Below, one piece after another: positions 1 to 64,000 of a stretch of DNA of 64,000 nt; the first letter of the stretch is position 1; each line of letters opens with the position of its first letter. The stretch is from Salipiger thiooxidans (GTDB taxonomy: Bacteria; Pseudomonadota; Alphaproteobacteria; Rhodobacterales; Rhodobacteraceae), in the NCBI RefSeq assembly GCF_900102075.1, contig NZ_FNAV01000009.1, positions 186,001 to 250,000 on the forward strand, in the 5' to 3' direction. The position numbers and the translations under genes are program-made. The notes under the pieces are model-generated. The model was not told the origin of the DNA. It saw nothing but the letters and a program-made list of their open reading frames with translations, and searched no databases.

Positions 1-732
1 ACCGGCGACGAGGACGAGGCGCAGAACTACCGGCGCCTGCAGTCGAAGGGCAATGTCGACGGCATCATCGTGCATGGGCCCAAGATGGCGGACGGGCGCA
101 TCGCCTTCCTGAACGGGCTGCGCATGCCCTTCGTCGTGCATGGCCGCGCCTCCAAGCTCGACGCGCCCTACAGCTGGATCGACATGAACAACACCGACGC
201 GTTCCGGCGCGCGACCTCGTTCCTGCTCGATCTCGGGCACCGGCGCATCGCGCTGGTCAACGGGCTCGAGTTCATGGATTTCGCCTTCCGCCGCCGTCAC
301 GGCTACGAGCTGGCGCTGGCCGAGCGCGGCCTCGCCCCCGAGCCCGAGCTCATGCAGAGCGAGGAGATGACCGAGCCCTACGGCTACCGTGCCGCCGGGC
401 GGATGCTGGCGCTGGCCGAGCCGCCGACCGCCATCCTGTGCTCATCGTTGATCTCGGCCATCGGGGTGCGGCGGGCGATCCACGAGGCGGGGCTCGCCAT
501 GGGCCGCGACGTGTCGGTCATCACCCACGACGATGACTTTAGCTACCTGTCGAACGGCCGCGACCTGCCGATCTTCACCGCCACCCGCTCATCGGTGCGC
601 GAGGCCGGACGGCTGGCCGCCGAGATGCTGCTGCGCCGGATCGCCGATCCGGACCAGCCGCCGGAATCGCGCCTTCTCGAGGCGCAACTGATCATCGGCG
701 GGTCCACCGGCCCCGCCCCGAGAAAACCTTAG
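1..732 (+). CDS. LacI-family transcriptional regulator, C-terminal part (5' end outside window)
   Basis: The frame is open from base 1 to a TAG at 730-732, so this is the C-terminal ~243 residues of a longer protein. It has the periplasmic-binding-protein-like effector domain of LacI/GalR regulators: a GLGHRRIALVNG-type segment (here LDLGHRRIALVNG), a PTAILCSS hinge strand, a VSVITHDDD strand and a late TATRSSVREAGRLAAEMLLRR helix region. The N-terminal HTH is outside the window. The beta-glucosidase starts 12 bp downstream, so it probably controls the glucoside/glucose genes that follow. The exact ligand cannot be read from this part; an AglR-like alpha- or beta-glucoside sensor is the natural guess. 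Confidence 0.85.
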   Translation, partial: TGDEDEAQNYRRLQSKGNVDGIIVHGPKMADGRIAFLNGLRMPFVVHGRASKLDAPYSWIDMNNTDAFRRATSFLLDLGHRRIALVNGLEFMDFAFRRRHGYELALAERGLAPEPELMQSEEMTEPYGYRAAGRMLALAEPPTAILCSSLISAIGVRRAIHEAGLAMGRDVSVITHDDDFSYLSNGRDLPIFTATRSSVREAGRLAAEMLLRRIADPDQPPESRLLEAQLIIGGSTGPAPRKP

Positions 733-743
733 GAAAGGCCCGC

Positions 744-2075
744 ATGGAACTGACCCGTAAAGATTTTCCCGAGACGTTCACCTTCGGGACGGCGACCTCG
801 AGCTACCAGATCGAAGGCCATTCCTTCGGCGGTGCCGGGCGCACACACTGGGACGATTACGCCGACACGCCGGGCAACGTTGTGCGCGCCGAGAACGGTG
901 CCATCGCCTGCGACCACTACCACCGCTACGCCGAGGATCTCGACCTCGTGGCCGCCGCCGGCTTCGATGCCTACCGCTTCTCGATCTCCTGGGCGCGGGT
1001 GCTGCCCGAGGGCCGCGGCGCGGTGAATGCCGAGGGGCTCGACTTCTACGACCGCCTGACCGACGCCATGCTCGAGCGCGGGCTCAAGCCCTATGCCACG
1101 CTTTACCACTGGGAACTGCCCTCGGCGCTGGCCGATCTCGGCGGCTGGCGCAACCGCGAAATCGCATCGTGGTTCGCCGAGTTCACCGAGGTCGCGATGA
1201 CCCGGCTCGGCGACCGCATGGCGACGGTCGCCCCGATCAACGAGCCGTGGTGCGTGGCGTGGCTCTCGCATTTCCTTGGCGGGCAGGCCCCGGGCCTGCG
1301 CGACATCCGCGCCGCCGCCCGCGCCATGCACCACGTGCTGCTGGCTCATGGCCGCTCGATCGAGGTGATGCGCGGGCTTGGCATGTCCGGGCTCGGCGGG
1401 GTCTTCAACCTCGAATGGGCCGAGCCAGCCGACGACAGCCCAGAGGCGCGGCTCGCGGCCGACCGCTACGACGGGCTCTACAATCTCTGGTTCATGGGCG
1501 GCGTGTTCCGCGGCGAATACCCCGCCATCGTGCTCGAAGGGCTCGAGCCGCACCTGCCCGCGGGCTGGCAGGACGACATGGGGCTGATCTCGCAGAAGCT
1601 CGACTGGTGCGGGATCAACTACTACACCCGCAAGCTGCTCGCCCCCGACCCGACGGCCCCGTGGCCGTCGCTGAAGGAGGTGCCGGGCATCCTGCCCAAG
1701 ACCTACATGGACTGGGAGATCTACCCCGAGGGCCTGTTCCGCTTCCTCACCCGCACCGCGCAGGAATACACCGGCGACCTGCCGCTCTACGTGACCGAGA
1801 ACGGCATGGCCTCGCACGACGATCCGGTCGGCGACACGGTTGAGGACGAGCACCGCATCGCCTTCATCGACGCCCACCTCGCGCAGGTGAAGCGCGCCAT
1901 CGCCAACGGCGTGCCGGTCGAGGGCTATTTCGCCTGGTCGCTGCTCGACAATTATGAATGGAGCTTCGGCTACGACAAACGCTTCGGACTGGTGCACGTC
2001 GACTTCGACACGCTTGCACGGCTGCCGAAAGCCTCCTACCACGCTCTAGCGAGAGCGCTAACGGAGAACAGATGA
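744..2075 (+). CDS. GH1 beta-glucosidase
   Basis: A 443-residue retaining glycosidase of family GH1, a normal length. The family marks are all present: FTFGTATSSYQIEG near the N-terminus (12-25), YHWELP (121-126), acid/base Glu167 in INEPW, and nucleophile Glu352 in YVTENG. It has no signal peptide, so it acts in the cytoplasm and releases glucose from imported beta-glucosides. The start ATG lies after an AGGAAAG Shine-Dalgarno sequence. Its stop overlaps the glucokinase start (ATGA), which couples glucose release to phosphorylation. The exact aglycone preference is unknown. Confidence 0.95.
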   Translation: MELTRKDFPETFTFGTATSSYQIEGHSFGGAGRTHWDDYADTPGNVVRAENGAIACDHYHRYAEDLDLVAAAGFDAYRFSISWARVLPEGRGAVNAEGLDFYDRLTDAMLERGLKPYATLYHWELPSALADLGGWRNREIASWFAEFTEVAMTRLGDRMATVAPINEPWCVAWLSHFLGGQAPGLRDIRAAARAMHHVLLAHGRSIEVMRGLGMSGLGGVFNLEWAEPADDSPEARLAADRYDGLYNLWFMGGVFRGEYPAIVLEGLEPHLPAGWQDDMGLISQKLDWCGINYYTRKLLAPDPTAPWPSLKEVPGILPKTYMDWEIYPEGLFRFLTRTAQEYTGDLPLYVTENGMASHDDPVGDTVEDEHRIAFIDAHLAQVKRAIANGVPVEGYFAWSLLDNYEWSFGYDKRFGLVHVDFDTLARLPKASYHALARALTENR

Positions 2076-3046
2076 TGACGACCCAGATGACCGCGGTGCT
2101 GGCGGATATCGGTGGAACCAACACCCGCGTGGCACTGGGCTCCGGCCCCGAGATCGACGAGGCCAGCGTCCGGCGCTACCGCAACGCCGACTGGCCCGGC
2201 ATCGGCGCGGTGCTGCGCGACTACCTGTCCGAGACCGGCGTCGGCGTGCAGGCCACCTGCGTCGCCATGGCGGGCCCGGTGCGCGACGGCGCGGGGCGGC
2301 TCACCAACCTCGACTGGGAGGTGAACCGCGACATCCTGCACGAGGCCACCGGCGCCGACACGCTCGCCGTGCTGAACGACCTGCAGGCGCAGGGCCATGC
2401 CGTTGGACACATCGACGCCGCCAACCTCACCGAGATCCTCCCCGGCCAGCCCGCCAGCCCGCAGTCCGCACGGCTGGTGATCGGCATCGGCACCGGCATG
2501 AACGCGGCGCCGGTCTACCGGCTGGGCGACCGCACGCTGGTGCCGCCGGCCGAGGCCGGCCACGCCACGCTCGCGCTGCGCACGGACGAGGAAATGCGGC
2601 TCTTCAGCTACATCTCGCAGAAGCACGACAGCGTCGGTGTCGAGCACTTCCTCTCGGGCCGCGGCTTCGAGCGGATCTACAACTGGCTCTGCGTCGAGGA
2701 CGGCGAACCCGAGGCCGACATGCCCCCCGCCGAGATCATGAGCGCGCTCGAACGTGGCGAGCCCCGCGCCGCCCGCGCGGTGACGATGTTCTCTCGGCTG
2801 ATGGGCCGGGTCTGCGGCGATCTCGCCCTGATCACCCTGCCCTTCGGCGGCATCTACCTCATCGGCGGGGTGGCCCGGCACTTCGGGCCCTACCTGCTCG
2901 ACAACGGCTTCCGGGACGGCTTCCGTGAGAAGGGGCGCTTCAGCACCTTCATGGACCAGTTCCCGGTGCATCTTGTGACAGATGACTTCGCAGCGCTTAC
3001 CGGATGTGCATGTCATCTTACGGAACAGTTGCAAAATCAGGCGTAG
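2072..3046 (+). CDS. glk: glucokinase
   Basis: A 324-residue glucokinase that phosphorylates glucose to glucose 6-phosphate with ATP. The N-terminal ADIGGTNTR phosphate loop, the LTNLDWEVN sugar-binding segment, VLNDLQAQG and IGIGTGMNAA are typical of the bacterial Glk family. The frame runs further upstream inside the beta-glucosidase gene, but the ATG at 2072, behind ACGGAGAACAG and overlapping the glucosidase stop by 4 bp, gives the canonical N-terminus. A second ATG follows directly at 2075. The product feeds Pgm and GlgC downstream. Confidence 0.93.
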   Translation: MMTTQMTAVLADIGGTNTRVALGSGPEIDEASVRRYRNADWPGIGAVLRDYLSETGVGVQATCVAMAGPVRDGAGRLTNLDWEVNRDILHEATGADTLAVLNDLQAQGHAVGHIDAANLTEILPGQPASPQSARLVIGIGTGMNAAPVYRLGDRTLVPPAEAGHATLALRTDEEMRLFSYISQKHDSVGVEHFLSGRGFERIYNWLCVEDGEPEADMPPAEIMSALERGEPRAARAVTMFSRLMGRVCGDLALITLPFGGIYLIGGVARHFGPYLLDNGFRDGFREKGRFSTFMDQFPVHLVTDDFAALTGCACHLTEQLQNQA

Positions 3047-3110
3047 ATGAATCGCGTCCTTGTCTTTTAAGCGACCGCCCTATTGATACTGGCTGTACTC
3101 GGAGCACCGG

Positions 3111-5531
<2,421 letters not shown>

Positions 5532-5590
5532 GTCAGAAACAGTTAACGCGACTCATTGCGAACAGCTCAGATCGCACTACAGTCCGAGGC

Positions 5591-7777
5591 ATGACCGATG
5601 CAAAGCACCCCCCCGCCTCGGAATTTCAGCGCCTGATCCAGGGGCAGCATGACGATCCATTCGGCCTTCTCGGGCCGCGTGGGTCGGGCAACGACCGCCA
5701 TGTCACTGCCTTCGACCCCGGCGCCGAAAAGATGTTCGCCTGCACCACCGACGCCCGGCACCGGCTCGACCCGGTGCCAGACGCCCCGGGCGTGTTCCAC
5801 GGCCCCGTGCCCGGCGACGGCCATTACTGGCTGCGCGGTGAGGCCAAGGGCGAGCACTGGGAGTTCGAGGACGTCTACCGCTTCGGCACCGTGCTGGGCG
5901 AGATCGACGAGTATCTCCTTGGCGAGGGCAGCCACCTGCGCCTCTGGGAGGTGCTCGGCGCCCATGTGATGCAGCACGAGGGCATGTGGGGCACGCATTT
6001 CGCGGTCTGGGCCCCCAACGCCCGCCGCGTCTCGGTGGTCGGCGACTTCAACTGGTGGAACGGACTGCGTCATGCCATGCGCCGCCGCGGCGCCACCGGC
6101 GTGTGGGAGATCTTCATCCCCTACGTCGCCGACGGTGCCTTCTACCGCTACGAGATCGTCGGCCCCGACGGCACCGTCCAGCCGCGCAAGGCCGATCCTG
6201 TGGGCTTCGGCTCCGAGCATCCGCCCGCCAACGCCTCCATCGTGCGCGACATCTCGGGCTATGGCTGGTCCGACGAGGAGTGGATCACCACCCGCTCCGA
6301 GGCGCAGCGACGCGATGCGCCGATCTCGATCTACGAGGTCCACCTGCCGTCCTGGCGCCGCAAGGACTGGGGACGGCCGATCTCCTACGTCGAGGCCGCG
6401 CGCGAGCTGGTGAGCTACGTCAAGGAGATGGGCTTCACCCATATCGAGCTGATGCCGATCAGCGAGTACCCGTTCGACGGCTCGTGGGGCTATCAGCCCA
6501 TCGGCATGTTCGCCCCCACCATCCGCTGCGGCCTGCCGCACGAGTTCCGCGACCTTGTGAACGCCGCCCACCTCGAAGGGCTGGGCGTGATCCTCGACTG
6601 GGTGCCGGGTCACTTCCCCAGCGATCCGCACGGGCTGGGCCGCTTCGACGGCACCGCGCTCTACGAGCACGCCGACCCGCGCGAGGGCTTCCACAAGGAC
6701 TGGAACACGCTGATCTACAACTACGGACGGGCCGAGGTATCGAACTTCCTCACCGCAAACGCGCTCTTCTGGCTCGACGAGTTCCACGCCGACGGGCTGC
6801 GGGTCGATGCGGTGGCCTCGATGCTCTACCGCGACTACTCGCGCAACGCCGGGGAGTGGGTGCCCAACAAGGACGGCGGCCGCGAGAACTACGAGGCCAT
6901 CGCCGTGCTGCAACGGATGAACACCGCCACCTACGGCGAGCATCCGGGCATCATGACCGTGGCCGAGGAAAGCACCGCCTATCCCGGCGTGTCCCAGCCC
7001 GTCGATCAGGGCGGGCTCGGCTTCGGCTTCAAGTGGAACATGGGGTGGATGAACGACACCCTCGAGTACATCAAGAAGGACCCGGTCTACCGGTCCTATC
7101 ACCACCACCAGATGACCTTCGGGCTGGTCTATGCCTTCTCCGAGAACTTCATCCTGCCGATCAGCCACGACGAGGTGGTGCACGGCAAGGGCTCGATGAT
7201 CGGCAAGATGCCGGGCAACGACTGGGAGAAATTCGCCAACCTGCGGGCCTATTACGGCTTCATGTGGGGGCACCCGGGCAAGAAGCTGCTGTTCATGGGG
7301 CAGGAGCTGGCGCAGCGGTCCGAGTGGAACCACGACGCGCAGGTCGACTGGGACTGCCTCGGCGATGCGCGTCACGAGGGCATCCAGCGGCTGGTACGAG
7401 ACCTCAACCACCTCTACCGCGACACGCCCGCGATGCACGTCAAGGACTGCTTCGAGGACGGGTTCCAGTGGATCGTCGGCGGCGACCAGCAGAATTCGGT
7501 CTTCGCCTGGGTCCGCCGCGGCGGGCCGGACGATCCCGAGGTCGTGGTGATCTGCAACTTCACGCCGCAGGAGCACCCGGACTACCGCATGGGGATGCCG
7601 TCTGCCGGGCGCTGGCGCGAGGTTATCAACAGCGACGCCGAGATCTACGGCGGCGAAAATCGTGGCAATTACGGGTCCGTCGAGGCGCACGAGGGCGAGA
7701 TGCATGGCCAGCCGGCCCATGCCGACGTCACCGTGCCGCCGCTGTCGACGGTCTGGCTGATGCGCGACACTGACTAG
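5591..7777 (+). CDS. glgB: 1,4-alpha-glucan branching enzyme
   Basis: A 728-residue GH13 branching enzyme, the same length as the E. coli protein. It has an N-terminal CBM48-like part (FAVWAPNARRVSVVGDFN near 135-155), the catalytic nucleophile Asp406 in GLRVDAV, acid/base Glu459 in VAEES, and ISHDEVVHGK. It transfers alpha-1,4 chains to make alpha-1,6 branches. The frame is open far upstream as a shadow of glgP; the ATG at 5591 behind CCGAGGC gives the normal N-terminus. It follows glgP by 59 bp. Confidence 0.95.
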   Translation: MTDAKHPPASEFQRLIQGQHDDPFGLLGPRGSGNDRHVTAFDPGAEKMFACTTDARHRLDPVPDAPGVFHGPVPGDGHYWLRGEAKGEHWEFEDVYRFGTVLGEIDEYLLGEGSHLRLWEVLGAHVMQHEGMWGTHFAVWAPNARRVSVVGDFNWWNGLRHAMRRRGATGVWEIFIPYVADGAFYRYEIVGPDGTVQPRKADPVGFGSEHPPANASIVRDISGYGWSDEEWITTRSEAQRRDAPISIYEVHLPSWRRKDWGRPISYVEAARELVSYVKEMGFTHIELMPISEYPFDGSWGYQPIGMFAPTIRCGLPHEFRDLVNAAHLEGLGVILDWVPGHFPSDPHGLGRFDGTALYEHADPREGFHKDWNTLIYNYGRAEVSNFLTANALFWLDEFHADGLRVDAVASMLYRDYSRNAGEWVPNKDGGRENYEAIAVLQRMNTATYGEHPGIMTVAEESTAYPGVSQPVDQGGLGFGFKWNMGWMNDTLEYIKKDPVYRSYHHHQMTFGLVYAFSENFILPISHDEVVHGKGSMIGKMPGNDWEKFANLRAYYGFMWGHPGKKLLFMGQELAQRSEWNHDAQVDWDCLGDARHEGIQRLVRDLNHLYRDTPAMHVKDCFEDGFQWIVGGDQQNSVFAWVRRGGPDDPEVVVICNFTPQEHPDYRMGMPSAGRWREVINSDAEIYGGENRGNYGSVEAHEGEMHGQPAHADVTVPPLSTVWLMRDTD

Positions 7778-7798
7778 AAAGACGGGGCTATTTCAAAC

Positions 7799-7826
7799 GG
7801 TTGTCACGATTCGGGGCGAGACAACC
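7799..7826 (+). other. inverted repeat in the glgB-glgC gap (possible leader hairpin or operator)
   Basis: Perfect 7-bp arms, GGTTGTC at 7799-7805 and GACAACC at 7820-7826, flank a 14-nt spacer. It lies 24-51 nt upstream of the glgC GTG in the longest gap between glg genes after glgP-glgB. It lacks a T-run, so it is not an obvious terminator. It may be a processing or regulatory hairpin before the committed enzyme GlgC. Confidence 0.4.
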
Positions 7827-7849
7827 TCTGAGAATGAGGAGGACAGAAG

Positions 7850-9115
7850 GTGCCTTGGAGAAATCAGAGACTCGCCGGACGGAGCATGGCTTTCGTTCTG
7901 GCGGGCGGTCGCGGCTCGCGCCTGCACGAGTTGACCAACAGCCGGGTGAAGCCCGCGGTCTATTTCGGCGGCAAGACCCGGATCATCGACTTTGCGCTGT
8001 CGAATGCCATGAATTCGGGCATCCGCAAGATCGCGCTGGCGACGCAATACAAGGCGCACAGCCTGATCCGCCACTGCCAGCGCGGCTGGAACTTCTTCCG
8101 CGACGAGCGCAACGAGTTCCTTGACATCCTGCCCGCCTCGCAGCGCTACAACGAACAGACCTGGTACCGCGGCACGGTCGACGCGGTGGCGCAGAACATC
8201 GACATCATCGACAGCTACGACATCGACTACATCGTCATCCTCGCGGGCGACCACATCTACAAGATGGACTACGAGATGATGATCCGGCAGCACGTGGAGT
8301 CGCGCGCCGACGTGACCGTGGGCTGCCTGACCGTAGACCGCGGCGAGGCCAGCGCCTTTGGCTGCATCGCGGTGGACGAGAAGGACCGCATCAATTCGTT
8401 CATGGAAAAGCCCAAGGACCCGCCGGGGCTGCCCGACAACCCCGAGAAGACGCTGGTGTCCATGGGCATCTACGTCTTCAGCTGGGCCTTCCTGCGCGAG
8501 CGGCTGCTGGAGGATCTCGAGGACGAGAACTCGAGCCACGACTTCGGCAACGACATGATCCCCGAGATCGTGGCGCAGGGCACCGCGCAGGCGCACCGTT
8601 TCCAGAACAGCTGCGTGCGCACCCGCCCCGACGCCCCCGCCTACTGGCGCGACGTGGGCACGGTGGACGCCTTCTGGAAGGCCAACATCGACCTCACCGA
8701 CTTCAACCCCGAGCTTGACCTCTGGGACCGCAACTGGCCGATCTGGACCTATTCCGAGCTGGTGCCCCCCGCCAAGTTCATCCACGACGAGGAAGACCGG
8801 CGCGGCTCGGCCGTCAGCTCGATGATCTCGGGCGGCTGCATCGTCTCGGGCACCGAGATCCGCGAGTCGCTGCTCTTCACCATGTGCCACACCAATTCCT
8901 ATGCCTCGCTCCACCGCGTGGTGGCGCTGCCCTATGTTCAGGTGGCACGGCATGCCCGTCTTAAGAATGTCGTCATCAATCGCGGCGTTCATATCCCCGA
9001 GGGGCTCGTCGTCGGCGAGGACCCGGAAGAGGATGCAAAGTGGTTCCGCGTCAGCCCCGGCGGCGTGACGCTCATTACCCAGCGGATGCTGGACCGGAGG
9101 GAAGCCGAACGATGA
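7850..9115 (+). CDS. glgC: glucose-1-phosphate adenylyltransferase (ADP-glucose pyrophosphorylase)
   Basis: A 421-residue enzyme that makes ADP-glucose from glucose 1-phosphate and ATP, the committed and allosterically controlled step of glycogen synthesis. The nucleotidyltransferase loop [11 protein letters not shown] (14-24), the [19 protein letters not shown] segment, and the C-terminal left-handed beta-helix portion ([22 protein letters not shown]) are present. It starts at a GTG with GGAGG 7 nt upstream; the ATG 36 bp further on would cut into the nucleotide-binding strand. The stop overlaps glgA by 4 bp. Rhodobacter homologues are activated by sugar phosphates and pyruvate; that is family knowledge, not seen here. 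Confidence 0.95.
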
Positions 9116-10524
9116 CAAGGGTGCTGTCCGTCGCCTCGGAATGCGTGCCGCTCGTGAAGACCGGAGGGCTCGCGGACGTGGCGGGGGCCCTGCCGGCGGC
9201 GCTTGCCCCGCATGGGGTCGAGATGCGTACGCTGATCCCGGGCTACCGCTCCGTCATGCAGGAGGTCGGCCGCGACACCAAGGTGGCCGAGTGGGACGAC
9301 CTCTTCGGCGGCTTCGCCCGGGTCTACCGCGGCAAGCTGGGCGACAACGTGCTTTACGTGCTGGACGCGCCGCATCTCTACGATCGCGACGGCCGACCCT
9401 ATTCCGACGCGCACGGCCGCGACTGGCCGGACAACGCCGAGCGCTTCGCCGCGCTGTCGAGCGCCGCGGCGATGATCGCCGCCGACGGCATCGAGGGCTG
9501 GATGCCGCAGGTCATGCACTGCCACGACTGGCAGGCGGGCTTCGCACCGCTCTACCTGCGCGAGCTCGGTGCCTCGGACCGGGTGGCGAGCCTGATGACC
9601 ATCCACAACATCGCCTTCCAGGGCATCGCCCGGGCCTCGATGATCTCGACGCTGGGCCTGCCGCGCTCGGGCTTCAACGAGAGAGGCTACGAGTACTGGA
9701 ACAACATCAGCGCGCTGAAGGCGGGGCTGGTCTACGCCGACAAGCTGTCGACGGTGTCGCCCACCTACGCGTCCGAGCTGATGACCGAGTCCTTCGGCAT
9801 GGGGCTCGACGGCGTGCTGCGCGAGCGGCAGGCGGATCTTGTCGGTGTGCTGAACGGCATCGACGAAGGCATCTGGACCCCGCCCTACAAGTCGCCCGAC
9901 GGCAAGGCCAAGTACCGCGCCGCCCTGCGCGAAGAGATGGGCCTGCCCGACTGGCCCGGCCCGCTCTGCGTGCTGATCTCGCGCCTGACCGAGCAGAAGG
10001 GCCTCGACATCCTGCTGCAGGCCCTGCCCGCGCTGCTCGACCGCGGTGGTCAGCTGGCGCTGCTGGGGGCCGGGGACCGCGACCTCGAGGAGGCGTTCCT
10101 CGGCTATGCGGGCGCCCATCCCGGCGTCGCCACCCGCATCGGCTACGACGAGGCGCTGGCCCGGCGGCTGGTGGCAGGCGGCGACGCCATCCTCGTGCCC
10201 TCGCGATTCGAGCCCTGCGGCCTTACCCAGCTCTACGGGCTGCGCTACGGCACGCTGCCGCTGGTGGCTCTGACCGGCGGTCTCGCCGACACGGTCATCA
10301 ACGCATCGCCCGCCGGATTGGCAGCGGGGGCCGCAACCGGGGTGCAGTTCCACCCGGTGACCGCGCAAGCCCTTGCACAGGCCCTGATGAAGCTGGTCAA
10401 ACTCTACGATGACCGCCCAACCTGGACCCGCATGATGAAGAACGCCATGGCCTCCCCGGTGAGCTGGGAACATTCCGCCGCGACCTACGCTGCGCTCTAC
10501 TCCGAGATGGTCAAGACCGCATGA
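9112..10524 (+). CDS. glgA: glycogen synthase (ADP-glucose type)
   Basis: A 470-residue GT5 synthase that extends alpha-1,4-glucan from ADP-glucose. The N-terminal [13 protein letters not shown] (16-28), the ADP-glucose-binding loop, and the C-terminal [18 protein letters not shown] motif are intact. Start and stop both overlap the neighbours by ATGA (glgC before, glgX after), so translation is probably coupled. The frame extends upstream into glgC, but a GGAGG ahead of the ATG at 9112 supports that start. Confidence 0.95.
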
Positions 10525-12578
10525 GCGGCCCCGAAATGCTTGCCGGACGGCCGTCCCCGCTGGGGGCGACCTTCGACGGCGATGGCGTCAACTTCGCGGT
10601 GTTCTCGGCCCATGCCGAGGCGGTGACCCTGTGTCTTTTCGACGAGCGCGGGACCGAGACCGCCCGCCTGCCCCTGCCCGACCGCGACGGCGACATCTGG
10701 TACGGGCGGGTGCCGGGCCTTACCCCCGGCCAGCACTACGGGCTGCGCGCCGAGGGGCCCTTTGCCCCGCGCGACGGCCACCGATTCAACCCCGCCAAGC
10801 TGCTGGTCGACCCCTACGCCCGGCGGCTCTCGGGGCACCCGCTCTGGCACGACTCGCTCTATGGCGGCGCCGAGGCACCCGATCCCCGCGACAGCGCCCG
10901 CTTCATGCCGAAATGCGTGGTCGAGGACACCAGCTACGACTGGGGCCACCACGAGGCACCCGAGACGCCGCTCGAGCAGAGCATCCTCTACGAGGCCCAC
11001 GTGAAGGGGCTGACCCGGCGCTTTCCGGGGCTCGACCATCCGGGCCAGTTCCTCGGGATCGCGTCGGACCCGGTGCTCGAACACCTGATCAAGCTCGGCG
11101 TCACCGCCATCGAGCTTCTGCCGGTGCAGGCCTTCCTCAACGACCGCTTCCTCGTGAAGAAGGGGCTGGTGAACTACTGGGGTTACCAGACGCTGGGCTT
11201 CTTCGCCCCCGAGCCGCGCTACCTCTCGCACGGGCGGCTCTGGGAATTCCAGTACATGGTCGCGCGGCTGCATTCGGTGGGCATCGAGGTCATCCTCGAC
11301 GTGGTCTACAACCACAGCTGCGAGGGCGACGAGAACGGCCCGACGCTGGCCTTCCGCGGGCTCGACAACCGGTCGTACTACCGGCTGCACGACGACAAGC
11401 GCTTCTACATCAACGACACCGGCACCGGGAACACGCTCAACGTCGACCACCCGATGGTGCTGCGCATGGTGCTCGACAGCCTGCGCTACTGGGCGACGAC
11501 CATGGGCGTGGACGGGTTCCGCTTCGATCTCTGCTCGACGCTGGGTCGCACGACGAATGGCTTCGAGCCCGACGCCGCCTTCTTCAAGGCGATCCGGCAG
11601 GACCCGGTGCTGGCGCAGAAGAAGCTCATCGCCGAGCCATGGGACATCGGACCCGGCGGCTACCAGCTGGGCGGCTACCCGCCGCCCTTCGCCGAGTGGA
11701 ACGACCAGTACCGCGACGGCGTGCGCCGGTTCTGGCGCGGCGACGTGGGCCACGTGCCGGTGCTTGCCGACCGCATCACCGGCTCGGCCGGGATCTTCGA
11801 CCATGGCGGCCGCAACGCCACCTCCTCGGTCAACCTGATCACTGCCCATGACGGCTTCACGCTGATGGACACGGTGAGCTACCGAATGAAGCACAACGAG
11901 GCCAACGGCGAGGACAACCGCGACGGCCATGGCGAGAACTACTCGGACAATTTCGGCGTCGAGGGCCCCAGCAACGAGCCGGTGATCCTTGACGCCCGCG
12001 CGCAGCGCCGCCGCAACATGCTGGCGACGCTGCTGCTCAGCCAGGGCACGCCGATGATCCTTGCCGGCGACGAGCTGGGCCACAGCCAGAAGGGCAACAA
12101 CAACGCCTATGCGCAGGACAACGACACCAGCTGGATCGACTGGGACGCCGCCGATGCCGAGTTCCTCGAGTTCACGCGCTGGATCATCAGCTTCCGAAAG
12201 GCCCACCCGATCCTGCGCCAGAAGCGCTTCCTGCACTCGCGCCCGCGCAAGGTGGACGGGGTGCCGGACCTGTTCTGGTGGCGCCCGGACGGGCAGGAGA
12301 TGACCCGCGCCGACTGGACCAACGGTCACCTGCACGTGCTCTGCGCCGAGTTCCGCATGGCCAGTGGGACGCCGAAGTTCGCCCAGCGAGAAGAGGCGAT
12401 CTACCTCGCCTTCAACGCCGGCGACGACGTCGAGCTGACCCTGCCCGGCCTGCCCGAGGGCTTCCGCTGGGTGCGCCACGTGGACACCTCGCAAACCATG
12501 CTCACCGCCGAGCCGGTGACGTCCCCCATCACGCTCGCCGCGAATTCCGTGCTTGCCCTGGTCGAGGAGCCGGCATGA
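10521..12578 (+). CDS. glgX: glycogen debranching enzyme (isoamylase type)
   Basis: A 685-residue GH13 debranching enzyme acting on alpha-1,6 branches of limit dextrins. It has an N-terminal CBM48-like domain (SPLGATFDGDGVNFAVFS near 10-27), nucleophile Asp336 in GFRFDL, acid/base Glu372 in IAEPWDIG, and TAHDGFTLMD. It overlaps glgA and malQ by 4 bp each. With GlgP and MalQ it completes glycogen breakdown. Confidence 0.94.
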   Translation: MSGPEMLAGRPSPLGATFDGDGVNFAVFSAHAEAVTLCLFDERGTETARLPLPDRDGDIWYGRVPGLTPGQHYGLRAEGPFAPRDGHRFNPAKLLVDPYARRLSGHPLWHDSLYGGAEAPDPRDSARFMPKCVVEDTSYDWGHHEAPETPLEQSILYEAHVKGLTRRFPGLDHPGQFLGIASDPVLEHLIKLGVTAIELLPVQAFLNDRFLVKKGLVNYWGYQTLGFFAPEPRYLSHGRLWEFQYMVARLHSVGIEVILDVVYNHSCEGDENGPTLAFRGLDNRSYYRLHDDKRFYINDTGTGNTLNVDHPMVLRMVLDSLRYWATTMGVDGFRFDLCSTLGRTTNGFEPDAAFFKAIRQDPVLAQKKLIAEPWDIGPGGYQLGGYPPPFAEWNDQYRDGVRRFWRGDVGHVPVLADRITGSAGIFDHGGRNATSSVNLITAHDGFTLMDTVSYRMKHNEANGEDNRDGHGENYSDNFGVEGPSNEPVILDARAQRRRNMLATLLLSQGTPMILAGDELGHSQKGNNNAYAQDNDTSWIDWDAADAEFLEFTRWIISFRKAHPILRQKRFLHSRPRKVDGVPDLFWWRPDGQEMTRADWTNGHLHVLCAEFRMASGTPKFAQREEAIYLAFNAGDDVELTLPGLPEGFRWVRHVDTSQTMLTAEPVTSPITLAANSVLALVEEPA

Positions 12579-14446
12579 CCGATCAGACCCTGAACGACCG
12601 CGCCCTGCGCGCGGGCATCATTCCCGAATTCCGCGATCTCTTCGGCGTCACCCAGACCGCCACCGACGAGACCAAGCTCGCACTTCTGCAGGCCATGGGG
12701 CTCGACGGCGACGACATCGCGCCGACGCCGCTGCTGCCGCTCTGGCACGTCTGCGAGCCCGGCGTGCCGGTGGCGCTCGACTGCCCCGGTGACTGGCGCC
12801 TGCGGCTCGAGGACGGGACAGAGACCGAGGGACGCGGCCCCCTGCCCGCGCTGCCGCTGGGCCGGCACCTGCTGGAAAGCGCCGGCGCCCGCTGTTGGCT
12901 GCTGTCGGCGCCCGCGCGCCTGCCGCTGCCGCGCAAGATGTGGGGGCTGATGGCGCCGCTCGCCTGCCTGCGCAGCCCCGACGAGGGTGGCATCGGCAGC
13001 TACGACGACCTCGCGCAGCTCGCCGAGGGCGTGGGCGCGCTCGGCGGGGCCTTCCTCGGCATCAACCCGATCCACGCGGGCTTCCCCGTCGATCCCGGCG
13101 GCTTCAGCCCCTACACGCCCTCGCACCGCCGCCGCTTCGCCCCGCTCTACCTGCCGACCGCCACCCGCGCGCCCGAGCCCGGGCCGCTGGTGGTCCTGCC
13201 CGATGAGCTGCCGGCGCGGATGCAGGCGCTCGAGGACGAGTTCCGCGCGGCCCCTCCCGGCGCCGCCTTCGACGCCTATCTCGAACACGAGGGCGAGGCG
13301 CTGCGGATCTTCGCCCTGCATCAGGCGCTGTCGGAGAAGCTTGGCGCCTACTGGGACAGCTGGCCCGCCGCCTACCACGACCCCAAGGGCGAAACCGTCA
13401 GGCAGGCCGCCCACGAGCTCGCCGGACGCAGCCGCTTCCACGCCTGGCTGCAGTACAAGGCCGAGGGCGCGCTCAGCGAGACGCAGCACCGCGCCAAAGC
13501 GAGCGGCATGGACCTCGGGCTCTATCTCGACCTCGCCGTCGGCACCCATCCGCACGGAGCCGAGACCTGGGAGGACCGGCAGAGCTTTGCCTTCGGTGCC
13601 AGCCTCGGCGCCCCGCCCGACGCCTTCGCGCCACAGGGCCAGAACTGGCACCTCGCCCCGTTCAACCCGGCGCACCTGATCGACACCGGCTTCGAGGCGC
13701 TGGCCCTGACGCTCCGCCAGCAGCTCCGCTTCTCGGGGGCGCTTCGCATCGACCACATCCTCGGCTTCGAGCGCGCCTACTGGGTGCCCGACGGGGTGCC
13801 CGACGGCGACCTGCCCGGCGCCTACGTGACCATGCCGCGCGACGCCATGCTGGCCATCGCCCGGATGGAGGCCGCCCGCGCCGGCGCGGTGATCGTGGGC
13901 GAGGATCTCGGCGTCATCCCCGACGGGCTGCAGCACGCGCTCGAGGACAGCGGCATCCTCGGCTGCCGACTCATGTGCTTCGAGCACGCGGGCGACCCGC
14001 CGTGGTACCGCGCACCGCAGGACTACACCGAAGGCGCCATCGCCAGCTTCAGCTCGCACGACCTGCCGACCTGGCGCGGCTGGCGCTCGGGGCGTGAGAT
14101 CACCCTGCGCCGCGACATGGGCATCACCCCGCCCGAGCATGTCGAAGGCATGATGTCCTGGCGCGGCCGCGAGGTCGAAGGCTTCGACGGCGCCACCGGA
14201 CCCTACCGCGACGGCTATGCGCCCGAGACGCCCGAGGCCATGGCCTCGCTGCTCGCGCAGACCGCATCGCGCATTGTGGCGTTACAGATCGAGGATATGC
14301 TGGGGCTCGACAACCAGCCGAACATGCCGGGAACGGTGTGGCAATACCCCAACTGGCGTCAGCGCCTTCCCACCGGCGTGGCAGAGATTTCCGCCTCGCC
14401 CGTGCTTGCAAACTGCGCCCGGATCATGAAACGTGCCGGGCGATAG
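12575..14446 (+). CDS. malQ: 4-alpha-glucanotransferase (amylomaltase, GH77)
   Basis: A 623-residue disproportionating enzyme that joins short maltodextrins into chains long enough for GlgP. The catalytic nucleophile is Asp393 in LRIDHILG and the acid/base is Glu443 in GEDLGVIP. The FSSHDLPTWRGW motif and the early GGIGSYDDL segment also fit GH77. The ATG at 12575 overlaps the glgX stop; the frame is open upstream only as a shadow of glgX. Its position in the glg operon, in place of a separate mal locus, suggests it serves glycogen turnover here. Confidence 0.93.
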   Translation: MTDQTLNDRALRAGIIPEFRDLFGVTQTATDETKLALLQAMGLDGDDIAPTPLLPLWHVCEPGVPVALDCPGDWRLRLEDGTETEGRGPLPALPLGRHLLESAGARCWLLSAPARLPLPRKMWGLMAPLACLRSPDEGGIGSYDDLAQLAEGVGALGGAFLGINPIHAGFPVDPGGFSPYTPSHRRRFAPLYLPTATRAPEPGPLVVLPDELPARMQALEDEFRAAPPGAAFDAYLEHEGEALRIFALHQALSEKLGAYWDSWPAAYHDPKGETVRQAAHELAGRSRFHAWLQYKAEGALSETQHRAKASGMDLGLYLDLAVGTHPHGAETWEDRQSFAFGASLGAPPDAFAPQGQNWHLAPFNPAHLIDTGFEALALTLRQQLRFSGALRIDHILGFERAYWVPDGVPDGDLPGAYVTMPRDAMLAIARMEAARAGAVIVGEDLGVIPDGLQHALEDSGILGCRLMCFEHAGDPPWYRAPQDYTEGAIASFSSHDLPTWRGWRSGREITLRRDMGITPPEHVEGMMSWRGREVEGFDGATGPYRDGYAPETPEAMASLLAQTASRIVALQIEDMLGLDNQPNMPGTVWQYPNWRQRLPTGVAEISASPVLANCARIMKRAGR

Positions 14447-16093
<1,647 letters not shown>

Positions 16094-16099
16094 TCCAGG

Positions 16100-19968
<3,869 letters not shown>

Positions 19969-20006
19969 GTGCTGCGCGGGCTCCCCGCAAGGTGAGCCCG
20001 CGTTCG

Positions 20007-20080
20007 CTCGGGCCGAAAAGGCTCAGGCCGAAGTGCTCAGACCGAAAACACTCGGGCCGCAGACACTCAGGCCGAAAACA
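20007..20080 (+). repeat. five tandem ~15-bp repeats after eno
   Basis: Five degenerate copies of CTCRGGCCGAAAACA start at 20007, 20022, 20036, 20051 and 20066, with periods of 15, 14, 15 and 15 bp, and end at 20080. They lie between the eno stop and its terminator, so they would be in the eno mRNA 3' region. They have no unique spacers, so they are not CRISPR. The gap 19969-20316 otherwise holds only the terminator and a partial duplication of GGTCAGGCRGTCAGGAG at about 20278 and 20308. Confidence 0.8.
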
Positions 20081-20082
20081 CG

Positions 20083-20114
20083 AAGGGCGGTGACCGGATG
20101 GCACCGCCCTTTTT
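20083..20114 (+). terminator. rho-independent terminator of eno
   Basis: AAGGGCGGTG (20083-20092) pairs with CACCGCCCTT (20102-20111) around a 9-nt loop, followed by a T-run to 20114. It has the full intrinsic-terminator form in the plus direction. Confidence 0.85.
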
Positions 20115-20316
20115 CATGTCTTGACACGTTGCGGCCGGCAGCGCGTGCAGTCTGGCGCGCCTGGCAGCACGGGCATTCTGGAGACCGCCCCCGGCGGCAC
20201 ACGGCAGTCACGATCACGCGCCACGCGATGCGTGGCAATCACGACGCCCCTACCGACGAGGCACCGCGGTCAGGCAGTCAGGAGACGGACCCAGACGACA
20301 CGCGGCGGTCAGGCGG

Positions 20317-20718
20317 TCAGGAGGCCGCCTTCTCCTCGATGGCCTCGGCCAGCGCCTCGGCGCGGGCCGCCATCTCCGCCAGCGTGTCGCTGACGCTGTT
20401 GGGGATCACCGGCACCTCGACCTTCTCGGGCGCGGGCGCGGGCTGTTCGCGCAGCTCGCGCAGTTCCTCGGCCATCTCGCCCAACCGGTCCTCGGCCGCG
20501 CGCAGCTTGTCCTCGAGCCCGGCGGTCTTGTCCGCCAGCATCAGACCGGACATCAGCAGCAGCCGCGATTCCGGCATCCGGCCGATCTGTTCCACCAGCA
20601 CCTGCGCCTCGATGTCGAGCATGCGCGCCGCGGTCAGCAGGTACTGTTCCTCGCCCTGTTGGCAGGCCACGTCGAAAGTGCGGTTCCCGATGATGATCTG
20701 GACTTCGATCTGGCTCAT
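20317..20718 (-). CDS. zapA: cell division protein ZapA
   Basis: A 133-residue ZapA-like protein that bundles FtsZ filaments at the division site. The N-terminal MSQIEVQIIIGNRTFDVAC domain, followed by EEQYLLTAARMLD and RLLLMSGLMLAD, fits PF05164. The C-terminal half is an Ala/Glu-rich coiled coil. Its ATG overlaps the stop of the upstream coiled-coil gene by 4 bp, so the two are cotranscribed. Confidence 0.9.
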   Translation of the reverse strand: MSQIEVQIIIGNRTFDVACQQGEEQYLLTAARMLDIEAQVLVEQIGRMPESRLLLMSGLMLADKTAGLEDKLRAAEDRLGEMAEELRELREQPAPAPEKVEVPVIPNSVSDTLAEMAARAEALAEAIEEKAAS

Positions 20719-21365
20719 TGCACCGTCTCCTCATCGCCATGCGATACGTCGTCACCCGCCGCCTCGGACAGCAGCGGTGCCATTGCCCCGAGCACCGCGC
20801 GGATCTCGGCCTCTTCCGCCGCGCGCGCCGCACGCAGCGCCTCGAGCTCGGCCAGCATCGCCTTGTTGACCAGATGCGGCTCGCCCACGTTGTCCTGCAG
20901 CGCGCCGCGCATCTCCTCGCAGGTCTTGCGCAGCATGTCGTTGGCGGTCTTCAGGCGCTGCATCTCGGCGTCGAGCGCCGCCATGCTCTCGCGTTGTGCC
21001 TCGACCCGCTCCATCAGCGCGGCGTCGGACACCAGCGGCGCCGCGGGTGCAGCCTGCGCCTCTTCGAGACGGGAGCGCAGCGTCTTCACCCGCTCCTCGA
21101 GCTGGGAATTGGCCATTTTCTCTTCGTCGAGCGCGTCGCGCAGCCGGGCGATCTCTGCCGCGGCCTCGGCGGCGGCTTCCTCGGCGGCCTCGGCCCAGCC
21201 CGCATCAACGGCGGTCGCAGGCCCGGGCGTCGCCTCGGGGTGAGGCTCGGGCATCGGTGCGGATGGCGGTGCGGATGGCGGCGCGGCAGACAGCGCCTCG
21301 ACCCCCTTGGCGATCCGGTCGAGCGCGCGCGACATCCGCGACTGCAATTCTTCGATCTGGCTCAT
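20715..21365 (-). CDS. coiled-coil protein encoded with ZapA
   Basis: A 216-residue protein I cannot name. It has a short N-terminal helix (MSQIEELQSRMSRALDRIAKG), a Pro/Ala-rich linker (~28-52), and then a long Ala/Glu/Arg-rich coiled coil to about residue 200. No signal peptide or membrane helix is visible. Translational coupling to zapA points to a role at the divisome, perhaps as a ZapB-like partner, but that is inference from position and shape only. Confidence 0.75.
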   Translation of the reverse strand: MSQIEELQSRMSRALDRIAKGVEALSAAPPSAPPSAPMPEPHPEATPGPATAVDAGWAEAAEEAAAEAAAEIARLRDALDEEKMANSQLEERVKTLRSRLEEAQAAPAAPLVSDAALMERVEAQRESMAALDAEMQRLKTANDMLRKTCEEMRGALQDNVGEPHLVNKAMLAELEALRAARAAEEAEIRAVLGAMAPLLSEAAGDDVSHGDEETVQ

Positions 21366-21440
21366 CTTGCCCTCGCTATCTCAGCCGTGGGGGCCTGTCT
21401 CGCCCATCGCACGAATCGGCACCGCCCCTTCGGTCAAGAG

Positions 21441-21490
21441 TTTACCAAGCGCAACGGTAAATTGCGCCCCCATAAGTAACAAGGCGTTAC
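21441..21490. promoter_or_regulatory. two inverted repeats in the zapA-operon / tkt divergent region
   Basis: TTTACC-N9-GGTAAA spans 21441-21461, and GTAAC-N5-GTTAC spans 21476-21490, with centres 32 bp apart, about three helical turns. They lie between divergent genes (ATG at 21365 on minus, GTG at 21597 on plus). The form suits a dimeric regulator; a LysR-type such as CbbR acting on tkt is one option. No factor is identified. Confidence 0.4.
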
Positions 21491-21596
21491 GGGCCGGAGT
21501 TCATCCGCCCATCGAAGCCTGTTTGCGCCAAAGCTTGCACTTCGGTGCCACGCTGCTATTCAGCGCCGGAACGGCTCTGGAGAGAGAGGACGCCCC

Positions 21597-23615
21597 GTGG
21601 ACATCAACGCCCTTCGAGAAGCACATCCCGACCATTGGCAGCGGTCGACTGCCATTCGCGCGCTGACGCTCGACGCGGTGGCCGCAGCCAATTCCGGCCA
21701 CTCCGGCATGCCCATCGGCATGGCCGACGTGGCGACGGTCCTGTGGTCGAAGCACCTGAAATTCGACGCGAAAAACCCGAACTGGCACGACCGTGACCGG
21801 TTCATCCTCTCGGCGGGCCACGGCTCGATGCTGATCTACTCGCTGCTCTATCTCACCGGCGATGCGCAGATCACCCTCGACGAGGTGAAGAACTTCCGCC
21901 AGTGGGGCTCGCGCACCGCGGGCCACCCCGAGAACACCCATGCCGACGCCATCGAGATGACCACCGGTCCGCTCGGCCAGGGCATCGCGCATTCCGTGGG
22001 CTTCGCCATGGCCGAGGAAATCCTCCGCGCCCGTCACGGCAAACAGGTCGTCGACCACCACACCTATGTCATCGCCGGTGACGGCTGCCTGATGGAAGGC
22101 GTGAGCCAGGAGGCGCTCGGCATCGCCGGCCGCTACGGCCTCGGCCGCCTCGTCCTGTTCTGGGACAACAACGACATCACCATCGACGGCAAGGTGTCGC
22201 TGTCGGACCGCACCGACCAGGTCGCCCGCTTCAAGGCCTCGGGCTGGCACGTGCAGGAGATCGACGGCCACGACCCCGAGGCCATCGACGCCGCCATCGT
22301 GGCCGCGAAGAAGGTCACCGACCAGCCGTCGATGATCGCCTGCAAGACCCACATCGCGCTGGGTCACGCCGCGCAGGACACCTCCAAGGGCCACGGCGCG
22401 CTGACCAACGCAGACCAGAACGCCGACGCCAAGGCGGCCTGGGGCTGGACCACCGGCCCGTTCGAGATTCCGGCCGAGATCAAGTCCTGGTGGGAAGAGG
22501 CCGGCAGCCGTGGCGCCGCCGAGCGTGAGGCCTGGGAAACCCGCCTCGCCGCGCTCTCGGAGCGCAAGCAGGCCGAGTTCAACCGTGTCATGTCGGGCGA
22601 CGTGCCGAAGAAGCTGTCCTCGGTGATCCGCGCGCTCAAGAAGCAGAACTCGGAAGCCGCGCCCAAGGTGGCGACCCGCAAGGCGTCCGAGATGGTGCTC
22701 GAGGTGGTGAACCCGGTGCTGACCGAGACCGTGGGCGGCTCGGCCGACCTTACGGGCTCGAACAACACCAAGACCGGCGATCTCGGCGTCTTCGACGTCG
22801 ACAACCGCAAGGGCCGCTACGTCTACTGGGGCATCCGCGAGCACGGCATGGCCTCGGCCATGAACGGCATGTCGCTGCACGGCGGCATCCGCCCCTACGG
22901 CGGCACCTTCATGGCGTTCACCGACTATGCCCGCCCGGCCATGCGCCTGGCCGCGCTGCAGAAGACGCCCACCGTCTTCGTGATGACCCATGACAGCATC
23001 GGTCTCGGCGAGGACGGCCCGACCCACCAGCCCATCGAGCACCTCGCCATCTCGCGCGCGACGCCGAACACCCTGGTGTTCCGTCCCGCCGACCTGATCG
23101 AGACCGCCGAGGCCTGGGAAATCGCGTTCAGCCAGACCGAGACCCCCTCGGTGCTGTCGCTGACCCGCCAGAACCTGCCGACCGTGCGCACCCAGCACAA
23201 GAACAACAACCTCACCGCTCAGGGCGCCTATGTCCTTGCGGAGGCCGAAGGCAAGCGGCAGGCGATCCTGCTGGCCACCGGCTCCGAGGTCGAGATCGCG
23301 CTGGCCGCCCGTGACCTGCTGCAGGCGGAAGGCATCGGCACCCGCGTCGTCTCGATGCCCTGCTGGGAGCTCTTCGAGGCACAAGACGAGGCCTACCGCA
23401 AGCGCGTCCTGCCCGCGGGCCCGGTGCGCGTCGCCGTCGAGGCCGCCGCGCGCTTCGGCTGGGACAGGTGGCTGTTCGGCGAGCGTGGCCGCGAGGCCAA
23501 GGCCGGCTTCGTGGGCATGGAGGGCTTCGGCGCCTCCGCCCCGGCCGAGACGCTCTACGAGAAGTTCGGCATCACCGCCGAGGGCGTGGCCGCGAAGGTC
23601 AAGTCGCTGCTCTGA
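21597..23615 (+). CDS. tkt: transketolase
   Basis: A 672-residue thiamine-diphosphate enzyme of the pentose phosphate and Calvin-type pathways. The N-terminal [21 protein letters not shown], the ThDP motif [15 protein letters not shown]...NNDITIDG, and the pyrimidine-domain segment [21 protein letters not shown] (written here in part) are all intact. It starts at a GTG with AGAGGA about 9 nt upstream. It is monocistronic, with two hairpins following the stop. Confidence 0.95.
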
Positions 23616-23630
23616 ACGGAGAGCGACGGC

Positions 23631-23652
23631 AGCGAGGGGCCAGCCCCTCGCG
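23631..23652 (+). terminator. hairpin just after tkt
   Basis: GCGAGGGGC (23632-23640) and GCCCCTCGC (23643-23651) form a perfect 9-bp inverted repeat with almost no spacer, 16 bp after the tkt stop. No T-run follows. Confidence 0.45.
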
Positions 23653-23681
23653 CTCCCCGGAGTTTAGGGGCAAGATGAAGG

Positions 23682-23709
23682 AGGGGCGGCGCGCTATGTG
23701 CCGCCCCTT
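23682..23709 (+). terminator. second hairpin after tkt
   Basis: AGGGGCGGC (23682-23690) pairs with GCCGCCCCT (23700-23708) around a 9-nt loop, followed by the partly T-rich TTCGCGTTT. It is the more likely tkt terminator. The rest of the gap to 23833 shows nothing recognisable. Confidence 0.6.
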
Positions 23710-23833
23710 CGCGTTTCCGGTTGGGTGGCCTGGAGGCGTGGTGGATCCGGGCGGCGACTTGCGGTGCACGCGGTGCGGCGATCCGCCGGGGTCAGGCGGG
23801 CCGTCGTAAGATTGGCCGGGAGTGGGCCGGAGA

Positions 23834-24802
23834 TCAGTGTGCCGCCTTGCTGCCGCCGAAGAGCGGCAGCACGAGCCTGGTGACGACCGGCACCAGCACC
23901 ATGCCCCAGGCGAGGCCGAGGATGAAATCCATCGTTGCCGTCGCCAGCCACAGCACCGCGGGTTGCCATTGCTCGCTGACCGCGTGTTCGGCGATCACCG
24001 CGTAGTGGTGGATGAATTCCTCGGGGGCTGCCGAGCCCATCTGCGCCAGCGAGTGGACGATGATCGAGCCGCCGACCCAGAGCATCGCGGCGGTGCCCAC
24101 GGTCGAGAGGATCTTCATGACATAGGGCATGCCCTTGACGATGCCGCGGCCGATGGCGCGGGTCACCGAGAGCCGGCCGACCTGCGTGAGCCAGAGCCCG
24201 ACGTCGTCGGCCTTCACGATCAGCGCCACCGCGCCGTAGACCAGCGCGGTGATCCCCAGCCCCACCAGCGCCAGCACCACCGCCTGGATCCAGACCTCGG
24301 GCGCCTCGATGGTCGAGAGCGCCAGCGTCATGATCTCGGCCGAGAGGATGAAGTCGGTCTTGATCGCGCCCTTCACCTTGGTCTCCTCGAGATGGGCGGG
24401 GTCGCCCCTGGCGGCGGCATCCTCGGCCGCGCCCGCCTTCGCGCCGTGCGGCATCAGCACGTGCAGCACCTTCTCGGCGCCCTCGAAACAGAGGTACGAG
24501 CCGCCCATGACCAGCAGGATCGGCACCAGCCACGGCGCGTAGGCCGCCATCAGCAGCGCCGCAGGCAACAGGATGATCAGCTTGTTGAACACCGAGCCGC
24601 GCGCGATCTTCCAGATGATCGGCAGTTCACGCGAGGCCTCGAAGCCGTGCACGTATTTCGGCGTCACGGCGGCGTCGTCGATCACCACGCCCACGGCCTT
24701 GGAGCCCGCCTTGGCAGCATTGGCCGAGATGTCGTCGACCGAGGCCGCGGCAATCTTGGCGATACCCGCCACGTCATCTAGAAGCGCCAGAAGACCGCTC
24801 AT
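23834..24802 (-). CDS. DUF808-family inner-membrane protein
   Basis: A 322-residue membrane protein of the DUF808 (YedI-like) family. The start MSGLLALLDDVAGIAKIAAASVDD and the DDAAVTPKYVHG segment are typical. About six to seven hydrophobic helices follow. Its function is not known. The frame is open up to 24991, but the ATG at 24802 has GGAG 6-7 nt upstream and matches the family N-terminus. It is divergent from gap. Confidence 0.85.
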   Translation of the reverse strand: MSGLLALLDDVAGIAKIAAASVDDISANAAKAGSKAVGVVIDDAAVTPKYVHGFEASRELPIIWKIARGSVFNKLIILLPAALLMAAYAPWLVPILLVMGGSYLCFEGAEKVLHVLMPHGAKAGAAEDAAARGDPAHLEETKVKGAIKTDFILSAEIMTLALSTIEAPEVWIQAVVLALVGLGITALVYGAVALIVKADDVGLWLTQVGRLSVTRAIGRGIVKGMPYVMKILSTVGTAAMLWVGGSIIVHSLAQMGSAAPEEFIHHYAVIAEHAVSEQWQPAVLWLATATMDFILGLAWGMVLVPVVTRLVLPLFGGSKAAH

Positions 24803-24942
24803 GTCACACTCCGTATTGCGTCTCTGGGAAGCTAGCGGTGGCCTCCCAAGGTTCAAGCCGCGTACCCCATCGCCGTCCTTCCAATCGGTTGTCTCGCGGC
24901 GCGCTGCAGGGCTGCCCGAATTGTGCCCCAAACACGGGAAAA

Positions 24943-24974
24943 TGTTAGCGCAATCTAAATGTTTATCGCTAACA
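24943..24974. promoter_or_regulatory. TGTTAGCG inverted operator pair upstream of gap
   Basis: TGTTAGCGC at 24943-24951 and CGCTAACA at 24967-24974 form an inverted pair, about 95 bp before the gap ATG and 140 bp before the DUF808 start. The same 8-9-mer occurs twice before eno (18582, 18611). This points to one LacI-type regulator of carbon metabolism; the CceR (AkgR) family of Rhodobacterales is the candidate. Confidence 0.55.
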
Positions 24975-25066
24975 TATTGGCTTAATTGCATTTTTCAGGT
25001 TGGCAAGGCTGCATACCCACGTATACAGACCCTCGTCTTCCGCGCTGCAGCCAAGGAGTTCTGCCC

Positions 25067-26074
25067 ATGACCGTCACTGTCGGAATCAACGGATTCGGCC
25101 GAATCGGCCGTTGTACTCTGGCTCATATCGCCGAGAGCGCGCGCAACGATGTGCAGGTGGTCCGGATCAACGCCACCGGCCCCATCGAGACCGCTGCCCA
25201 CCTGCTGCGCTACGACAGCGTGCACGGGCGCTTCGCCGGCGAGGTCAAGGTCGTGGGCGGCAATGCGCTCGATCTCGGCCGCGGCCCCATCGACGTCATG
25301 TCGACCTACAACATGGACGAGCTTGACTGGAGCGGCTGCGATGTCGTGCTGGAATGCACCGGCAACTTCAACGACGGCGAGACGGCCTCGCAGCACATCC
25401 GCCAGGGCGCGAAGTCGGTTCTGATCTCGGCCCCCGCCAAGAACGTGCAGAAGACCATCGTCTACGGCGTGAACCACCGCGACCTGGTGCCGGGCGACGT
25501 GATGATCTCGAACGGCTCCTGCACCACCAACGGTCTGGCGCCGCTGGCCAAGGTGCTCGACGAGGCCATCGGCATCGAGAGCGGCATCATGACGACGATC
25601 CACAGCTACACCGGCGACCAGCCGACGCTGGACCGCCGCCACAACGACCTCTACCGCGCGCGGTCGGCGGCGATGGCGATGATCCCCACCTCCACCGGGG
25701 CTGCCAAGGCCATCGGCGAGGTGCTTCCCAACCTCAAGGGCAAGCTCGACGGCTCCGCGATCCGCGTCCCCACCCCCAACGTCTCGGCCGTGGACCTGAC
25801 CTTCCAGGCCAGCAAGGACGTCACCGTCGAGGACGTGAACGAGGTCGTTCGCGAAGCCGCTGCGGGTCGGATGGGAATGGTGCTTGCCTATGACCCCGAA
25901 CCCAAGGTATCTGTGGATTTCAACCACACCACGGCGAGCTCCATCTTTGCACCGGAGCAGACCAAGGTCGTCGGGAAGCGCACCGTGCGCGTTCTTGCCT
26001 GGTATGACAATGAGTGGGGCTTTTCAGCCCGGATGGCCGACGTGGCCGCAGCCATGGGCCGCCTGCATCACTGA
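25067..26074 (+). CDS. gap: glyceraldehyde-3-phosphate dehydrogenase, probably NADP-type
   Basis: A 335-residue GAPDH with the INGFGRIGR Rossmann loop, catalytic Cys152 in NGSCTTNG, and WYDNEWGFSARM at the C-terminus. Two cofactor sites deviate from NAD enzymes. The acidic residue after the second strand (Asp32 of classical numbering) is Ala36 in RINATGP, and the Leu-Pro pair near 187-188 is Arg190-Arg191. The usual second Cys in SCTTNC is Gly. This suggests NADP(H) use and an anabolic, GapB-like role. The ATG has AAGGAG 8 nt upstream; the frame upstream of it lacks a start with a site. Confidence 0.93.
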   Translation: MTVTVGINGFGRIGRCTLAHIAESARNDVQVVRINATGPIETAAHLLRYDSVHGRFAGEVKVVGGNALDLGRGPIDVMSTYNMDELDWSGCDVVLECTGNFNDGETASQHIRQGAKSVLISAPAKNVQKTIVYGVNHRDLVPGDVMISNGSCTTNGLAPLAKVLDEAIGIESGIMTTIHSYTGDQPTLDRRHNDLYRARSAAMAMIPTSTGAAKAIGEVLPNLKGKLDGSAIRVPTPNVSAVDLTFQASKDVTVEDVNEVVREAAAGRMGMVLAYDPEPKVSVDFNHTTASSIFAPEQTKVVGKRTVRVLAWYDNEWGFSARMADVAAAMGRLHH

Positions 26075-26104
26075 TCGCGGGCACGGGTCCAGTCCCACCC
26101 CGAG

Positions 26105-26136
26105 GGGCGGCGGAGGGGAGACCGCCGCCCTTCTTT
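26105..26136 (+). terminator. terminator of gap
   Basis: GGGCGGCGG (26105-26113) pairs with CCGCCGCCC (26122-26130) around an 8-nt loop, then TTCTTTC. It lies 30 bp after the gap stop. Confidence 0.75.
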
Positions 26137-26229
26137 CATTCCGGGGCATGGTTTTTCGGGGCCTCGGGTTTGATGGGCAAAAGACCTCAAGGCACTGGTT
26201 TTCCAGGAAAAATGGTCCGAAATGACGAA

Positions 26230-26250
26230 GGGCGCCGGTGATCGGCGCCC
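26230..26250 (-). terminator. terminator of the FMN reductase gene
   Basis: GGGCGCCG (26230-26237) and CGGCGCCC (26243-26250) form an 8-bp stem with a 5-nt loop. Read on the minus strand it follows the reductase stop at 26278 and is trailed by TTCGTCATTT. Confidence 0.6.
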
Positions 26251-26277
26251 GCTCTGTTTCCGGCTCCAGGCCATGCC

Positions 26278-26838
26278 TCAGCTTGCGGACGACAGCTTGT
26301 CGATCCAGGCCGCGAAGCCGTCCATGACGCTGCGCAGGAAGTCGCGCGTACCGTCATTGATGATGTTGCCGTCCTCGTCCAACACCTCGGTGATGTTGCC
26401 CACATAGGCTTCGGGCTGGTGCATGGGCGGTGCGTTCAGGAACACCAGCGACTGACGCAGGTGGTGGTTGGCACCGAATCCCGCGATCCCGCCGGGCGAG
26501 CCGGTGACGATGGCGGTGGGCTTGCCGTCCCAGACGCTGGCGCCGTAGGGGCGCGAGCCCACGTCCAGCGCGTTCTTCAGGCTGGCGGGCACCGAGCGGT
26601 TATACTCGGGCGTCACGAAGAGCACCGCGTCGGCGCGGCTCAGACATTTGCGGAACTGCGTCCACGCCTCGGGAGGGGTACCCTCGTCGAGATCGGGGTT
26701 GTAGAGCGGCAGCGCGCCGGTGCCCACGAAGGTGAACTCCAGCCCGTCCGGGGCGAGCCCCACCAGAGCCTGCGCCAGTTTGCGGTTGTAAGAGCCCTCA
26801 CGCAGAGAGCCGACGATGATGGCAACGTGTTTCGACAT
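26278..26838 (-). CDS. NAD(P)H-dependent FMN reductase
   Basis: A 186-residue flavodoxin-fold reductase. The FMN phosphate loop GSLREGSYNRKLA (11-23), PEYNRSVPASLKNALD and TGSPGG are the marks of the NADPH-dependent FMN reductase family (ChrR/YieF-like). It reduces FMN, quinones or similar electron acceptors in the cytosol. The ATG has GGAGG 6 nt upstream; the longer open frame through the next gene is a shadow. It appears to be a single-gene unit. Confidence 0.9.
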   Translation of the reverse strand: MSKHVAIIVGSLREGSYNRKLAQALVGLAPDGLEFTFVGTGALPLYNPDLDEGTPPEAWTQFRKCLSRADAVLFVTPEYNRSVPASLKNALDVGSRPYGASVWDGKPTAIVTGSPGGIAGFGANHHLRQSLVFLNAPPMHQPEAYVGNITEVLDEDGNIINDGTRDFLRSVMDGFAAWIDKLSSAS

Positions 26839-26940
26839 CTGTGCCTCCGTTATCCTGTGGTACAGAGGTAGGGCGCGAGGGCCCACAGGGTTAGCCGGAA
26901 AATCCGCACCATGCCTGCGCGCAGATTGACGGAACACAAA

Positions 26941-26969
26941 GCGCCGCCCGCCCGAGAGGGACACGGCGC
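26941..26969 (-). terminator. possible terminator of the LDT-lpxD-acp-KS operon
   Basis: GCGCCG (26941-26946) and CGGCGC (26964-26969) can pair. On the minus strand the stem is followed by TTTGTGTT, about 40 bp after the ketoacyl synthase stop. The stem is short and the loop long. Confidence 0.4.
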
Positions 26970-27008
26970 GTTCCTGTCTTCCTGAAACCGCGAAACGGGC
27001 GCGGGCTG

Positions 27009-28217
27009 TCAGACCTTGCGCAGCGCCAGTACCGCATTCAGCCCGCCGAAGGCGAAGGCGTTGGACAGCACCACGTCGACCTCGGCTTCGCGAGCCTCGT
27101 TCGGGACGACATCGAGCGCGCATTCCGCGTCCGGTTCCTCGTAGCCGATGGTGGGTGCGATCACGCCGTCCCGCAGGGCCATGATGCAGGCCAAAAGCTC
27201 GACCGCGCCGGTACCGCCGATGCAGTGCCCGTGCATGGCCTTGGTGGACGAGATCATCACCCGGTCCGCCTGCCCGCCAAGCGCATCGGCCACCGCCGCG
27301 CATTCGGTCTTGTCGTTGGCCGCCGTGCCGGTGCCGTGGGCGTTGATGTAGCCCACCTCGTCGTGCCTGATGCGGCCGTCGCGCAGCGCGCCGGTGATCG
27401 CCCGCGCGGCCCCCTGTTTCGAGGGCATCACGATGTCGGAGGCGTCCGAGGTCATGGCGAAGCCCACCACCTCGGCAAGGATTTCGGCGCCGCGCGCCCG
27501 CGCGTGCTCGTATTCCTCGAAGACGTAGACGCCCGCGCCCTCGCCCTGCACCATGCCGTTGCGGCTGGCCGAGAACGGCCTGCAGGCGTCCTTCGACATG
27601 ACGCGCAGCCCTTCCCAGGCCTTCACCCCGCCGAAGCAGAGCATCGACTCTGAGCCGCCGGTCAGCATCACCGAGCAGGCGCCCGAACGCACCATCTGGA
27701 AGGCGAGCCCCATGGCATGGTTCGACGAGGCACAGGCGGTGGCGACCGTGAAGGTCGGCCCCCGCAGGTTCATCTCCATGCTCACGTGCGAGGCCGCAGC
27801 GTTGTTCATCAGCTTCGGCACCACGAAGGGGTGAACGCGGTTCTTCCCCTCTTCGTAAACCGAGCGGTAGTTCTCGTCCTGGGTGATGAGTCCGCCGCCG
27901 GAGGTGCCCAGCACCACGCCCGAGCAATCGGCGAGATCGCCGTGGAAGCTCAGCCCCGACTGCGCCACCGCCTCGCGCGCGGCAAGCAGCGCGAACTGGG
28001 TGAAGCGATCGTAGAGCGCCATCTGCTGGCGGTTGAAGTAGCTCTCGGGCTCGTAGCCCTTGATCTGGCCACCGATGCGGATGGCCAGGCGCTCGACGTC
28101 ACGGAATTCGAGCTCGGCAATCCCACAGCGGCCCTCGCGCATCGCCTCGAGGGTCGCGGGGACGTCCCGCCCCAGCGCGTTGATCGTGCCCGCGCCGGTA
28201 ATGACGACCCGCTTCAC
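27009..28217 (-). CDS. beta-ketoacyl-ACP synthase (FabF-like), envelope-lipid type
   Basis: A 402-residue condensing enzyme with the Cys-His-His triad: Cys162 in TACASS, His294 in NAHGTGT and His331 in AMHGHCIGG, with Lys326 nearby. The AMHGHC sequence differs from the SMIGHT of housekeeping FabF. The GTG start overlaps the ACP stop (GTGA), so it is coupled to its own carrier protein. Upstream in the operon is an LpxD-like acyltransferase, so it probably elongates a special acyl chain for lipid A or another envelope lipid; this resembles the rhizobial acpXL-fabF arrangement. Confidence 0.9.
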   Translation of the reverse strand: MKRVVITGAGTINALGRDVPATLEAMREGRCGIAELEFRDVERLAIRIGGQIKGYEPESYFNRQQMALYDRFTQFALLAAREAVAQSGLSFHGDLADCSGVVLGTSGGGLITQDENYRSVYEEGKNRVHPFVVPKLMNNAAASHVSMEMNLRGPTFTVATACASSNHAMGLAFQMVRSGACSVMLTGGSESMLCFGGVKAWEGLRVMSKDACRPFSASRNGMVQGEGAGVYVFEEYEHARARGAEILAEVVGFAMTSDASDIVMPSKQGAARAITGALRDGRIRHDEVGYINAHGTGTAANDKTECAAVADALGGQADRVMISSTKAMHGHCIGGTGAVELLACIMALRDGVIAPTIGYEEPDAECALDVVPNEAREAEVDVVLSNAFAFGGLNAVLALRKV

Positions 28218-28474
28218 GCCGCCTGCTCAGAGATCAGCTTCTCGATGCCGGCGACGATGGTGGCGACGGAGGAAATGTCGAAATCGCTCTGCTCGGGCTC
28301 GTTGGCGTTGAAGGGCACCGAGATGTCGAACTCTTCTTCGATGGCGAAAATGCTTTCAACCAGGCCCAGGCTGTCGATCCCGAGGTCGTCCAGCGTGCTC
28401 TCCATCGTCACGTCGGACGGCTCCAGCACGGCCTGCTCGGCGATGATCGCAATGACTCGATCCTTGACGCTCAT
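28214..28474 (-). CDS. specialised acyl carrier protein (AcpXL-like)
   Basis: An 86-residue ACP. The phosphopantetheine site is Ser35 in DDLGIDSLG, followed by VESIFAIEEEFDISVPF, which resembles AcpXL-type carriers more than housekeeping AcpP. The C-terminal part is acidic, as in ACPs. The ATG follows a GGGAG. It sits between lpxD-like and KS genes, overlapping the KS start by 4 bp, so it is dedicated to that pathway. Confidence 0.88.
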   Translation of the reverse strand: MSVKDRVIAIIAEQAVLEPSDVTMESTLDDLGIDSLGLVESIFAIEEEFDISVPFNANEPEQSDFDISSVATIVAGIEKLISEQAA

Positions 28475-28513
28475 GGTGCGGCGCTCCCTTCTCGTCGCAG
28501 AGTTGCGGATGCT

Positions 28514-29614
28514 TTACTGGTCCCCGACGAGCTTGGAAACCGCTTTCTTGAGCTCCGCGACATCACGGAACAGGCGCGGCAGCCGGCGCAGGCCCTTGTA
28601 GGTTTCTACGTGGCTTTCCATCTTCATCGCCGGGTAGCCAAGCATCACCCGACCGGCCGGAATGTTCGACAGGACCGTGGTGCCGCCACCGGTGATGACG
28701 TTGTCGCCGATGAAGATGTTGTCGGAGACACCGGTCTGCCCGGCCAACACGACGTTGTTGCCGATCCTGGTCGAGCCCGCGATGCCGCAGCAGCCACAGA
28801 TCAGCGTGTTGTTGCCCACCACCACGTTGTGGCCGATCATCACGAGGTTGTCGATCTTGGTGCCGTTGCCGATGCGGGTATCGCGCACAGAGCCGCGGTC
28901 GATGGTGGCGTTGGCACCGACCTCGCAGTCGTCGCCGATGGTGACCCCGCCGAGCGAGTGGATGCGGGCCCATTGCTGGGCGTTGTCGGTGCCCTCTTCG
29001 CCGAGGCTGGCGCGGGCCTTCTCGACGCCCGAGATCTCGGGCGTCACGTAGGAGAAGCCGTCGCCGCCGATCGCGGCGCCCGGCTGCGCGATGAAGCGCG
29101 CGCCAATGGTGACGCGGGCGCCGATGCGGACGCCCGCGTGGATCACCGCGCCGTCGCCGATCACCGTGTTCCAGCCGATATAGGCCTGCGGACCGACCAC
29201 CGAGCCGGCGCCGATGCGCGCCTCGGGTCCGATCACCGCAAGCGCGCCGACGCTGACGTCAGCGCCCAGCACCGCGGAGGGGTCGATCACCGCCGAGGGA
29301 TGGATGCCGCTGCCATAGCCCTGCCCCGGATCCATCATCGCCGAGAGCCCGGAGAGCGCGTGGCGCGGCCGCCCGGCGAGGATCGCGCCCTGGAGCCCCA
29401 GCGCGTGCCAGTCGGCATCGGCCCAGAGCATCGCCGTACGGGCCTTGCCCTCGGGGATCTGCGCCGCGAACTCGGGCTTCATCGCCAGCGCCAGCTGGTC
29501 GGCGCTCGCCAGGGCGGGCTCGTTCACGCCTTTGACTTGGATGGTGGTGTCGCCCACCGCTTCGAGCCCAAGGGCCGCGGCGACGTCTGCGAGAGTGTGG
29601 GTCTGGTCGGACAT
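28514..29614 (-). CDS. LpxD-like UDP-3-O-acylglucosamine N-acyltransferase
   Basis: A 366-residue left-handed beta-helix acyltransferase. An N-terminal domain (1-100) is followed by hexapeptide repeats from about residue 104. GGDGFSYV (183-190), GANATIDRG (233-241) and the catalytic His262 in KIDNLVMIGHNV match LpxD. The C-terminal helix carries RRLPRLFRDVAELKK. It is not in the usual bamA-lpxD-fabZ-lpxA cluster, so it is probably a second copy. With the adjacent ACP and KS it may add a dedicated acyl chain to a lipid A precursor. The start ATG follows GGAGG. Confidence 0.88.
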   Translation of the reverse strand: MSDQTHTLADVAAALGLEAVGDTTIQVKGVNEPALASADQLALAMKPEFAAQIPEGKARTAMLWADADWHALGLQGAILAGRPRHALSGLSAMMDPGQGYGSGIHPSAVIDPSAVLGADVSVGALAVIGPEARIGAGSVVGPQAYIGWNTVIGDGAVIHAGVRIGARVTIGARFIAQPGAAIGGDGFSYVTPEISGVEKARASLGEEGTDNAQQWARIHSLGGVTIGDDCEVGANATIDRGSVRDTRIGNGTKIDNLVMIGHNVVVGNNTLICGCCGIAGSTRIGNNVVLAGQTGVSDNIFIGDNVITGGGTTVLSNIPAGRVMLGYPAMKMESHVETYKGLRRLPRLFRDVAELKKAVSKLVGDQ

Positions 29615-29644
29615 ATGGGGCCTCCGGGATTTCTCCCGAAGGAT

Positions 29645-31285
29645 TTAACCCTGACCGCCGGCCAGTACCACCCCCTCGGAGGCAAGGGCGGCCCAGATCC
29701 GCGCGTCGCGGCCATAGACGTCGGGGCGGTAGTTCACCTGCCCCTTCGCCTTGGTGAAGGCGGTGCGGTAGATCAGGTGCACCGGCACCGGCTCGTCGAG
29801 GTTCACGCGGGTCTCGGACCCGGTACGCAGCCGCGACTGGAAGAAGCCGACCGGATCGTCGGTCTGCCGCGCCAGCAGCGCATAGGCGAAATCATGCGGG
29901 TCGCCGAGCCGGATGCAGCCGTGCGAATAGGTCCGCTGGTTCTGGTTGAACAGGCTCTTCGACGGCGTGTCGTGCAGGTAGATGTTGTACTTGTTGGGGA
30001 ACATGAACTTCACAGTCCCCAGCGCGTTTCGCGGCCCCGGCGGCTGACGCATGGCATAGGGGAAGCTCGCGGCGCTGTACTGCGCAAAGCCCCTGCCACG
30101 GTTGACCCGGCGGCCGCTGCTGTCGGTAATCTCGAGATGGCTGACCGCGCCCGGATTGCGACGGAGCTGCGGCAGGTACTCGTTCACCACGATGGACCGC
30201 GGCACGTACCACGACGGGTTGATGACCATGAACTCCATGCGGTCCGAGAACTCGGGCGTGCGGCGGTCGGGATCCTGGTGACCGACGACCGAACGGGTCT
30301 CGAAGCTCACCTTGCCGTCGTCTATGATGCGGGCGTGGAAGTCCACGAGGTTGACGAGGATATGCCGCGCGCCCAGCCCCTCGGGCATGTTGAGCCAGCG
30401 CTCGCGCTCCATCGCCACGATGACCGATTTCAGCCGCTCCTCGGGACCGACGTTGATCGCCGAGAGCGTCGAGGAGCCGGCGACGCCGTCCACCTTGAGC
30501 CCGTGATCTTCCTGGAAGCGCGACACGGCGGCAACGATGGCGTCGTCGTAGCGGGCGCTGAGCGAGGGCGCGAGATAATTCATCGCCACCAGCCGGTCGC
30601 GCAGAGCCACCACATCGGCACCGGTCTGCCCCGGTTCGAGCTTGCCGCTGCGGACGGTCGCGCCCCAGCCGCCATGGGCGATGCGATGCTCGAGCGTCAG
30701 CTTCTCGTGCATCAGCCGGGCATATTCCGGAGAGTGCGGCGCGAGGTCGCGCAGCACGGCGCGCGGGTCGCGACGGGCGAGATCCTGCAGCAGCCCCTCG
30801 GAGGCCAGCCGCTGCGGCGGACGCTTGATGCCGGAATCGATGCGGCGTCCGTCGAGCATGCCGCCGTTCAGATCGTGCGCATATTTCAGGAAGGTGCGGC
30901 TCAGCTCGACCTCGACGAGCCCGCGGGACCGGTCACCCTGCACCGAGCGCATCCGCGTCAGCAGACCGTTGAGATCGTAGCGCCGCGCCGGCAGCCCGTG
31001 CGCCTCGGCGCGGGACAGCGCCTCGATCAGCGCCGCGCGGCGGTCCTGCGAGGCGGAATCATCGGCGGTCCAAAGCGGCTCAAAGCCCCGGGCGCGGTAA
31101 AAGGCGGCCATGCCTTCGTCCTCGGACAGCGATCCCGCGACGGCCTGCTTGTAGGCCGTGAGCGACAGTCCCTGCGCCGCGACCCCTTGCGGAGCCATGG
31201 CCACAAGCCACCCCGCCGCCAGCGCCGCTGCCATGCCCGCCCGGAAACCCGCTCTCGTCTGCCTGCGCTCTTTTGACATACCCAT
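29645..31285 (-). CDS. L,D-transpeptidase (YcbB/LdtD-like), exported
   Basis: A roughly 546-residue cell-wall enzyme that makes 3-3 peptidoglycan crosslinks or links proteins to the wall. It has a signal peptide (Arg-rich start, hydrophobic MAAALAAGWLVAMA, cut near AAQG), a peptidoglycan-binding domain (GADVVALRDRLVAMNYL), and the YkuD domain with HDTPSK and catalytic Cys457 in RTYSHGCIRLGDP. The frame begins at a TTG (31306) without a ribosome-binding site; ATGs at 31285 and 31279 are likelier and both keep the signal peptide. It is first in the operon with the lpxD-like gene, 30 bp upstream of it. Confidence 0.88.
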   Translation of the reverse strand: MGMSKERRQTRAGFRAGMAAALAAGWLVAMAPQGVAAQGLSLTAYKQAVAGSLSEDEGMAAFYRARGFEPLWTADDSASQDRRAALIEALSRAEAHGLPARRYDLNGLLTRMRSVQGDRSRGLVEVELSRTFLKYAHDLNGGMLDGRRIDSGIKRPPQRLASEGLLQDLARRDPRAVLRDLAPHSPEYARLMHEKLTLEHRIAHGGWGATVRSGKLEPGQTGADVVALRDRLVAMNYLAPSLSARYDDAIVAAVSRFQEDHGLKVDGVAGSSTLSAINVGPEERLKSVIVAMERERWLNMPEGLGARHILVNLVDFHARIIDDGKVSFETRSVVGHQDPDRRTPEFSDRMEFMVINPSWYVPRSIVVNEYLPQLRRNPGAVSHLEITDSSGRRVNRGRGFAQYSAASFPYAMRQPPGPRNALGTVKFMFPNKYNIYLHDTPSKSLFNQNQRTYSHGCIRLGDPHDFAYALLARQTDDPVGFFQSRLRTGSETRVNLDEPVPVHLIYRTAFTKAKGQVNYRPDVYGRDARIWAALASEGVVLAGGQG

Positions 31286-31501
31286 CCCGAAATTAACCGC
31301 CTTCAAGTGATGAACTATTCTTGTTCTTCAGTGGTCTGGAGTGTCCACTCACATTTCCGAAAAATTAAATGTTTCCCCCTAGAAGAGACTGCACTGCATC
31401 GCATCCGGGAGGTCAGCACATTTGCGCCACAGGTGTAAGCTCTTTTGCGCAGGATCTTGCCGAAAGAGCTTGATAACGGGAACGCGACTTAATTCACGCT
31501 T

Positions 31502-31530
31502 TCGACACGAATCCCGTTGTGGCATACAAT
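31502..31530 (+). promoter_or_regulatory. promoter of the DUF882 gene
   Basis: TCGACA (31502-31507) and TACAAT (31525-31530) are separated by 17 bp, each matching 5 of 6 consensus bases. The predicted mRNA leader is about 75 nt. The rest of the 328-bp gap 31286-31613 is relatively AT-rich and must also hold the promoter of the divergent transpeptidase operon, which I could not place. Confidence 0.6.
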
Positions 31531-31613
31531 CAATGCATCTGGGGAGAGATGGCAGGGCCGCCCAACGAGGCGGCGCAAACAGGTACAGCGACTAACGGGA
31601 CAGGCGCTTCAAC

Positions 31614-32183
31614 ATGACTCAACGAACTGCAGGCGGCGTCACGCGCCGCGGCCTTCTTGGCGCATTTGCGGCCACACTTGTCACAGCAGCACCGACGTAC
31701 GGCAATGCCGCGGGCTTCCTCCGCGGTGGTGGTGACATTCGCCGGATCAAGATGTATTCGGGCCGCACGGGCGAAAAGATAGACATGATCTATTGGATCG
31801 AGGGGGAATATATCCCCGACGCCCTCAAGGAAATCACCTACTTCATGCGCGACTGGCGCACGAATGACGTGAAGCACATCGACGCGCGCACGATCGACAT
31901 CATGACGGCCGCGCACAACCTCATGGACACGACCGAACCGTACATGCTCATCTCGGGCTACCGGTCGCCCAAGACCAACGCCATGCTCCGCTCGCGCAGC
32001 TCTGGCGTTGCGAAGAACTCGCGCCACCTCAAGGGTGAGGCTGCGGATCTTCACATGAACTCCCGCTCCGTCAACCAGATCGCCAAGGCGGCCCAAGCGT
32101 GCCGTGCGGGTGGCGTGGGGCGCTACACCAGCTCAAGCTTTGTTCACATGGACTGCGGACCGGTGCGCACCTGGGGAAGCTGA
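31614..32183 (+). CDS. DUF882 / M15-fold murein endopeptidase (MepK/YcbK-like), Tat-exported
   Basis: A 189-residue periplasmic peptidase-like protein. The N-terminus has a twin-arginine signal, TRRGLLGAFAATLVTAAP, with Arg11-Arg12. The zinc ligands of the peptidase M15 fold are visible as His138 and Asp145 in HLKGEAAD and His178 in FVHMD; SGYRSPKTNAMLR is the usual preceding motif. E. coli MepK (YcbK) cuts 3-3 crosslinks, and its gene lies beside ldtD (ycbB). Here the same pair is divergent, so the two probably make and cut the same bond. Confidence 0.9.
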   Translation: MTQRTAGGVTRRGLLGAFAATLVTAAPTYGNAAGFLRGGGDIRRIKMYSGRTGEKIDMIYWIEGEYIPDALKEITYFMRDWRTNDVKHIDARTIDIMTAAHNLMDTTEPYMLISGYRSPKTNAMLRSRSSGVAKNSRHLKGEAADLHMNSRSVNQIAKAAQACRAGGVGRYTSSSFVHMDCGPVRTWGS

Positions 32184-32222
32184 GCCCGGACTCTTGTTCG
32201 TCCATCTGTGACAGAACGTACC

Positions 32223-32257
32223 ACAAGACGTCCGGTTCCGGGCGTCTTGTTTTTTTT
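32223..32257 (+). terminator. strong terminator of the DUF882 gene
   Basis: ACAAGACG (32223-32230) pairs with CGTCTTGT (32243-32250), with an inner CCGG/CCGG stem, followed by eight T residues. It lies 40 bp after the stop. Confidence 0.9.
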
Positions 32258-32703
32258 CAGGGTTAATTCCGGGCCCCTGCCCGACCGCCCCCGACCCCGG
32301 CAAAATCCGCAGGATTTACACACTCCGCTCGGGCGGACCCGCACCGCGGAAAGGTGGCGTGTTGCCGGGCCTTGTCGATTTCAGGGACCGACTGTCAACG
32401 GACTGTGCCCGAGCGTCGGCTCGCACAGCGGATTAAGATCGTCAGGCAGCCCGGTGCCGCAGCTCAGCGCGATCATCGATTGCGGACCAATTGGCAGCGG
32501 CAATGACCGCTCCTTGAACCGAGTCACTTCAGCAGGCGCAGCGCAGCAAGTCTTCGCAAGCTGCGACAAAGGACCGGCGCAGTGCCTGACGGGAATCGCA
32601 CAGAGATTGGGTCACTCGGGCCCGGCAGCTCGGCGGCTCAGCTTGTCTTGATGAGGCCATCGGACCGACGGGCAGCACCCAAAGGGCACCACCCGTGCGA
32701 GGA
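32258..32703. other. 446-bp gap without a recognised gene
   Basis: No convincing gene, tRNA or IS was found. An open frame at 32208-32651 runs through the terminator and has no family resemblance. A hairpin is possible at 32403-32428: CTGTG and CGAGC arms with a 2-nt bulge and a GTCG loop. A small RNA is possible but not shown. Confidence 0.5.
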
Positions 32704-33270
32704 TCACTTCATGCGGCGGAGATAGGTCCAGGTCGGGACCTTGGCATTGCGCGCGACCGAGAAGGCCTCGGCATCGCCAATGTATTCGAAGCCGCAGTTC
32801 GTCAGCACACGGCCCGAGGCCGGGTTGTCCTGGAACACGCTCGCGAAGATCGTGTCGTTGCCGAACGGGTTGGCGCTGACCAGCGCCTGCACGGCCTCGG
32901 AGGCGTGGCCGGTGTTCCAGAACGGTGGCGCGATCCAGTAGCCGACCTCGCTCTGGTTGCGGTCGAGCCGCTCCAGCGAGATCACGCCCAGCACCTCGGC
33001 ACCGCCATGTTCGGAGGCATCGAGCGCCCAGATGTCTTCCTTGCGCTCGGAGGCGGTGGCACGGGCGATGAACGCCTCGGTGGCGCCGGGCGGCAGCGGG
33101 TGGGGAATCGACGTGGTCATCCGCGCAAGGCGCAGGTCGCCGGTGTAATGCTCGAGCAACCCGGTATCGGAACGGCGCAGCGGCCGCAGCTTGAAACGTT
33201 CGGCCTCGATGGCGGGCTGCAGAACAACGGGTGCAGGCCGCTCGGGCATCTTCAACTGGTCCAGACTCAT
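32704..33270 (-). CDS. GNAT acetyltransferase (RimJ/RimL-like)
   Basis: A 188-residue acetyl-CoA-dependent N-acetyltransferase. The opening FKLRPLRRSDTGLLEHY, the EVGYWIAPPFWNTGHASEAVQAL core (shown in part) and NPASGRVLTNCGFEYIG fit the RimJ/RimL group that acetylates protein N-termini or small amines. The ATG at 33270 has AGAGGAG 7-8 nt upstream, so the longer frame to 33333 is not used. It lies downstream of rplU-rpmA but after a terminator, so it may be expressed separately. Confidence 0.88.
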   Translation of the reverse strand: MSLDQLKMPERPAPVVLQPAIEAERFKLRPLRRSDTGLLEHYTGDLRLARMTTSIPHPLPPGATEAFIARATASERKEDIWALDASEHGGAEVLGVISLERLDRNQSEVGYWIAPPFWNTGHASEAVQALVSANPFGNDTIFASVFQDNPASGRVLTNCGFEYIGDAEAFSVARNAKVPTWTYLRRMK

Positions 33271-33331
33271 GTGCACGCTCCTCTTATGCACGGTCTTACA
33301 GGGATCGGCGCCTCCCCCTCCTGAAAACGCC

Positions 33332-33360
33332 AAAAGGGGACCGGCATCTTGCCGATCCCC
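33332..33360 (-). terminator. terminator of rplU-rpmA
   Basis: GGGGACCGGC (33336-33345) and GCCGATCCCC (33351-33360) form a 10-position stem with one mismatch and a 5-nt loop; on the minus strand TTTT follows. It lies 27 bp after the rpmA stop. Confidence 0.75.
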
Positions 33361-33387
33361 CTGAATGTCGCATCCTGCGAGATCGGC

Positions 33388-33657
33388 TTACTCGGCAGCC
33401 TCCGCCACCGGCAGAACGGATACGAAGGTTCGGCCCTTGAGGCCTTTGTGGAAGGTCACGGACCCCTCTTCTGTTGCGAAGATGGTGTGGTCCTTGCCCA
33501 TTCCAACGCCCTCGCCCGGCCAGAACTTGGTGCCGCGCTGACGGATGATGATGTTGCCCGGGATGGCCGCCTGGCCACCGTAGAGCTTCACGCCAAGACG
33601 GCGGCCTGCGGAGTCGCGGCCGTTACGGGACGAACCGCCTGCTTTTTTATGTGCCAT
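33388..33657 (-). CDS. rpmA: 50S ribosomal protein L27
   Basis: An 89-residue L27. [20 protein letters not shown] and the [17 protein letters not shown] and GKDHTIFA segments are typical. Its N-terminal tail reaches the peptidyl transferase centre. It follows rplU by 19 bp in the standard rplU-rpmA order. Confidence 0.97.
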
Positions 33658-33676
33658 GGGTTGGTCTCCTTAACGC

Positions 33677-34231
33677 TTATGCGAGGCTCTTGGCCTGCTC
33701 GACCCACTCGGGCTTCACCTTGACGGCCTCGAAGGTCTCGGGGTCGACAGCGGCGAGCTCGGCGAAGGTCGTGACGCCAGCCTCGTTGAGCTTCTTGGCG
33801 GCGGCGGGGCCGACACCGGTGATCTGGGTCAGGTCGTCACCTGCAGCTGCGGGGGCAGCGGCGGCACCGGCCACGGAGCCTGCGCCCACGGCAGCCTTGA
33901 CGCCGGTTGCGTCTGCGCCCGAGGCGAGGATCTCGGTCACGCGCACAAGCGTCAGCTTCTGGCGGTGGCCCTTGGTGCGCTGCGAGCTGTGCTTGCGGCG
34001 GCGCTTGACGAAGTGGATGACCTTGTCACCCTTGACCTGGTCGATGACCTCGGCCTGCACGGCAGCACCCGCAACGAGCGGCGCGCCGAGCGTGACGTCG
34101 TCGCCACCCAGCATGAGGATATCGTTGAACTGCACGGTTTCACCCGCGTCTGCGGCCAGCTTTTCCACGCGGAGCATGTCGCCCGCCTGGACCTTGTATT
34201 GCTTGCCGCCGGTTTTCATCACCGCGAACAT
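33677..34231 (-). CDS. rplU: 50S ribosomal protein L21 with C-terminal helix-hairpin-helix extension
   Basis: A 184-residue protein, about 80 longer than a standard L21. Residues 1-102 are L21 (MFAVMKTGGKQYKV, KVIHFVKRRRKHSSQRTKGHRQ, TLVRVTEI). An Ala/Gly-rich linker follows, then an HhH-like domain, DDLTQITGVGPAAAKKLNEAG with TFAELAAVDPE. The ATG at 34231 is chosen over 34237 because AAGGA is 8 nt upstream of it and only 2 nt from the other. The role of the tail is unknown. Confidence 0.95.
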   Translation of the reverse strand: MFAVMKTGGKQYKVQAGDMLRVEKLAADAGETVQFNDILMLGGDDVTLGAPLVAGAAVQAEVIDQVKGDKVIHFVKRRRKHSSQRTKGHRQKLTLVRVTEILASGADATGVKAAVGAGSVAGAAAAPAAAGDDLTQITGVGPAAAKKLNEAGVTTFAELAAVDPETFEAVKVKPEWVEQAKSLA

Positions 34232-34378
34232 CTGCATCTTCCTTCGTTTCCCGCGTCCTGTGGCGCCCTTTCGGGGCTTGCCGGGGCCTGAACCCCGCCT
34301 CGGACAGCGCGCCCTCTGGGGGCTGTCATGGATATAAGAATCGAAATCGGGGCCGCAATAGCCCCGGTCCGAGCCGGG

Positions 34379-34407
34379 CTTATCGGAGGATACCCCTCAA
34401 TTGTCAA
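34379..34407 (-). promoter_or_regulatory. rplU-rpmA promoter
   Basis: On the minus strand a perfect TTGACA (34402-34407) is followed after 17 bp by GATAAG (34379-34384). The leader is about 140 nt and can form GGGGC-loop-GCCCC near its start plus further GC-rich hairpins, so leader control is possible. Confidence 0.7.
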
Positions 34408-34476
34408 CCCGAGCTTTCGGTGCGCGCAGGCCATTCGCCCCGGCCGCGCGCTTGCTGTGTCCCTGTGAAGACCGGC

Positions 34477-35295
34477 CTAGAGGTCCTGCGCCATCATCTG
34501 CTGCGCCGCCGCGAGGCCGAGTGCGTACGAGATCTCGTCGTACATCGCATTGAACCCGTCGAAGAGCGCTCGGTTCATCGCCTTGCCCTCGTCGGTCGAC
34601 GACAGCGCCACATAATCCTCGAGGTCCTTGTCGGCAATCGGGCCGTAGGACATCAGCAGGTAGCCGTAGAGCCATTCGCGGGTGTCGGCGCGGGTCTCGG
34701 GCTCCTGCGACCAGACCTCGTCGGCGATGTCACGCTCGGACATCTCGAGCGCGCCGCCGTCCACCAGCCCGAGATAGAAGCGGTAGCTGGCGTTCATCGC
34801 GCCCACCACGTTGGCGTCGAGAAGGTCGTTGGCCTGCACGAACTCGGTGATCAGCCCCAGCCGCCCGTCGGACGAGCCGTCGAGCCCGCGGAAGGCCTCG
34901 CGCGCGGCATATTCCACGTCGTCGTCGATCAGGGCACGCCGCGCCGACAGCTCGACGTCGACGATGCGCTCGCCGGTCTCGCCTCCGAAGAAGGCCAGCA
35001 GCGGCGTGGCGTCGGTGTCGCCAAAGCTCTCGGCGAAAGTCGCGCGCACGGTCTCTTCCATGGCGTCGGTGTCGTAGATCGTCGAGACCGCCTCCTGCCA
35101 GCGCGGGGTCGCCCCGCCGGGGATCAGGTCGACGGCCATCTCGCGCCCGTAGTCGAGCCCCTCCTCGCGCATGATCTGCACGATCGCCGGCAACCCGAGC
35201 GAATCCAGCAGCGCCTCCGTGGGATCGGCGGGATCCGCGGCGGCGGGAAGGGACAGCGTGACACTGAGGATACATGCGGCAATGCGCAGGACCAT
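34477..35295 (-). CDS. DUF2059-containing exported protein
   Basis: A 272-residue protein with a clear signal peptide (MVLRIAACILSVTLSLPAAA, then DPADPTEALL). The rest is largely helical, with a DUF2059-like segment (MEETVRATFAESF, LLAFFGGETGERIV). No catalytic motif is visible and its function is unknown. The ATG is followed directly by the signal sequence; a GGAG lies about 12 nt upstream, which is long. Confidence 0.75.
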   Translation of the reverse strand: MVLRIAACILSVTLSLPAAADPADPTEALLDSLGLPAIVQIMREEGLDYGREMAVDLIPGGATPRWQEAVSTIYDTDAMEETVRATFAESFGDTDATPLLAFFGGETGERIVDVELSARRALIDDDVEYAAREAFRGLDGSSDGRLGLITEFVQANDLLDANVVGAMNASYRFYLGLVDGGALEMSERDIADEVWSQEPETRADTREWLYGYLLMSYGPIADKDLEDYVALSSTDEGKAMNRALFDGFNAMYDEISYALGLAAAQQMMAQDL

Positions 35296-35418
35296 GGCGG
35301 GGGATTCTCCGGTTCGCGAGCGTCCCCCAGATTAAGCGTGCTCAAGGGGATTTCCAAGCGTCTGCCCCGGGTGAAGGCACGACCGGCGGCTTGTGGCGCA
35401 ATTCGTGAAATTTCCCTG

Positions 35419-35447
35419 TTGCACCCGCTCACGCATCTCGCTAAACG
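35419..35447 (+). promoter_or_regulatory. possible promoter of tRNA-Ser
   Basis: TTGCAC (35419-35424) and TAAACG (35442-35447) have a 17-bp spacer, and the predicted start would lie about 12 nt before the tRNA. The match to consensus is only moderate. Confidence 0.35.
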
Positions 35448-35465
35448 GCCCCCCACGACCCCCGC

Positions 35466-35555
35466 GGAGAGGTGCCGGAGTGGTCGAACGGGGCGGTCTC
35501 GAAAACCGTTGACCCTTCACGGGGTCCCAGGGTTCGAATCCCTGTCTCTCCGCCA
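35466..35555 (+). tRNA. tRNA-Ser (anticodon CGA)
   Basis: The 90-nt gene includes an encoded CCA. The acceptor arms are GGAGAGG at 35466-35472 and TCTCTCC before G-CCA. The anticodon loop reads CT-CGA-AA with a five-base stem (one G-U pair). A long variable arm (GACCCTTCACGGGGTC region) and the GGTTCGAATCC T-arm mark it as class II serine tRNA. It reads UCG codons. Confidence 0.95.
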
Positions 35556-35578
35556 CAAACTCTTCCTGCAAGAGTTTG
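35556..35578 (+). terminator. terminator-like hairpin after tRNA-Ser
   Basis: CAAACTCTT (35556-35564) pairs perfectly with AAGAGTTTG (35570-35578) around CCTGC, starting right after the CCA. There is no long T-run. Confidence 0.65.
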
Positions 35579-35757
35579 AGCAGACCACCGAGGTGCAGAT
35601 CCGACGGGCGATATGGCCCCGAGGCGCACCCGGCCGGGTCCCTCCCCTTGATCCAGTTTCCAGACCACCGACGGTCATTGAAAGTCCCGCGCACTGTACC
35701 ACGGCGCCCGTCCGCGCTAAGCCGCCATGGACGTTCCCGGCCCCGGACCCACGCATC

Positions 35758-37056
35758 ATGGATCTCTTCGACGCCTCCCCCTCCCGCCGCCGGCGCCCGC
35801 TGGCCGACCTGCTGCGCCCCGAGACGCTCGACGACGTGATCGGGCAGAAGGCGCTGGTGGCGCCGGGCTCGCTGTTGCGGCGGCGGATCGCGGCGGACGC
35901 GCTCGGCAGCCTGCTGCTCTACGGTCCGCCCGGCATCGGCAAGACCTCGATCGCGCGCGCCGTCGGGCAGATGCTCGGCAAGGAATTCCGCGTGCTGCAT
36001 GCCGCGGGCGTGCGGGTCTCGGACATCCGCAAGATTGCCGACGAGGCCCGGATCCGCCCCGTGCTGATGTTCGTCGACGAGGTGCACCGCCTGTCGTCCA
36101 CGCAGGCTGATGACCTGCTGACGATCTGCGAGGAAGGCACCGCCGATTTCATCGGCGCCACCACCGAAAATCCCTACCACGCCATCCCCAAGGCGCTGAT
36201 CTCGCGCTCGCAGGTGCTGAAGCTCGAGCCGCTGGCCATCGAGGACATGGAGGAGGTGCTGCGCCGGGGCATGGCCCGCCTCGCCTCGGACGGCATCGAG
36301 GTCGAGATCGCGCCCGAGCACCTGAGGCTGATCGCCGGGCGCTCCGGCGGCGACGCGCGCAAGGCGCTGACCGCGCTGGAAAGCCTCGCGGTCGGCCATG
36401 GCGAGGCCAGGGTGCGGATCACCGATGCGATGATCGAAGAGGTCTACGCCGCGGCACCGGTGAGCTTCGACCGCTCCGGCGACCGGCACTACGACGTGAC
36501 TTCGGCCTTCGTGAAATCCATGCGCGGCTCGGACCCGGACGCGACGCTGCACTGGCTGGCGGTGCTGATCCACGCGGGCGAGGACCCGCGCTACATCGCC
36601 CGGCGCATCATGATCCACGCCTCCGAGGACGTGGGCCTCGCCGACAACACCGCGCTGCAGACGGCGGTCGCGGCGGCGCAGGCGGTCGAGATGATCGGCT
36701 ATCCAGAGGCACAGATCATCCTTGCCCACGCGGCGCTGCACGTGGCGCGGGCGCCGAAATCGGGCTCGGCCTGCCGCGGCATCGGCGCGGCGCTTGCGCA
36801 CGTCCGCAACGCCGAGGATCTCGCGGTGCCGCTGCACCTGCGCGACGCGCATTACGCCGGCGCCGCCAAGCTCGGGCACGTGGGCTACCGCTTTCCGCAC
36901 GACGATCCGCGCGGCTGGGTCGAGCAGAGCTACGCCACGGGCGTCGCGCCCGGGCAATTCTACCAGAGCGATGCGCGACAGGCCGCGAGCTTCGAGAAGC
37001 GCGCCGACGAGTATTGGGAGAGGCTGACCGGCCGCCCGGTGCCGCGCCGGTTCTGA
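35758..37056 (+). CDS. rarA: replication-associated recombination protein A (RarA/MgsA)
   Basis: A 432-residue AAA+ ATPase of the RarA/WRNIP1 family that acts at stalled forks. It opens with MDLFDAS and a PLADLLRPETLDDVIGQ segment. Walker A is GPPGIGKT (56-63), Walker B is LMFVDEVHRL (103-112), and FIGATTENP is sensor 1. The C-terminal tetramerisation part (HWLAVLIHAGEDPRYIARR, GYRFPHD) is complete. The open frame runs upstream through the tRNA, but the ATG at 35758 gives the family N-terminus; its ribosome-binding site is weak. Confidence 0.93.
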   Translation: MDLFDASPSRRRRPLADLLRPETLDDVIGQKALVAPGSLLRRRIAADALGSLLLYGPPGIGKTSIARAVGQMLGKEFRVLHAAGVRVSDIRKIADEARIRPVLMFVDEVHRLSSTQADDLLTICEEGTADFIGATTENPYHAIPKALISRSQVLKLEPLAIEDMEEVLRRGMARLASDGIEVEIAPEHLRLIAGRSGGDARKALTALESLAVGHGEARVRITDAMIEEVYAAAPVSFDRSGDRHYDVTSAFVKSMRGSDPDATLHWLAVLIHAGEDPRYIARRIMIHASEDVGLADNTALQTAVAAAQAVEMIGYPEAQIILAHAALHVARAPKSGSACRGIGAALAHVRNAEDLAVPLHLRDAHYAGAAKLGHVGYRFPHDDPRGWVEQSYATGVAPGQFYQSDARQAASFEKRADEYWERLTGRPVPRRF

Positions 37057-37123
37057 CCACGGGGACCAAACCCGCACGGCTTGTCCCTGCCCCGGCATCG
37101 GGCAATGCTGGCAGCCGGACCAT

Positions 37124-37780
37124 ATGAGTGAAGGTGACGACGTGACGGAGTTCCTGATCGACGGCGACGCGCCCGGGCGCAGCACCGTGCTGCTCGCGCA
37201 TGGCGCCGGGGCGGCGATGGACAGCGGTTTCATGGAGCTTGCCGCCGCAGCGCTCGCCGAGGCCGGCCTGCGGGTGGCGCGGTTCGAGTTTGCCTACATG
37301 GCCGGACGGCGCAGCGGCGGCAGCAAGCGGCCCCCGCCCCGCATCGAGAGCCTGCGCGCAGAATATTTCAAGGCCATCGACGCGCTCGCCACCGAGGGCC
37401 CGCTGATCATCGGCGGCAAGTCGATGGGCGGCCGGGTCGCGAGCCTTGTCGCCGACGAGGCCTTTGCTGCGGGCCGCATCGCGGGGCTCCTCTGCCTCGG
37501 CTACCCGTTCCACCCGACCGGCAAGCCAGAGCGGCTGCGCACAGACCATCTCGAGATGCTCGCGACGCCCGCGCTGATCTGTCAGGGCACCCGCGACCCG
37601 TTCGGCACGCAGGACGAGGTCGCAGGCTATGCGCTGTCGCCGACGATCCAGCTCTGCTGGTTCGAGGACGGCGACCATGACCTGAAGCCGCGCCGCTCCC
37701 GCACCAGCGCCACGCAGGCCGACCACATCGCCGAGGCCGCCCGCACCGCCGCGCGCTGGAGCGCCACGCTCACCACCTGA
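37124..37780 (+). CDS. alpha/beta hydrolase of the KANL3/Tex30-like family
   Basis: A 218-residue hydrolase. The likely triad is Ser100 in GGKSMGGR, Asp158 in GTRDPFG and His185 in DGDHDL; LLAHGAGA at 24-31 is the oxyanion strand. No signal peptide. The substrate is unknown. It lies 67 bp after rarA. A GTG at 37142 behind GAAGGTG is a possible alternative start. Confidence 0.8.
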   Translation: MSEGDDVTEFLIDGDAPGRSTVLLAHGAGAAMDSGFMELAAAALAEAGLRVARFEFAYMAGRRSGGSKRPPPRIESLRAEYFKAIDALATEGPLIIGGKSMGGRVASLVADEAFAAGRIAGLLCLGYPFHPTGKPERLRTDHLEMLATPALICQGTRDPFGTQDEVAGYALSPTIQLCWFEDGDHDLKPRRSRTSATQADHIAEAARTAARWSATLTT

Positions 37781-37917
37781 GGGGGCCGCGCCACCTCTTC
37801 GACCGCGGGAAAGTCACGACATCCCATGCGGTTACCGCGCATCTCGGGGAACCCCGAAGGCGCTTTCCTGGCAGCACCATGGCGCCAGCCGCATGTTTTC
37901 CGGGCTTCCCCAATCGC

Positions 37918-37931
37918 TTGATTCCGATCAA
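37918..37931. promoter_or_regulatory. FNR/FnrL-type box
   Basis: TTGAT-TCCG-ATCAA at 37918-37931 is a perfect match to the FNR-family consensus TTGAT-N4-ATCAA. It lies 106 bp before the SUOX-fold gene. If at -41.5, transcription would start near 37966, leaving a roughly 70-nt leader. Confidence 0.65.
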
Positions 37932-38037
37932 GGTTAAGAGGCGAAATGATGAGTACTGTCTCACCCAATACGCGAAGCGCGGCCAAGCCCGGCCCGCCCG
38001 CCGCTGGGACACCAAGAGACCCGGAAAGGAGAGTTCG

Positions 38038-38559
38038 ATGCGCCATGCCCCTCAACCCCGGTCCCGGCTGTCAGGCCTTGCCCGACTCGCCGCGCCGCTG
38101 CTGCTCGCGACGGTCTGCGCCGGGCCGGTCCTGGCGGAAGACACCTTGCTCGCCATCGAAACCGCCGACGGCACGGTGACCGAGTTCGACCGTGACACCC
38201 TCGAGGCGATGACCTCGCGCGATTTCAGCACCGAAACGCAGTGGACATGGGAAGAGAAGAAGTTCTCCGGCCCGGTGCTGCGCGAGGTGCTCGCCTCGGC
38301 CGGGCTTGAGCACGGGGTCATCGCATTGGTGGCCGACGACGGCTACGAAATGAAGATCGACCTCGACGCGGACGCCGAGTACCTGACCGCCGACTACCCG
38401 ATCATCGCCACCCGCATCGACGACGCGCCCTTCGAGGTCACCGAAAGCGGGCCGCTCTGGGTCATGTTCCCCTATGACAGCCACCCGGAGCTGAACGTCG
38501 AGAAGGTCTATTCGATGTCGATCTGGCAGCTCAAGCGCATCGTCGAAAGCGCCGAGTGA
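38038..38559 (+). CDS. exported SUOX-fold (molybdopterin-oxidoreductase-like) protein
   Basis: A 173-residue secreted protein. A signal peptide ends at about residue 34 (GPVLA, then EDTLL). The FSGPVLREVLASAGL, DYPIIATRIDDAPF and GPLWVMFPYDSHPEL segments fit a short family related to the sulfite-oxidase molybdopterin-binding fold. The usual conserved cofactor Cys is not seen, so it may not bind cofactor. The ATG has AAGGAG 7 nt upstream. A FNR-type box upstream suggests oxygen-dependent expression. Confidence 0.75.
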   Translation: MRHAPQPRSRLSGLARLAAPLLLATVCAGPVLAEDTLLAIETADGTVTEFDRDTLEAMTSRDFSTETQWTWEEKKFSGPVLREVLASAGLEHGVIALVADDGYEMKIDLDADAEYLTADYPIIATRIDDAPFEVTESGPLWVMFPYDSHPELNVEKVYSMSIWQLKRIVESAE

Positions 38560-38775
38560 CGGCCACGGGGCAGGCCCGCGGCCGGCCCTTTCCTCGGTCC
38601 TCGCGCACAACGTGCCATCTTGCCCGGCGCGCCCGGTGGCAGTACCCTTCTAAGTGACTGAAGTTCGGCACTTGGGGGAGAGGCTGACCGGGCAGGTCCG
38701 CCGCGCACCGATAGTCACACCGTTACTCTGACAGTCGCCCAACCCGGGCGCCGCGCGCCCCAGCGAGTAACGACA

Positions 38776-39849
38776 ATGACCGTTCGCAATTTCAGCACCA
38801 CCAAGGGCATCATCCGCTTCGAGGGCTCCGACCGGATGATCTACTGGCGCCGCTTCGCCATGCTGCTCGGACTCGCCGTGGTCATCGCCACCATGGGGCT
38901 CATCCGCGACTCGGGTGCGGTGATCATCGCCGCCATGCTGGTGGCGCCGCTGATGACCCCGATCCTCGGCACCGCCGCCGCCATCGTCACCGGGGACATC
39001 TCGCGCGCCGTGGCGCTTCTGGTGGTCGTCTGGATCGCCGCGCTCGCCAGCATCGGCGTCGCCTGGCTCATCGTCTTCATGACCGACTTCCCGCGCGGCG
39101 TGCTGCTGCCGAACGAGGTGCTGAGCCGCACCGACCCCGGCGCCGAGGACCTGGTCATCGCGCTCGCTGCGGGGCTCGCCGGGGCCTACGTGCAGGTCCA
39201 GAAATCCGAGCTCTCGCTGCTGCCCGGCGCCGCCATCGGCGTGGCGCTGGTGCCGCCCCTCGCGACCGTGGGCATCCTGCTCTATTTCCAGGAGTTCGAT
39301 GGCGCCTACGAGGCGATGCTGCTCTTCGCCACCAACTTCGGGGCGATCATCCTCTCGGCCTGCGCGGTCTATATCGCCACCGGCGCGGGCCGGCTGCTGT
39401 TGCGGTCCGAAAAGCGGCGGATGCGGTTCTCGATGGGGCTCGCGGTGGCGGTGCTCTTCCTCGTGGCGATCTTCGCGCAGCTCTCGACCACGACCTACTA
39501 CCGCTACGCCGAGACCCGCGCGGAATCGGCGCTCGCCAACCGCATCCGCGAATGGGCGCAGGACGTGCCCGTCGAGATCGTGCGCATCGACGTGCGCGCC
39601 CGCGAGCGGACCGCCGAGGTCTGGGCCATCGTCGACCTGCCGGTGGACGCGGCGCTCAGGGTCGCGTCGGCGGCCGAGCAGCTGCCGGCGAAGCTGACCG
39701 TGACGCCATTCCGGCTCGTGGCCCGCGACATTCTCGGGCAGGATTACAAGGTGACGGTGCGCTACCAGCCCCGCTACGCCTGGCAGGTCGATCTGGCGAC
39801 CGACGACGTCGCGCCCGCCCCTTACGTCGACTCCGACCACCTGAACTGA
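38776..39849 (+). CDS. DUF389 / TIGR00341-family membrane protein
   Basis: A 357-residue membrane protein. Residues 25-245 hold about six helices with the family mark DSGAVIIAAMLVAPLMTPILG (shown only in part here) and the LLPGAAIGVALVPPLATVG repeat. The C-terminal ~110 residues are soluble, with a ferredoxin-like pattern. Its function is unknown. It stands alone, 216 bp after the SUOX-fold gene, with only a weak ribosome-binding site. Confidence 0.82.
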   Translation: MTVRNFSTTKGIIRFEGSDRMIYWRRFAMLLGLAVVIATMGLIRDSGAVIIAAMLVAPLMTPILGTAAAIVTGDISRAVALLVVVWIAALASIGVAWLIVFMTDFPRGVLLPNEVLSRTDPGAEDLVIALAAGLAGAYVQVQKSELSLLPGAAIGVALVPPLATVGILLYFQEFDGAYEAMLLFATNFGAIILSACAVYIATGAGRLLLRSEKRRMRFSMGLAVAVLFLVAIFAQLSTTTYYRYAETRAESALANRIREWAQDVPVEIVRIDVRARERTAEVWAIVDLPVDAALRVASAAEQLPAKLTVTPFRLVARDILGQDYKVTVRYQPRYAWQVDLATDDVAPAPYVDSDHLN

Positions 39850-39934
39850 GAGGCCCCGCCCCCGATCTTCGTCTAACTGTGCGCGGTCCCGCGCCCGTGC
39901 TAGACCGTCCCCGCAGCGCCGAAGGAGGACGGCT

Positions 39935-41671
39935 TTGCTAGACAGGGATCATGTGACCGAGATCGACCGGGTTCTGCGCGGACAGGACACCGGACGCGAC
40001 TGGCTGGTATCCGCCAGCTGGCGGCGCTGCGTGGAATCCTACGGGCTCGACCCGACGCGCCCCGACCCCGCCCATATCGTCACCGACGCCGAGTTCCGCG
40101 AACACCGCGAGCAGTCCGAACGGCTGATCGCCACCGCGCGCTCGGGGCTGCAGTCGCTGTTCCGGCAGGTGGCGGGCCAGAACTACGTGCTGCTGCTGAC
40201 CAACGCGCAGGGCGTCTGCGTCGATTTCTTCGGCGACCGCCGGTTCGAGGACGACCTGCGCATGGCCGGGCTCTACCTCGGCTCGCACTGGTCCGAGGAC
40301 CTGGCCGGGACCTGCGGCGTCGGCTCCTGCATCGTCACCGGCGACGCCATCACCATCCATCAGGACGACCATTTCGGCCTCGCGCACATGCCGCTCTCTT
40401 GCACCGCCGCGCCAATCTACGACACGAAGGGCGAGCTCTCGGCGGTGCTCGACATCTCGCTGCTGCGGGCGCCCTCGCCCAAGACCTCGCAGAACCTCGC
40501 CATGAGCCTCGTGACCGCTTCGGTGCGGCGGGTGGAGATGGCGAACCTCATGGCGATGACGCGGCGCGACTGGGTGCTGCGGGTCTCGACCAGCCCCGAG
40601 TTCCTCGAGGTCGACCCCGAGGCCGCGCTGGCGCTCGATGGCTCCGGCCGCATCGTCGGCATGACCACCGGCGCGCGAAGGGCGCTCGACACGGACGGCA
40701 GCGCCAGCCTGATCGGTCGCCGCATCGACGAGCTCATGGAGCTGACCGTCGACGACCTGCCCGACCTGATGCGCGGCCGCCCCACCGAAGAGCGCGTGCT
40801 GCGGCTCAAGGACGGGCGCGGGCTCTTCGGCCACGCCATCGCGCCGCAATCCGCGCGTGCCCCGCGCCGCCAGACCGGAGAACTGCCCGGCGCGCTCGGC
40901 AGCTTCGCGGGCCCCGACCCGGCGCTGCAGCGGCTGCTGACGCAGGCCGGTCGGCTTGCGGTCACGCAATTGCCGCTGCTCATCGCGGGCGAGACCGGCA
41001 CCGGCAAGCACCGGCTGGCGCGCGCGATCCACCTCTGCGGGCCACAGGGGCGCGCCTTCCACGCGCTGCGCTGCACCGCGCTGCCCGAGGCCGGCAGCCT
41101 TGCCGAGCTCGCCCCCGGCACGCTGTTCCTGAACGGCGCCGAGGACCTTGCGCCACAGGCGCAGGACGCGCTGCTCGCGCTGCTCGACCGGCGCAGCGAC
41201 CTGAGGGTGATCGCCTCGACCCGGGGCGATCCGGGCACGCTGACGGCGGCGCTGCGCGAGGATCTCTACTACCGCCTCGCAGGTGCCACGCTGAGCCTGC
41301 CGCCGCTGCGCCACCGTGCGGATTTCGACTGGCTGCTCGACCGGCTGCTGCGCCGGCGCTCGGCGGACGGGCCGCAGCTTTCGACCGCCGCCAAGGCCGA
41401 GCTCAAGGCCCGCAGCTGGCCGGGCAACATCCGCGAGCTGGAGCGTGCGCTCGACGTCGCGGTGACGCTGGCCGAGGGCCCTGTGATCGACCTCCCCGAC
41501 CTGCCCCGCGCCCCGGCCGCGGCGCTGCCCGCACCGCCGCCCGAGGCCGATCTCGAAGCCACGCTCATCGCCTGCGGCTGGAACATGTCGCAGGTGGCAC
41601 GTCGGCTGGGCGTCAACCGCTCGACGGTGCTACGGCGGGTGCGCAAGGCGGGGCTGACGCCGCCGGAATGA
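39935..41671 (+). CDS. AcoR-like GAF-AAA-Fis regulator lacking the GAFTGA loop
   Basis: A 578-residue regulator. A GAF-type sensor covers about 50-200, a degenerate AAA+ domain has Walker A GETGTGKH (352-359), and a Fis-type HTH lies at 541-575 (MSQVARRLGVNRSTVLRRVR). The region between CTALPEAG and GTLFLN is shortened, so the sigma-54-contacting GAFTGA loop is absent, and Walker B is GTLFLNGAED instead of GTLFLDEI. It probably acts with sigma-70. The TTG start has AAGGAGG 6 nt upstream. It lies just upstream of the monooxygenase gene, its likely target. Confidence 0.88.
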   Translation: MLDRDHVTEIDRVLRGQDTGRDWLVSASWRRCVESYGLDPTRPDPAHIVTDAEFREHREQSERLIATARSGLQSLFRQVAGQNYVLLLTNAQGVCVDFFGDRRFEDDLRMAGLYLGSHWSEDLAGTCGVGSCIVTGDAITIHQDDHFGLAHMPLSCTAAPIYDTKGELSAVLDISLLRAPSPKTSQNLAMSLVTASVRRVEMANLMAMTRRDWVLRVSTSPEFLEVDPEAALALDGSGRIVGMTTGARRALDTDGSASLIGRRIDELMELTVDDLPDLMRGRPTEERVLRLKDGRGLFGHAIAPQSARAPRRQTGELPGALGSFAGPDPALQRLLTQAGRLAVTQLPLLIAGETGTGKHRLARAIHLCGPQGRAFHALRCTALPEAGSLAELAPGTLFLNGAEDLAPQAQDALLALLDRRSDLRVIASTRGDPGTLTAALREDLYYRLAGATLSLPPLRHRADFDWLLDRLLRRRSADGPQLSTAAKAELKARSWPGNIRELERALDVAVTLAEGPVIDLPDLPRAPAAALPAPPPEADLEATLIACGWNMSQVARRLGVNRSTVLRRVRKAGLTPPE

Positions 41672-41804
41672 CACCGCCTAACGGACATCGAGGGATTGCG
41701 CTCGCCTGGCTGATCCCGTCGCTCTGACCGTTTCGGGCAAGCGAACCCAAACTGCCCCCCAACTCACCCATCCCGGTCCGCCGCCACCACACCCGTTGCC
41801 CGCC

Positions 41805-41831
41805 TGTTGCGCCGCTGTTGCGCACGCAACG
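41805..41831. promoter_or_regulatory. TGTTGCG repeat operator upstream of the monooxygenase
   Basis: TGTTGCG at 41805 and 41816 are direct repeats 11 bp apart, and the second forms the palindrome GTTGCG-CA-CGCAAC (41817-41830). No -24/-12 sigma-54 promoter was found between here and 41958. It is a good candidate site for the AcoR-like protein. Confidence 0.5.
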
Positions 41832-41957
41832 ACGGGCGGCCCGGGGGTCGCTTTTTCATGACGCGCCGCCGGAAAACCATGGCCGGGACGCCCCGGTCTC
41901 TGCCAGCCTCATCGGTGGAGGAATTCCAAGACGCAAAGACCAAGGGAGGAGACCCCA

Positions 41958-43757
41958 ATGCTAGACTCGACACTTGCCGACCAGACGCAGGCCTTTCTCG
42001 ACAGCTTCGAAGAGGCGCTCGCGCAAGGCGATATCGACGCCGCCGCCGAGATGTTTCTCGAAGTCTGCTACTGGCGCGATCTCGTCGCCTTCACCTGGAA
42101 CCTGAAGACGGTCGAGGGCCGTGACCAGGTCCGCGACATGCTGACCCACCAGCTTGCCACCACCAAGCCCCGCAACTGGCAGATCGCCGAGGGCGAGATC
42201 CCCTCGGAGGCCGACGGCGTCACCACCACGTGGATCAGCTTCGAGACCGACCTCGCACGCGGCTACGGCCTGCTGCGGCTCAAGGACGGCAAGATCTGGA
42301 CCCTGCTCACCACAATGCAGGAGCTGAAGGGCTTCGAGGAGCCCAAGGGCTTTGCCCGTCCGCTCGGCGCCAAGCACGGCGCCGGCAAGAACCGCGAGAG
42401 CTGGAAGGAGGCGCGCGAGCGCGAGGAGGCCGAGCTCGGCTACAAGACCCAGCCCTACTGCCTGATCATCGGCGGCGGTCAGGGCGGCATCGCGCTGGGG
42501 GCGCGGCTGCGCCAGCTCGGCGTGCCCACCATCATCGTCGAGCGCAACGACCGTCCCGGCGACAGCTGGCGCAAGCGCTACAAGTCGCTCTGCCTGCATG
42601 ACCCGGTGTGGTACGACCACCTGCCCTACATCAAGTTCCCCGACAATTGGCCGGTCTTCGCGCCCAAGGACAAGATCGGCGACTGGCTCGAGTTCTACAC
42701 CAAGGTGATGGAGCTGAACTACTGGACCCGCACCTCGGCCAAGTCCGCGACCTATGACGAAGAGAAGAAGGAGTGGACCGTCGTCGTCGACCGTGATGGC
42801 GAGGAGGTGGTGCTGAAGCCGAAGCAGCTCGTGATGGCGACGGGCATGTCCGGCAAGCCCCGGATCCCCGACTTCCCCGGGATGGACACGTTCAAGGGCG
42901 AGCAGCACCATTCCTCGCAGCACCCCGGCCCCGATGCCTATGCCGGCAAGAAGGTGGTCGTGGTGGGCTCGAACAACTCGGCCCACGACATCTGCGCCGC
43001 GCTCTGGGAGCATGACGCCGACGTCACCATGCTGCAGCGCTCCTCCACCCATATCGTGCGGTCCGACACGCTGATGGATATCGGCCTTGGCGCGCTCTAC
43101 TCCGAGAAGGCGGTGCAGAGCGGCATGACCACCGAGAAGGCGGATCTCGTCTTCGCCTCGCTGCCCTACAAGATCATGCACGAGTTCCAGATCCCGCTCT
43201 ATGACCAGATGAAGGAGGTCGACAAGACGTTCTACGACGGGCTCGAGAAGGCCGGGTTCTGGCTCGACTGGGGCGACGACGGCTCGGGGCTGTTCATGAA
43301 GTACCTGCGCCGCGGGTCGGGCTATTACATCGACGTGGGCGCGAGCCAGCTGATCATCGACGGCGAGGTCAAACTGAAGCGCGGTCAGGTCGAGGCGCTG
43401 GACGAAACCGGCGTGATCCTGAGCGACGGCACCCATCTCGACGCGGATCTCGTGGTCTACGCCACCGGCTACAACTCGATGAACGGCTGGGTGGCCGATC
43501 TCATGGGGCAGGAGATGGCCGACAAGGTAGGCAAGGTCTGGGGTCTCGGCTCGGACACCACCAAGGACCCCGGCCCTTGGGAAGGCGAGCAGCGCAACAT
43601 GTGGAAGCCGACCCAGCAGGAGAACCTGTGGTTCCACGGCGGCAACCTGCACCAGTCGCGGCACTACTCGTCCTACCTGGCGCTGCAGCTCAAGGCCCGG
43701 ATGGAGGGCCTGCCGACACCGGTCTACGGCAAGCAGGAGGTGCATCACCTCGGCTGA
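41958..43757 (+). CDS. flavin-containing monooxygenase with N-terminal NTF2-like domain
   Basis: A 599-residue two-domain oxidoreductase. Residues 8-125 look like a SnoaL/NTF2 fold. From 165 on is the FMO part: FAD loop GGGQGG (172-177), FMO-type signature FKGEQHHSSQH (312-322), NADPH loop GSNNSA (337-342) and VYATGYNS near 500. It should oxidise a soft nucleophile or an oxo acid with O2 and NADPH; the substrate is unknown. The ATG has GGGAGGA 7 nt upstream. It is convergent with the aminotransferase operon. Confidence 0.9.
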   Translation: MLDSTLADQTQAFLDSFEEALAQGDIDAAAEMFLEVCYWRDLVAFTWNLKTVEGRDQVRDMLTHQLATTKPRNWQIAEGEIPSEADGVTTTWISFETDLARGYGLLRLKDGKIWTLLTTMQELKGFEEPKGFARPLGAKHGAGKNRESWKEAREREEAELGYKTQPYCLIIGGGQGGIALGARLRQLGVPTIIVERNDRPGDSWRKRYKSLCLHDPVWYDHLPYIKFPDNWPVFAPKDKIGDWLEFYTKVMELNYWTRTSAKSATYDEEKKEWTVVVDRDGEEVVLKPKQLVMATGMSGKPRIPDFPGMDTFKGEQHHSSQHPGPDAYAGKKVVVVGSNNSAHDICAALWEHDADVTMLQRSSTHIVRSDTLMDIGLGALYSEKAVQSGMTTEKADLVFASLPYKIMHEFQIPLYDQMKEVDKTFYDGLEKAGFWLDWGDDGSGLFMKYLRRGSGYYIDVGASQLIIDGEVKLKRGQVEALDETGVILSDGTHLDADLVVYATGYNSMNGWVADLMGQEMADKVGKVWGLGSDTTKDPGPWEGEQRNMWKPTQQENLWFHGGNLHQSRHYSSYLALQLKARMEGLPTPVYGKQEVHHLG

Positions 43758-43811
43758 GCCGACCGGTCTCTCCCGGGCGCCCCGGTTCGTGCTCCCTCCA
43801 GGCGGCGCCCG

Positions 43812-43843
43812 CGCCCGCCGGTCTTCGGATCGGCGGGCGGTTT
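43812..43843. terminator. bidirectional terminator with UUCG tetraloop
   Basis: CGCCCGCCGGTC (43812-43823) and GATCGGCGGGCG (43828-43839) form a 12-position stem (one G-U) closed by a C-TTCG-G tetraloop, then TTTCG. It serves the convergent monooxygenase and aminotransferase genes. Confidence 0.75.
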
Positions 43844-43860
43844 CGTGTTGCGGGCGTAGC

Positions 43861-45177
43861 CTACCAGCCTGCGAAGGGTGCGGTCAGGGCCTCATCGACG
43901 CGGCCCGCGCAGGCATCCGCGATGGCCTCGGCAAGGATGGCAGCGCCCGCCTCGGCCTGCGCCCCCGTCAGGATCAGCGGCGGGGTCAGCTCGATGACGT
44001 TCGAGCCCGCGCCGACGTAATAGGCCACCACGCCCAGCTCCCACGCGCGGTAGACCGCTGCACGGGTGAGCGCGGGGGCCGGTGCCTTGTCCTCGCCCAC
44101 GAGCTCGATGCCCAGCACGAGCCCCCGGCCCCGGATGTCGCCCACCGCCGGGTTGCCCGCGAGCTTTTCCCTCAGGGCCGACAGCAGCTTCGCGCCGGAG
44201 GTGGCGGCGTTCTCAGCCAGCCCGTCGCGCTCGATGATGTCGAGCACCGCAAGCCCGGCGCTGGCCGAGATCGGGTTGCCGTGGGTGGTCTGCATGGCAA
44301 ACGCCGTGGCGCAGTCGAGCAGCGCCGACGGGCCCACCACGGCCGAGAGCGGCAAACCGCCGCCCAGCCCCTTGCCGAAGACGGTGATGTCCGGCGTCCA
44401 GTCCTCGAACTGGAAGGCGTGCAGTTTGCCGGTGCGGCCGAGCCCCACCTTCACCTCGTCGCAGACGGTCAGGATGCCGTAACGGGCGCAGATCTCGCCC
44501 AGCCGTTTCAGGAACCCCGGCGGCGGGATCAGCAGCCCGCCATCGGACTGGATCGGCTCGATGAAGAAGGCCGAGACCTCGTCGCCCGGGCAATCACCCT
44601 CCAGCAGCGCCTCGATATGCGCGAGCAGCGCGGCGCCGGTGGGGTCGCCCTCGAAGGGCCGGTAGGGATCGGGATAGGGCACCGCGACGAGCCCGCAATC
44701 GCGGGCGGCGTGGGACTGCACCGGGTGCGCCGAGACCGCCATCGAGCCCTGCGTGCCGCCGTGGTACGCGCCCGCGAAGGACAGCACCCGGTGTCGCCCG
44801 GTGGCCACCGGGAGCGCGCGGGCCACCGCCTCGTTGGCATCGCTGCCGGAATGGCCGAGCCAGACACGGCGGTCCTCGCCGCCCGGGGTGATCTCGAGCA
44901 GCTTCTCGGCTAGCGCCGTCGCGGGCAAGACCGCCGACGACAGCATCGACGCCCCCGCCTGCCCCAGCAGCGCCTCGTGCACCCGCGCCACGAAGTCGGG
45001 ATGCGCATAGCCCAGCGAGGTGGCGCCCCAGCTGGCCGAGAGGTCGAGATAGCCCCGCCCCTCGGGATCGTAGACCCGACAGCCCTGCCCGCGCACCACC
45101 TCCTGCGGGAAGAAGCGCAGCTTCTGCAATCCCGAGTTCACGGCGCTGTCGCGGGCGTAGAGGCTGTTTCCGCTCAT
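43861..45177 (-). CDS. class-III PLP aminotransferase
   Basis: A 438-residue omega-amino-acid/4-aminobutyrate-type transaminase. LGHSGSDANEAVARAL, AYHGGTQGS, the pyridine-binding Asp240 in CDEVKVGLGRTGK, and PLP Lys269 in VFGKGLGGGLP are present. It should move an amino group from a primary amine or omega-amino acid to an oxo acid. The ATG overlaps the hydrolase stop by 4 bp; the longer frame is a shadow of that gene. It is last in the seven-gene minus-strand operon. Confidence 0.92.
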   Translation of the reverse strand: MSGNSLYARDSAVNSGLQKLRFFPQEVVRGQGCRVYDPEGRGYLDLSASWGATSLGYAHPDFVARVHEALLGQAGASMLSSAVLPATALAEKLLEITPGGEDRRVWLGHSGSDANEAVARALPVATGRHRVLSFAGAYHGGTQGSMAVSAHPVQSHAARDCGLVAVPYPDPYRPFEGDPTGAALLAHIEALLEGDCPGDEVSAFFIEPIQSDGGLLIPPPGFLKRLGEICARYGILTVCDEVKVGLGRTGKLHAFQFEDWTPDITVFGKGLGGGLPLSAVVGPSALLDCATAFAMQTTHGNPISASAGLAVLDIIERDGLAENAATSGAKLLSALREKLAGNPAVGDIRGRGLVLGIELVGEDKAPAPALTRAAVYRAWELGVVAYYVGAGSNVIELTPPLILTGAQAEAGAAILAEAIADACAGRVDEALTAPFAGW

Positions 45178-45815
45178 GCCGCGCCAAGCTCCTCCAGAAG
45201 CTGGGCGGTGGTCACCTGCCGGCAGTAACCCCTGATGGTCCGGATCGAATGGTCGTGGCGCTCCTGCGTGTAGGTCAGGCAGGCGTCGGTGACCTCGGTC
45301 ACGAGGTAGCCCAGATCGCAGGCGTCGCGGATGGCGCTTTCGACGCACTGGTCGGTGATGAGCCCGCTGATCACCAGCTGCCTCACCCCGAGATTGCGCA
45401 GGATGTAGTCGATATGGGTCGAGACGAAGACCGAGGACGAGCTCTTCGGCAGCACGATCTCGTCGCCCTCGGGGGCGATCTGGTCGATGACCTTGCCGTC
45501 CCAAGAGCCCTTGGCGACGTTGAAGCCGGTGATCTTGTAGTCGAGGCTCCGGTCCCGCCCGTCAAGCGTCAGGCTCTCGATGCAGGTGTACATGACCTCG
45601 ATCCCGGCCTTGCGGCAGGCGGACTGGATCGCCTGCATGTTGGGGATCACCCGGGTCTCGAGCTGGTCGAAGAACCAGCCGTACTTCTCCGCGAACTCCG
45701 CCTCGGGCAGATCGGCGAACTCTGCGCCCTTGCGGTTGGCGCTGAAGTTCTGCACGTCGACGAAGAGCAGCGCGGACTGCTCGGGCACCAGCGGCACCTC
45801 GCGGGTGAGGGTCAT
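45174..45815 (-). CDS. isochorismatase-fold cysteine hydrolase
   Basis: A 213-residue hydrolase with the Asp-Lys-Cys triad at Asp20 (LLFVDVQN), Lys124 (VLPKSSSS) and Cys157 (GLITDQCV). These enzymes cut amides, carbamoyl groups or similar C-N bonds. The TIRGYCRQ tail is distinctive but I cannot tie it to a substrate. It is coupled by ATGA overlaps to both neighbours. Confidence 0.88.
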   Translation of the reverse strand: MTLTREVPLVPEQSALLFVDVQNFSANRKGAEFADLPEAEFAEKYGWFFDQLETRVIPNMQAIQSACRKAGIEVMYTCIESLTLDGRDRSLDYKITGFNVAKGSWDGKVIDQIAPEGDEIVLPKSSSSVFVSTHIDYILRNLGVRQLVISGLITDQCVESAIRDACDLGYLVTEVTDACLTYTQERHDHSIRTIRGYCRQVTTAQLLEELGAA

Positions 45816-46573
45816 GCGGGGATCTCCTTGAGGAACATGGGCATCAGCCCGGCGAGCCGCTCGGCCCAGAGCGTCTGCCCGGCGGCGTCGCGGATGTGGT
45901 CGTTGCGGATCTCGATAAGGCTGTGCGGCAGCCCGCGCGGCTCGGCCTGTCTGGGCACGAACCAGTCCGAGGCGTCGTCCACCTGGTAGGGCTGGTTGAG
46001 ACCGATCGTGAGCCCCGGCACCGCCTGCCCCAGCGCGCGGGCCATCAGGTCCGAGGTGCGCCTGTCCGAGCGGAACAGGAACCCCACGTCCCAGGCACGG
46101 CGGATGCCGCCCATCACGGGCGTGTAGCTGTGGATCGAGAAGGTCGCCTGGATCTCGGGCCGTGCCAGCGCCGTGGCGACCGCGCCCTGGAACGGGCGGA
46201 AGATCTCGTCGACGCGCTTGACGCGATCCTCGGGGTCAAGCGCGGCGTTGCCGGGAATGACGTGGCCGTCGCTGACCGGCGGGCAGGAATCCGGTGCCTC
46301 GGGCGGGCGGTTGCAGTCGATGACGAGCCGGCTGTAGCGCTGCAGCACCGCGGGCGCGTCGAGCATGGCGGCGAGGCGCCGGGTGACCTCGGCCGCGCCG
46401 ATGTCCCAGCCGATATGCTCGTCGAGCTGCGCCTGCGACACGCCGAGCCGGCCAAGCGCCTGCGGCACCGCCTGGCCCGCGTGTTCGCAGACCAGCAGAA
46501 GCGGCGTGCGGCCCTCGGGGTTCACGATCTCGACCGGCGCGGGATCGCGCGGTCCAAGCAGCGGGGTCGTCAT
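45812..46573 (-). CDS. N-formylglutamate amidohydrolase family protein
   Basis: A 253-residue member of the FGase (HutG-type) family: LLLVCEHAGQAVP, HIGWDIGAAEVTRRLA, DCNRPP and SIHSYTPV are the expected segments, with metal ligands among these His/Glu residues. It may deformylate or cut an N-acyl amino acid made in this pathway. The ATG overlaps the livH stop; the frame upstream is a shadow. No hut genes are nearby, so classical histidine breakdown is unlikely. Confidence 0.88.
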   Translation of the reverse strand: MTTPLLGPRDPAPVEIVNPEGRTPLLLVCEHAGQAVPQALGRLGVSQAQLDEHIGWDIGAAEVTRRLAAMLDAPAVLQRYSRLVIDCNRPPEAPDSCPPVSDGHVIPGNAALDPEDRVKRVDEIFRPFQGAVATALARPEIQATFSIHSYTPVMGGIRRAWDVGFLFRSDRRTSDLMARALGQAVPGLTIGLNQPYQVDDASDWFVPRQAEPRGLPHSLIEIRNDHIRDAAGQTLWAERLAGLMPMFLKEIPA

Positions 46574-47463
46574 ACCTTGTGTGCCTTCAGTGCCGGGGCC
46601 GGGATCAGCCCGTTGGGCCGGATGAGCAGCACGATCACCACGAGCACCAACCCGATCGGATCGCGGAACTCCTGCCATTCGGGCGGCAGGTACGCGGCCA
46701 GGTAGATTTCGATGAAGCCAAGCAGGAAGCCCCCCGCCACGGCGCCGCGCAGCGAGCCAAGCCCGCCGAGGATCGCCGCGATGAAGGCCTTGAGCACCGG
46801 CGTGAAGCCCATGAGCGGATCCACCGAGGCGCGCTGCGACACCCAGAGCACCGCCGCCACCCCCGCGAGCAGGCCGGACAGCGCAAAGGCCCCGGCGATG
46901 ACGCTGTTGGCACGGATGCCCATGAGCCGCGCGACGGCGAAATCCTCGGCGGCGGCGCGCATCGCGATGCCGGTCTTCTGGCGCTTCATGAACCAGTCGA
47001 GGAAGATCAGCATGACCACGGTCGCGGCGATGGAGAGCAGCTTGTTCACCCCGATCACGAAGCCGAACATGCGCACGCTGTCGGTCAGCAGCGGCGGCAG
47101 CAGCACCGGCTGCGAGCGCACCGAGATCAGGTTCTGGAACAGCACCTGCAGCACCATCGACACCGCAAAGGACGTGATCAGCATGGTGGCGCCCGAGGCG
47201 TTGCGCACGGGCCGGAAGGCGATGCGCTCCATCAGGACGGCGGCGACCGTCGCGGCGCCGATGGCGAGCCCGATGGACAGCACGAAGGGCAGCCCGGCAA
47301 GGCCGCAATACATCAATACATAGCCCGCTATAGTCATCAGCTCCCCATGGGCGAAGTTGATCAGCCCCATGATCGAGAACACCACCGCGAGCCCCAGCGC
47401 CAGCAGCGCGTAGGTGCCGCCCAGCGACACCGCGTTCACCGTCTGCTGCAGAAAGAAATCCAT
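46570..47463 (-). CDS. ABC transporter permease, LivH type
   Basis: A 297-residue inner-membrane permease of branched-chain-amino-acid-type importers, with about eight helices and the family opening FLQQTVNAVSLGGTYALLALG (shown in part), INFAHGELMTIAGY and GLGSLRGAVAGGFLLG. It pairs with the fused LivM-LivG protein. LivF lies 10 bp upstream. Confidence 0.9.
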   Translation of the reverse strand: MDFFLQQTVNAVSLGGTYALLALGLAVVFSIMGLINFAHGELMTIAGYVLMYCGLAGLPFVLSIGLAIGAATVAAVLMERIAFRPVRNASGATMLITSFAVSMVLQVLFQNLISVRSQPVLLPPLLTDSVRMFGFVIGVNKLLSIAATVVMLIFLDWFMKRQKTGIAMRAAAEDFAVARLMGIRANSVIAGAFALSGLLAGVAAVLWVSQRASVDPLMGFTPVLKAFIAAILGGLGSLRGAVAGGFLLGFIEIYLAAYLPPEWQEFRDPIGLVLVVIVLLIRPNGLIPAPALKAHKV

Positions 47464-47473
47464 GCTACGCCTT

Positions 47474-48187
47474 TCAGCCGTCGAGATAGGCGCCGCTCAG
47501 CGCCTCGGAGGTTGCCAGCTCTGCGGCGCTGCCCTGCCCCACGATCCGCCCGCCGGAGAGCACGTAGCCCCGGTCGGCGATCTGCAGCGAGCGCGCCACG
47601 TTCTGCTCGACCACACCCAGCGTCACCCCGGCGCCGCGCAGCCGCACCAGAAGTTCGAAGACCTGCTCGACGATCAGCGGCGCAAGGCCGAGCGACGGCT
47701 CGTCGAGCAGCAGGAGCTTGGGCCCGCTCATCATCGCGCGCCCGATGGCCAGCATCTGCTGCTGCCCGCCCGAGAGCGTGCCGGCGAACTGGCCGCGGCG
47801 CTCGGCGAGGATCGGAAACAGGTCGTAGACCCGGTCCCAGGCTTCGGCCACGGCCGCCTTCTCGCGGATGCCGTAGGCGCCCATGCGCAGGTTTTCGGCC
47901 ACGCTCAGGGTGTTGAAGACGCGCCGCCCCTCGGGCACCAGCGTCAGCCCGGCGGGCGCCAGCGTCTCTGCCGGGTCGTGGGTGATGTCGCGGCCGAGGA
48001 ACTCGACCGTGCCGGAATGCACCGGCACCAGCCCCACCAGCGCGTTGAGCGTCGAGCTTTTGCCCGCACCGTTGGCGCCGAGGAAGGCGACGATCTCGCC
48101 TTCCCCGATCTCGAAGTCGATGCCGCGCACCGCCTCGACGGGCCCGTAACGGACCATCAGACCGGACGTCCTGAGAAGCGGTGTCAT
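47474..48187 (-). CDS. ABC transporter ATPase, LivF type
   Basis: A 237-residue ATPase with Walker A GANGAGKS, signature LSGGQQQM and Walker B LLLLDEPS. It energises the importer with the LivG half of the fusion protein. It lies 12 bp downstream of the binding-protein gene. Confidence 0.92.
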   Translation of the reverse strand: MTPLLRTSGLMVRYGPVEAVRGIDFEIGEGEIVAFLGANGAGKSSTLNALVGLVPVHSGTVEFLGRDITHDPAETLAPAGLTLVPEGRRVFNTLSVAENLRMGAYGIREKAAVAEAWDRVYDLFPILAERRGQFAGTLSGGQQQMLAIGRAMMSGPKLLLLDEPSLGLAPLIVEQVFELLVRLRGAGVTLGVVEQNVARSLQIADRGYVLSGGRIVGQGSAAELATSEALSGAYLDG

Positions 48188-48199
48188 CGCGGCCTCGCC

Positions 48200-49354
48200 T
48201 TACTGCATCCGCGGAGCGGGGATCAGCTCGGCGGTGGGCGATGGCTGACCGACAAGCTCGCGCTCGCCTTCCTTGACGCGGATCATCGACACTTCGCGCA
48301 CCGGCATGCCGTCGGTGCCCTTGTAGGTGATGACGCTGGTCGCGCCCTGCACACCCTCGAGGTTGGCGAGCGCGTCGCGGATCGCCTGCGGATCGGTGGA
48401 GCCCGCTGCCTCGGTCGCCGCCTCGATCACCTTCACGAGGTCATAGCCCACGGCGTTGAACACGGTCTGCGACGGCGCGCCGGTGACGTCCTCGTACTTG
48501 GCGTTGAACTCGGCCAGCGGGCTGCCTTCCGCGGCATAGCCCGCGGTGGTGAAGACCAGGCCCTCGGCAGGCGCGCCCAGCGAGAAAGTGGTCGGGCTGT
48601 CGATGCCGTCCGAGCCGATCACCTGGCTGGTGACGCCGGCGGCGCGCAGCGCGTTCAGGAAGGAGGGAAAGTCGGGCTCGTAGGCCGCGGTCATGATGAC
48701 GTCGGGCTGCGGATCGAGCGAGGCGATGCGCGTCACGATGGCCGAGAAGTCCTGCTGGCCGATGGAATAGGTGTCCTGCCCAAGCATCTCGCCGCCGAGC
48801 GCGTCGAAGACCTCGGCGAAGTAGAGCGGCAGCGTCGTGTACTGGGTGTCCGGCGAATAGAGGATGTAGCCGGTCTTCATGCCCTGCTCCCATGCCCATT
48901 CCGCCGAGACGGTGGCCTGCACGTTGTCGCCGGGGAAGTTGGCGAACATGTACTCGCCGCCCACCATCGGCAGCGTCGGCGACGAGGCGCAGGTCGAGAT
49001 CGCCGGGATCATGGCGCCCGAAACGATGCCCATCGCCGCCAGCGACGGGTCGGCATCGCAGGGCAGCACCAGCACCGAGACGCCCTCGTCCACCAGCTCC
49101 TGGACGGCGATGGCGGTCTGGGCGGCGTCGGAACGCACGTCCTTCTCGAGCAGCTCGATGGGCATGTTGCCCCCGATGCCGCCGGCCTCGTTGATCTCGT
49201 CGACGGCGATGTGCACGCCCTCGATCACCGGGGCGTCGTATGTGGCCAGCCCGCCGGTCTGCGCGGTGGCCACGCCCACCTTGAGCGTTTCGGCCAGCGC
49301 CGGGCTGATCATCCCGAGCGTGGCAAGGGCGGTGGTCAGTGCGAGTCTCTTCAT
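48200..49354 (-). CDS. periplasmic binding protein, LivK/type I fold
   Basis: A 384-residue binding protein with a signal peptide (MKRLALTTALATLGMISPALA, cut before ETLKVG). The mature part has the leucine-binding-type fold (AVDEINEAGGIGG). It gives the importer its ligand specificity, which is unknown. The ATG at 49354 has GAGGAG upstream and overlaps the fusion-gene stop by 4 bp. Confidence 0.92.
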   Translation of the reverse strand: MKRLALTTALATLGMISPALAETLKVGVATAQTGGLATYDAPVIEGVHIAVDEINEAGGIGGNMPIELLEKDVRSDAAQTAIAVQELVDEGVSVLVLPCDADPSLAAMGIVSGAMIPAISTCASSPTLPMVGGEYMFANFPGDNVQATVSAEWAWEQGMKTGYILYSPDTQYTTLPLYFAEVFDALGGEMLGQDTYSIGQQDFSAIVTRIASLDPQPDVIMTAAYEPDFPSFLNALRAAGVTSQVIGSDGIDSPTTFSLGAPAEGLVFTTAGYAAEGSPLAEFNAKYEDVTGAPSQTVFNAVGYDLVKVIEAATEAAGSTDPQAIRDALANLEGVQGATSVITYKGTDGMPVREVSMIRVKEGERELVGQPSPTAELIPAPRMQ

Positions 49355-51180
49355 GGGTCGTTCTCCTCTGTCGGTTGATGCCCCGGTTCGGCGGGGTCGT
49401 CTTGGGTCTGGGACGTTCCGAGATAGGCCTCGATCACCGCCGGGTCGCGGCGGATCTCGGCGGGTGCGCCGGAGGCGATGAGCCGGCCCTCGTTGAGCAC
49501 GAGGATCCGGTCGCACAGGCTGTTGATGAGCTTGAGGTCGTGGTCCACCAGCAGGATGCCGATGCCGAGCTCGCGGGTGAGGCCGCGCAGCGTCTCCATC
49601 AGCGCATCGGTCTCCTCGCGGTTCATGCCGGCGGCCGGTTCATCGAGGAACAGCAGCTTGGGCTGGCAGGCGAGCGCGCGGGCGATCTCGATCCGGCGCT
49701 GGTCGCCGTAGGAGAAGGTGCCGGCGTCCTTGTCGGCGTGACCGGCCACGCCGAGCCGCGCCAGCGCAGCCTCGGCGCGTGCCCGGGCGTCCTCGCCGCT
49801 TCCGGTCGAGAGCCCCGCCACAAGCACGTTCTGTTCGACGGTGAGCGACGGAAAGAGCCGGATGTTCTGGAAGGTTCGCGCGATGCCGAGCTCGGCGATG
49901 CGGTGCGTCGGAAGTCCGTCAAGCTTCGTCTCCCCCAGCCGCGAGGTGCCCTCGGTGGGCTCCAGCACGCCCGAGAGCATGTTGAGCAGCGTCGTCTTGC
50001 CCGAGCCGTTGGGCCCGATCAGGCCCACGATCTCGCCCGGGCGCAGTGTGACCGAGACGTCGTTGACCGCCGTCAGCCCGCCGAAGCGCATGGTCATGTG
50101 CTCGGCCGTCAGCGCCGAGCGGTCCGAGACCGCCGGCAGCGTGGCCGCGGTCTTCTCAGCACCGCGACGGGTGAAGACCCGCTCTTCCCATTCCTTGAGC
50201 CCCGCCAGCCCCTCGGCCTTGCGGAACATGGCGAAGAGGATGATCAGCGCGATGCCGATCTGGGTGGTGCCGAAGACCTGCGGCACGGTGAAGGCGCCGA
50301 TGTCGAAGCCGCTCTCGAAGCGGCGCAGCACCTCGGTCACCACGGTGATGGTGACGGCGCCGGTCACCGCGCCGGTGACCGTGGTCATGCCGCCGACGAT
50401 CAGCATGGCGAGCAGCTGGAACGTGTCGACGAAGTAGAACTTCTTGGGGCTGAAGGCGCCGAGGAAATGCGCGATCAGCGCGCCCGACACCGCCATGACG
50501 GCGGCGCTCAGGATCCACGATATCAGCCGCTCGCGCTTCATGTCGACGCCGACCGCGCCCGCCGCGATGGCGTTCTCGCGGCTCGCCCGCAGGCGCAGGC
50601 CCGACACGCTGTCGCGGTAGAGCCGTGCCACCACCAGCGCCGCGATGCACCAGCCCGCCGCCACCCAGAGCGAGGTCTCGCGCGGGACGCCGAAGAAGGT
50701 GCCCGAGCCTCGGGTCACGTCGCGCCAGCCGATGATGACGCCGTGGGTGATGATCAGCAGGCCCAGCGTGGCAATTGTCGCGGCCGAGCCGTCGAGCCGC
50801 CCCACCGCGAGCCCCACCACCAGCGCAAAGGCACAGGTCACCACGATGGCCACGAGGATCGCCGGAAAGAGCCCGAGCTCGGTTGCCGCCAGCCACGCCG
50901 GCAGCTTCGGCAGGGTCGCGGCCTTCATCGCCGCCGGCAGCGTCAGCAGCGCCGAGACATAGGCCCCCACCGCCATGAACGACAGGTGCCCGAACGACAG
51001 CACACCGCTGTTGCCGCTGTAGATCCCGATGCCCACCACCGCGATCAGCGAAATGAAGAACACCGACAGCACCCGCTCGCTCGCCGCCCCCAGTCCCGAG
51101 GCCACCAGAGCCGCCACGATGACGAACGCTGCTGCCGCGGCGAGTGCGATGGCCATGTTGCGTGGTGAAGCCGTGAGCAT
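49351..51180 (-). CDS. fused LivM permease - LivG ATPase
   Basis: A 609-residue fusion. Residues 1-310 are a LivM-type permease (LSFGHLSFMAVGAYVSALL, about nine helices); residues 350-600 are a LivG-type ATPase with Walker A GPNGSGKT, SYGDQRRIEIARAL and Walker B LLFLDEP. The ATG at 51180 follows AAAAGGA. It is the first gene of the operon that runs to the aminotransferase. Confidence 0.92.
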   Translation of the reverse strand: MLTASPRNMAIALAAAAAFVIVAALVASGLGAASERVLSVFFISLIAVVGIGIYSGNSGVLSFGHLSFMAVGAYVSALLTLPAAMKAATLPKLPAWLAATELGLFPAILVAIVVTCAFALVVGLAVGRLDGSAATIATLGLLIITHGVIIGWRDVTRGSGTFFGVPRETSLWVAAGWCIAALVVARLYRDSVSGLRLRASRENAIAAGAVGVDMKRERLISWILSAAVMAVSGALIAHFLGAFSPKKFYFVDTFQLLAMLIVGGMTTVTGAVTGAVTITVVTEVLRRFESGFDIGAFTVPQVFGTTQIGIALIILFAMFRKAEGLAGLKEWEERVFTRRGAEKTAATLPAVSDRSALTAEHMTMRFGGLTAVNDVSVTLRPGEIVGLIGPNGSGKTTLLNMLSGVLEPTEGTSRLGETKLDGLPTHRIAELGIARTFQNIRLFPSLTVEQNVLVAGLSTGSGEDARARAEAALARLGVAGHADKDAGTFSYGDQRRIEIARALACQPKLLFLDEPAAGMNREETDALMETLRGLTRELGIGILLVDHDLKLINSLCDRILVLNEGRLIASGAPAEIRRDPAVIEAYLGTSQTQDDPAEPGHQPTEENDP

Positions 51181-51218
51181 TGCGAATCCTTTTCTGACGC
51201 CCTGATGATTGTGACGAT

Positions 51219-51267
51219 ATTTTTTCACCGGCAAGAAAGTTTTCTGGTTTGACAAGATTTTTTCACC
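51219..51267. promoter_or_regulatory. RpiR/Liv divergent control region
   Basis: ATTTTTTCACC occurs at 51219-51229 and again at 51257-51267. Between them AGAAA-GT-TTTCT (51234-51245) is a palindrome. TTGACA at 51249-51254 could be the -35 of the rpiR gene. The arrangement suits autoregulation and control of the importer operon by the RpiR protein. Confidence 0.5.
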
Positions 51268-51300
51268 ACGCAATCGTGGCGGCGAACTTGGAGAGGCAAC

Positions 51301-52149
51301 ATGCAGGTCAGGGCTCGAATCGAGCGGATTTCCGGGGAAATGACCGCCACCGAGCGCCGGATCGGCGCGGCGATCCTGCTCGACTACCCGTTTGCAGGGC
51401 TGATCCCGATCCAGGAGCTCGCCCAAAAAACGAACACCTCGGCGCCGTCGATCTCGCGCTTCGTGACCAAGCTCGGCTTCCAGGGCTACGCGGAATTCCA
51501 GCGCAGCCTGATTGCCGAACTGAAGGAGGGCGAGCGTTCGCCCGTGGATCTGCAACGCACCGCCCAGCCGGTCGAGGGCGCCTATCTCGCGAGCTTCCTC
51601 AACCGCTCGGCCGCGGTCATGCAGGGTGCCTCCACCGCCATTTCCGAGGCGCAGTTCGAACGCATCTGCGCGCTGCTCGCCGACCCGAGGCGCGGCGTCT
51701 ACTTCCTTGGCGGGCGGATGAGCGACACGCTGCTGAGCTTCATGTCCCGCCACTTGCGGCAGGCCCGCGACAAGGTTCACCACCTGTCGCCCGACCCCGA
51801 GGCCTGGCCCGACCACCTGCTGCGGATGAAGCCCCGCGACGTGCTCTTCGTGGCGGATTTCCGGCGCTACCAGAAAAGCCTCGAGCGGCTCACCGAGGGC
51901 GCCGTGCGCGAGCGCAAAGTGCAGGCGGTGGTGCTGACCGACCGCTGGCTCTCGCCCTGCGCGGCACATGCCACCGAAGTGCTCGCGGTGCCGATCGACA
52001 ACGGCACGCTCTGGGACACCTACACCGGCGCCTTCGCGCTGATCGAGGCGATCGTCACGCGCATCGCCGAAACCCACTGGACCACCACAAAGACGCGCAT
52101 CGAGGCATGGGATGCCATGCGCCTCGATTTCGGAGACCCCGACACATGA
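51301..52149 (+). CDS. MurR/RpiR-family transcriptional regulator
   Basis: A 282-residue regulator: an N-terminal HTH_6 domain (MTATERRIGAAILLD, TSAPSISRFVTKLGF) and a C-terminal SIS-like domain (residues ~100-270) that usually binds a sugar phosphate or amino compound. The ATG follows GGAGAGG. It is cotranscribed with the GS-like gene (ATGA overlap) and divergent from the importer operon, its likely target. Confidence 0.9.
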   Translation: MQVRARIERISGEMTATERRIGAAILLDYPFAGLIPIQELAQKTNTSAPSISRFVTKLGFQGYAEFQRSLIAELKEGERSPVDLQRTAQPVEGAYLASFLNRSAAVMQGASTAISEAQFERICALLADPRRGVYFLGGRMSDTLLSFMSRHLRQARDKVHHLSPDPEAWPDHLLRMKPRDVLFVADFRRYQKSLERLTEGAVRERKVQAVVLTDRWLSPCAAHATEVLAVPIDNGTLWDTYTGAFALIEAIVTRIAETHWTTTKTRIEAWDAMRLDFGDPDT

Positions 52150-53459
52150 TCTCAGATCCCCTCGTATTCGCCGCCACCTCGGACATCGCCGGCAAGCTGC
52201 GCGGCAAGGCCTTCCCGCTGTCGCAGATCGAGAAGCGCTTGAAGCGCGGCGTCGGCTGGACTCCCACCAACGTGCAGATCACCTGCTTCGACGCCATCGC
52301 GGATAGCCCCTTCGGCGCGCTCGGCGACCTGCTGCTGATCCCCGACAGCGAGACCACCGTGGCGCTCGATTACGAGGACGGCGGCCCGGTCGAGCGGCTG
52401 GCGCTGGGCGACATCACCGACCTCGACGGCACGCCGTGGTCCTGCTGCACGCGCTCGATCCTGAAGTCCGCGCTCGAGCGGCTGCGCAAGGCGGCGGGGC
52501 TCGAACTGGTGGCCTCGTTCGAGCACGAGTTCCAGTTCACCCCGACCGAGACCACGCCGGGACAGGCCTATACCTTCTCGGGCTTCACCCGCCGCCGCGC
52601 CTTCGGCGAGGCGCTCATGGCGGCGCTGGCGCAGGCCGGGCTCGGGCCGGACACCTTCATGAAGGAATACGGCCCCGACCAGTACGAGATCACCGTGACG
52701 CCCTCGCAGGGGGTGCGCCCCGCCGACGAGGCGGCGCTCCTGCGCGAGATCACCCGGCTGACCGCGCAGCGCGTGGGCGAGCGGGCGACCTTTGCGCCGA
52801 TCCTCGATCCCGACAACGTCGGCAACGGCGTGCACATCCACATGAGCTTCCTCGACGCGGCGGGCGCACCGGCCACCTACGACCCTGCCCAGCCGCAGGG
52901 CATGTCGGCCACCACCGGCAGCTTCATCGCGGGCGTGCTCAGGTATCTCGACAGCATCGTGGCGCTCACCGCGCCCTCGGATGTCTCCTACCTGCGCCTG
53001 ACCCCGCACCGCTGGAGCGCCGCCTACAACAACCTCGGCTTCCGCGACCGCGAGGCCTCGCTGCGGATCTGCCCGGTGACCGCGACCGATCCCGAGAGCA
53101 TCGCGAAACAGTACAACTTCGAGTACCGCGCCGCCGATGCCGCCGCCTCGCCCCACCTCGCGCTTGCCGCCATCGTGCACGCGGGCTGTCAGGGCATCGA
53201 GGACGCGCTGCCGATCCCCGCGGTCACCGAGGAGGACCTCTCGGTGCTTTCGGCCGAGGATCTCGCTGCGCGCGGCTATGCCCGCCTGCCCGAGACGCTG
53301 CCCGCCGCCCTCACCCGCTTTGCCGAGAACGAGACCGTCACCGGCTGGTTCCCCGAGGGCTTTGCCGAGGTCTACACCGCCCACAAGCGCGGCGAGCTGG
53401 CGTGGCTCGACGACAAGGACACCGCCGCGCGCTGCGCCGCTTACGGCACTGTCTACTGA
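52146..53459 (+). CDS. glutamine-synthetase-family ligase (PuuA/GlnT-like)
   Basis: A 437-residue ATP-dependent ligase of the GS fold. Glu127 and Glu129 in EHEFQF, KEYGPDQYEITV (173-184) and NGVHIHMSF are the metal and ATP sites. The DGSS signature of true glutamine synthetase is missing, so it more likely joins glutamate to an amine (gamma-glutamyl ligase) or acts on another amino acid. It begins inside the rpiR stop and shares its control, so it belongs to the amine/amide pathway. Confidence 0.88.
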   Translation: MISDPLVFAATSDIAGKLRGKAFPLSQIEKRLKRGVGWTPTNVQITCFDAIADSPFGALGDLLLIPDSETTVALDYEDGGPVERLALGDITDLDGTPWSCCTRSILKSALERLRKAAGLELVASFEHEFQFTPTETTPGQAYTFSGFTRRRAFGEALMAALAQAGLGPDTFMKEYGPDQYEITVTPSQGVRPADEAALLREITRLTAQRVGERATFAPILDPDNVGNGVHIHMSFLDAAGAPATYDPAQPQGMSATTGSFIAGVLRYLDSIVALTAPSDVSYLRLTPHRWSAAYNNLGFRDREASLRICPVTATDPESIAKQYNFEYRAADAAASPHLALAAIVHAGCQGIEDALPIPAVTEEDLSVLSAEDLAARGYARLPETLPAALTRFAENETVTGWFPEGFAEVYTAHKRGELAWLDDKDTAARCAAYGTVY

Positions 53460-53475
53460 CCCGCGGACATCCCCC

Positions 53476-53503
53476 GGGACGGCGCGGATTTCAGCGCCGT
53501 CCC
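53476..53503 (+). terminator. hairpin after the GS-like gene
   Basis: GGGACGGCGC (53476-53485) pairs perfectly with GCGCCGTCCC (53494-53503) around an 8-nt loop, 17 bp after the stop; no T-run follows. Confidence 0.6.
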
Positions 53504-53540
53504 CGCCCAAATCCGTCACGCTGAAAAAAACAGAAGACAA

Positions 53541-53560
53541 ACCTGTCTAGACCTGTCTAC
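53541..53560. promoter_or_regulatory. GntR operator
   Basis: ACCTGTCTA is directly repeated at 53541 and 53551, and the junction forms the palindrome GTCTAGAC (53545-53552), as in HutC/PhnF-type operators. It lies 25-45 bp before the gntR ATG, so autoregulation is likely. Confidence 0.55.
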
Positions 53561-53585
53561 CATACATAAAGAGACAGGAGGACGG

Positions 53586-54290
53586 ATGAAGCAGAGCGCC
53601 GCAGAATCGAAGTCCCAGCGCATCGCGCGGGTGCTCGAGGCCGAGATCCGCTCGGGCACGCTCACCGACGGCGCGGCGCTGTCCAGCGAGAACGCGCTTG
53701 TCGAACGCTTCGCCGTCTCGCGCACCACCGTCCGCAAGGGGCTCGGCATCCTCGCCGCCAAGGGGCTCATCCGCACCAAGGTCGGCATCGGCTCCTTCGT
53801 GACCTACGGCGGCGCGGTGATCGACAGCGGCTCGGGCTGGAGCCTGTCGCTGGCGGATGGCCGCGCCCGGCTCGGCACCCGCATCCTGCGCATCGCGCGG
53901 CTTCCCATGGACCTCGACGACCCCGCCCCGCAGGGCGAGATGCTGGCCGTAGACCGCATCCGCTTTCGCGAGGAGACCGGACAGGGCCTGACGCTGGAAC
54001 GCGCCCGGGTACCGTGGCGCGACGATTACGAAGCCGTCCTGTCCGAGGGGCTCAACGGCGGTTCGCTGAGCCGCACGCTTGCCGCACGCGGCCTGTCGCC
54101 CGCCACCGGCGAGGAATGGGCCAACGTGCTCTGCGCCCTGCCCGCCGGGGACGCGGCGCTCATGGGACGACGCGCCGGAGAGCCGATGCTGCGCCTGCGC
54201 CGCCTGACCCGCGACGGCCACGGCGGGCTGTTCGAATACGTGGAAAGCGTGCTCGACCCCGAGGTCTTCGGCCTGCACATGGAATTCTGA
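53586..54290 (+). CDS. GntR/HutC-family regulator (YegW-like)
   Basis: A 234-residue regulator with an N-terminal winged helix (NALVERFAVSRTTVRKGLGIL) and a C-terminal UTRA ligand domain (GLTLERARVPW, GLFEYVESVLDP). It is the first gene of the operon with the ADP-ribosylglycohydrolase and PfkB kinase, the same trio as E. coli yegW-yegU-yegV. It most likely senses the pathway substrate. The ATG follows ACAGGAGGACGG. Confidence 0.9.
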   Translation: MKQSAAESKSQRIARVLEAEIRSGTLTDGAALSSENALVERFAVSRTTVRKGLGILAAKGLIRTKVGIGSFVTYGGAVIDSGSGWSLSLADGRARLGTRILRIARLPMDLDDPAPQGEMLAVDRIRFREETGQGLTLERARVPWRDDYEAVLSEGLNGGSLSRTLAARGLSPATGEEWANVLCALPAGDAALMGRRAGEPMLRLRRLTRDGHGGLFEYVESVLDPEVFGLHMEF

Positions 54291-54292
54291 CG

Positions 54293-55306
54293 ATGACTGC
54301 AACCGCCCTTCCCTGTCTCGCCGAAACCCGCGCCACCGCCGCCCTTGCAGGCCTGGCCGTGGGCGACGCGCTGGGGATGCCCGCGCAGACGCTCCCGCGC
54401 GGGGTCATCCGCGAACGCTACGGCCGGATCACCGGACTCGTGGCGCCTTTCGACGGCCACCCGATCAGCCACGGGCTGCGCGCCGGACAGGTCACCGACG
54501 ACACCGAGCAGACCCTGCTTCTGGCGCGCCGCCTAATCGCCGAGCCTCAGGGCTTCGACGACGCGGGCTGGGCGCGCGACCTGCTGGAGTGGGAGGCCGG
54601 GATCCGCGCCAAGGGGCTTGCGGACCTGCTGGGGCCGTCCTCGAAGGCTGCCATCGAGGCGCTGCTTGCCGGCACGCCGCCCGAAGAGACCGGCCGTCGC
54701 GGCACCACCAACGGCGCGGCCATGCGCATCGCCCCGGTGGGCATCGCGACCCCGCCCGACGTGGCGCAGATCGCCGCCCGTGTGGCCCGCACCTGCCGCG
54801 TGACCCACAACACAGGCGAGGCCATCGCCGCCGCCTCGGCCGTGGCCATGGTTGTGAGCGCTGGCGTCGCCGGGCAAGGCTTCGACGCGTCGCTCGATCC
54901 GGCGCTGGCATCGGCCCGCGCAGGTCAGGCCCTTGGCAACGCGGTGGGCGAGCCCGACGTGGCGGGACGCATCGCGCTGGCGCTCGAGATCGCCGAAACC
55001 GGCGACGAGGAGCAGCTCATCGCCACCATCGGCAGCTCGGTCGCAAGCCGCGAGAGCGTGCCCATGGCCTTCGGACTGCTGCGGCTGGCGCGGGGCGACC
55101 TGTGGCAGGCGCTGCTCTCTGCCGCCAACATCGGCGACGACACCGACACCATCGGCGCCATTGCCGGCGCCATGGGCGGCGCCACCGGCTGCCCGCTGCC
55201 CGACACGGTGGTGGCCGAGGTCACCGAGGCCAGCGGGCTCGACCTCGCGCCCGTGGTCCGCGCCCTTCTGGCCCTGCGCCAAGGAGGCACCCCATGCCCC
55301 GGCTGA
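54293..55306 (+). CDS. ADP-ribosylglycohydrolase family protein (YegU-like)
   Basis: A 337-residue metal-dependent N-glycosidase. The Mg ligands sit in TDDTE (68-72) and NIGDDTDTIG (279-288); GDALGMPAQ is the N-terminal mark. The family removes ADP-ribose or other ribosyl groups from N-linked aglycones. The ATG lies 2 bp after the gntR stop. Next to a PfkB kinase, it may cleave a ribosylated small molecule rather than ADP-ribosylated protein. Confidence 0.9.
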   Translation: MTATALPCLAETRATAALAGLAVGDALGMPAQTLPRGVIRERYGRITGLVAPFDGHPISHGLRAGQVTDDTEQTLLLARRLIAEPQGFDDAGWARDLLEWEAGIRAKGLADLLGPSSKAAIEALLAGTPPEETGRRGTTNGAAMRIAPVGIATPPDVAQIAARVARTCRVTHNTGEAIAAASAVAMVVSAGVAGQGFDASLDPALASARAGQALGNAVGEPDVAGRIALALEIAETGDEEQLIATIGSSVASRESVPMAFGLLRLARGDLWQALLSAANIGDDTDTIGAIAGAMGGATGCPLPDTVVAEVTEASGLDLAPVVRALLALRQGGTPCPG

Positions 55307-56196
55307 TGCAGATGACCGGCCCGGTGATCGACCTCGTCTACCGGGTGCGCGCGCTTCCCGCCTCGGGCGAAGAGGCGGTGGTCACCGGTTTCGAGATGAC
55401 CGTGGGCGGCGGCTTCAACGCGCTGGCCGCCGCGCGGGCCGCAGGGATCGAGGCCACCATGGGCGGCACGCTCGGCACCGGCCCCTTCGGCTACACTGCC
55501 GCTGCGGCGCTCGGCGACCGCGACATCGCCTGCGCGCGCCCGCCGATCCCGGATCACGACCAGGGCTGCTGCACCGTGATGCTGGAGCCCGACGGCGAGC
55601 GCAGCTTCATCGCCTGGCCCGGCGCCGAGGGCCGGATCACCGCCGAGGCGCTTGCCACCATCGACCTCGCGCCCGTCGATTGGGTCATGGTCTCGGGCTA
55701 CACGCTGCACTACCCCGACGCCCGCGACGCGCTGGCCAGCTGGATCGAAGAGCTGCCCCGCGACCGGCGCTTCCTCTTCGACCCCTCGCCGATGATCGCC
55801 GAGCTGCCGCCCGCGCTCGTCGACACCCTGCGCAACCGCGCCGACTGGATCAGCGCCAATAACGTCGAGGCGCGCGTGATGACCGGCCACACCGACGCCG
55901 AGGTCGCGGTGCGCGCGCTGGCATGGGGCCGTCAGGGCGCGCTGGTGCGCCTTGGCGCCGAGGGCTGCCTGATGGCCACCAAGGGCACCCTGCACCGCCT
56001 TCCCGCCCACGAGGTCACGCCCGTCGACACCAACGGCGCCGGCGACTGCCACATCGGCAGCTTCGTGGCCGAGCTGTCGCTCTCGGGCGACCCGCTGCGC
56101 GCCGCGCGCTACGCCAACATCGCCGCCGCCCTCTCGGTCACCCGCCCGGGCCCCGCCACGCCGCCCGACCGTGACGAGGTGCTGGCGCTGCTCTGA
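55294..56196 (+). CDS. PfkB-family sugar kinase (YegV-like)
   Basis: A 300-residue ribokinase-fold kinase. GGGFNALAAARAAG (38-51) is the sugar site and DTNGAGD (245-251) holds catalytic Asp251 and the anion hole. It should phosphorylate the sugar freed by the upstream glycosidase. The ATG has AAGGAGG 7 nt upstream and overlaps the glycohydrolase gene by 13 bp; the longer frame is a shadow. Confidence 0.92.
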   Translation: MPRLMQMTGPVIDLVYRVRALPASGEEAVVTGFEMTVGGGFNALAAARAAGIEATMGGTLGTGPFGYTAAAALGDRDIACARPPIPDHDQGCCTVMLEPDGERSFIAWPGAEGRITAEALATIDLAPVDWVMVSGYTLHYPDARDALASWIEELPRDRRFLFDPSPMIAELPPALVDTLRNRADWISANNVEARVMTGHTDAEVAVRALAWGRQGALVRLGAEGCLMATKGTLHRLPAHEVTPVDTNGAGDCHIGSFVAELSLSGDPLRAARYANIAAALSVTRPGPATPPDRDEVLALL

Positions 56197-56246
56197 ACCC
56201 CGACAAGAGGGCCGCAAAGGCCCCGAACCCCAACATGGAGACGACA

Positions 56247-57281
56247 ATGACCAAAGGACTTCTTTCCCTCTCGCTGCTCGCGCTCACCGCGTCAGGCGCG
56301 CTTGCCGACGAGATCCGCGTGCTCAACTGGCAGGGCTACGGCACCGACCTCGGCTGGTCGCTCGAGGCGTTCGAGGCCGCCACCGGCCACAGCGTGGTGC
56401 ACGAGTACTTCAATTCCGAGCAGGAAATGCTCACCAAGATGCGCACCAACCCCGGCGCCTATGACGTGGTGCTGATCAACGCGGCCTACACCACGCAGGC
56501 CTACGAAGAGGGTCTGCTGGCGGCCATCGATACCGCCGCCATCGGGAACTACGCCGGTATCCCCGCCAACTTCGCCGAGGACCCGAGCCTGGTGCACAAG
56601 GGCGCGGTCTACGGCGTGCCGTGGACCTGGGGTCTGACCGCCATCGCCATCAACACGCAGGCCTTCGATGAGGCGCCGACCTCGCTCGAAGTGCTGTGGG
56701 ATCCCGCGCACAAGGGCCGCGTCTCAATCCGCGACGATGCCGAGGAAGCGGTGCACCTCGGCGCGCTGGCCACCGGTCAGGACATCAACAACATCGAGGA
56801 TCTCGACGCGGTCGAGGCCAAGCTCAGGGAGCTGATGCCGCAGCTGCGCACCTTCTGGGCCTCGGAGAACGACTGGAACCAGTTCATGGCGGCGGGCGAG
56901 CTCGACGTGGCGAGCTACTGGTCCGGCTCGGCGGCACGCTCGGCGGGCATGGGCCTGCCGGTGGAGTTCGTCGTGCCCAAGGAAGGCGCCATCGCCTGGC
57001 TCGACGGGCTGTCGATCCCCGAGACCTCCGAGCACAAGGAGGCCGCGGCCCAGTTCATCGACTGGATGATCGACCCCGAGTTCTATGTGAAGTGGGACGC
57101 CGAGGGCGCCCCCGCCTCGGCCAATGCCGATGCCGCCGCAGCACTGCCGGACGACGCCTTCAACAAGCGCGTTCTGGGCGATCCCGAAGTGGTCAAGCTC
57201 GCCAAGTTCCGCGCGCCCATGGACGATGCCACGCGCGAGAAATACCTCGCGCTCTGGCAGAGCCTGAAGGCCGCCCAGTAA
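56247..57281 (+). CDS. periplasmic binding protein, PotD/type II fold
   Basis: A 344-residue binding protein with a signal peptide (MTKGLLSLSLLALTASGALA, then DEIRVLNWQGYG). It matches the spermidine/putrescine-type family. The usual polyamine-binding acidic residues cannot be judged by eye, and the operon argues for another cationic or ribosylated ligand. The ATG at 56247 is preferred over 56235 because GGAG lies 6 nt upstream. Confidence 0.9.
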   Translation: MTKGLLSLSLLALTASGALADEIRVLNWQGYGTDLGWSLEAFEAATGHSVVHEYFNSEQEMLTKMRTNPGAYDVVLINAAYTTQAYEEGLLAAIDTAAIGNYAGIPANFAEDPSLVHKGAVYGVPWTWGLTAIAINTQAFDEAPTSLEVLWDPAHKGRVSIRDDAEEAVHLGALATGQDINNIEDLDAVEAKLRELMPQLRTFWASENDWNQFMAAGELDVASYWSGSAARSAGMGLPVEFVVPKEGAIAWLDGLSIPETSEHKEAAAQFIDWMIDPEFYVKWDAEGAPASANADAAAALPDDAFNKRVLGDPEVVKLAKFRAPMDDATREKYLALWQSLKAAQ

Positions 57282-57306
57282 GCCGCTGACGAGACGAGGG
57301 AAAGTC

Positions 57307-58170
57307 ATGGCAGAGGTGATCCATGCACAGGACCGCCGGCGGCTTCTGACGCTGCTGGGCCCGGCCTATCTCTGGCTGACGCTGGCGGTGTTCCTGCCGC
57401 TCTCGGCCATGCTGTTCTTCAGTTTCCTCTCGGACATGCCCGGTGACGCCCCCGACTGGGGCGTCACGCTTGGCAACTACACGCAGTTCCTCGAGAATCC
57501 GACCTACGCCACGCTTCTGTGGAAGTCGCTGAAGCTCGGCGTCACGGTCACGCTCTTCTGCATCGTGATCGGCTACCCCTGCGCTCTGGTGCTGGCGAAA
57601 TCCATCAAGGGCCGCGCCCGCGAGGCGCTGTTCCTGATGGTCATCCTGCCGTTCTGGTCGAACTCGCTGGTGAGGATCTTCTCATGGGCCATCGTGCTGC
57701 GCGGCAATGGCGTGCTCGAACGGACGCTGAACTGGATCCTGCCCTTTGACATCAGGCTGAACCTGATGTTCACCACCGAGGCCGTGGTCATCGGGCTCGT
57801 GCACAGCTACCTGCCTTACGTGATCCTGACGAGCTACCTCGCGCTGCAGGCCATCGACGACGACCTGATCGACGCCGCGCGCTCGATGGGCGCCTCGAAG
57901 CTCACCATCCTCAACCGTCTGCTGCTGCCGCTGTCGCTGCCGGGGCTGCTGGCCGGCGCGGTGCTGGTCTTCGTGCCCGTGGTCGGCAGCTTCATGGAGC
58001 CGCGCATCCTTGGCGGGCGCATGGGCACCTATTACGGCACCGTCATCGAGGACCAGTTCGTGGCGGTCTACAACTGGCCGCTGGGGGCCGCGCTCTCGTT
58101 CATCCTGCTGGCGGTGGTGCTGGTGATCCTCGGCGCCGCCTCGCCGGTGCTGCGGAGGGCGCGGACATGA
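57307..58170 (+). CDS. ABC permease, PotB type
   Basis: A 287-residue permease with six helices and the EAA-type loop DAARSMGASKLTILNRLLLPLSLPG (only part quoted). It follows the binding-protein gene by 25 bp and overlaps potC-like by 4 bp. Confidence 0.9.
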   Translation: MAEVIHAQDRRRLLTLLGPAYLWLTLAVFLPLSAMLFFSFLSDMPGDAPDWGVTLGNYTQFLENPTYATLLWKSLKLGVTVTLFCIVIGYPCALVLAKSIKGRAREALFLMVILPFWSNSLVRIFSWAIVLRGNGVLERTLNWILPFDIRLNLMFTTEAVVIGLVHSYLPYVILTSYLALQAIDDDLIDAARSMGASKLTILNRLLLPLSLPGLLAGAVLVFVPVVGSFMEPRILGGRMGTYYGTVIEDQFVAVYNWPLGAALSFILLAVVLVILGAASPVLRRART

Positions 58171-58946
58171 GCCCCATCGCCCTGCTCGGCCGCATCTGGC
58201 TGGTGCTGATCCTGATCTTTCTCTACGCGCCGATCCTCGTCATGGCGGCGATGAGCTTCAACGCCTCGCCCTTCTACCAGCTGCCCTTCGAGTATTCCTC
58301 GAAGTGGTACAGCGACATGGCGGGCAACGAGCAGATCGTGACCGCGGCTATCCGCTCGGTGCTGATCGCCTGCGCGGTGACGGCGATCGCCACCGCGGTC
58401 GGCACCGCCGCCTCTGTCGCGCTCTTCCGCTACGAGTTCCGCGGCAAGAGGCTGCTGCAGGCGCTGCTGTTTCCGCCCATCGCCATCCCGTGGCTGATCA
58501 CCGGCACCGCCATGCTGGTGTTCTTCTTCACCATCGGCATCGGGCGCGGCACGCCCGCGGTGATCATCGGCCACGTGGCGCTGGCGCTGCCTTACGTCAT
58601 CGTGACCGTCACGGCCCGGCTTTCGTCCTTCGACGTCACGCTGGAGGAAGCCGCGCGCTCCATGGGCGCCGGTGCATGGACGGTGCTGCGCCGGGTGACG
58701 CTGCCTTGGATCGCGCCGGGGATCGTCGCGGGCGCGCTCTTCGCCTTTGCCGTCAGCTTCGACCAGTTCGTGGTGAGCTACTTCCTGTCCAAGCCCGGCG
58801 ACAGCACGCTGCCCGTGCTCATCTACACCGCCATCCGCAAGGGCTTCACGCCCGAGATCAACGCCATCTCGACGATCATCATCGCCGTCTCCATGGCGGT
58901 CATGTTCCTTGCGGCGCGCTACTCGAAATTCGGAGGGGACCGCTGA
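58167..58946 (+). CDS. ABC permease, PotC type
   Basis: A 259-residue permease with six helices and the loop EEAARSMGAGAWTVLRRVTLP. Together with the PotB-type protein it forms the membrane channel. Its stop shares one base with the ATPase start (TGATG). Confidence 0.9.
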   Translation: MSPIALLGRIWLVLILIFLYAPILVMAAMSFNASPFYQLPFEYSSKWYSDMAGNEQIVTAAIRSVLIACAVTAIATAVGTAASVALFRYEFRGKRLLQALLFPPIAIPWLITGTAMLVFFFTIGIGRGTPAVIIGHVALALPYVIVTVTARLSSFDVTLEEAARSMGAGAWTVLRRVTLPWIAPGIVAGALFAFAVSFDQFVVSYFLSKPGDSTLPVLIYTAIRKGFTPEINAISTIIIAVSMAVMFLAARYSKFGGDR

Positions 58947-59959
58947 TGTCGCAGGTCGAGGTTCGCAATGTAACCAAACGCTTCGGCCGCACGGTGGCGC
59001 TGGACGACGTGTCCATCGCCTTCGAGGACGGCGGGTTCTTCGCCCTGCTGGGGCCGTCCGGGTCGGGCAAGACGACGCTGCTGCGCACCATTGCGGGATT
59101 CCATTTCCCCGATAGCGGCAGCATCCGCATCGGCGAGCGCAACGTCGAGAAGGTGCCGGTCGAGAAGCGCGACATCGGCATGATGTTCCAGAACTACGCG
59201 CTGTTTCCCAACATGTCCGTGGCCGAGAACGTGGGCTTCGGCCTGCGCGTCCGCAAGGTCGGCTCGGCCGAGGAAACCCGCCGCGCCCGCGAGGCGCTGG
59301 AACTGGTGCAGCTCGGCCATCTGGGCGACCGGCGGCCCTCGCAGCTTTCCGGCGGGCAGCGGCAGCGGGTGGCGCTGGCACGGGCCATCGTCACCAACCC
59401 CAAGGTGCTGCTGCTCGACGAGCCGCTTTCGGCGCTCGACAAGACCCTGCGGGTGGACATGCAGATCGAGCTCAAGCGCATCCAGCGCGAGGTCGGCATC
59501 ACCACGATCTTCGTGACCCACGACCAGGAAGAGGCACTGACCCTCTCGGACCGCATCGGTATCCTGCGCGACGGGCGCATCGTGCAGGCGGGCCCCCCGC
59601 GCGAGGTTTATAACCGCCCCGTCGATGCCTTTGCCGCGGGCTTCCTCGGCGAGGCGAACTGGCTCTCCGAGGGCGCATTGGCGGGGCTTACCCTGCCCGC
59701 CGATCCCTCTGGGCGCCGCTTTGCCACGCGCCCGGAGGCGCTGGCGATCTCCGCCGCGGCGCCCGCGCCGGGGATGAACGCGGTTCGGGGCCAGCTGGTG
59801 CAGCGCGTCTTCGCGGGCGCCATGGCAACCTGCCTCGTCGAGGTGGACGGCCAGCCGTGGAAGCTCATCGCGCGCGACCGCGACATCCCCGAGCTGCCCG
59901 GCGACGGCGCGGTCTGGCTTGCCTGGGCGCCGCAGGACACGCTGGTGGTGCCGGCATGA
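58946..59959 (+). CDS. ABC ATPase, PotA type
   Basis: A 337-residue ATPase. Walker A GPSGSGKT, signature LSGGQRQRVALARA, Walker B LLLLDEPLSALD, and a C-terminal TOBE-like domain (~250-337) are present. The ATG behind GGAGGGGACCGCTG is chosen; the longer frame is a shadow of potC-like. It overlaps the final gene by ATGA. Confidence 0.92.
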   Translation: MSQVEVRNVTKRFGRTVALDDVSIAFEDGGFFALLGPSGSGKTTLLRTIAGFHFPDSGSIRIGERNVEKVPVEKRDIGMMFQNYALFPNMSVAENVGFGLRVRKVGSAEETRRAREALELVQLGHLGDRRPSQLSGGQRQRVALARAIVTNPKVLLLDEPLSALDKTLRVDMQIELKRIQREVGITTIFVTHDQEEALTLSDRIGILRDGRIVQAGPPREVYNRPVDAFAAGFLGEANWLSEGALAGLTLPADPSGRRFATRPEALAISAAAPAPGMNAVRGQLVQRVFAGAMATCLVEVDGQPWKLIARDRDIPELPGDGAVWLAWAPQDTLVVPA

Positions 59960-60498
59960 GCGAGGTGCTTCTTGTCATCGACATGCAGCCCGGTTTCGGC
60001 CACCCAGAAAGCCCGTGGTGCACCCCCGGCTACGACCTCTGCGCCGAGCGCATCGGCGCCCTCGCCGCGGGCTTCGCGGGTCGCGCACTCTTCACCCGCT
60101 TCGTGCCGCCCGCCGAGCCCTCGGGCGCGTGGCTGCCCTATTACCAGGCCTGGCCCTTTGCGCTGGATCCGGCGCAGAGCTGGCTCTGGGAGCTCGATCC
60201 GCGCTTTTCGGGTCATCCCGAAGTGACCGGCCACCGCTTCGCCAAGTGGCGCGAGGCCATTTCGCACGTTCCCGAAGACGCCACTCTGGTGATCTGCGGG
60301 GTGGCGACCGACTGCTGCGTGCTGGGCACCGCGATCGAGGCGGTGGACGACGGCCGCCACGTGCGGCTGGTCACCGACGCCTGCGCGGCCGGGACCCAGG
60401 CGCTGCACGAGGCCGCCATCACCGTGATGCGCGACCGCGCGCCCATGCTGACGCTGACCGACACCGAGACCGAGCTGGCGCGGCTGCTCGAGGACTGA
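59956..60498 (+). CDS. isochorismatase/nicotinamidase-fold hydrolase
   Basis: A 180-residue hydrolase with the triad Asp9 (VIDMQ), Lys97 (FAKW) and Cys121 (GVATDCCV). The short size and layout recall nicotinamidases, but the metal-binding DxHxxH of those enzymes is not visible. It overlaps the ATPase stop by 4 bp and ends the operon. It may deamidate the base released by the glycohydrolase. Confidence 0.88.
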   Translation: MSEVLLVIDMQPGFGHPESPWCTPGYDLCAERIGALAAGFAGRALFTRFVPPAEPSGAWLPYYQAWPFALDPAQSWLWELDPRFSGHPEVTGHRFAKWREAISHVPEDATLVICGVATDCCVLGTAIEAVDDGRHVRLVTDACAAGTQALHEAAITVMRDRAPMLTLTDTETELARLLED

Positions 60499-60632
60499 GT
60501 GTTTCGGCTCTGGCGCCGGAGCCGTGACGAGCGGAGCGGCCCGCGCGGTCAGGGCGCGGCGGGTGGGCCAAACCGCTGCGCCGGTGACGCCGCGGACGTG
60601 TCAGCCCTTGGGTATAAGCCTCGGCGGATGGG

Positions 60633-63080
60633 TCAGCCCTTGCGGAGGAGCCGTGGCGGTCGGGTCAGCCCCGAGGCATCGGGCCAGAGGTCCCCGGCAA
60701 AAGGCGTGCCCGCGTAAAACCGGTTGGCGCCGGTGTTCATCACCTCGATCTCCAGCAGATGTTGACCCGCCGCGACCTCGCCCAGCGGCAGGCGGAACGG
60801 CGCGTGGGACACGGCGCCGTGCTCGGCGCCGTCGAGCCTGACATGGGCCGCACAGGCAAGCCCCGGCAGCTCGAGCGTCAGCGCCATGGGGTCGGTGAGC
60901 GTGAAGCGACAGCTATAGCGCCCGACGCCGGAGAACGCCGGATCGCCCTGTGCCTGCCAGCCCTCCGTCACGCTGATCGCCCGGGCCGCGCCCGATGTCG
61001 CAAGGGTCCAGCCGTCGCGCAGCTCCATGACCGGGACGAGCGCGGGCTTGGGCAGCCACGCTACGTCCGTGACGGGCTCCGCCTGCCGCAAACGAAGCAA
61101 ACGCAACTCCTGCGGGTCGAGCGCCAGTGACAGGCGGCGCGACGGCTCGGGCGGACCGGCCTCGCAGACGAGCCCGGCGCCGAGGGTCAGCTGGGCCTCG
61201 AGTGGCGCGTCGCCCTCGTTGAAGAGTGCCACGCGCCACCAGCCTTCCGCGTCCCGCCCGGCCACGAGGCTGCGCAGCCCGGTGCGTTCGGAGATCTGCG
61301 GCAGGTCGGGGAGCGCGGCGCCGATGTCCTGCTCCTCCGGCATCCCTCGCCAGAGAGGCAGGCCGAGTGCCTCGGCGCGGGCCAGCACCTCCGGGTCCCG
61401 CAAAGCCGTCACCTCCGGCAGCACCAGCGCCGCCACATCTTCACCGTGGATCCGGCACCCGCCGTCCATCGCCGCCAGCCCGTCCTCGTCGACCACCAGC
61501 GGCGGGTGCCCCAGCGCCACCAGCCGCTCGGCCCAGCGGCCGAAGGTCTGCGCATGGGCATGGCGCGGGCCCTCGGTCAGCGCGGTCTCGTAGGGATAGA
61601 GCAGCGCGATGCGGGGGGGCGGCGCGGCGCCTTCGATGAAATCCGCCAGAGCCTCCGCCTCCGAGGCCAGCGCCCCCATCACGGGCCACCATGGTTGCAG
61701 GTTGTAGCCGGGCGCGAAGTCGAACCGCAGGTTGTCGAGCGCCGAAGGCGTGGCATCGCCCTCCGACGCGAAGAGTGCATGCAGGATCACCCGGCTGGCG
61801 CCCAGCATGTGCAAGCGGATGAGCTGCGCCCGCAGCGCCTGCGGCGTCATCTCCCACTGGCCCGCGGCGCGGGTCTCGGAGCGGGAGGCGGTCACGTAGA
61901 GCTCGCACCAGCAGCCGCGGCGACCGCTGGCCCGCGCGATGCTGTCGCCGAGCAATGGGGCAAGCTGGGCGTCGAGGTTGTTGGCGTCCACCGCCGTCAC
62001 GTCGCGCCAGCGGTCGGTGCCGAAGAAATCCGCCGCCAGCGCCGCCCGCGGGTCGATGCTCGAGAACCCGCCATTGAGCGCGAAACTCGCCACGTGCGGC
62101 AGGATCTCGTGCCCGGTGAGCGCCAGCCCGTTACGGTCGCAGAAAGCGCGGAGCGAGCCGAGGAAGCTTTGCTGGAAGAGCGCGGTATAGGTCCGATAGA
62201 CGTGGCTGCGGGTCGCACGCGCTCCGGGCAGATCGCGCAGCAGCGCCGCAAGTTGCAACGCCAGAGGCCCCCGCGCCACGAGTGACGCGGCGAAGCCGTC
62301 GCTCCAGAGCAGGCTGTTGCCGAGATTGCCCGTGCGCCCCTCCCAGTCGTAGAGCACCGGCGCGGGCTGGTCGAAGAACAGGCAGTGCACCGGATCGGGC
62401 AGCAGGCCCGCAAGCGCCCGGGCATAGGGCTCGAGCCCCTTCTCGACGAAGCGCGCCCCGGCCTCGGGCAGCAGGTAGTTGATGACGCGGGAGTTGGCGA
62501 TGCGGGCGCGGGCGAAGAGTGTCCAGCGGGCGCCCTCGGGCAGCGAGTGGTCCAGCCGCGCGGTCATCCCGTCGGCCCCGACGGCCACGATGCGCACCGC
62601 GTCGGTCACGTCGCGCACGCTTCCATCCGCGGACCAGAGCACGGCAGCCACCGGCGCCCAGTCCGCCAGCCGCGGCGCGCCGTCCTCGTGGATCCAGTTG
62701 CGCACCGCCGCGCCGAGGCTCGCACCCAGCGTCGCCCGGATACCGGCGATGGTCGCGTCGCGCCCGGTGCTCTCGGCCCAGAAGAGATGCGTCTCGCGCA
62801 GGTGGTCGGCGCCTTCGACGGTGCGCCCGCCCGCCTGCCCGCTGCTCCAGGCGTAGTCGTCGTAGAGCCCCGCCCGCAGTCCGAGCCCGGCCATGATCCG
62901 CACCGCCTGCGCATAGGCGGCAAGGTACTCGGGCGAGAGGTAGAGCGCGCGCGGCATCGACAGCCGCGCCTGGATGTAGATCGTGCCAAAGCCCTGCGCG
63001 CGGAACCCGGCGAGCTGCGCGCGCATCTCGGCCTCGGTCGGCAGGCCGGACCAGAACCAGTAGGCGTCGAGCCGGCTCAC
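60633..63080 (-). CDS. GH106-like glycosidase
   Basis: An 815-residue protein. The N-terminus (YWFWSGLPTEAEMRAQLAGF, GFGTIYIQARL, LYDDYAWSSGQAGG) fits the GH106-type alpha-L-rhamnosidase catalytic domain. The last ~170 residues look like a galactose-binding beta-sandwich (YSCRFTLTDPMALTLELPGL). There is no signal peptide, so it is cytoplasmic. Catalytic residues were not assigned. It follows eutC by 10 bp, an unexpected partner. Confidence 0.75.
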   Translation of the reverse strand: MSRLDAYWFWSGLPTEAEMRAQLAGFRAQGFGTIYIQARLSMPRALYLSPEYLAAYAQAVRIMAGLGLRAGLYDDYAWSSGQAGGRTVEGADHLRETHLFWAESTGRDATIAGIRATLGASLGAAVRNWIHEDGAPRLADWAPVAAVLWSADGSVRDVTDAVRIVAVGADGMTARLDHSLPEGARWTLFARARIANSRVINYLLPEAGARFVEKGLEPYARALAGLLPDPVHCLFFDQPAPVLYDWEGRTGNLGNSLLWSDGFAASLVARGPLALQLAALLRDLPGARATRSHVYRTYTALFQQSFLGSLRAFCDRNGLALTGHEILPHVASFALNGGFSSIDPRAALAADFFGTDRWRDVTAVDANNLDAQLAPLLGDSIARASGRRGCWCELYVTASRSETRAAGQWEMTPQALRAQLIRLHMLGASRVILHALFASEGDATPSALDNLRFDFAPGYNLQPWWPVMGALASEAEALADFIEGAAPPPRIALLYPYETALTEGPRHAHAQTFGRWAERLVALGHPPLVVDEDGLAAMDGGCRIHGEDVAALVLPEVTALRDPEVLARAEALGLPLWRGMPEEQDIGAALPDLPQISERTGLRSLVAGRDAEGWWRVALFNEGDAPLEAQLTLGAGLVCEAGPPEPSRRLSLALDPQELRLLRLRQAEPVTDVAWLPKPALVPVMELRDGWTLATSGAARAISVTEGWQAQGDPAFSGVGRYSCRFTLTDPMALTLELPGLACAAHVRLDGAEHGAVSHAPFRLPLGEVAAGQHLLEIEVMNTGANRFYAGTPFAGDLWPDASGLTRPPRLLRKG

Positions 63081-63090
63081 GGCGCGCGGC

Positions 63091-63828
63091 TCACTCGATC
63101 AGTATCTTGTCCGAGTTGTCCTTGAGCCCCACGCCCGTCACCCCGAGCTTGAGCGCGTGGCGCACCAGCCAGTCGATCTTGGCCACCGCCTTTTCGGCCG
63201 AGAGCCCGCCGGAATTGTGAATGTTCGACACGCAGTTGCGCGAACTGTCGGGGGTGCCGACCCTGGGGTTGATGGTGAGATAGGCGCCGAGGCTGGTGGT
63301 CAGCGACAGGCCCGGACGCTCGCCGATCACCATGACCACGAGCTTTGCGCCCATGCGCTCGCCAATCTCGTCGCCGATGCCGACGCGGCCCTGCTCGGCC
63401 AGCACGATGGGGCCGAGCTTGAGGTCCGAGAAGGCCCCGACCAGCCCGGTCATCACCTCGGCCGAGTTGGTGTTGACCGCATCCGCCGACAGCCCGTCGG
63501 CGAGCACGATGACCGCGTCGAAGGGCCCCTCGGGGAGAGTGTCTGCATCGCGCTCGCGCAGGCGCCGGCCAAGGTCGGGACGGCGGATGTAGACGCCGCG
63601 GTCCTCGGCACGGCTGTGCACGCGGATCACCTCGGCGCCGCCGATGCCGGCCTCCACGGCCTCCCAGTCGACGGGCTTCCAGATCGCGTCGCGGGCCTTG
63701 GCGTGGCTGAGTTGGAAGTCGAGCACCGACTCGAGGGTGGCAGGGCCGCCCTCGGGGTCGAGCCGCAGCCGCGCGGGCGTCAGGCGGCGCAGGGCGTTGA
63801 AGGCGGGGTGCTTGTCGATCTCGCTCAT
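63091..63828 (-). CDS. eutC: ethanolamine ammonia-lyase small subunit
   Basis: A 245-residue EutC. LRRLTPARLRLDPEGGPATLESVLDFQLSHAKARDAI (only part quoted), SRAEDRGVYIRRPDLGRRL, ADGLSADAVN and the C-terminal NSGGLSAEKA segment are family marks. With EutB and adenosylcobalamin it turns ethanolamine into acetaldehyde and ammonia. The ATG overlaps the eutB stop by 4 bp. Confidence 0.95.
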   Translation of the reverse strand: MSEIDKHPAFNALRRLTPARLRLDPEGGPATLESVLDFQLSHAKARDAIWKPVDWEAVEAGIGGAEVIRVHSRAEDRGVYIRRPDLGRRLRERDADTLPEGPFDAVIVLADGLSADAVNTNSAEVMTGLVGAFSDLKLGPIVLAEQGRVGIGDEIGERMGAKLVVMVIGERPGLSLTTSLGAYLTINPRVGTPDSSRNCVSNIHNSGGLSAEKAVAKIDWLVRHALKLGVTGVGLKDNSDKILIE

Positions 63829-64000
63829 TCTGCGGCCAGTCCCATCCGTTTCATCATTGCGCTCATGTCCGGGATCGCCCGGTCCGGCCCCATCTGCTCG
63901 AGCCCCATCCTGGCGAGCCAGCCCTCGAACTCGGGCGCGGGCCGCGCACCGGAGATCGAGCGCATCCAGCGCCCGTCCTCGAAGGACAGGGTCTGATAGC
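63825..64000 (-). CDS. eutB: ethanolamine ammonia-lyase large subunit, C-terminal end (cut by window edge)
   Basis: The minus-strand frame is open from the window end to a TGA at 63827-63825 and encodes about 57 residues, YQTLSFEDGRW...RPAPEFEGWLARMGL...MMKRMGLAAE. This matches the C-terminal tail of EutB, and the eutB-eutC order with an ATGA overlap supports it. The rest lies outside the window. Confidence 0.85.
   Translation of the reverse strand, partial: YQTLSFEDGRWMRSISGARPAPEFEGWLARMGLEQMGPDRAIPDMSAMMKRMGLAAE

Follow-up and report, generated by a model that had tools for sequence, protein, structure and literature searches.

An ADP-ribosylglycohydrolase–PfkB kinase operon with exchangeable importers and a possible role in the use of pyridine ribosides

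Introduction

Enzymes of the ADP-ribosylglycohydrolase (ARH) family are known mostly as erasers of protein ADP-ribosylation, and those characterised act on 5'-phosphorylated (ADP-)ribosides. The family is unrelated to that of the pseudouridine glycosidase of psuT-psuK-psuG. Its human members ARH1 and ARH3 have ADP-ribosyl substrates and stand outside any import operon. Both are reported to hydrolyse alpha-NAD+, with its alpha nicotinamide-ribose bond; ARH1 releases ADP-ribose and nicotinamide from it, and beta-NAD+ is not a substrate of ARH1 (PMC9738213, PMC8319183).

A bacterial operon of related composition is yegTUV of E. coli, where an ARH-family enzyme (YegU), a PfkB kinase (YegV) and an importer (YegT) are encoded together, adjoined by the GntR gene for GgaR/YegW. 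The functions of the yegTUV genes are described as unknown, YegT, an MFS transporter, is assigned to the nucleoside symporter family (NHS), and GgaR is reported to be a yegTUV repressor responsive to ADP-glucose (PMC10819704). The psuT-psuK-psuG system likewise combines an importer, a PfkB kinase and a glycosidase, PsuK acting before PsuG, to turn pseudouridine into ribose 5-phosphate and base (PMC9247573). The nicotinate (nic/naa) pathway starts at nicotinamide or nicotinate, and no riboside step appears in the available text of the source (PMC6403243).

Here we analyse an operon that joins an ARH gene to a PfkB kinase and an importer resembling the spermidine system PotABCD. Among the matches listed in the open-licence literature, titles and abstract openings gave no account of such an ARH operon.

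Results

Layout and regulation of the operon

The window, a 64,000-nucleotide stretch of the Salipiger thiooxidans genome, contains eight intact genes on the forward strand at 53586-60498, which confirms that the gene set exists. The sequence-only reading had described nearly all of these genes as overlapping by 1-13 bp; overlaps are found at four of the seven junctions (13, 4, 1 and 4 bp), but the remaining three are gaps (2, 38 and 25 bp). Since the identical gene order was found again in Rhodobacterales, Rhizobiales, Halomonas and Burkholderia, the arrangement is not a product of chance.

The first gene encodes a GntR-family regulator with a UTRA ligand domain (53586-54290; PF00392, 5.3e-15; PF07702, 3.1e-07). 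It had been equated with YegW, as part of a yegW/yegU/yegV trio. The other two correspondences stand, but the regulator resembles YegW only in the DNA-binding (HTH) domain (32% over 62 aa), and on this comparison it is only a GntR look-alike. With no YegT at the window operon either, the locus falls outside the E. coli yegTUVW set, although its YegU and YegV counterparts are homologous.

Weak operator-like repeats can be read in the sequence upstream of the regulator (53541-53578): a direct repeat, ACCTGTCTA, at 53541-53549 and 53551-53559, and an inverted AGACAGG at 53572-53578. The TGTCTA-type boxes at -43 and -33 are kept at two other loci (L009 and L003) and vary elsewhere; a conserved TGTCTAGACA operator was rejected as not general among the 91 loci examined. 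Farther upstream lie RpiR and glutamine-synthetase genes (51301-53459). Of the loci searched, none but stretches from the genome of the window carried them, and we therefore excluded them from the gene set.

The ARH enzyme and the kinase

The second gene (54293-55306; PF03747, 2.4e-59) belongs to the ARH family, scoring 201.8 bits against a cut-off of 26.2. It shares family, fold and metal motifs with human ARH1 and ARH3: the dinuclear metal motifs TDD and GDDTDT are retained, and T68, D69, D70, D283, D285 and T286 are invariant in 20 aligned members. Its AF2 model (pLDDT 94.0) matched MJ1187 best in the PDB, then DraG and ARH3. The protein is 34% identical to E. coli YegU over 327 aa. It scored well below the DraG and Tri1 equivalog cut-offs (TIGR02662, 82.8 vs 337.05; NF041672, 62.2 vs 490), and the DraG loop AGNGAAMR reads TTNGAAMR.

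The third gene encodes a PfkB-family sugar or riboside kinase (55294-56196; PF00294, 7.4e-39), 30% identical to YegV over 297 aa. Against the ribokinase model TIGR02152 it reached 106 bits, below the equivalog cut-off of 299.65. We take N14, D16, G42, N46, E143 and D255 to be the ribose-contact positions of ribokinase. Compared with RbsK, the kinase has lost N14, K43 and E143 and has kept D16, both glycines (G42 included), N46, D255 and the GAGD motif. Judged by score and residues, it is not a canonical ribokinase. With N14, K43 and E143 not kept, free ribose, the acceptor named in the sequence-only reading, is only a candidate, and phosphorylation of a riboside ahead of cleavage is also possible. 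PsuK and the operon kinase differ at several sites.

The Pot-type importer

The next four genes encode a PotD-like periplasmic binding protein from a clade of its own (56235-57281; PF13416, 1.4e-31), permeases of PotB type (57307-58170; PF00528, 5.6e-18) and PotC type (58167-58946; PF00528, 3.8e-16), and a PotA-type ATPase with a TOBE domain (58946-59959; PF00005, 2.2e-37; PF08402, 7e-08). All four PotABCD subunits are thus present, yet each scored below the curated spermidine/putrescine cut-offs (PotD, 150.9 vs 582; PotB, 206.9 vs 348; PotC, 219.3 vs 326; PotA, 339.7 vs 482, and just under its subfamily model at 348.2 vs 355.6).

For the binding protein we compared 12 positions that we take to form the polyamine site of PotD. 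In PotD numbering its signature is W34 G36 Y37 N83 A85 D168 E171 W229 W255 D257 A293 R327. Across the clade of the operon's binding proteins the acids and tryptophans of PotD are retained and seven of the 12 positions are kept, whereas four are consistently changed (E36G, S83N, Y85 replaced by a small or aliphatic residue, and Y293A, with one S); position Q327 is variable and is R in the window protein.

The cysteine hydrolase

The last gene (59956-60498; PF00857, 2.8e-21) encodes an isochorismatase-fold cysteine hydrolase, here called the amidase, which scored 76.8 bits against the isochorismatase-like profile (cut-off 27). Of the D-K-C triad that we take to be the catalytic signature of such enzymes, D9 and C121 are invariant in 14 aligned relatives and K97 is kept in the closer ones. 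The DxH...H motif, metal-binding in the nicotinamidase PncA, was sought as well; no DxH was present in the amidase, which places it outside PncA, and a PncA-like protein that does carry the motif is encoded elsewhere in the window's genome (at C33). The characterised structures nearest to its AF2 model (pLDDT 95.2) were NicF, the isochorismatase-fold amidase of the nicotinate pathway, and N-carbamoylsarcosine amidohydrolase; the model resembles maleamate and N-carbamoylsarcosine amidases more than it does nicotinamidases.

The hydrolase proposed as an addition to the trio is thus present here, but it is an optional part, found at 11 of 108 surveyed loci (10 if L012, a 31% match on the opposite strand, is set aside). 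Its best plasmid relative lies one gene away from nicA-nicB, in a stretch with no ARH. Relatives on Agrobacterium fabrum plasmids (36%, four records) were represented by one examined record, in which the relative lies near glycogen/trehalose and stress genes and not beside nic genes, with no ARH.

Conservation of the enzyme pair and exchange of importers

The survey comprised 108 ARH-bearing loci, picked by similarity rather than at random. ARH and PfkB were paired in 105 of them. The importer was of PotDBCA type at 56, an NCS1 permease at 39 and the enteric YegT at seven, with none seen at six, and its type switched at least four times on the ARH tree. We therefore regard the ARH–PfkB pair as the core and the importer as an exchangeable slot. 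The sequence-only reading had held that a PotDBCA-type importer replaces YegT here, which agrees with this variable slot, and had made its proposal depend on a conserved neighbourhood; with the gene order recurring in four groups, the neighbourhood proved conserved.

The two importer types other than Pot belong to nucleobase- or nucleoside-type families. Nucleobases and related compounds are the general cargo of NCS1 transporters (PMC11633122), and yeast Nrt1 is an NCS1 carrier of nicotinamide riboside (PMC7697741).

The ARH tree omits rows with stop codons within the match range (L039, L047, L048, L058, L076), rows affected by contig ends, fragments, breaks or duplication (L016, L018, L021, L028, L043, L044, L059, L134, L164), short duplicates (L001, L083-L111), and rows that came from the window's own genome or were repeats (L159-L161). 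The class draw gave at least 1 in 385, with at most five candidates scored per genome among the matches listed, and copies may be missed.

Nicotinate-degradation neighbours

Three lineages on the ARH tree, Paracoccus, Aurantimonas/Fulvimarina and Burkholderia, have nicotinate-degradation genes next to the operon. Clusters bearing NicX stand beside it at five of the 108 loci (L008, L046, L050, L051, L137), that is, at 5 of 56 Pot-type and 0 of 39 NCS1-type loci, and the label changes at least three times on the tree. The L008 NicX matches the 2,5-dihydroxypyridine dioxygenase 7cn3 (1.4e-91), after which an assignment of the L008 upstream genes to Rut-type uracil breakdown was dropped for Nic; no nic-specific NCBIfam model matched these genes. 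By contig coordinates, a Jiella locus (L080) has NicX about 21 kb from the operon. The window does not contain the nicotinate pathway, and no NicX match was found in the window's genome with a query that finds NicX in other genomes.

NicX (E<=1e-100) occurred in 13 of 48 genomes with ARH and a Pot-type importer, vs 5 of 149 and 4 of 101 sampled genomes (Fisher 1.8e-6, uncorrected for kinship). The comparison took 50 of the 56 Pot loci (leaving out L016, L028, L133, L135, L136 and L137) and counted one genome, G534, on both sides. Two adjacent lineages among the 13 genomes correspond to p ~0.003 under random placement (within 14 kb, 4.5 Mb). Inside both random draws, NicX turned up together with ARH no more often than chance allows (0 of 4 ARH genomes in one, 1 of 10 in the other). 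The p value thus overstates the enrichment, which was confined to ARH+Pot genomes selected through similarity and was not seen in the random draws.

Discussion

We tentatively propose, at somewhat less than an even chance, that this catabolic or salvage operon serves a cationic N-ribosyl pyridine, with nicotinamide riboside and nicotinate riboside as the likeliest candidates, possibly as the alpha anomer. Uptake and splitting of ribosyl nicotinamide or nicotinate are suggested because the gene set repeatedly adjoins vitamin B3 breakdown genes. The sequences show the genes themselves, the conserved enzyme pair with its exchanged importers, the distinct binding-site signature and the recurrent nic neighbours; from these we infer substrate, anomer, order of steps, regulation and amidase role as follows. 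The Pot-type binding protein would capture the cation and PotBCA import it; the ARH enzyme would detach ribose from the pyridinium nitrogen by hydrolysis; and the kinase would yield ribose 5-phosphate, either from released ribose or from the riboside before the ARH cut. The freed nicotinamide or nicotinate could enter NAD salvage, or ring degradation where nic genes exist. The cysteine hydrolase would probably remove an amide, only in the subset that carries the enzyme, and the GntR regulator may sense substrate or product. Nicotinamide riboside, already named in the sequence-only reading, gains support from the nic neighbours, the retained PotD acids and the published ARH chemistry on alpha-NAD+, and that interpretation as a whole is now partly supported. 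Counted against a pyridine riboside are the scarcity of NicX neighbours, their absence from NCS1 loci, the lack of NicX enrichment inside the random draws and the lack of any match to NicX in the genome of the window. Further points on this side are an amidase that has no PncA motif and does not occur in most copies, the separate PncA-like protein, the examined A. fabrum amidase relative, which is not beside nic genes, a kinase that is not a canonical ribokinase, and a regulator that resembles YegW in its DNA-binding domain only.

As a rival, another ribosylated compound might be handled by the same chemistry, such as a cationic modified nucleoside (1-methyladenosine, 7-methylguanosine) or another N-ribosyl heterocycle, the nic neighbours then marking general islands of N-heterocycle catabolism. 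We judge this rather unlikely. The transporter families of YegT and NCS1, the scarcity of NicX neighbours and the missing match to NicX in the window's genome favour it, but three separate nic adjacencies and an amidase relative near nicA-nicB are unexpected for purine or pyrimidine substrates, and YegT is reported not to transport xanthosine, uridine or cytidine (PMC11241209), a result that rules out just three plain nucleosides and concerns YegT alone. A different order of steps is possible too, if somewhat doubtful: the kinase might first place a phosphate on O5' of the uncut riboside, leaving ARH to split the riboside 5'-phosphate into ribose 5-phosphate and base. The lost RbsK residues and low TIGR02152 score, the 5'-phosphorylated substrates of characterised ARH enzymes and the precedent of PsuK and PsuG fit this order; set against it, D16, both glycines, N46 and GAGD are retained, most of them in PsuK as well, and sequence alone does not decide the acceptor. 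This order is a variant of the pyridine-riboside explanation, differing in sequence of steps and not in substrate.

Two further readings were considered. A polyamine importer might accompany an ARH enzyme that strips ADP-ribose from a protein or small amine, with no ribosylated compound being taken up; the PotABCD-like subunits with seven kept site positions would suit this, as would the membership of DraG and ADP-ribosylarginine hydrolases in the ARH family. We consider it very unlikely, and set polyamine salvage aside, because four site positions are changed and NCS1 or YegT importers take its place at other loci; moreover, no ADP-ribosyltransferase stood among the annotated features of the examined neighbourhoods, four plasmid ARH copies included, and a sugar kinase is out of keeping with protein repair. 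Equally improbable, in our estimate, is an ADP-glucose or ADP-ribose system tied to glycogen, as proposed for yegTUV under GgaR/YegW. The response of GgaR to ADP-glucose and the A. fabrum amidase relative amid glycogen/trehalose genes, though with no ARH there, speak for it, but we set the reading aside because the operon's regulator matches YegW in the DNA-binding domain alone. No glycogen gene stood among the annotated features around the four plasmid ARH copies. To our knowledge, PotABCD importers carry polyamines and not nucleotide sugars, which we also count against it.

Taken to its widest extent, the pyridine-riboside proposal would describe a widespread, undescribed pathway in which ARH acts as a small-molecule glycosidase, rescuing or consuming alpha-nicotinamide (or nicotinate) riboside, an NAD-derived epimer, through exchangeable importers, and it would give the orphan enteric yegTUV a function. 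We think this unlikely, and applying the idea to E. coli stretches it, because YegU lies on a long, separate and distant branch of the ARH tree. The E. coli YegU-YegV pair has no known substrate, and a conserved operon in which ARH goes together with a kinase, with any of three unrelated importer types and, repeatedly, with nicotinate breakdown offers a short, testable list of candidates. If the proposal is true, ribosylated vitamin B3 would have a bacterial pathway of its own, perhaps one for its alpha-anomeric forms.

Organization and conservation of the operon

The eight genes of the operon (window 53586–60498) are all intact and lie on a single strand. Pfam profiles identify them, in order, as GntR/UTRA, ADP_ribosyl_GH, PfkB, SBP_bac_8, two BPD_transp_1 permeases, a TOBE-containing ABC ATPase and a hydrolase of the isochorismatase fold. 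Measured between exact starts and stops, the junctions are, 5' to 3', +2, −13, +38, +25, −4, −1 and −4 bp. Among the matches listed, no operon protein reached a curated NCBIfam cut-off (the nearest approach was to the PotA subfamily model, 348.2 of 355.6), and a curated function is therefore absent for all of them. Among the open-licence papers listed, none described this operon in its title or the opening of its abstract.

A search of genome contigs with the ADP-ribosylglycohydrolase-family protein (ARH) returned at least 594 matching stretches, at least 508 with encoded relatives, and the best 80 loci were retained. The distribution of the gene set is patchy: a close ARH occurs in 4 of 149 genomes sampled from the window's family and, at E≤1e-25, in 26 of 398 from the phylum, own genome counted in both; in the class sample it occurs in 1 of 385, the own genome; and it occurs in 10 of 101 from f10, the family of genome G534 (same class, probably Rhizobiaceae).

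We mapped the gene content of the loci by tblastn. PfkB accompanies ARH in 105 of 108 ARH-bearing loci, and the importer is Pot-type in 56, NCS1 in 39 and YegT in 7, with none seen in 6, four of which sit at contig ends. In both NCS1-type loci examined with profiles, L054 (Pseudomonas) and L074 (Streptomyces), the gene between ARH and PfkB encodes a PF02133 permease; in the others the permease was assigned through similarity. When importer type is traced over a 96-row ARH tree, at least four changes are required, and together with the PfkB pairing this makes the two enzymes the stable core. YegU occupies a separate long branch, so a function in common with E. coli is hypothetical. E. coli yegTUV is tied to ADP-glucose sensing via GgaR (PMC10819704), and YegT is described as not transporting xanthosine, uridine or cytidine (PMC11241209).

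The operon of the gammaproteobacterium Halomonas olivaria (L018) is 54–83% identical to the window's, pointing to horizontal transfer; its ARH range contains stop codons in this assembly. A Paracoccus liaowanqingii plasmid (L134) carries an ARH fragment covering 43% of the query with no annotated gene beneath, probably a remnant.

Candidate ligand and enzyme chemistry

We compared the binding proteins at what we take to be the polyamine-contact residues of E. coli PotD, whose numbering is used here. The operon proteins retain W34, Y37, D168, E171, W229, W255 and D257, apart from L024, which has I at 171, and some incomplete rows. They have G in place of E36, N in place of S83, a small or aliphatic side chain at position 85 instead of Y, and A at position 293 instead of Y (S in L006), and Q327 is variable (R in the window). 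The remaining binding proteins of the same loci have other site patterns. The signature fits a ligand that would be cationic and not a simple polyamine. We conjecture that the ARH-less copies would also fit if the common part of the ligand were a cation with an amide.

The ARH model (pLDDT 94.0) best matched MJ1187, then DraG and ARH3, including ARH3 with alpha-NAD+ (7arw). The TNGAAMR motif is common to the operon ARHs and YegU, and DraG has AGNGAAMR at the same position. ARH1 and ARH3 hydrolyse alpha-NAD+, and beta-NAD+ is not used by ARH1 (PMC9738213, PMC8319183); cleavage of an alpha pyridinium riboside bond is thus known family chemistry, shown on the dinucleotide. In the kinase, GAGD is intact, as are several of the residues that contact the sugar. 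RbsK N14, K43 and E143 are not kept, so free ribose is not assured as its substrate.

Association with nicotinate degradation

L008 (Paracoccus tibetensis) and three Fulvimarina and Aurantimonas loci (L046, L050, L051) each have four genes just ahead of the operon, whose products are close relatives from locus to locus; in the latter three a sodium/solute symporter gene separates the four from GntR. The third resembles NicX, 2,5-dihydroxypyridine 5,6-dioxygenase (7cn3, 1.4e-91), and the fourth 4l07, titled maleamate amidase (5.4e-95). The others, with Pfam matches to alpha/beta hydrolase and Amdase, are presumably NicD and NicE, judging by position and resemblance. Relatives of nicA and nicB are likewise present. 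In Burkholderia stagnalis (L137), NicB-, NicF- and NicX-type genes (56, 44 and 43% identical to their L008 counterparts) lie on the opposite strand, downstream of a Pot-type operon. The NicX label changes at least three times on the ARH tree.

Fifty of the 56 Pot loci were entered in a genome-wide count; two were absent from the data, leaving 48 genomes. NicX (E≤1e-100) occurs in 13 of these, versus 5 of 149 and 4 of 101 sampled genomes (Fisher 1.8e-6, kinship uncorrected); among the ARH genomes inside the samples it occurs in 0 of 4 and 1 of 10. For nine of these 13 genomes the retrieved ARH stretches do not include the nic genes, and the 18-kb nic stretches read contained no ARH match; by contig coordinates, two of the nine have the nic genes on the ARH contig, ~21 kb (L080) and ~83 kb (L053) away.

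Just upstream of the Ruegeria conchae operon (L036, 5544–8240) is a molybdenum-hydroxylase gene pair, weakly nicA/nicB-like (41%, 25–34%). At L191 (C26, 101000–119000) in the window's own genome, a gene for an iron-sulphur subunit resembling nicA (43%) lies close to two isochorismatase genes that resemble NicF (34–36%).

The terminal amidase

Relatives of the amidase, P0008, close the operon in eight near relatives (L003–L007, L009, L013, L018), and L060 (Microbacteriaceae) and L024 also have one in the vicinity of ARH; the census also takes in L012, a 31% match on the opposite strand. L157 and L158 pair a same-clade PotDBCA with the amidase, and no ARH match lies within these stretches; carrying the operon's binding-site signature, they suggest that a related, non-ribosylated substrate may be imported.

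The P0008 AF2 model (pLDDT 95.2) best matched the uncharacterised isochorismatase-like hydrolase 3hb7, then NicF, N-carbamoylsarcosine amidohydrolase, biuret hydrolase and maleamate amidase; the first pyrazinamidase/nicotinamidase ranked 39 among the best 50. Sequence matches in the PDB were weak and included putative nicotinamidases. The DxH motif of PncA is missing from P0008, and the PncA-like protein of this genome lies on C33. P0008 could plausibly act on an amide related to vitamin B3, whereas it is implausible as a classical nicotinamidase.

Five plasmid records hold P0008 relatives. The best (48.6%; L162, plasmid CP031593) follows an importer of the amino-acid type, and a single gene, for a luciferase-like monooxygenase, separates it from nicA-nicB. 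No nic gene lies near the Agrobacterium fabrum plasmid relative (36%; one of four records examined). An importer–monooxygenase–amidase set is present on C49 of the window's genome, with no nicA-nicB match in the 19 kb read. There (L156) and in L162, a P0008 relative stands in one row with a pair of luciferase-like monooxygenases and an ABC importer of the amino-acid type, and in L162 the row continues into nicA-nicB; it looks like an N-heterocycle amide pathway.

Flanking genes

An RpiR regulator gene and a glutamine-synthetase-like gene (51301–53459, + strand) end 126 bp upstream of the operon. The latter's best NCBIfam model is gamma-glutamylputrescine synthetase (248.7 of 650 bits), and among loci mapped by tblastn the pair occurs only in the window's own genome. 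A second isochorismatase-fold gene (45201–45776, − strand) lies ~8 kb upstream, with sigma-54 activator and flavin monooxygenase genes farther upstream. Facing the operon, an 815-aa protein (60633–63080, − strand) is conserved at 57–64% beside it in six relatives (L003–L007, L009); it had no Pfam or PDB sequence match and could be part of the system in this clade.

A conserved module beside nicotinate catabolism

A pyridine riboside is our tentative candidate for the substrate, at somewhat less than even odds, and we infer the step order and anomer. Compared across loci, the genes show a conserved module for predicted import, glycosidase and kinase steps, in which the importer can be exchanged and the amidase may be absent, and which repeatedly adjoins putative nicotinate catabolism genes.
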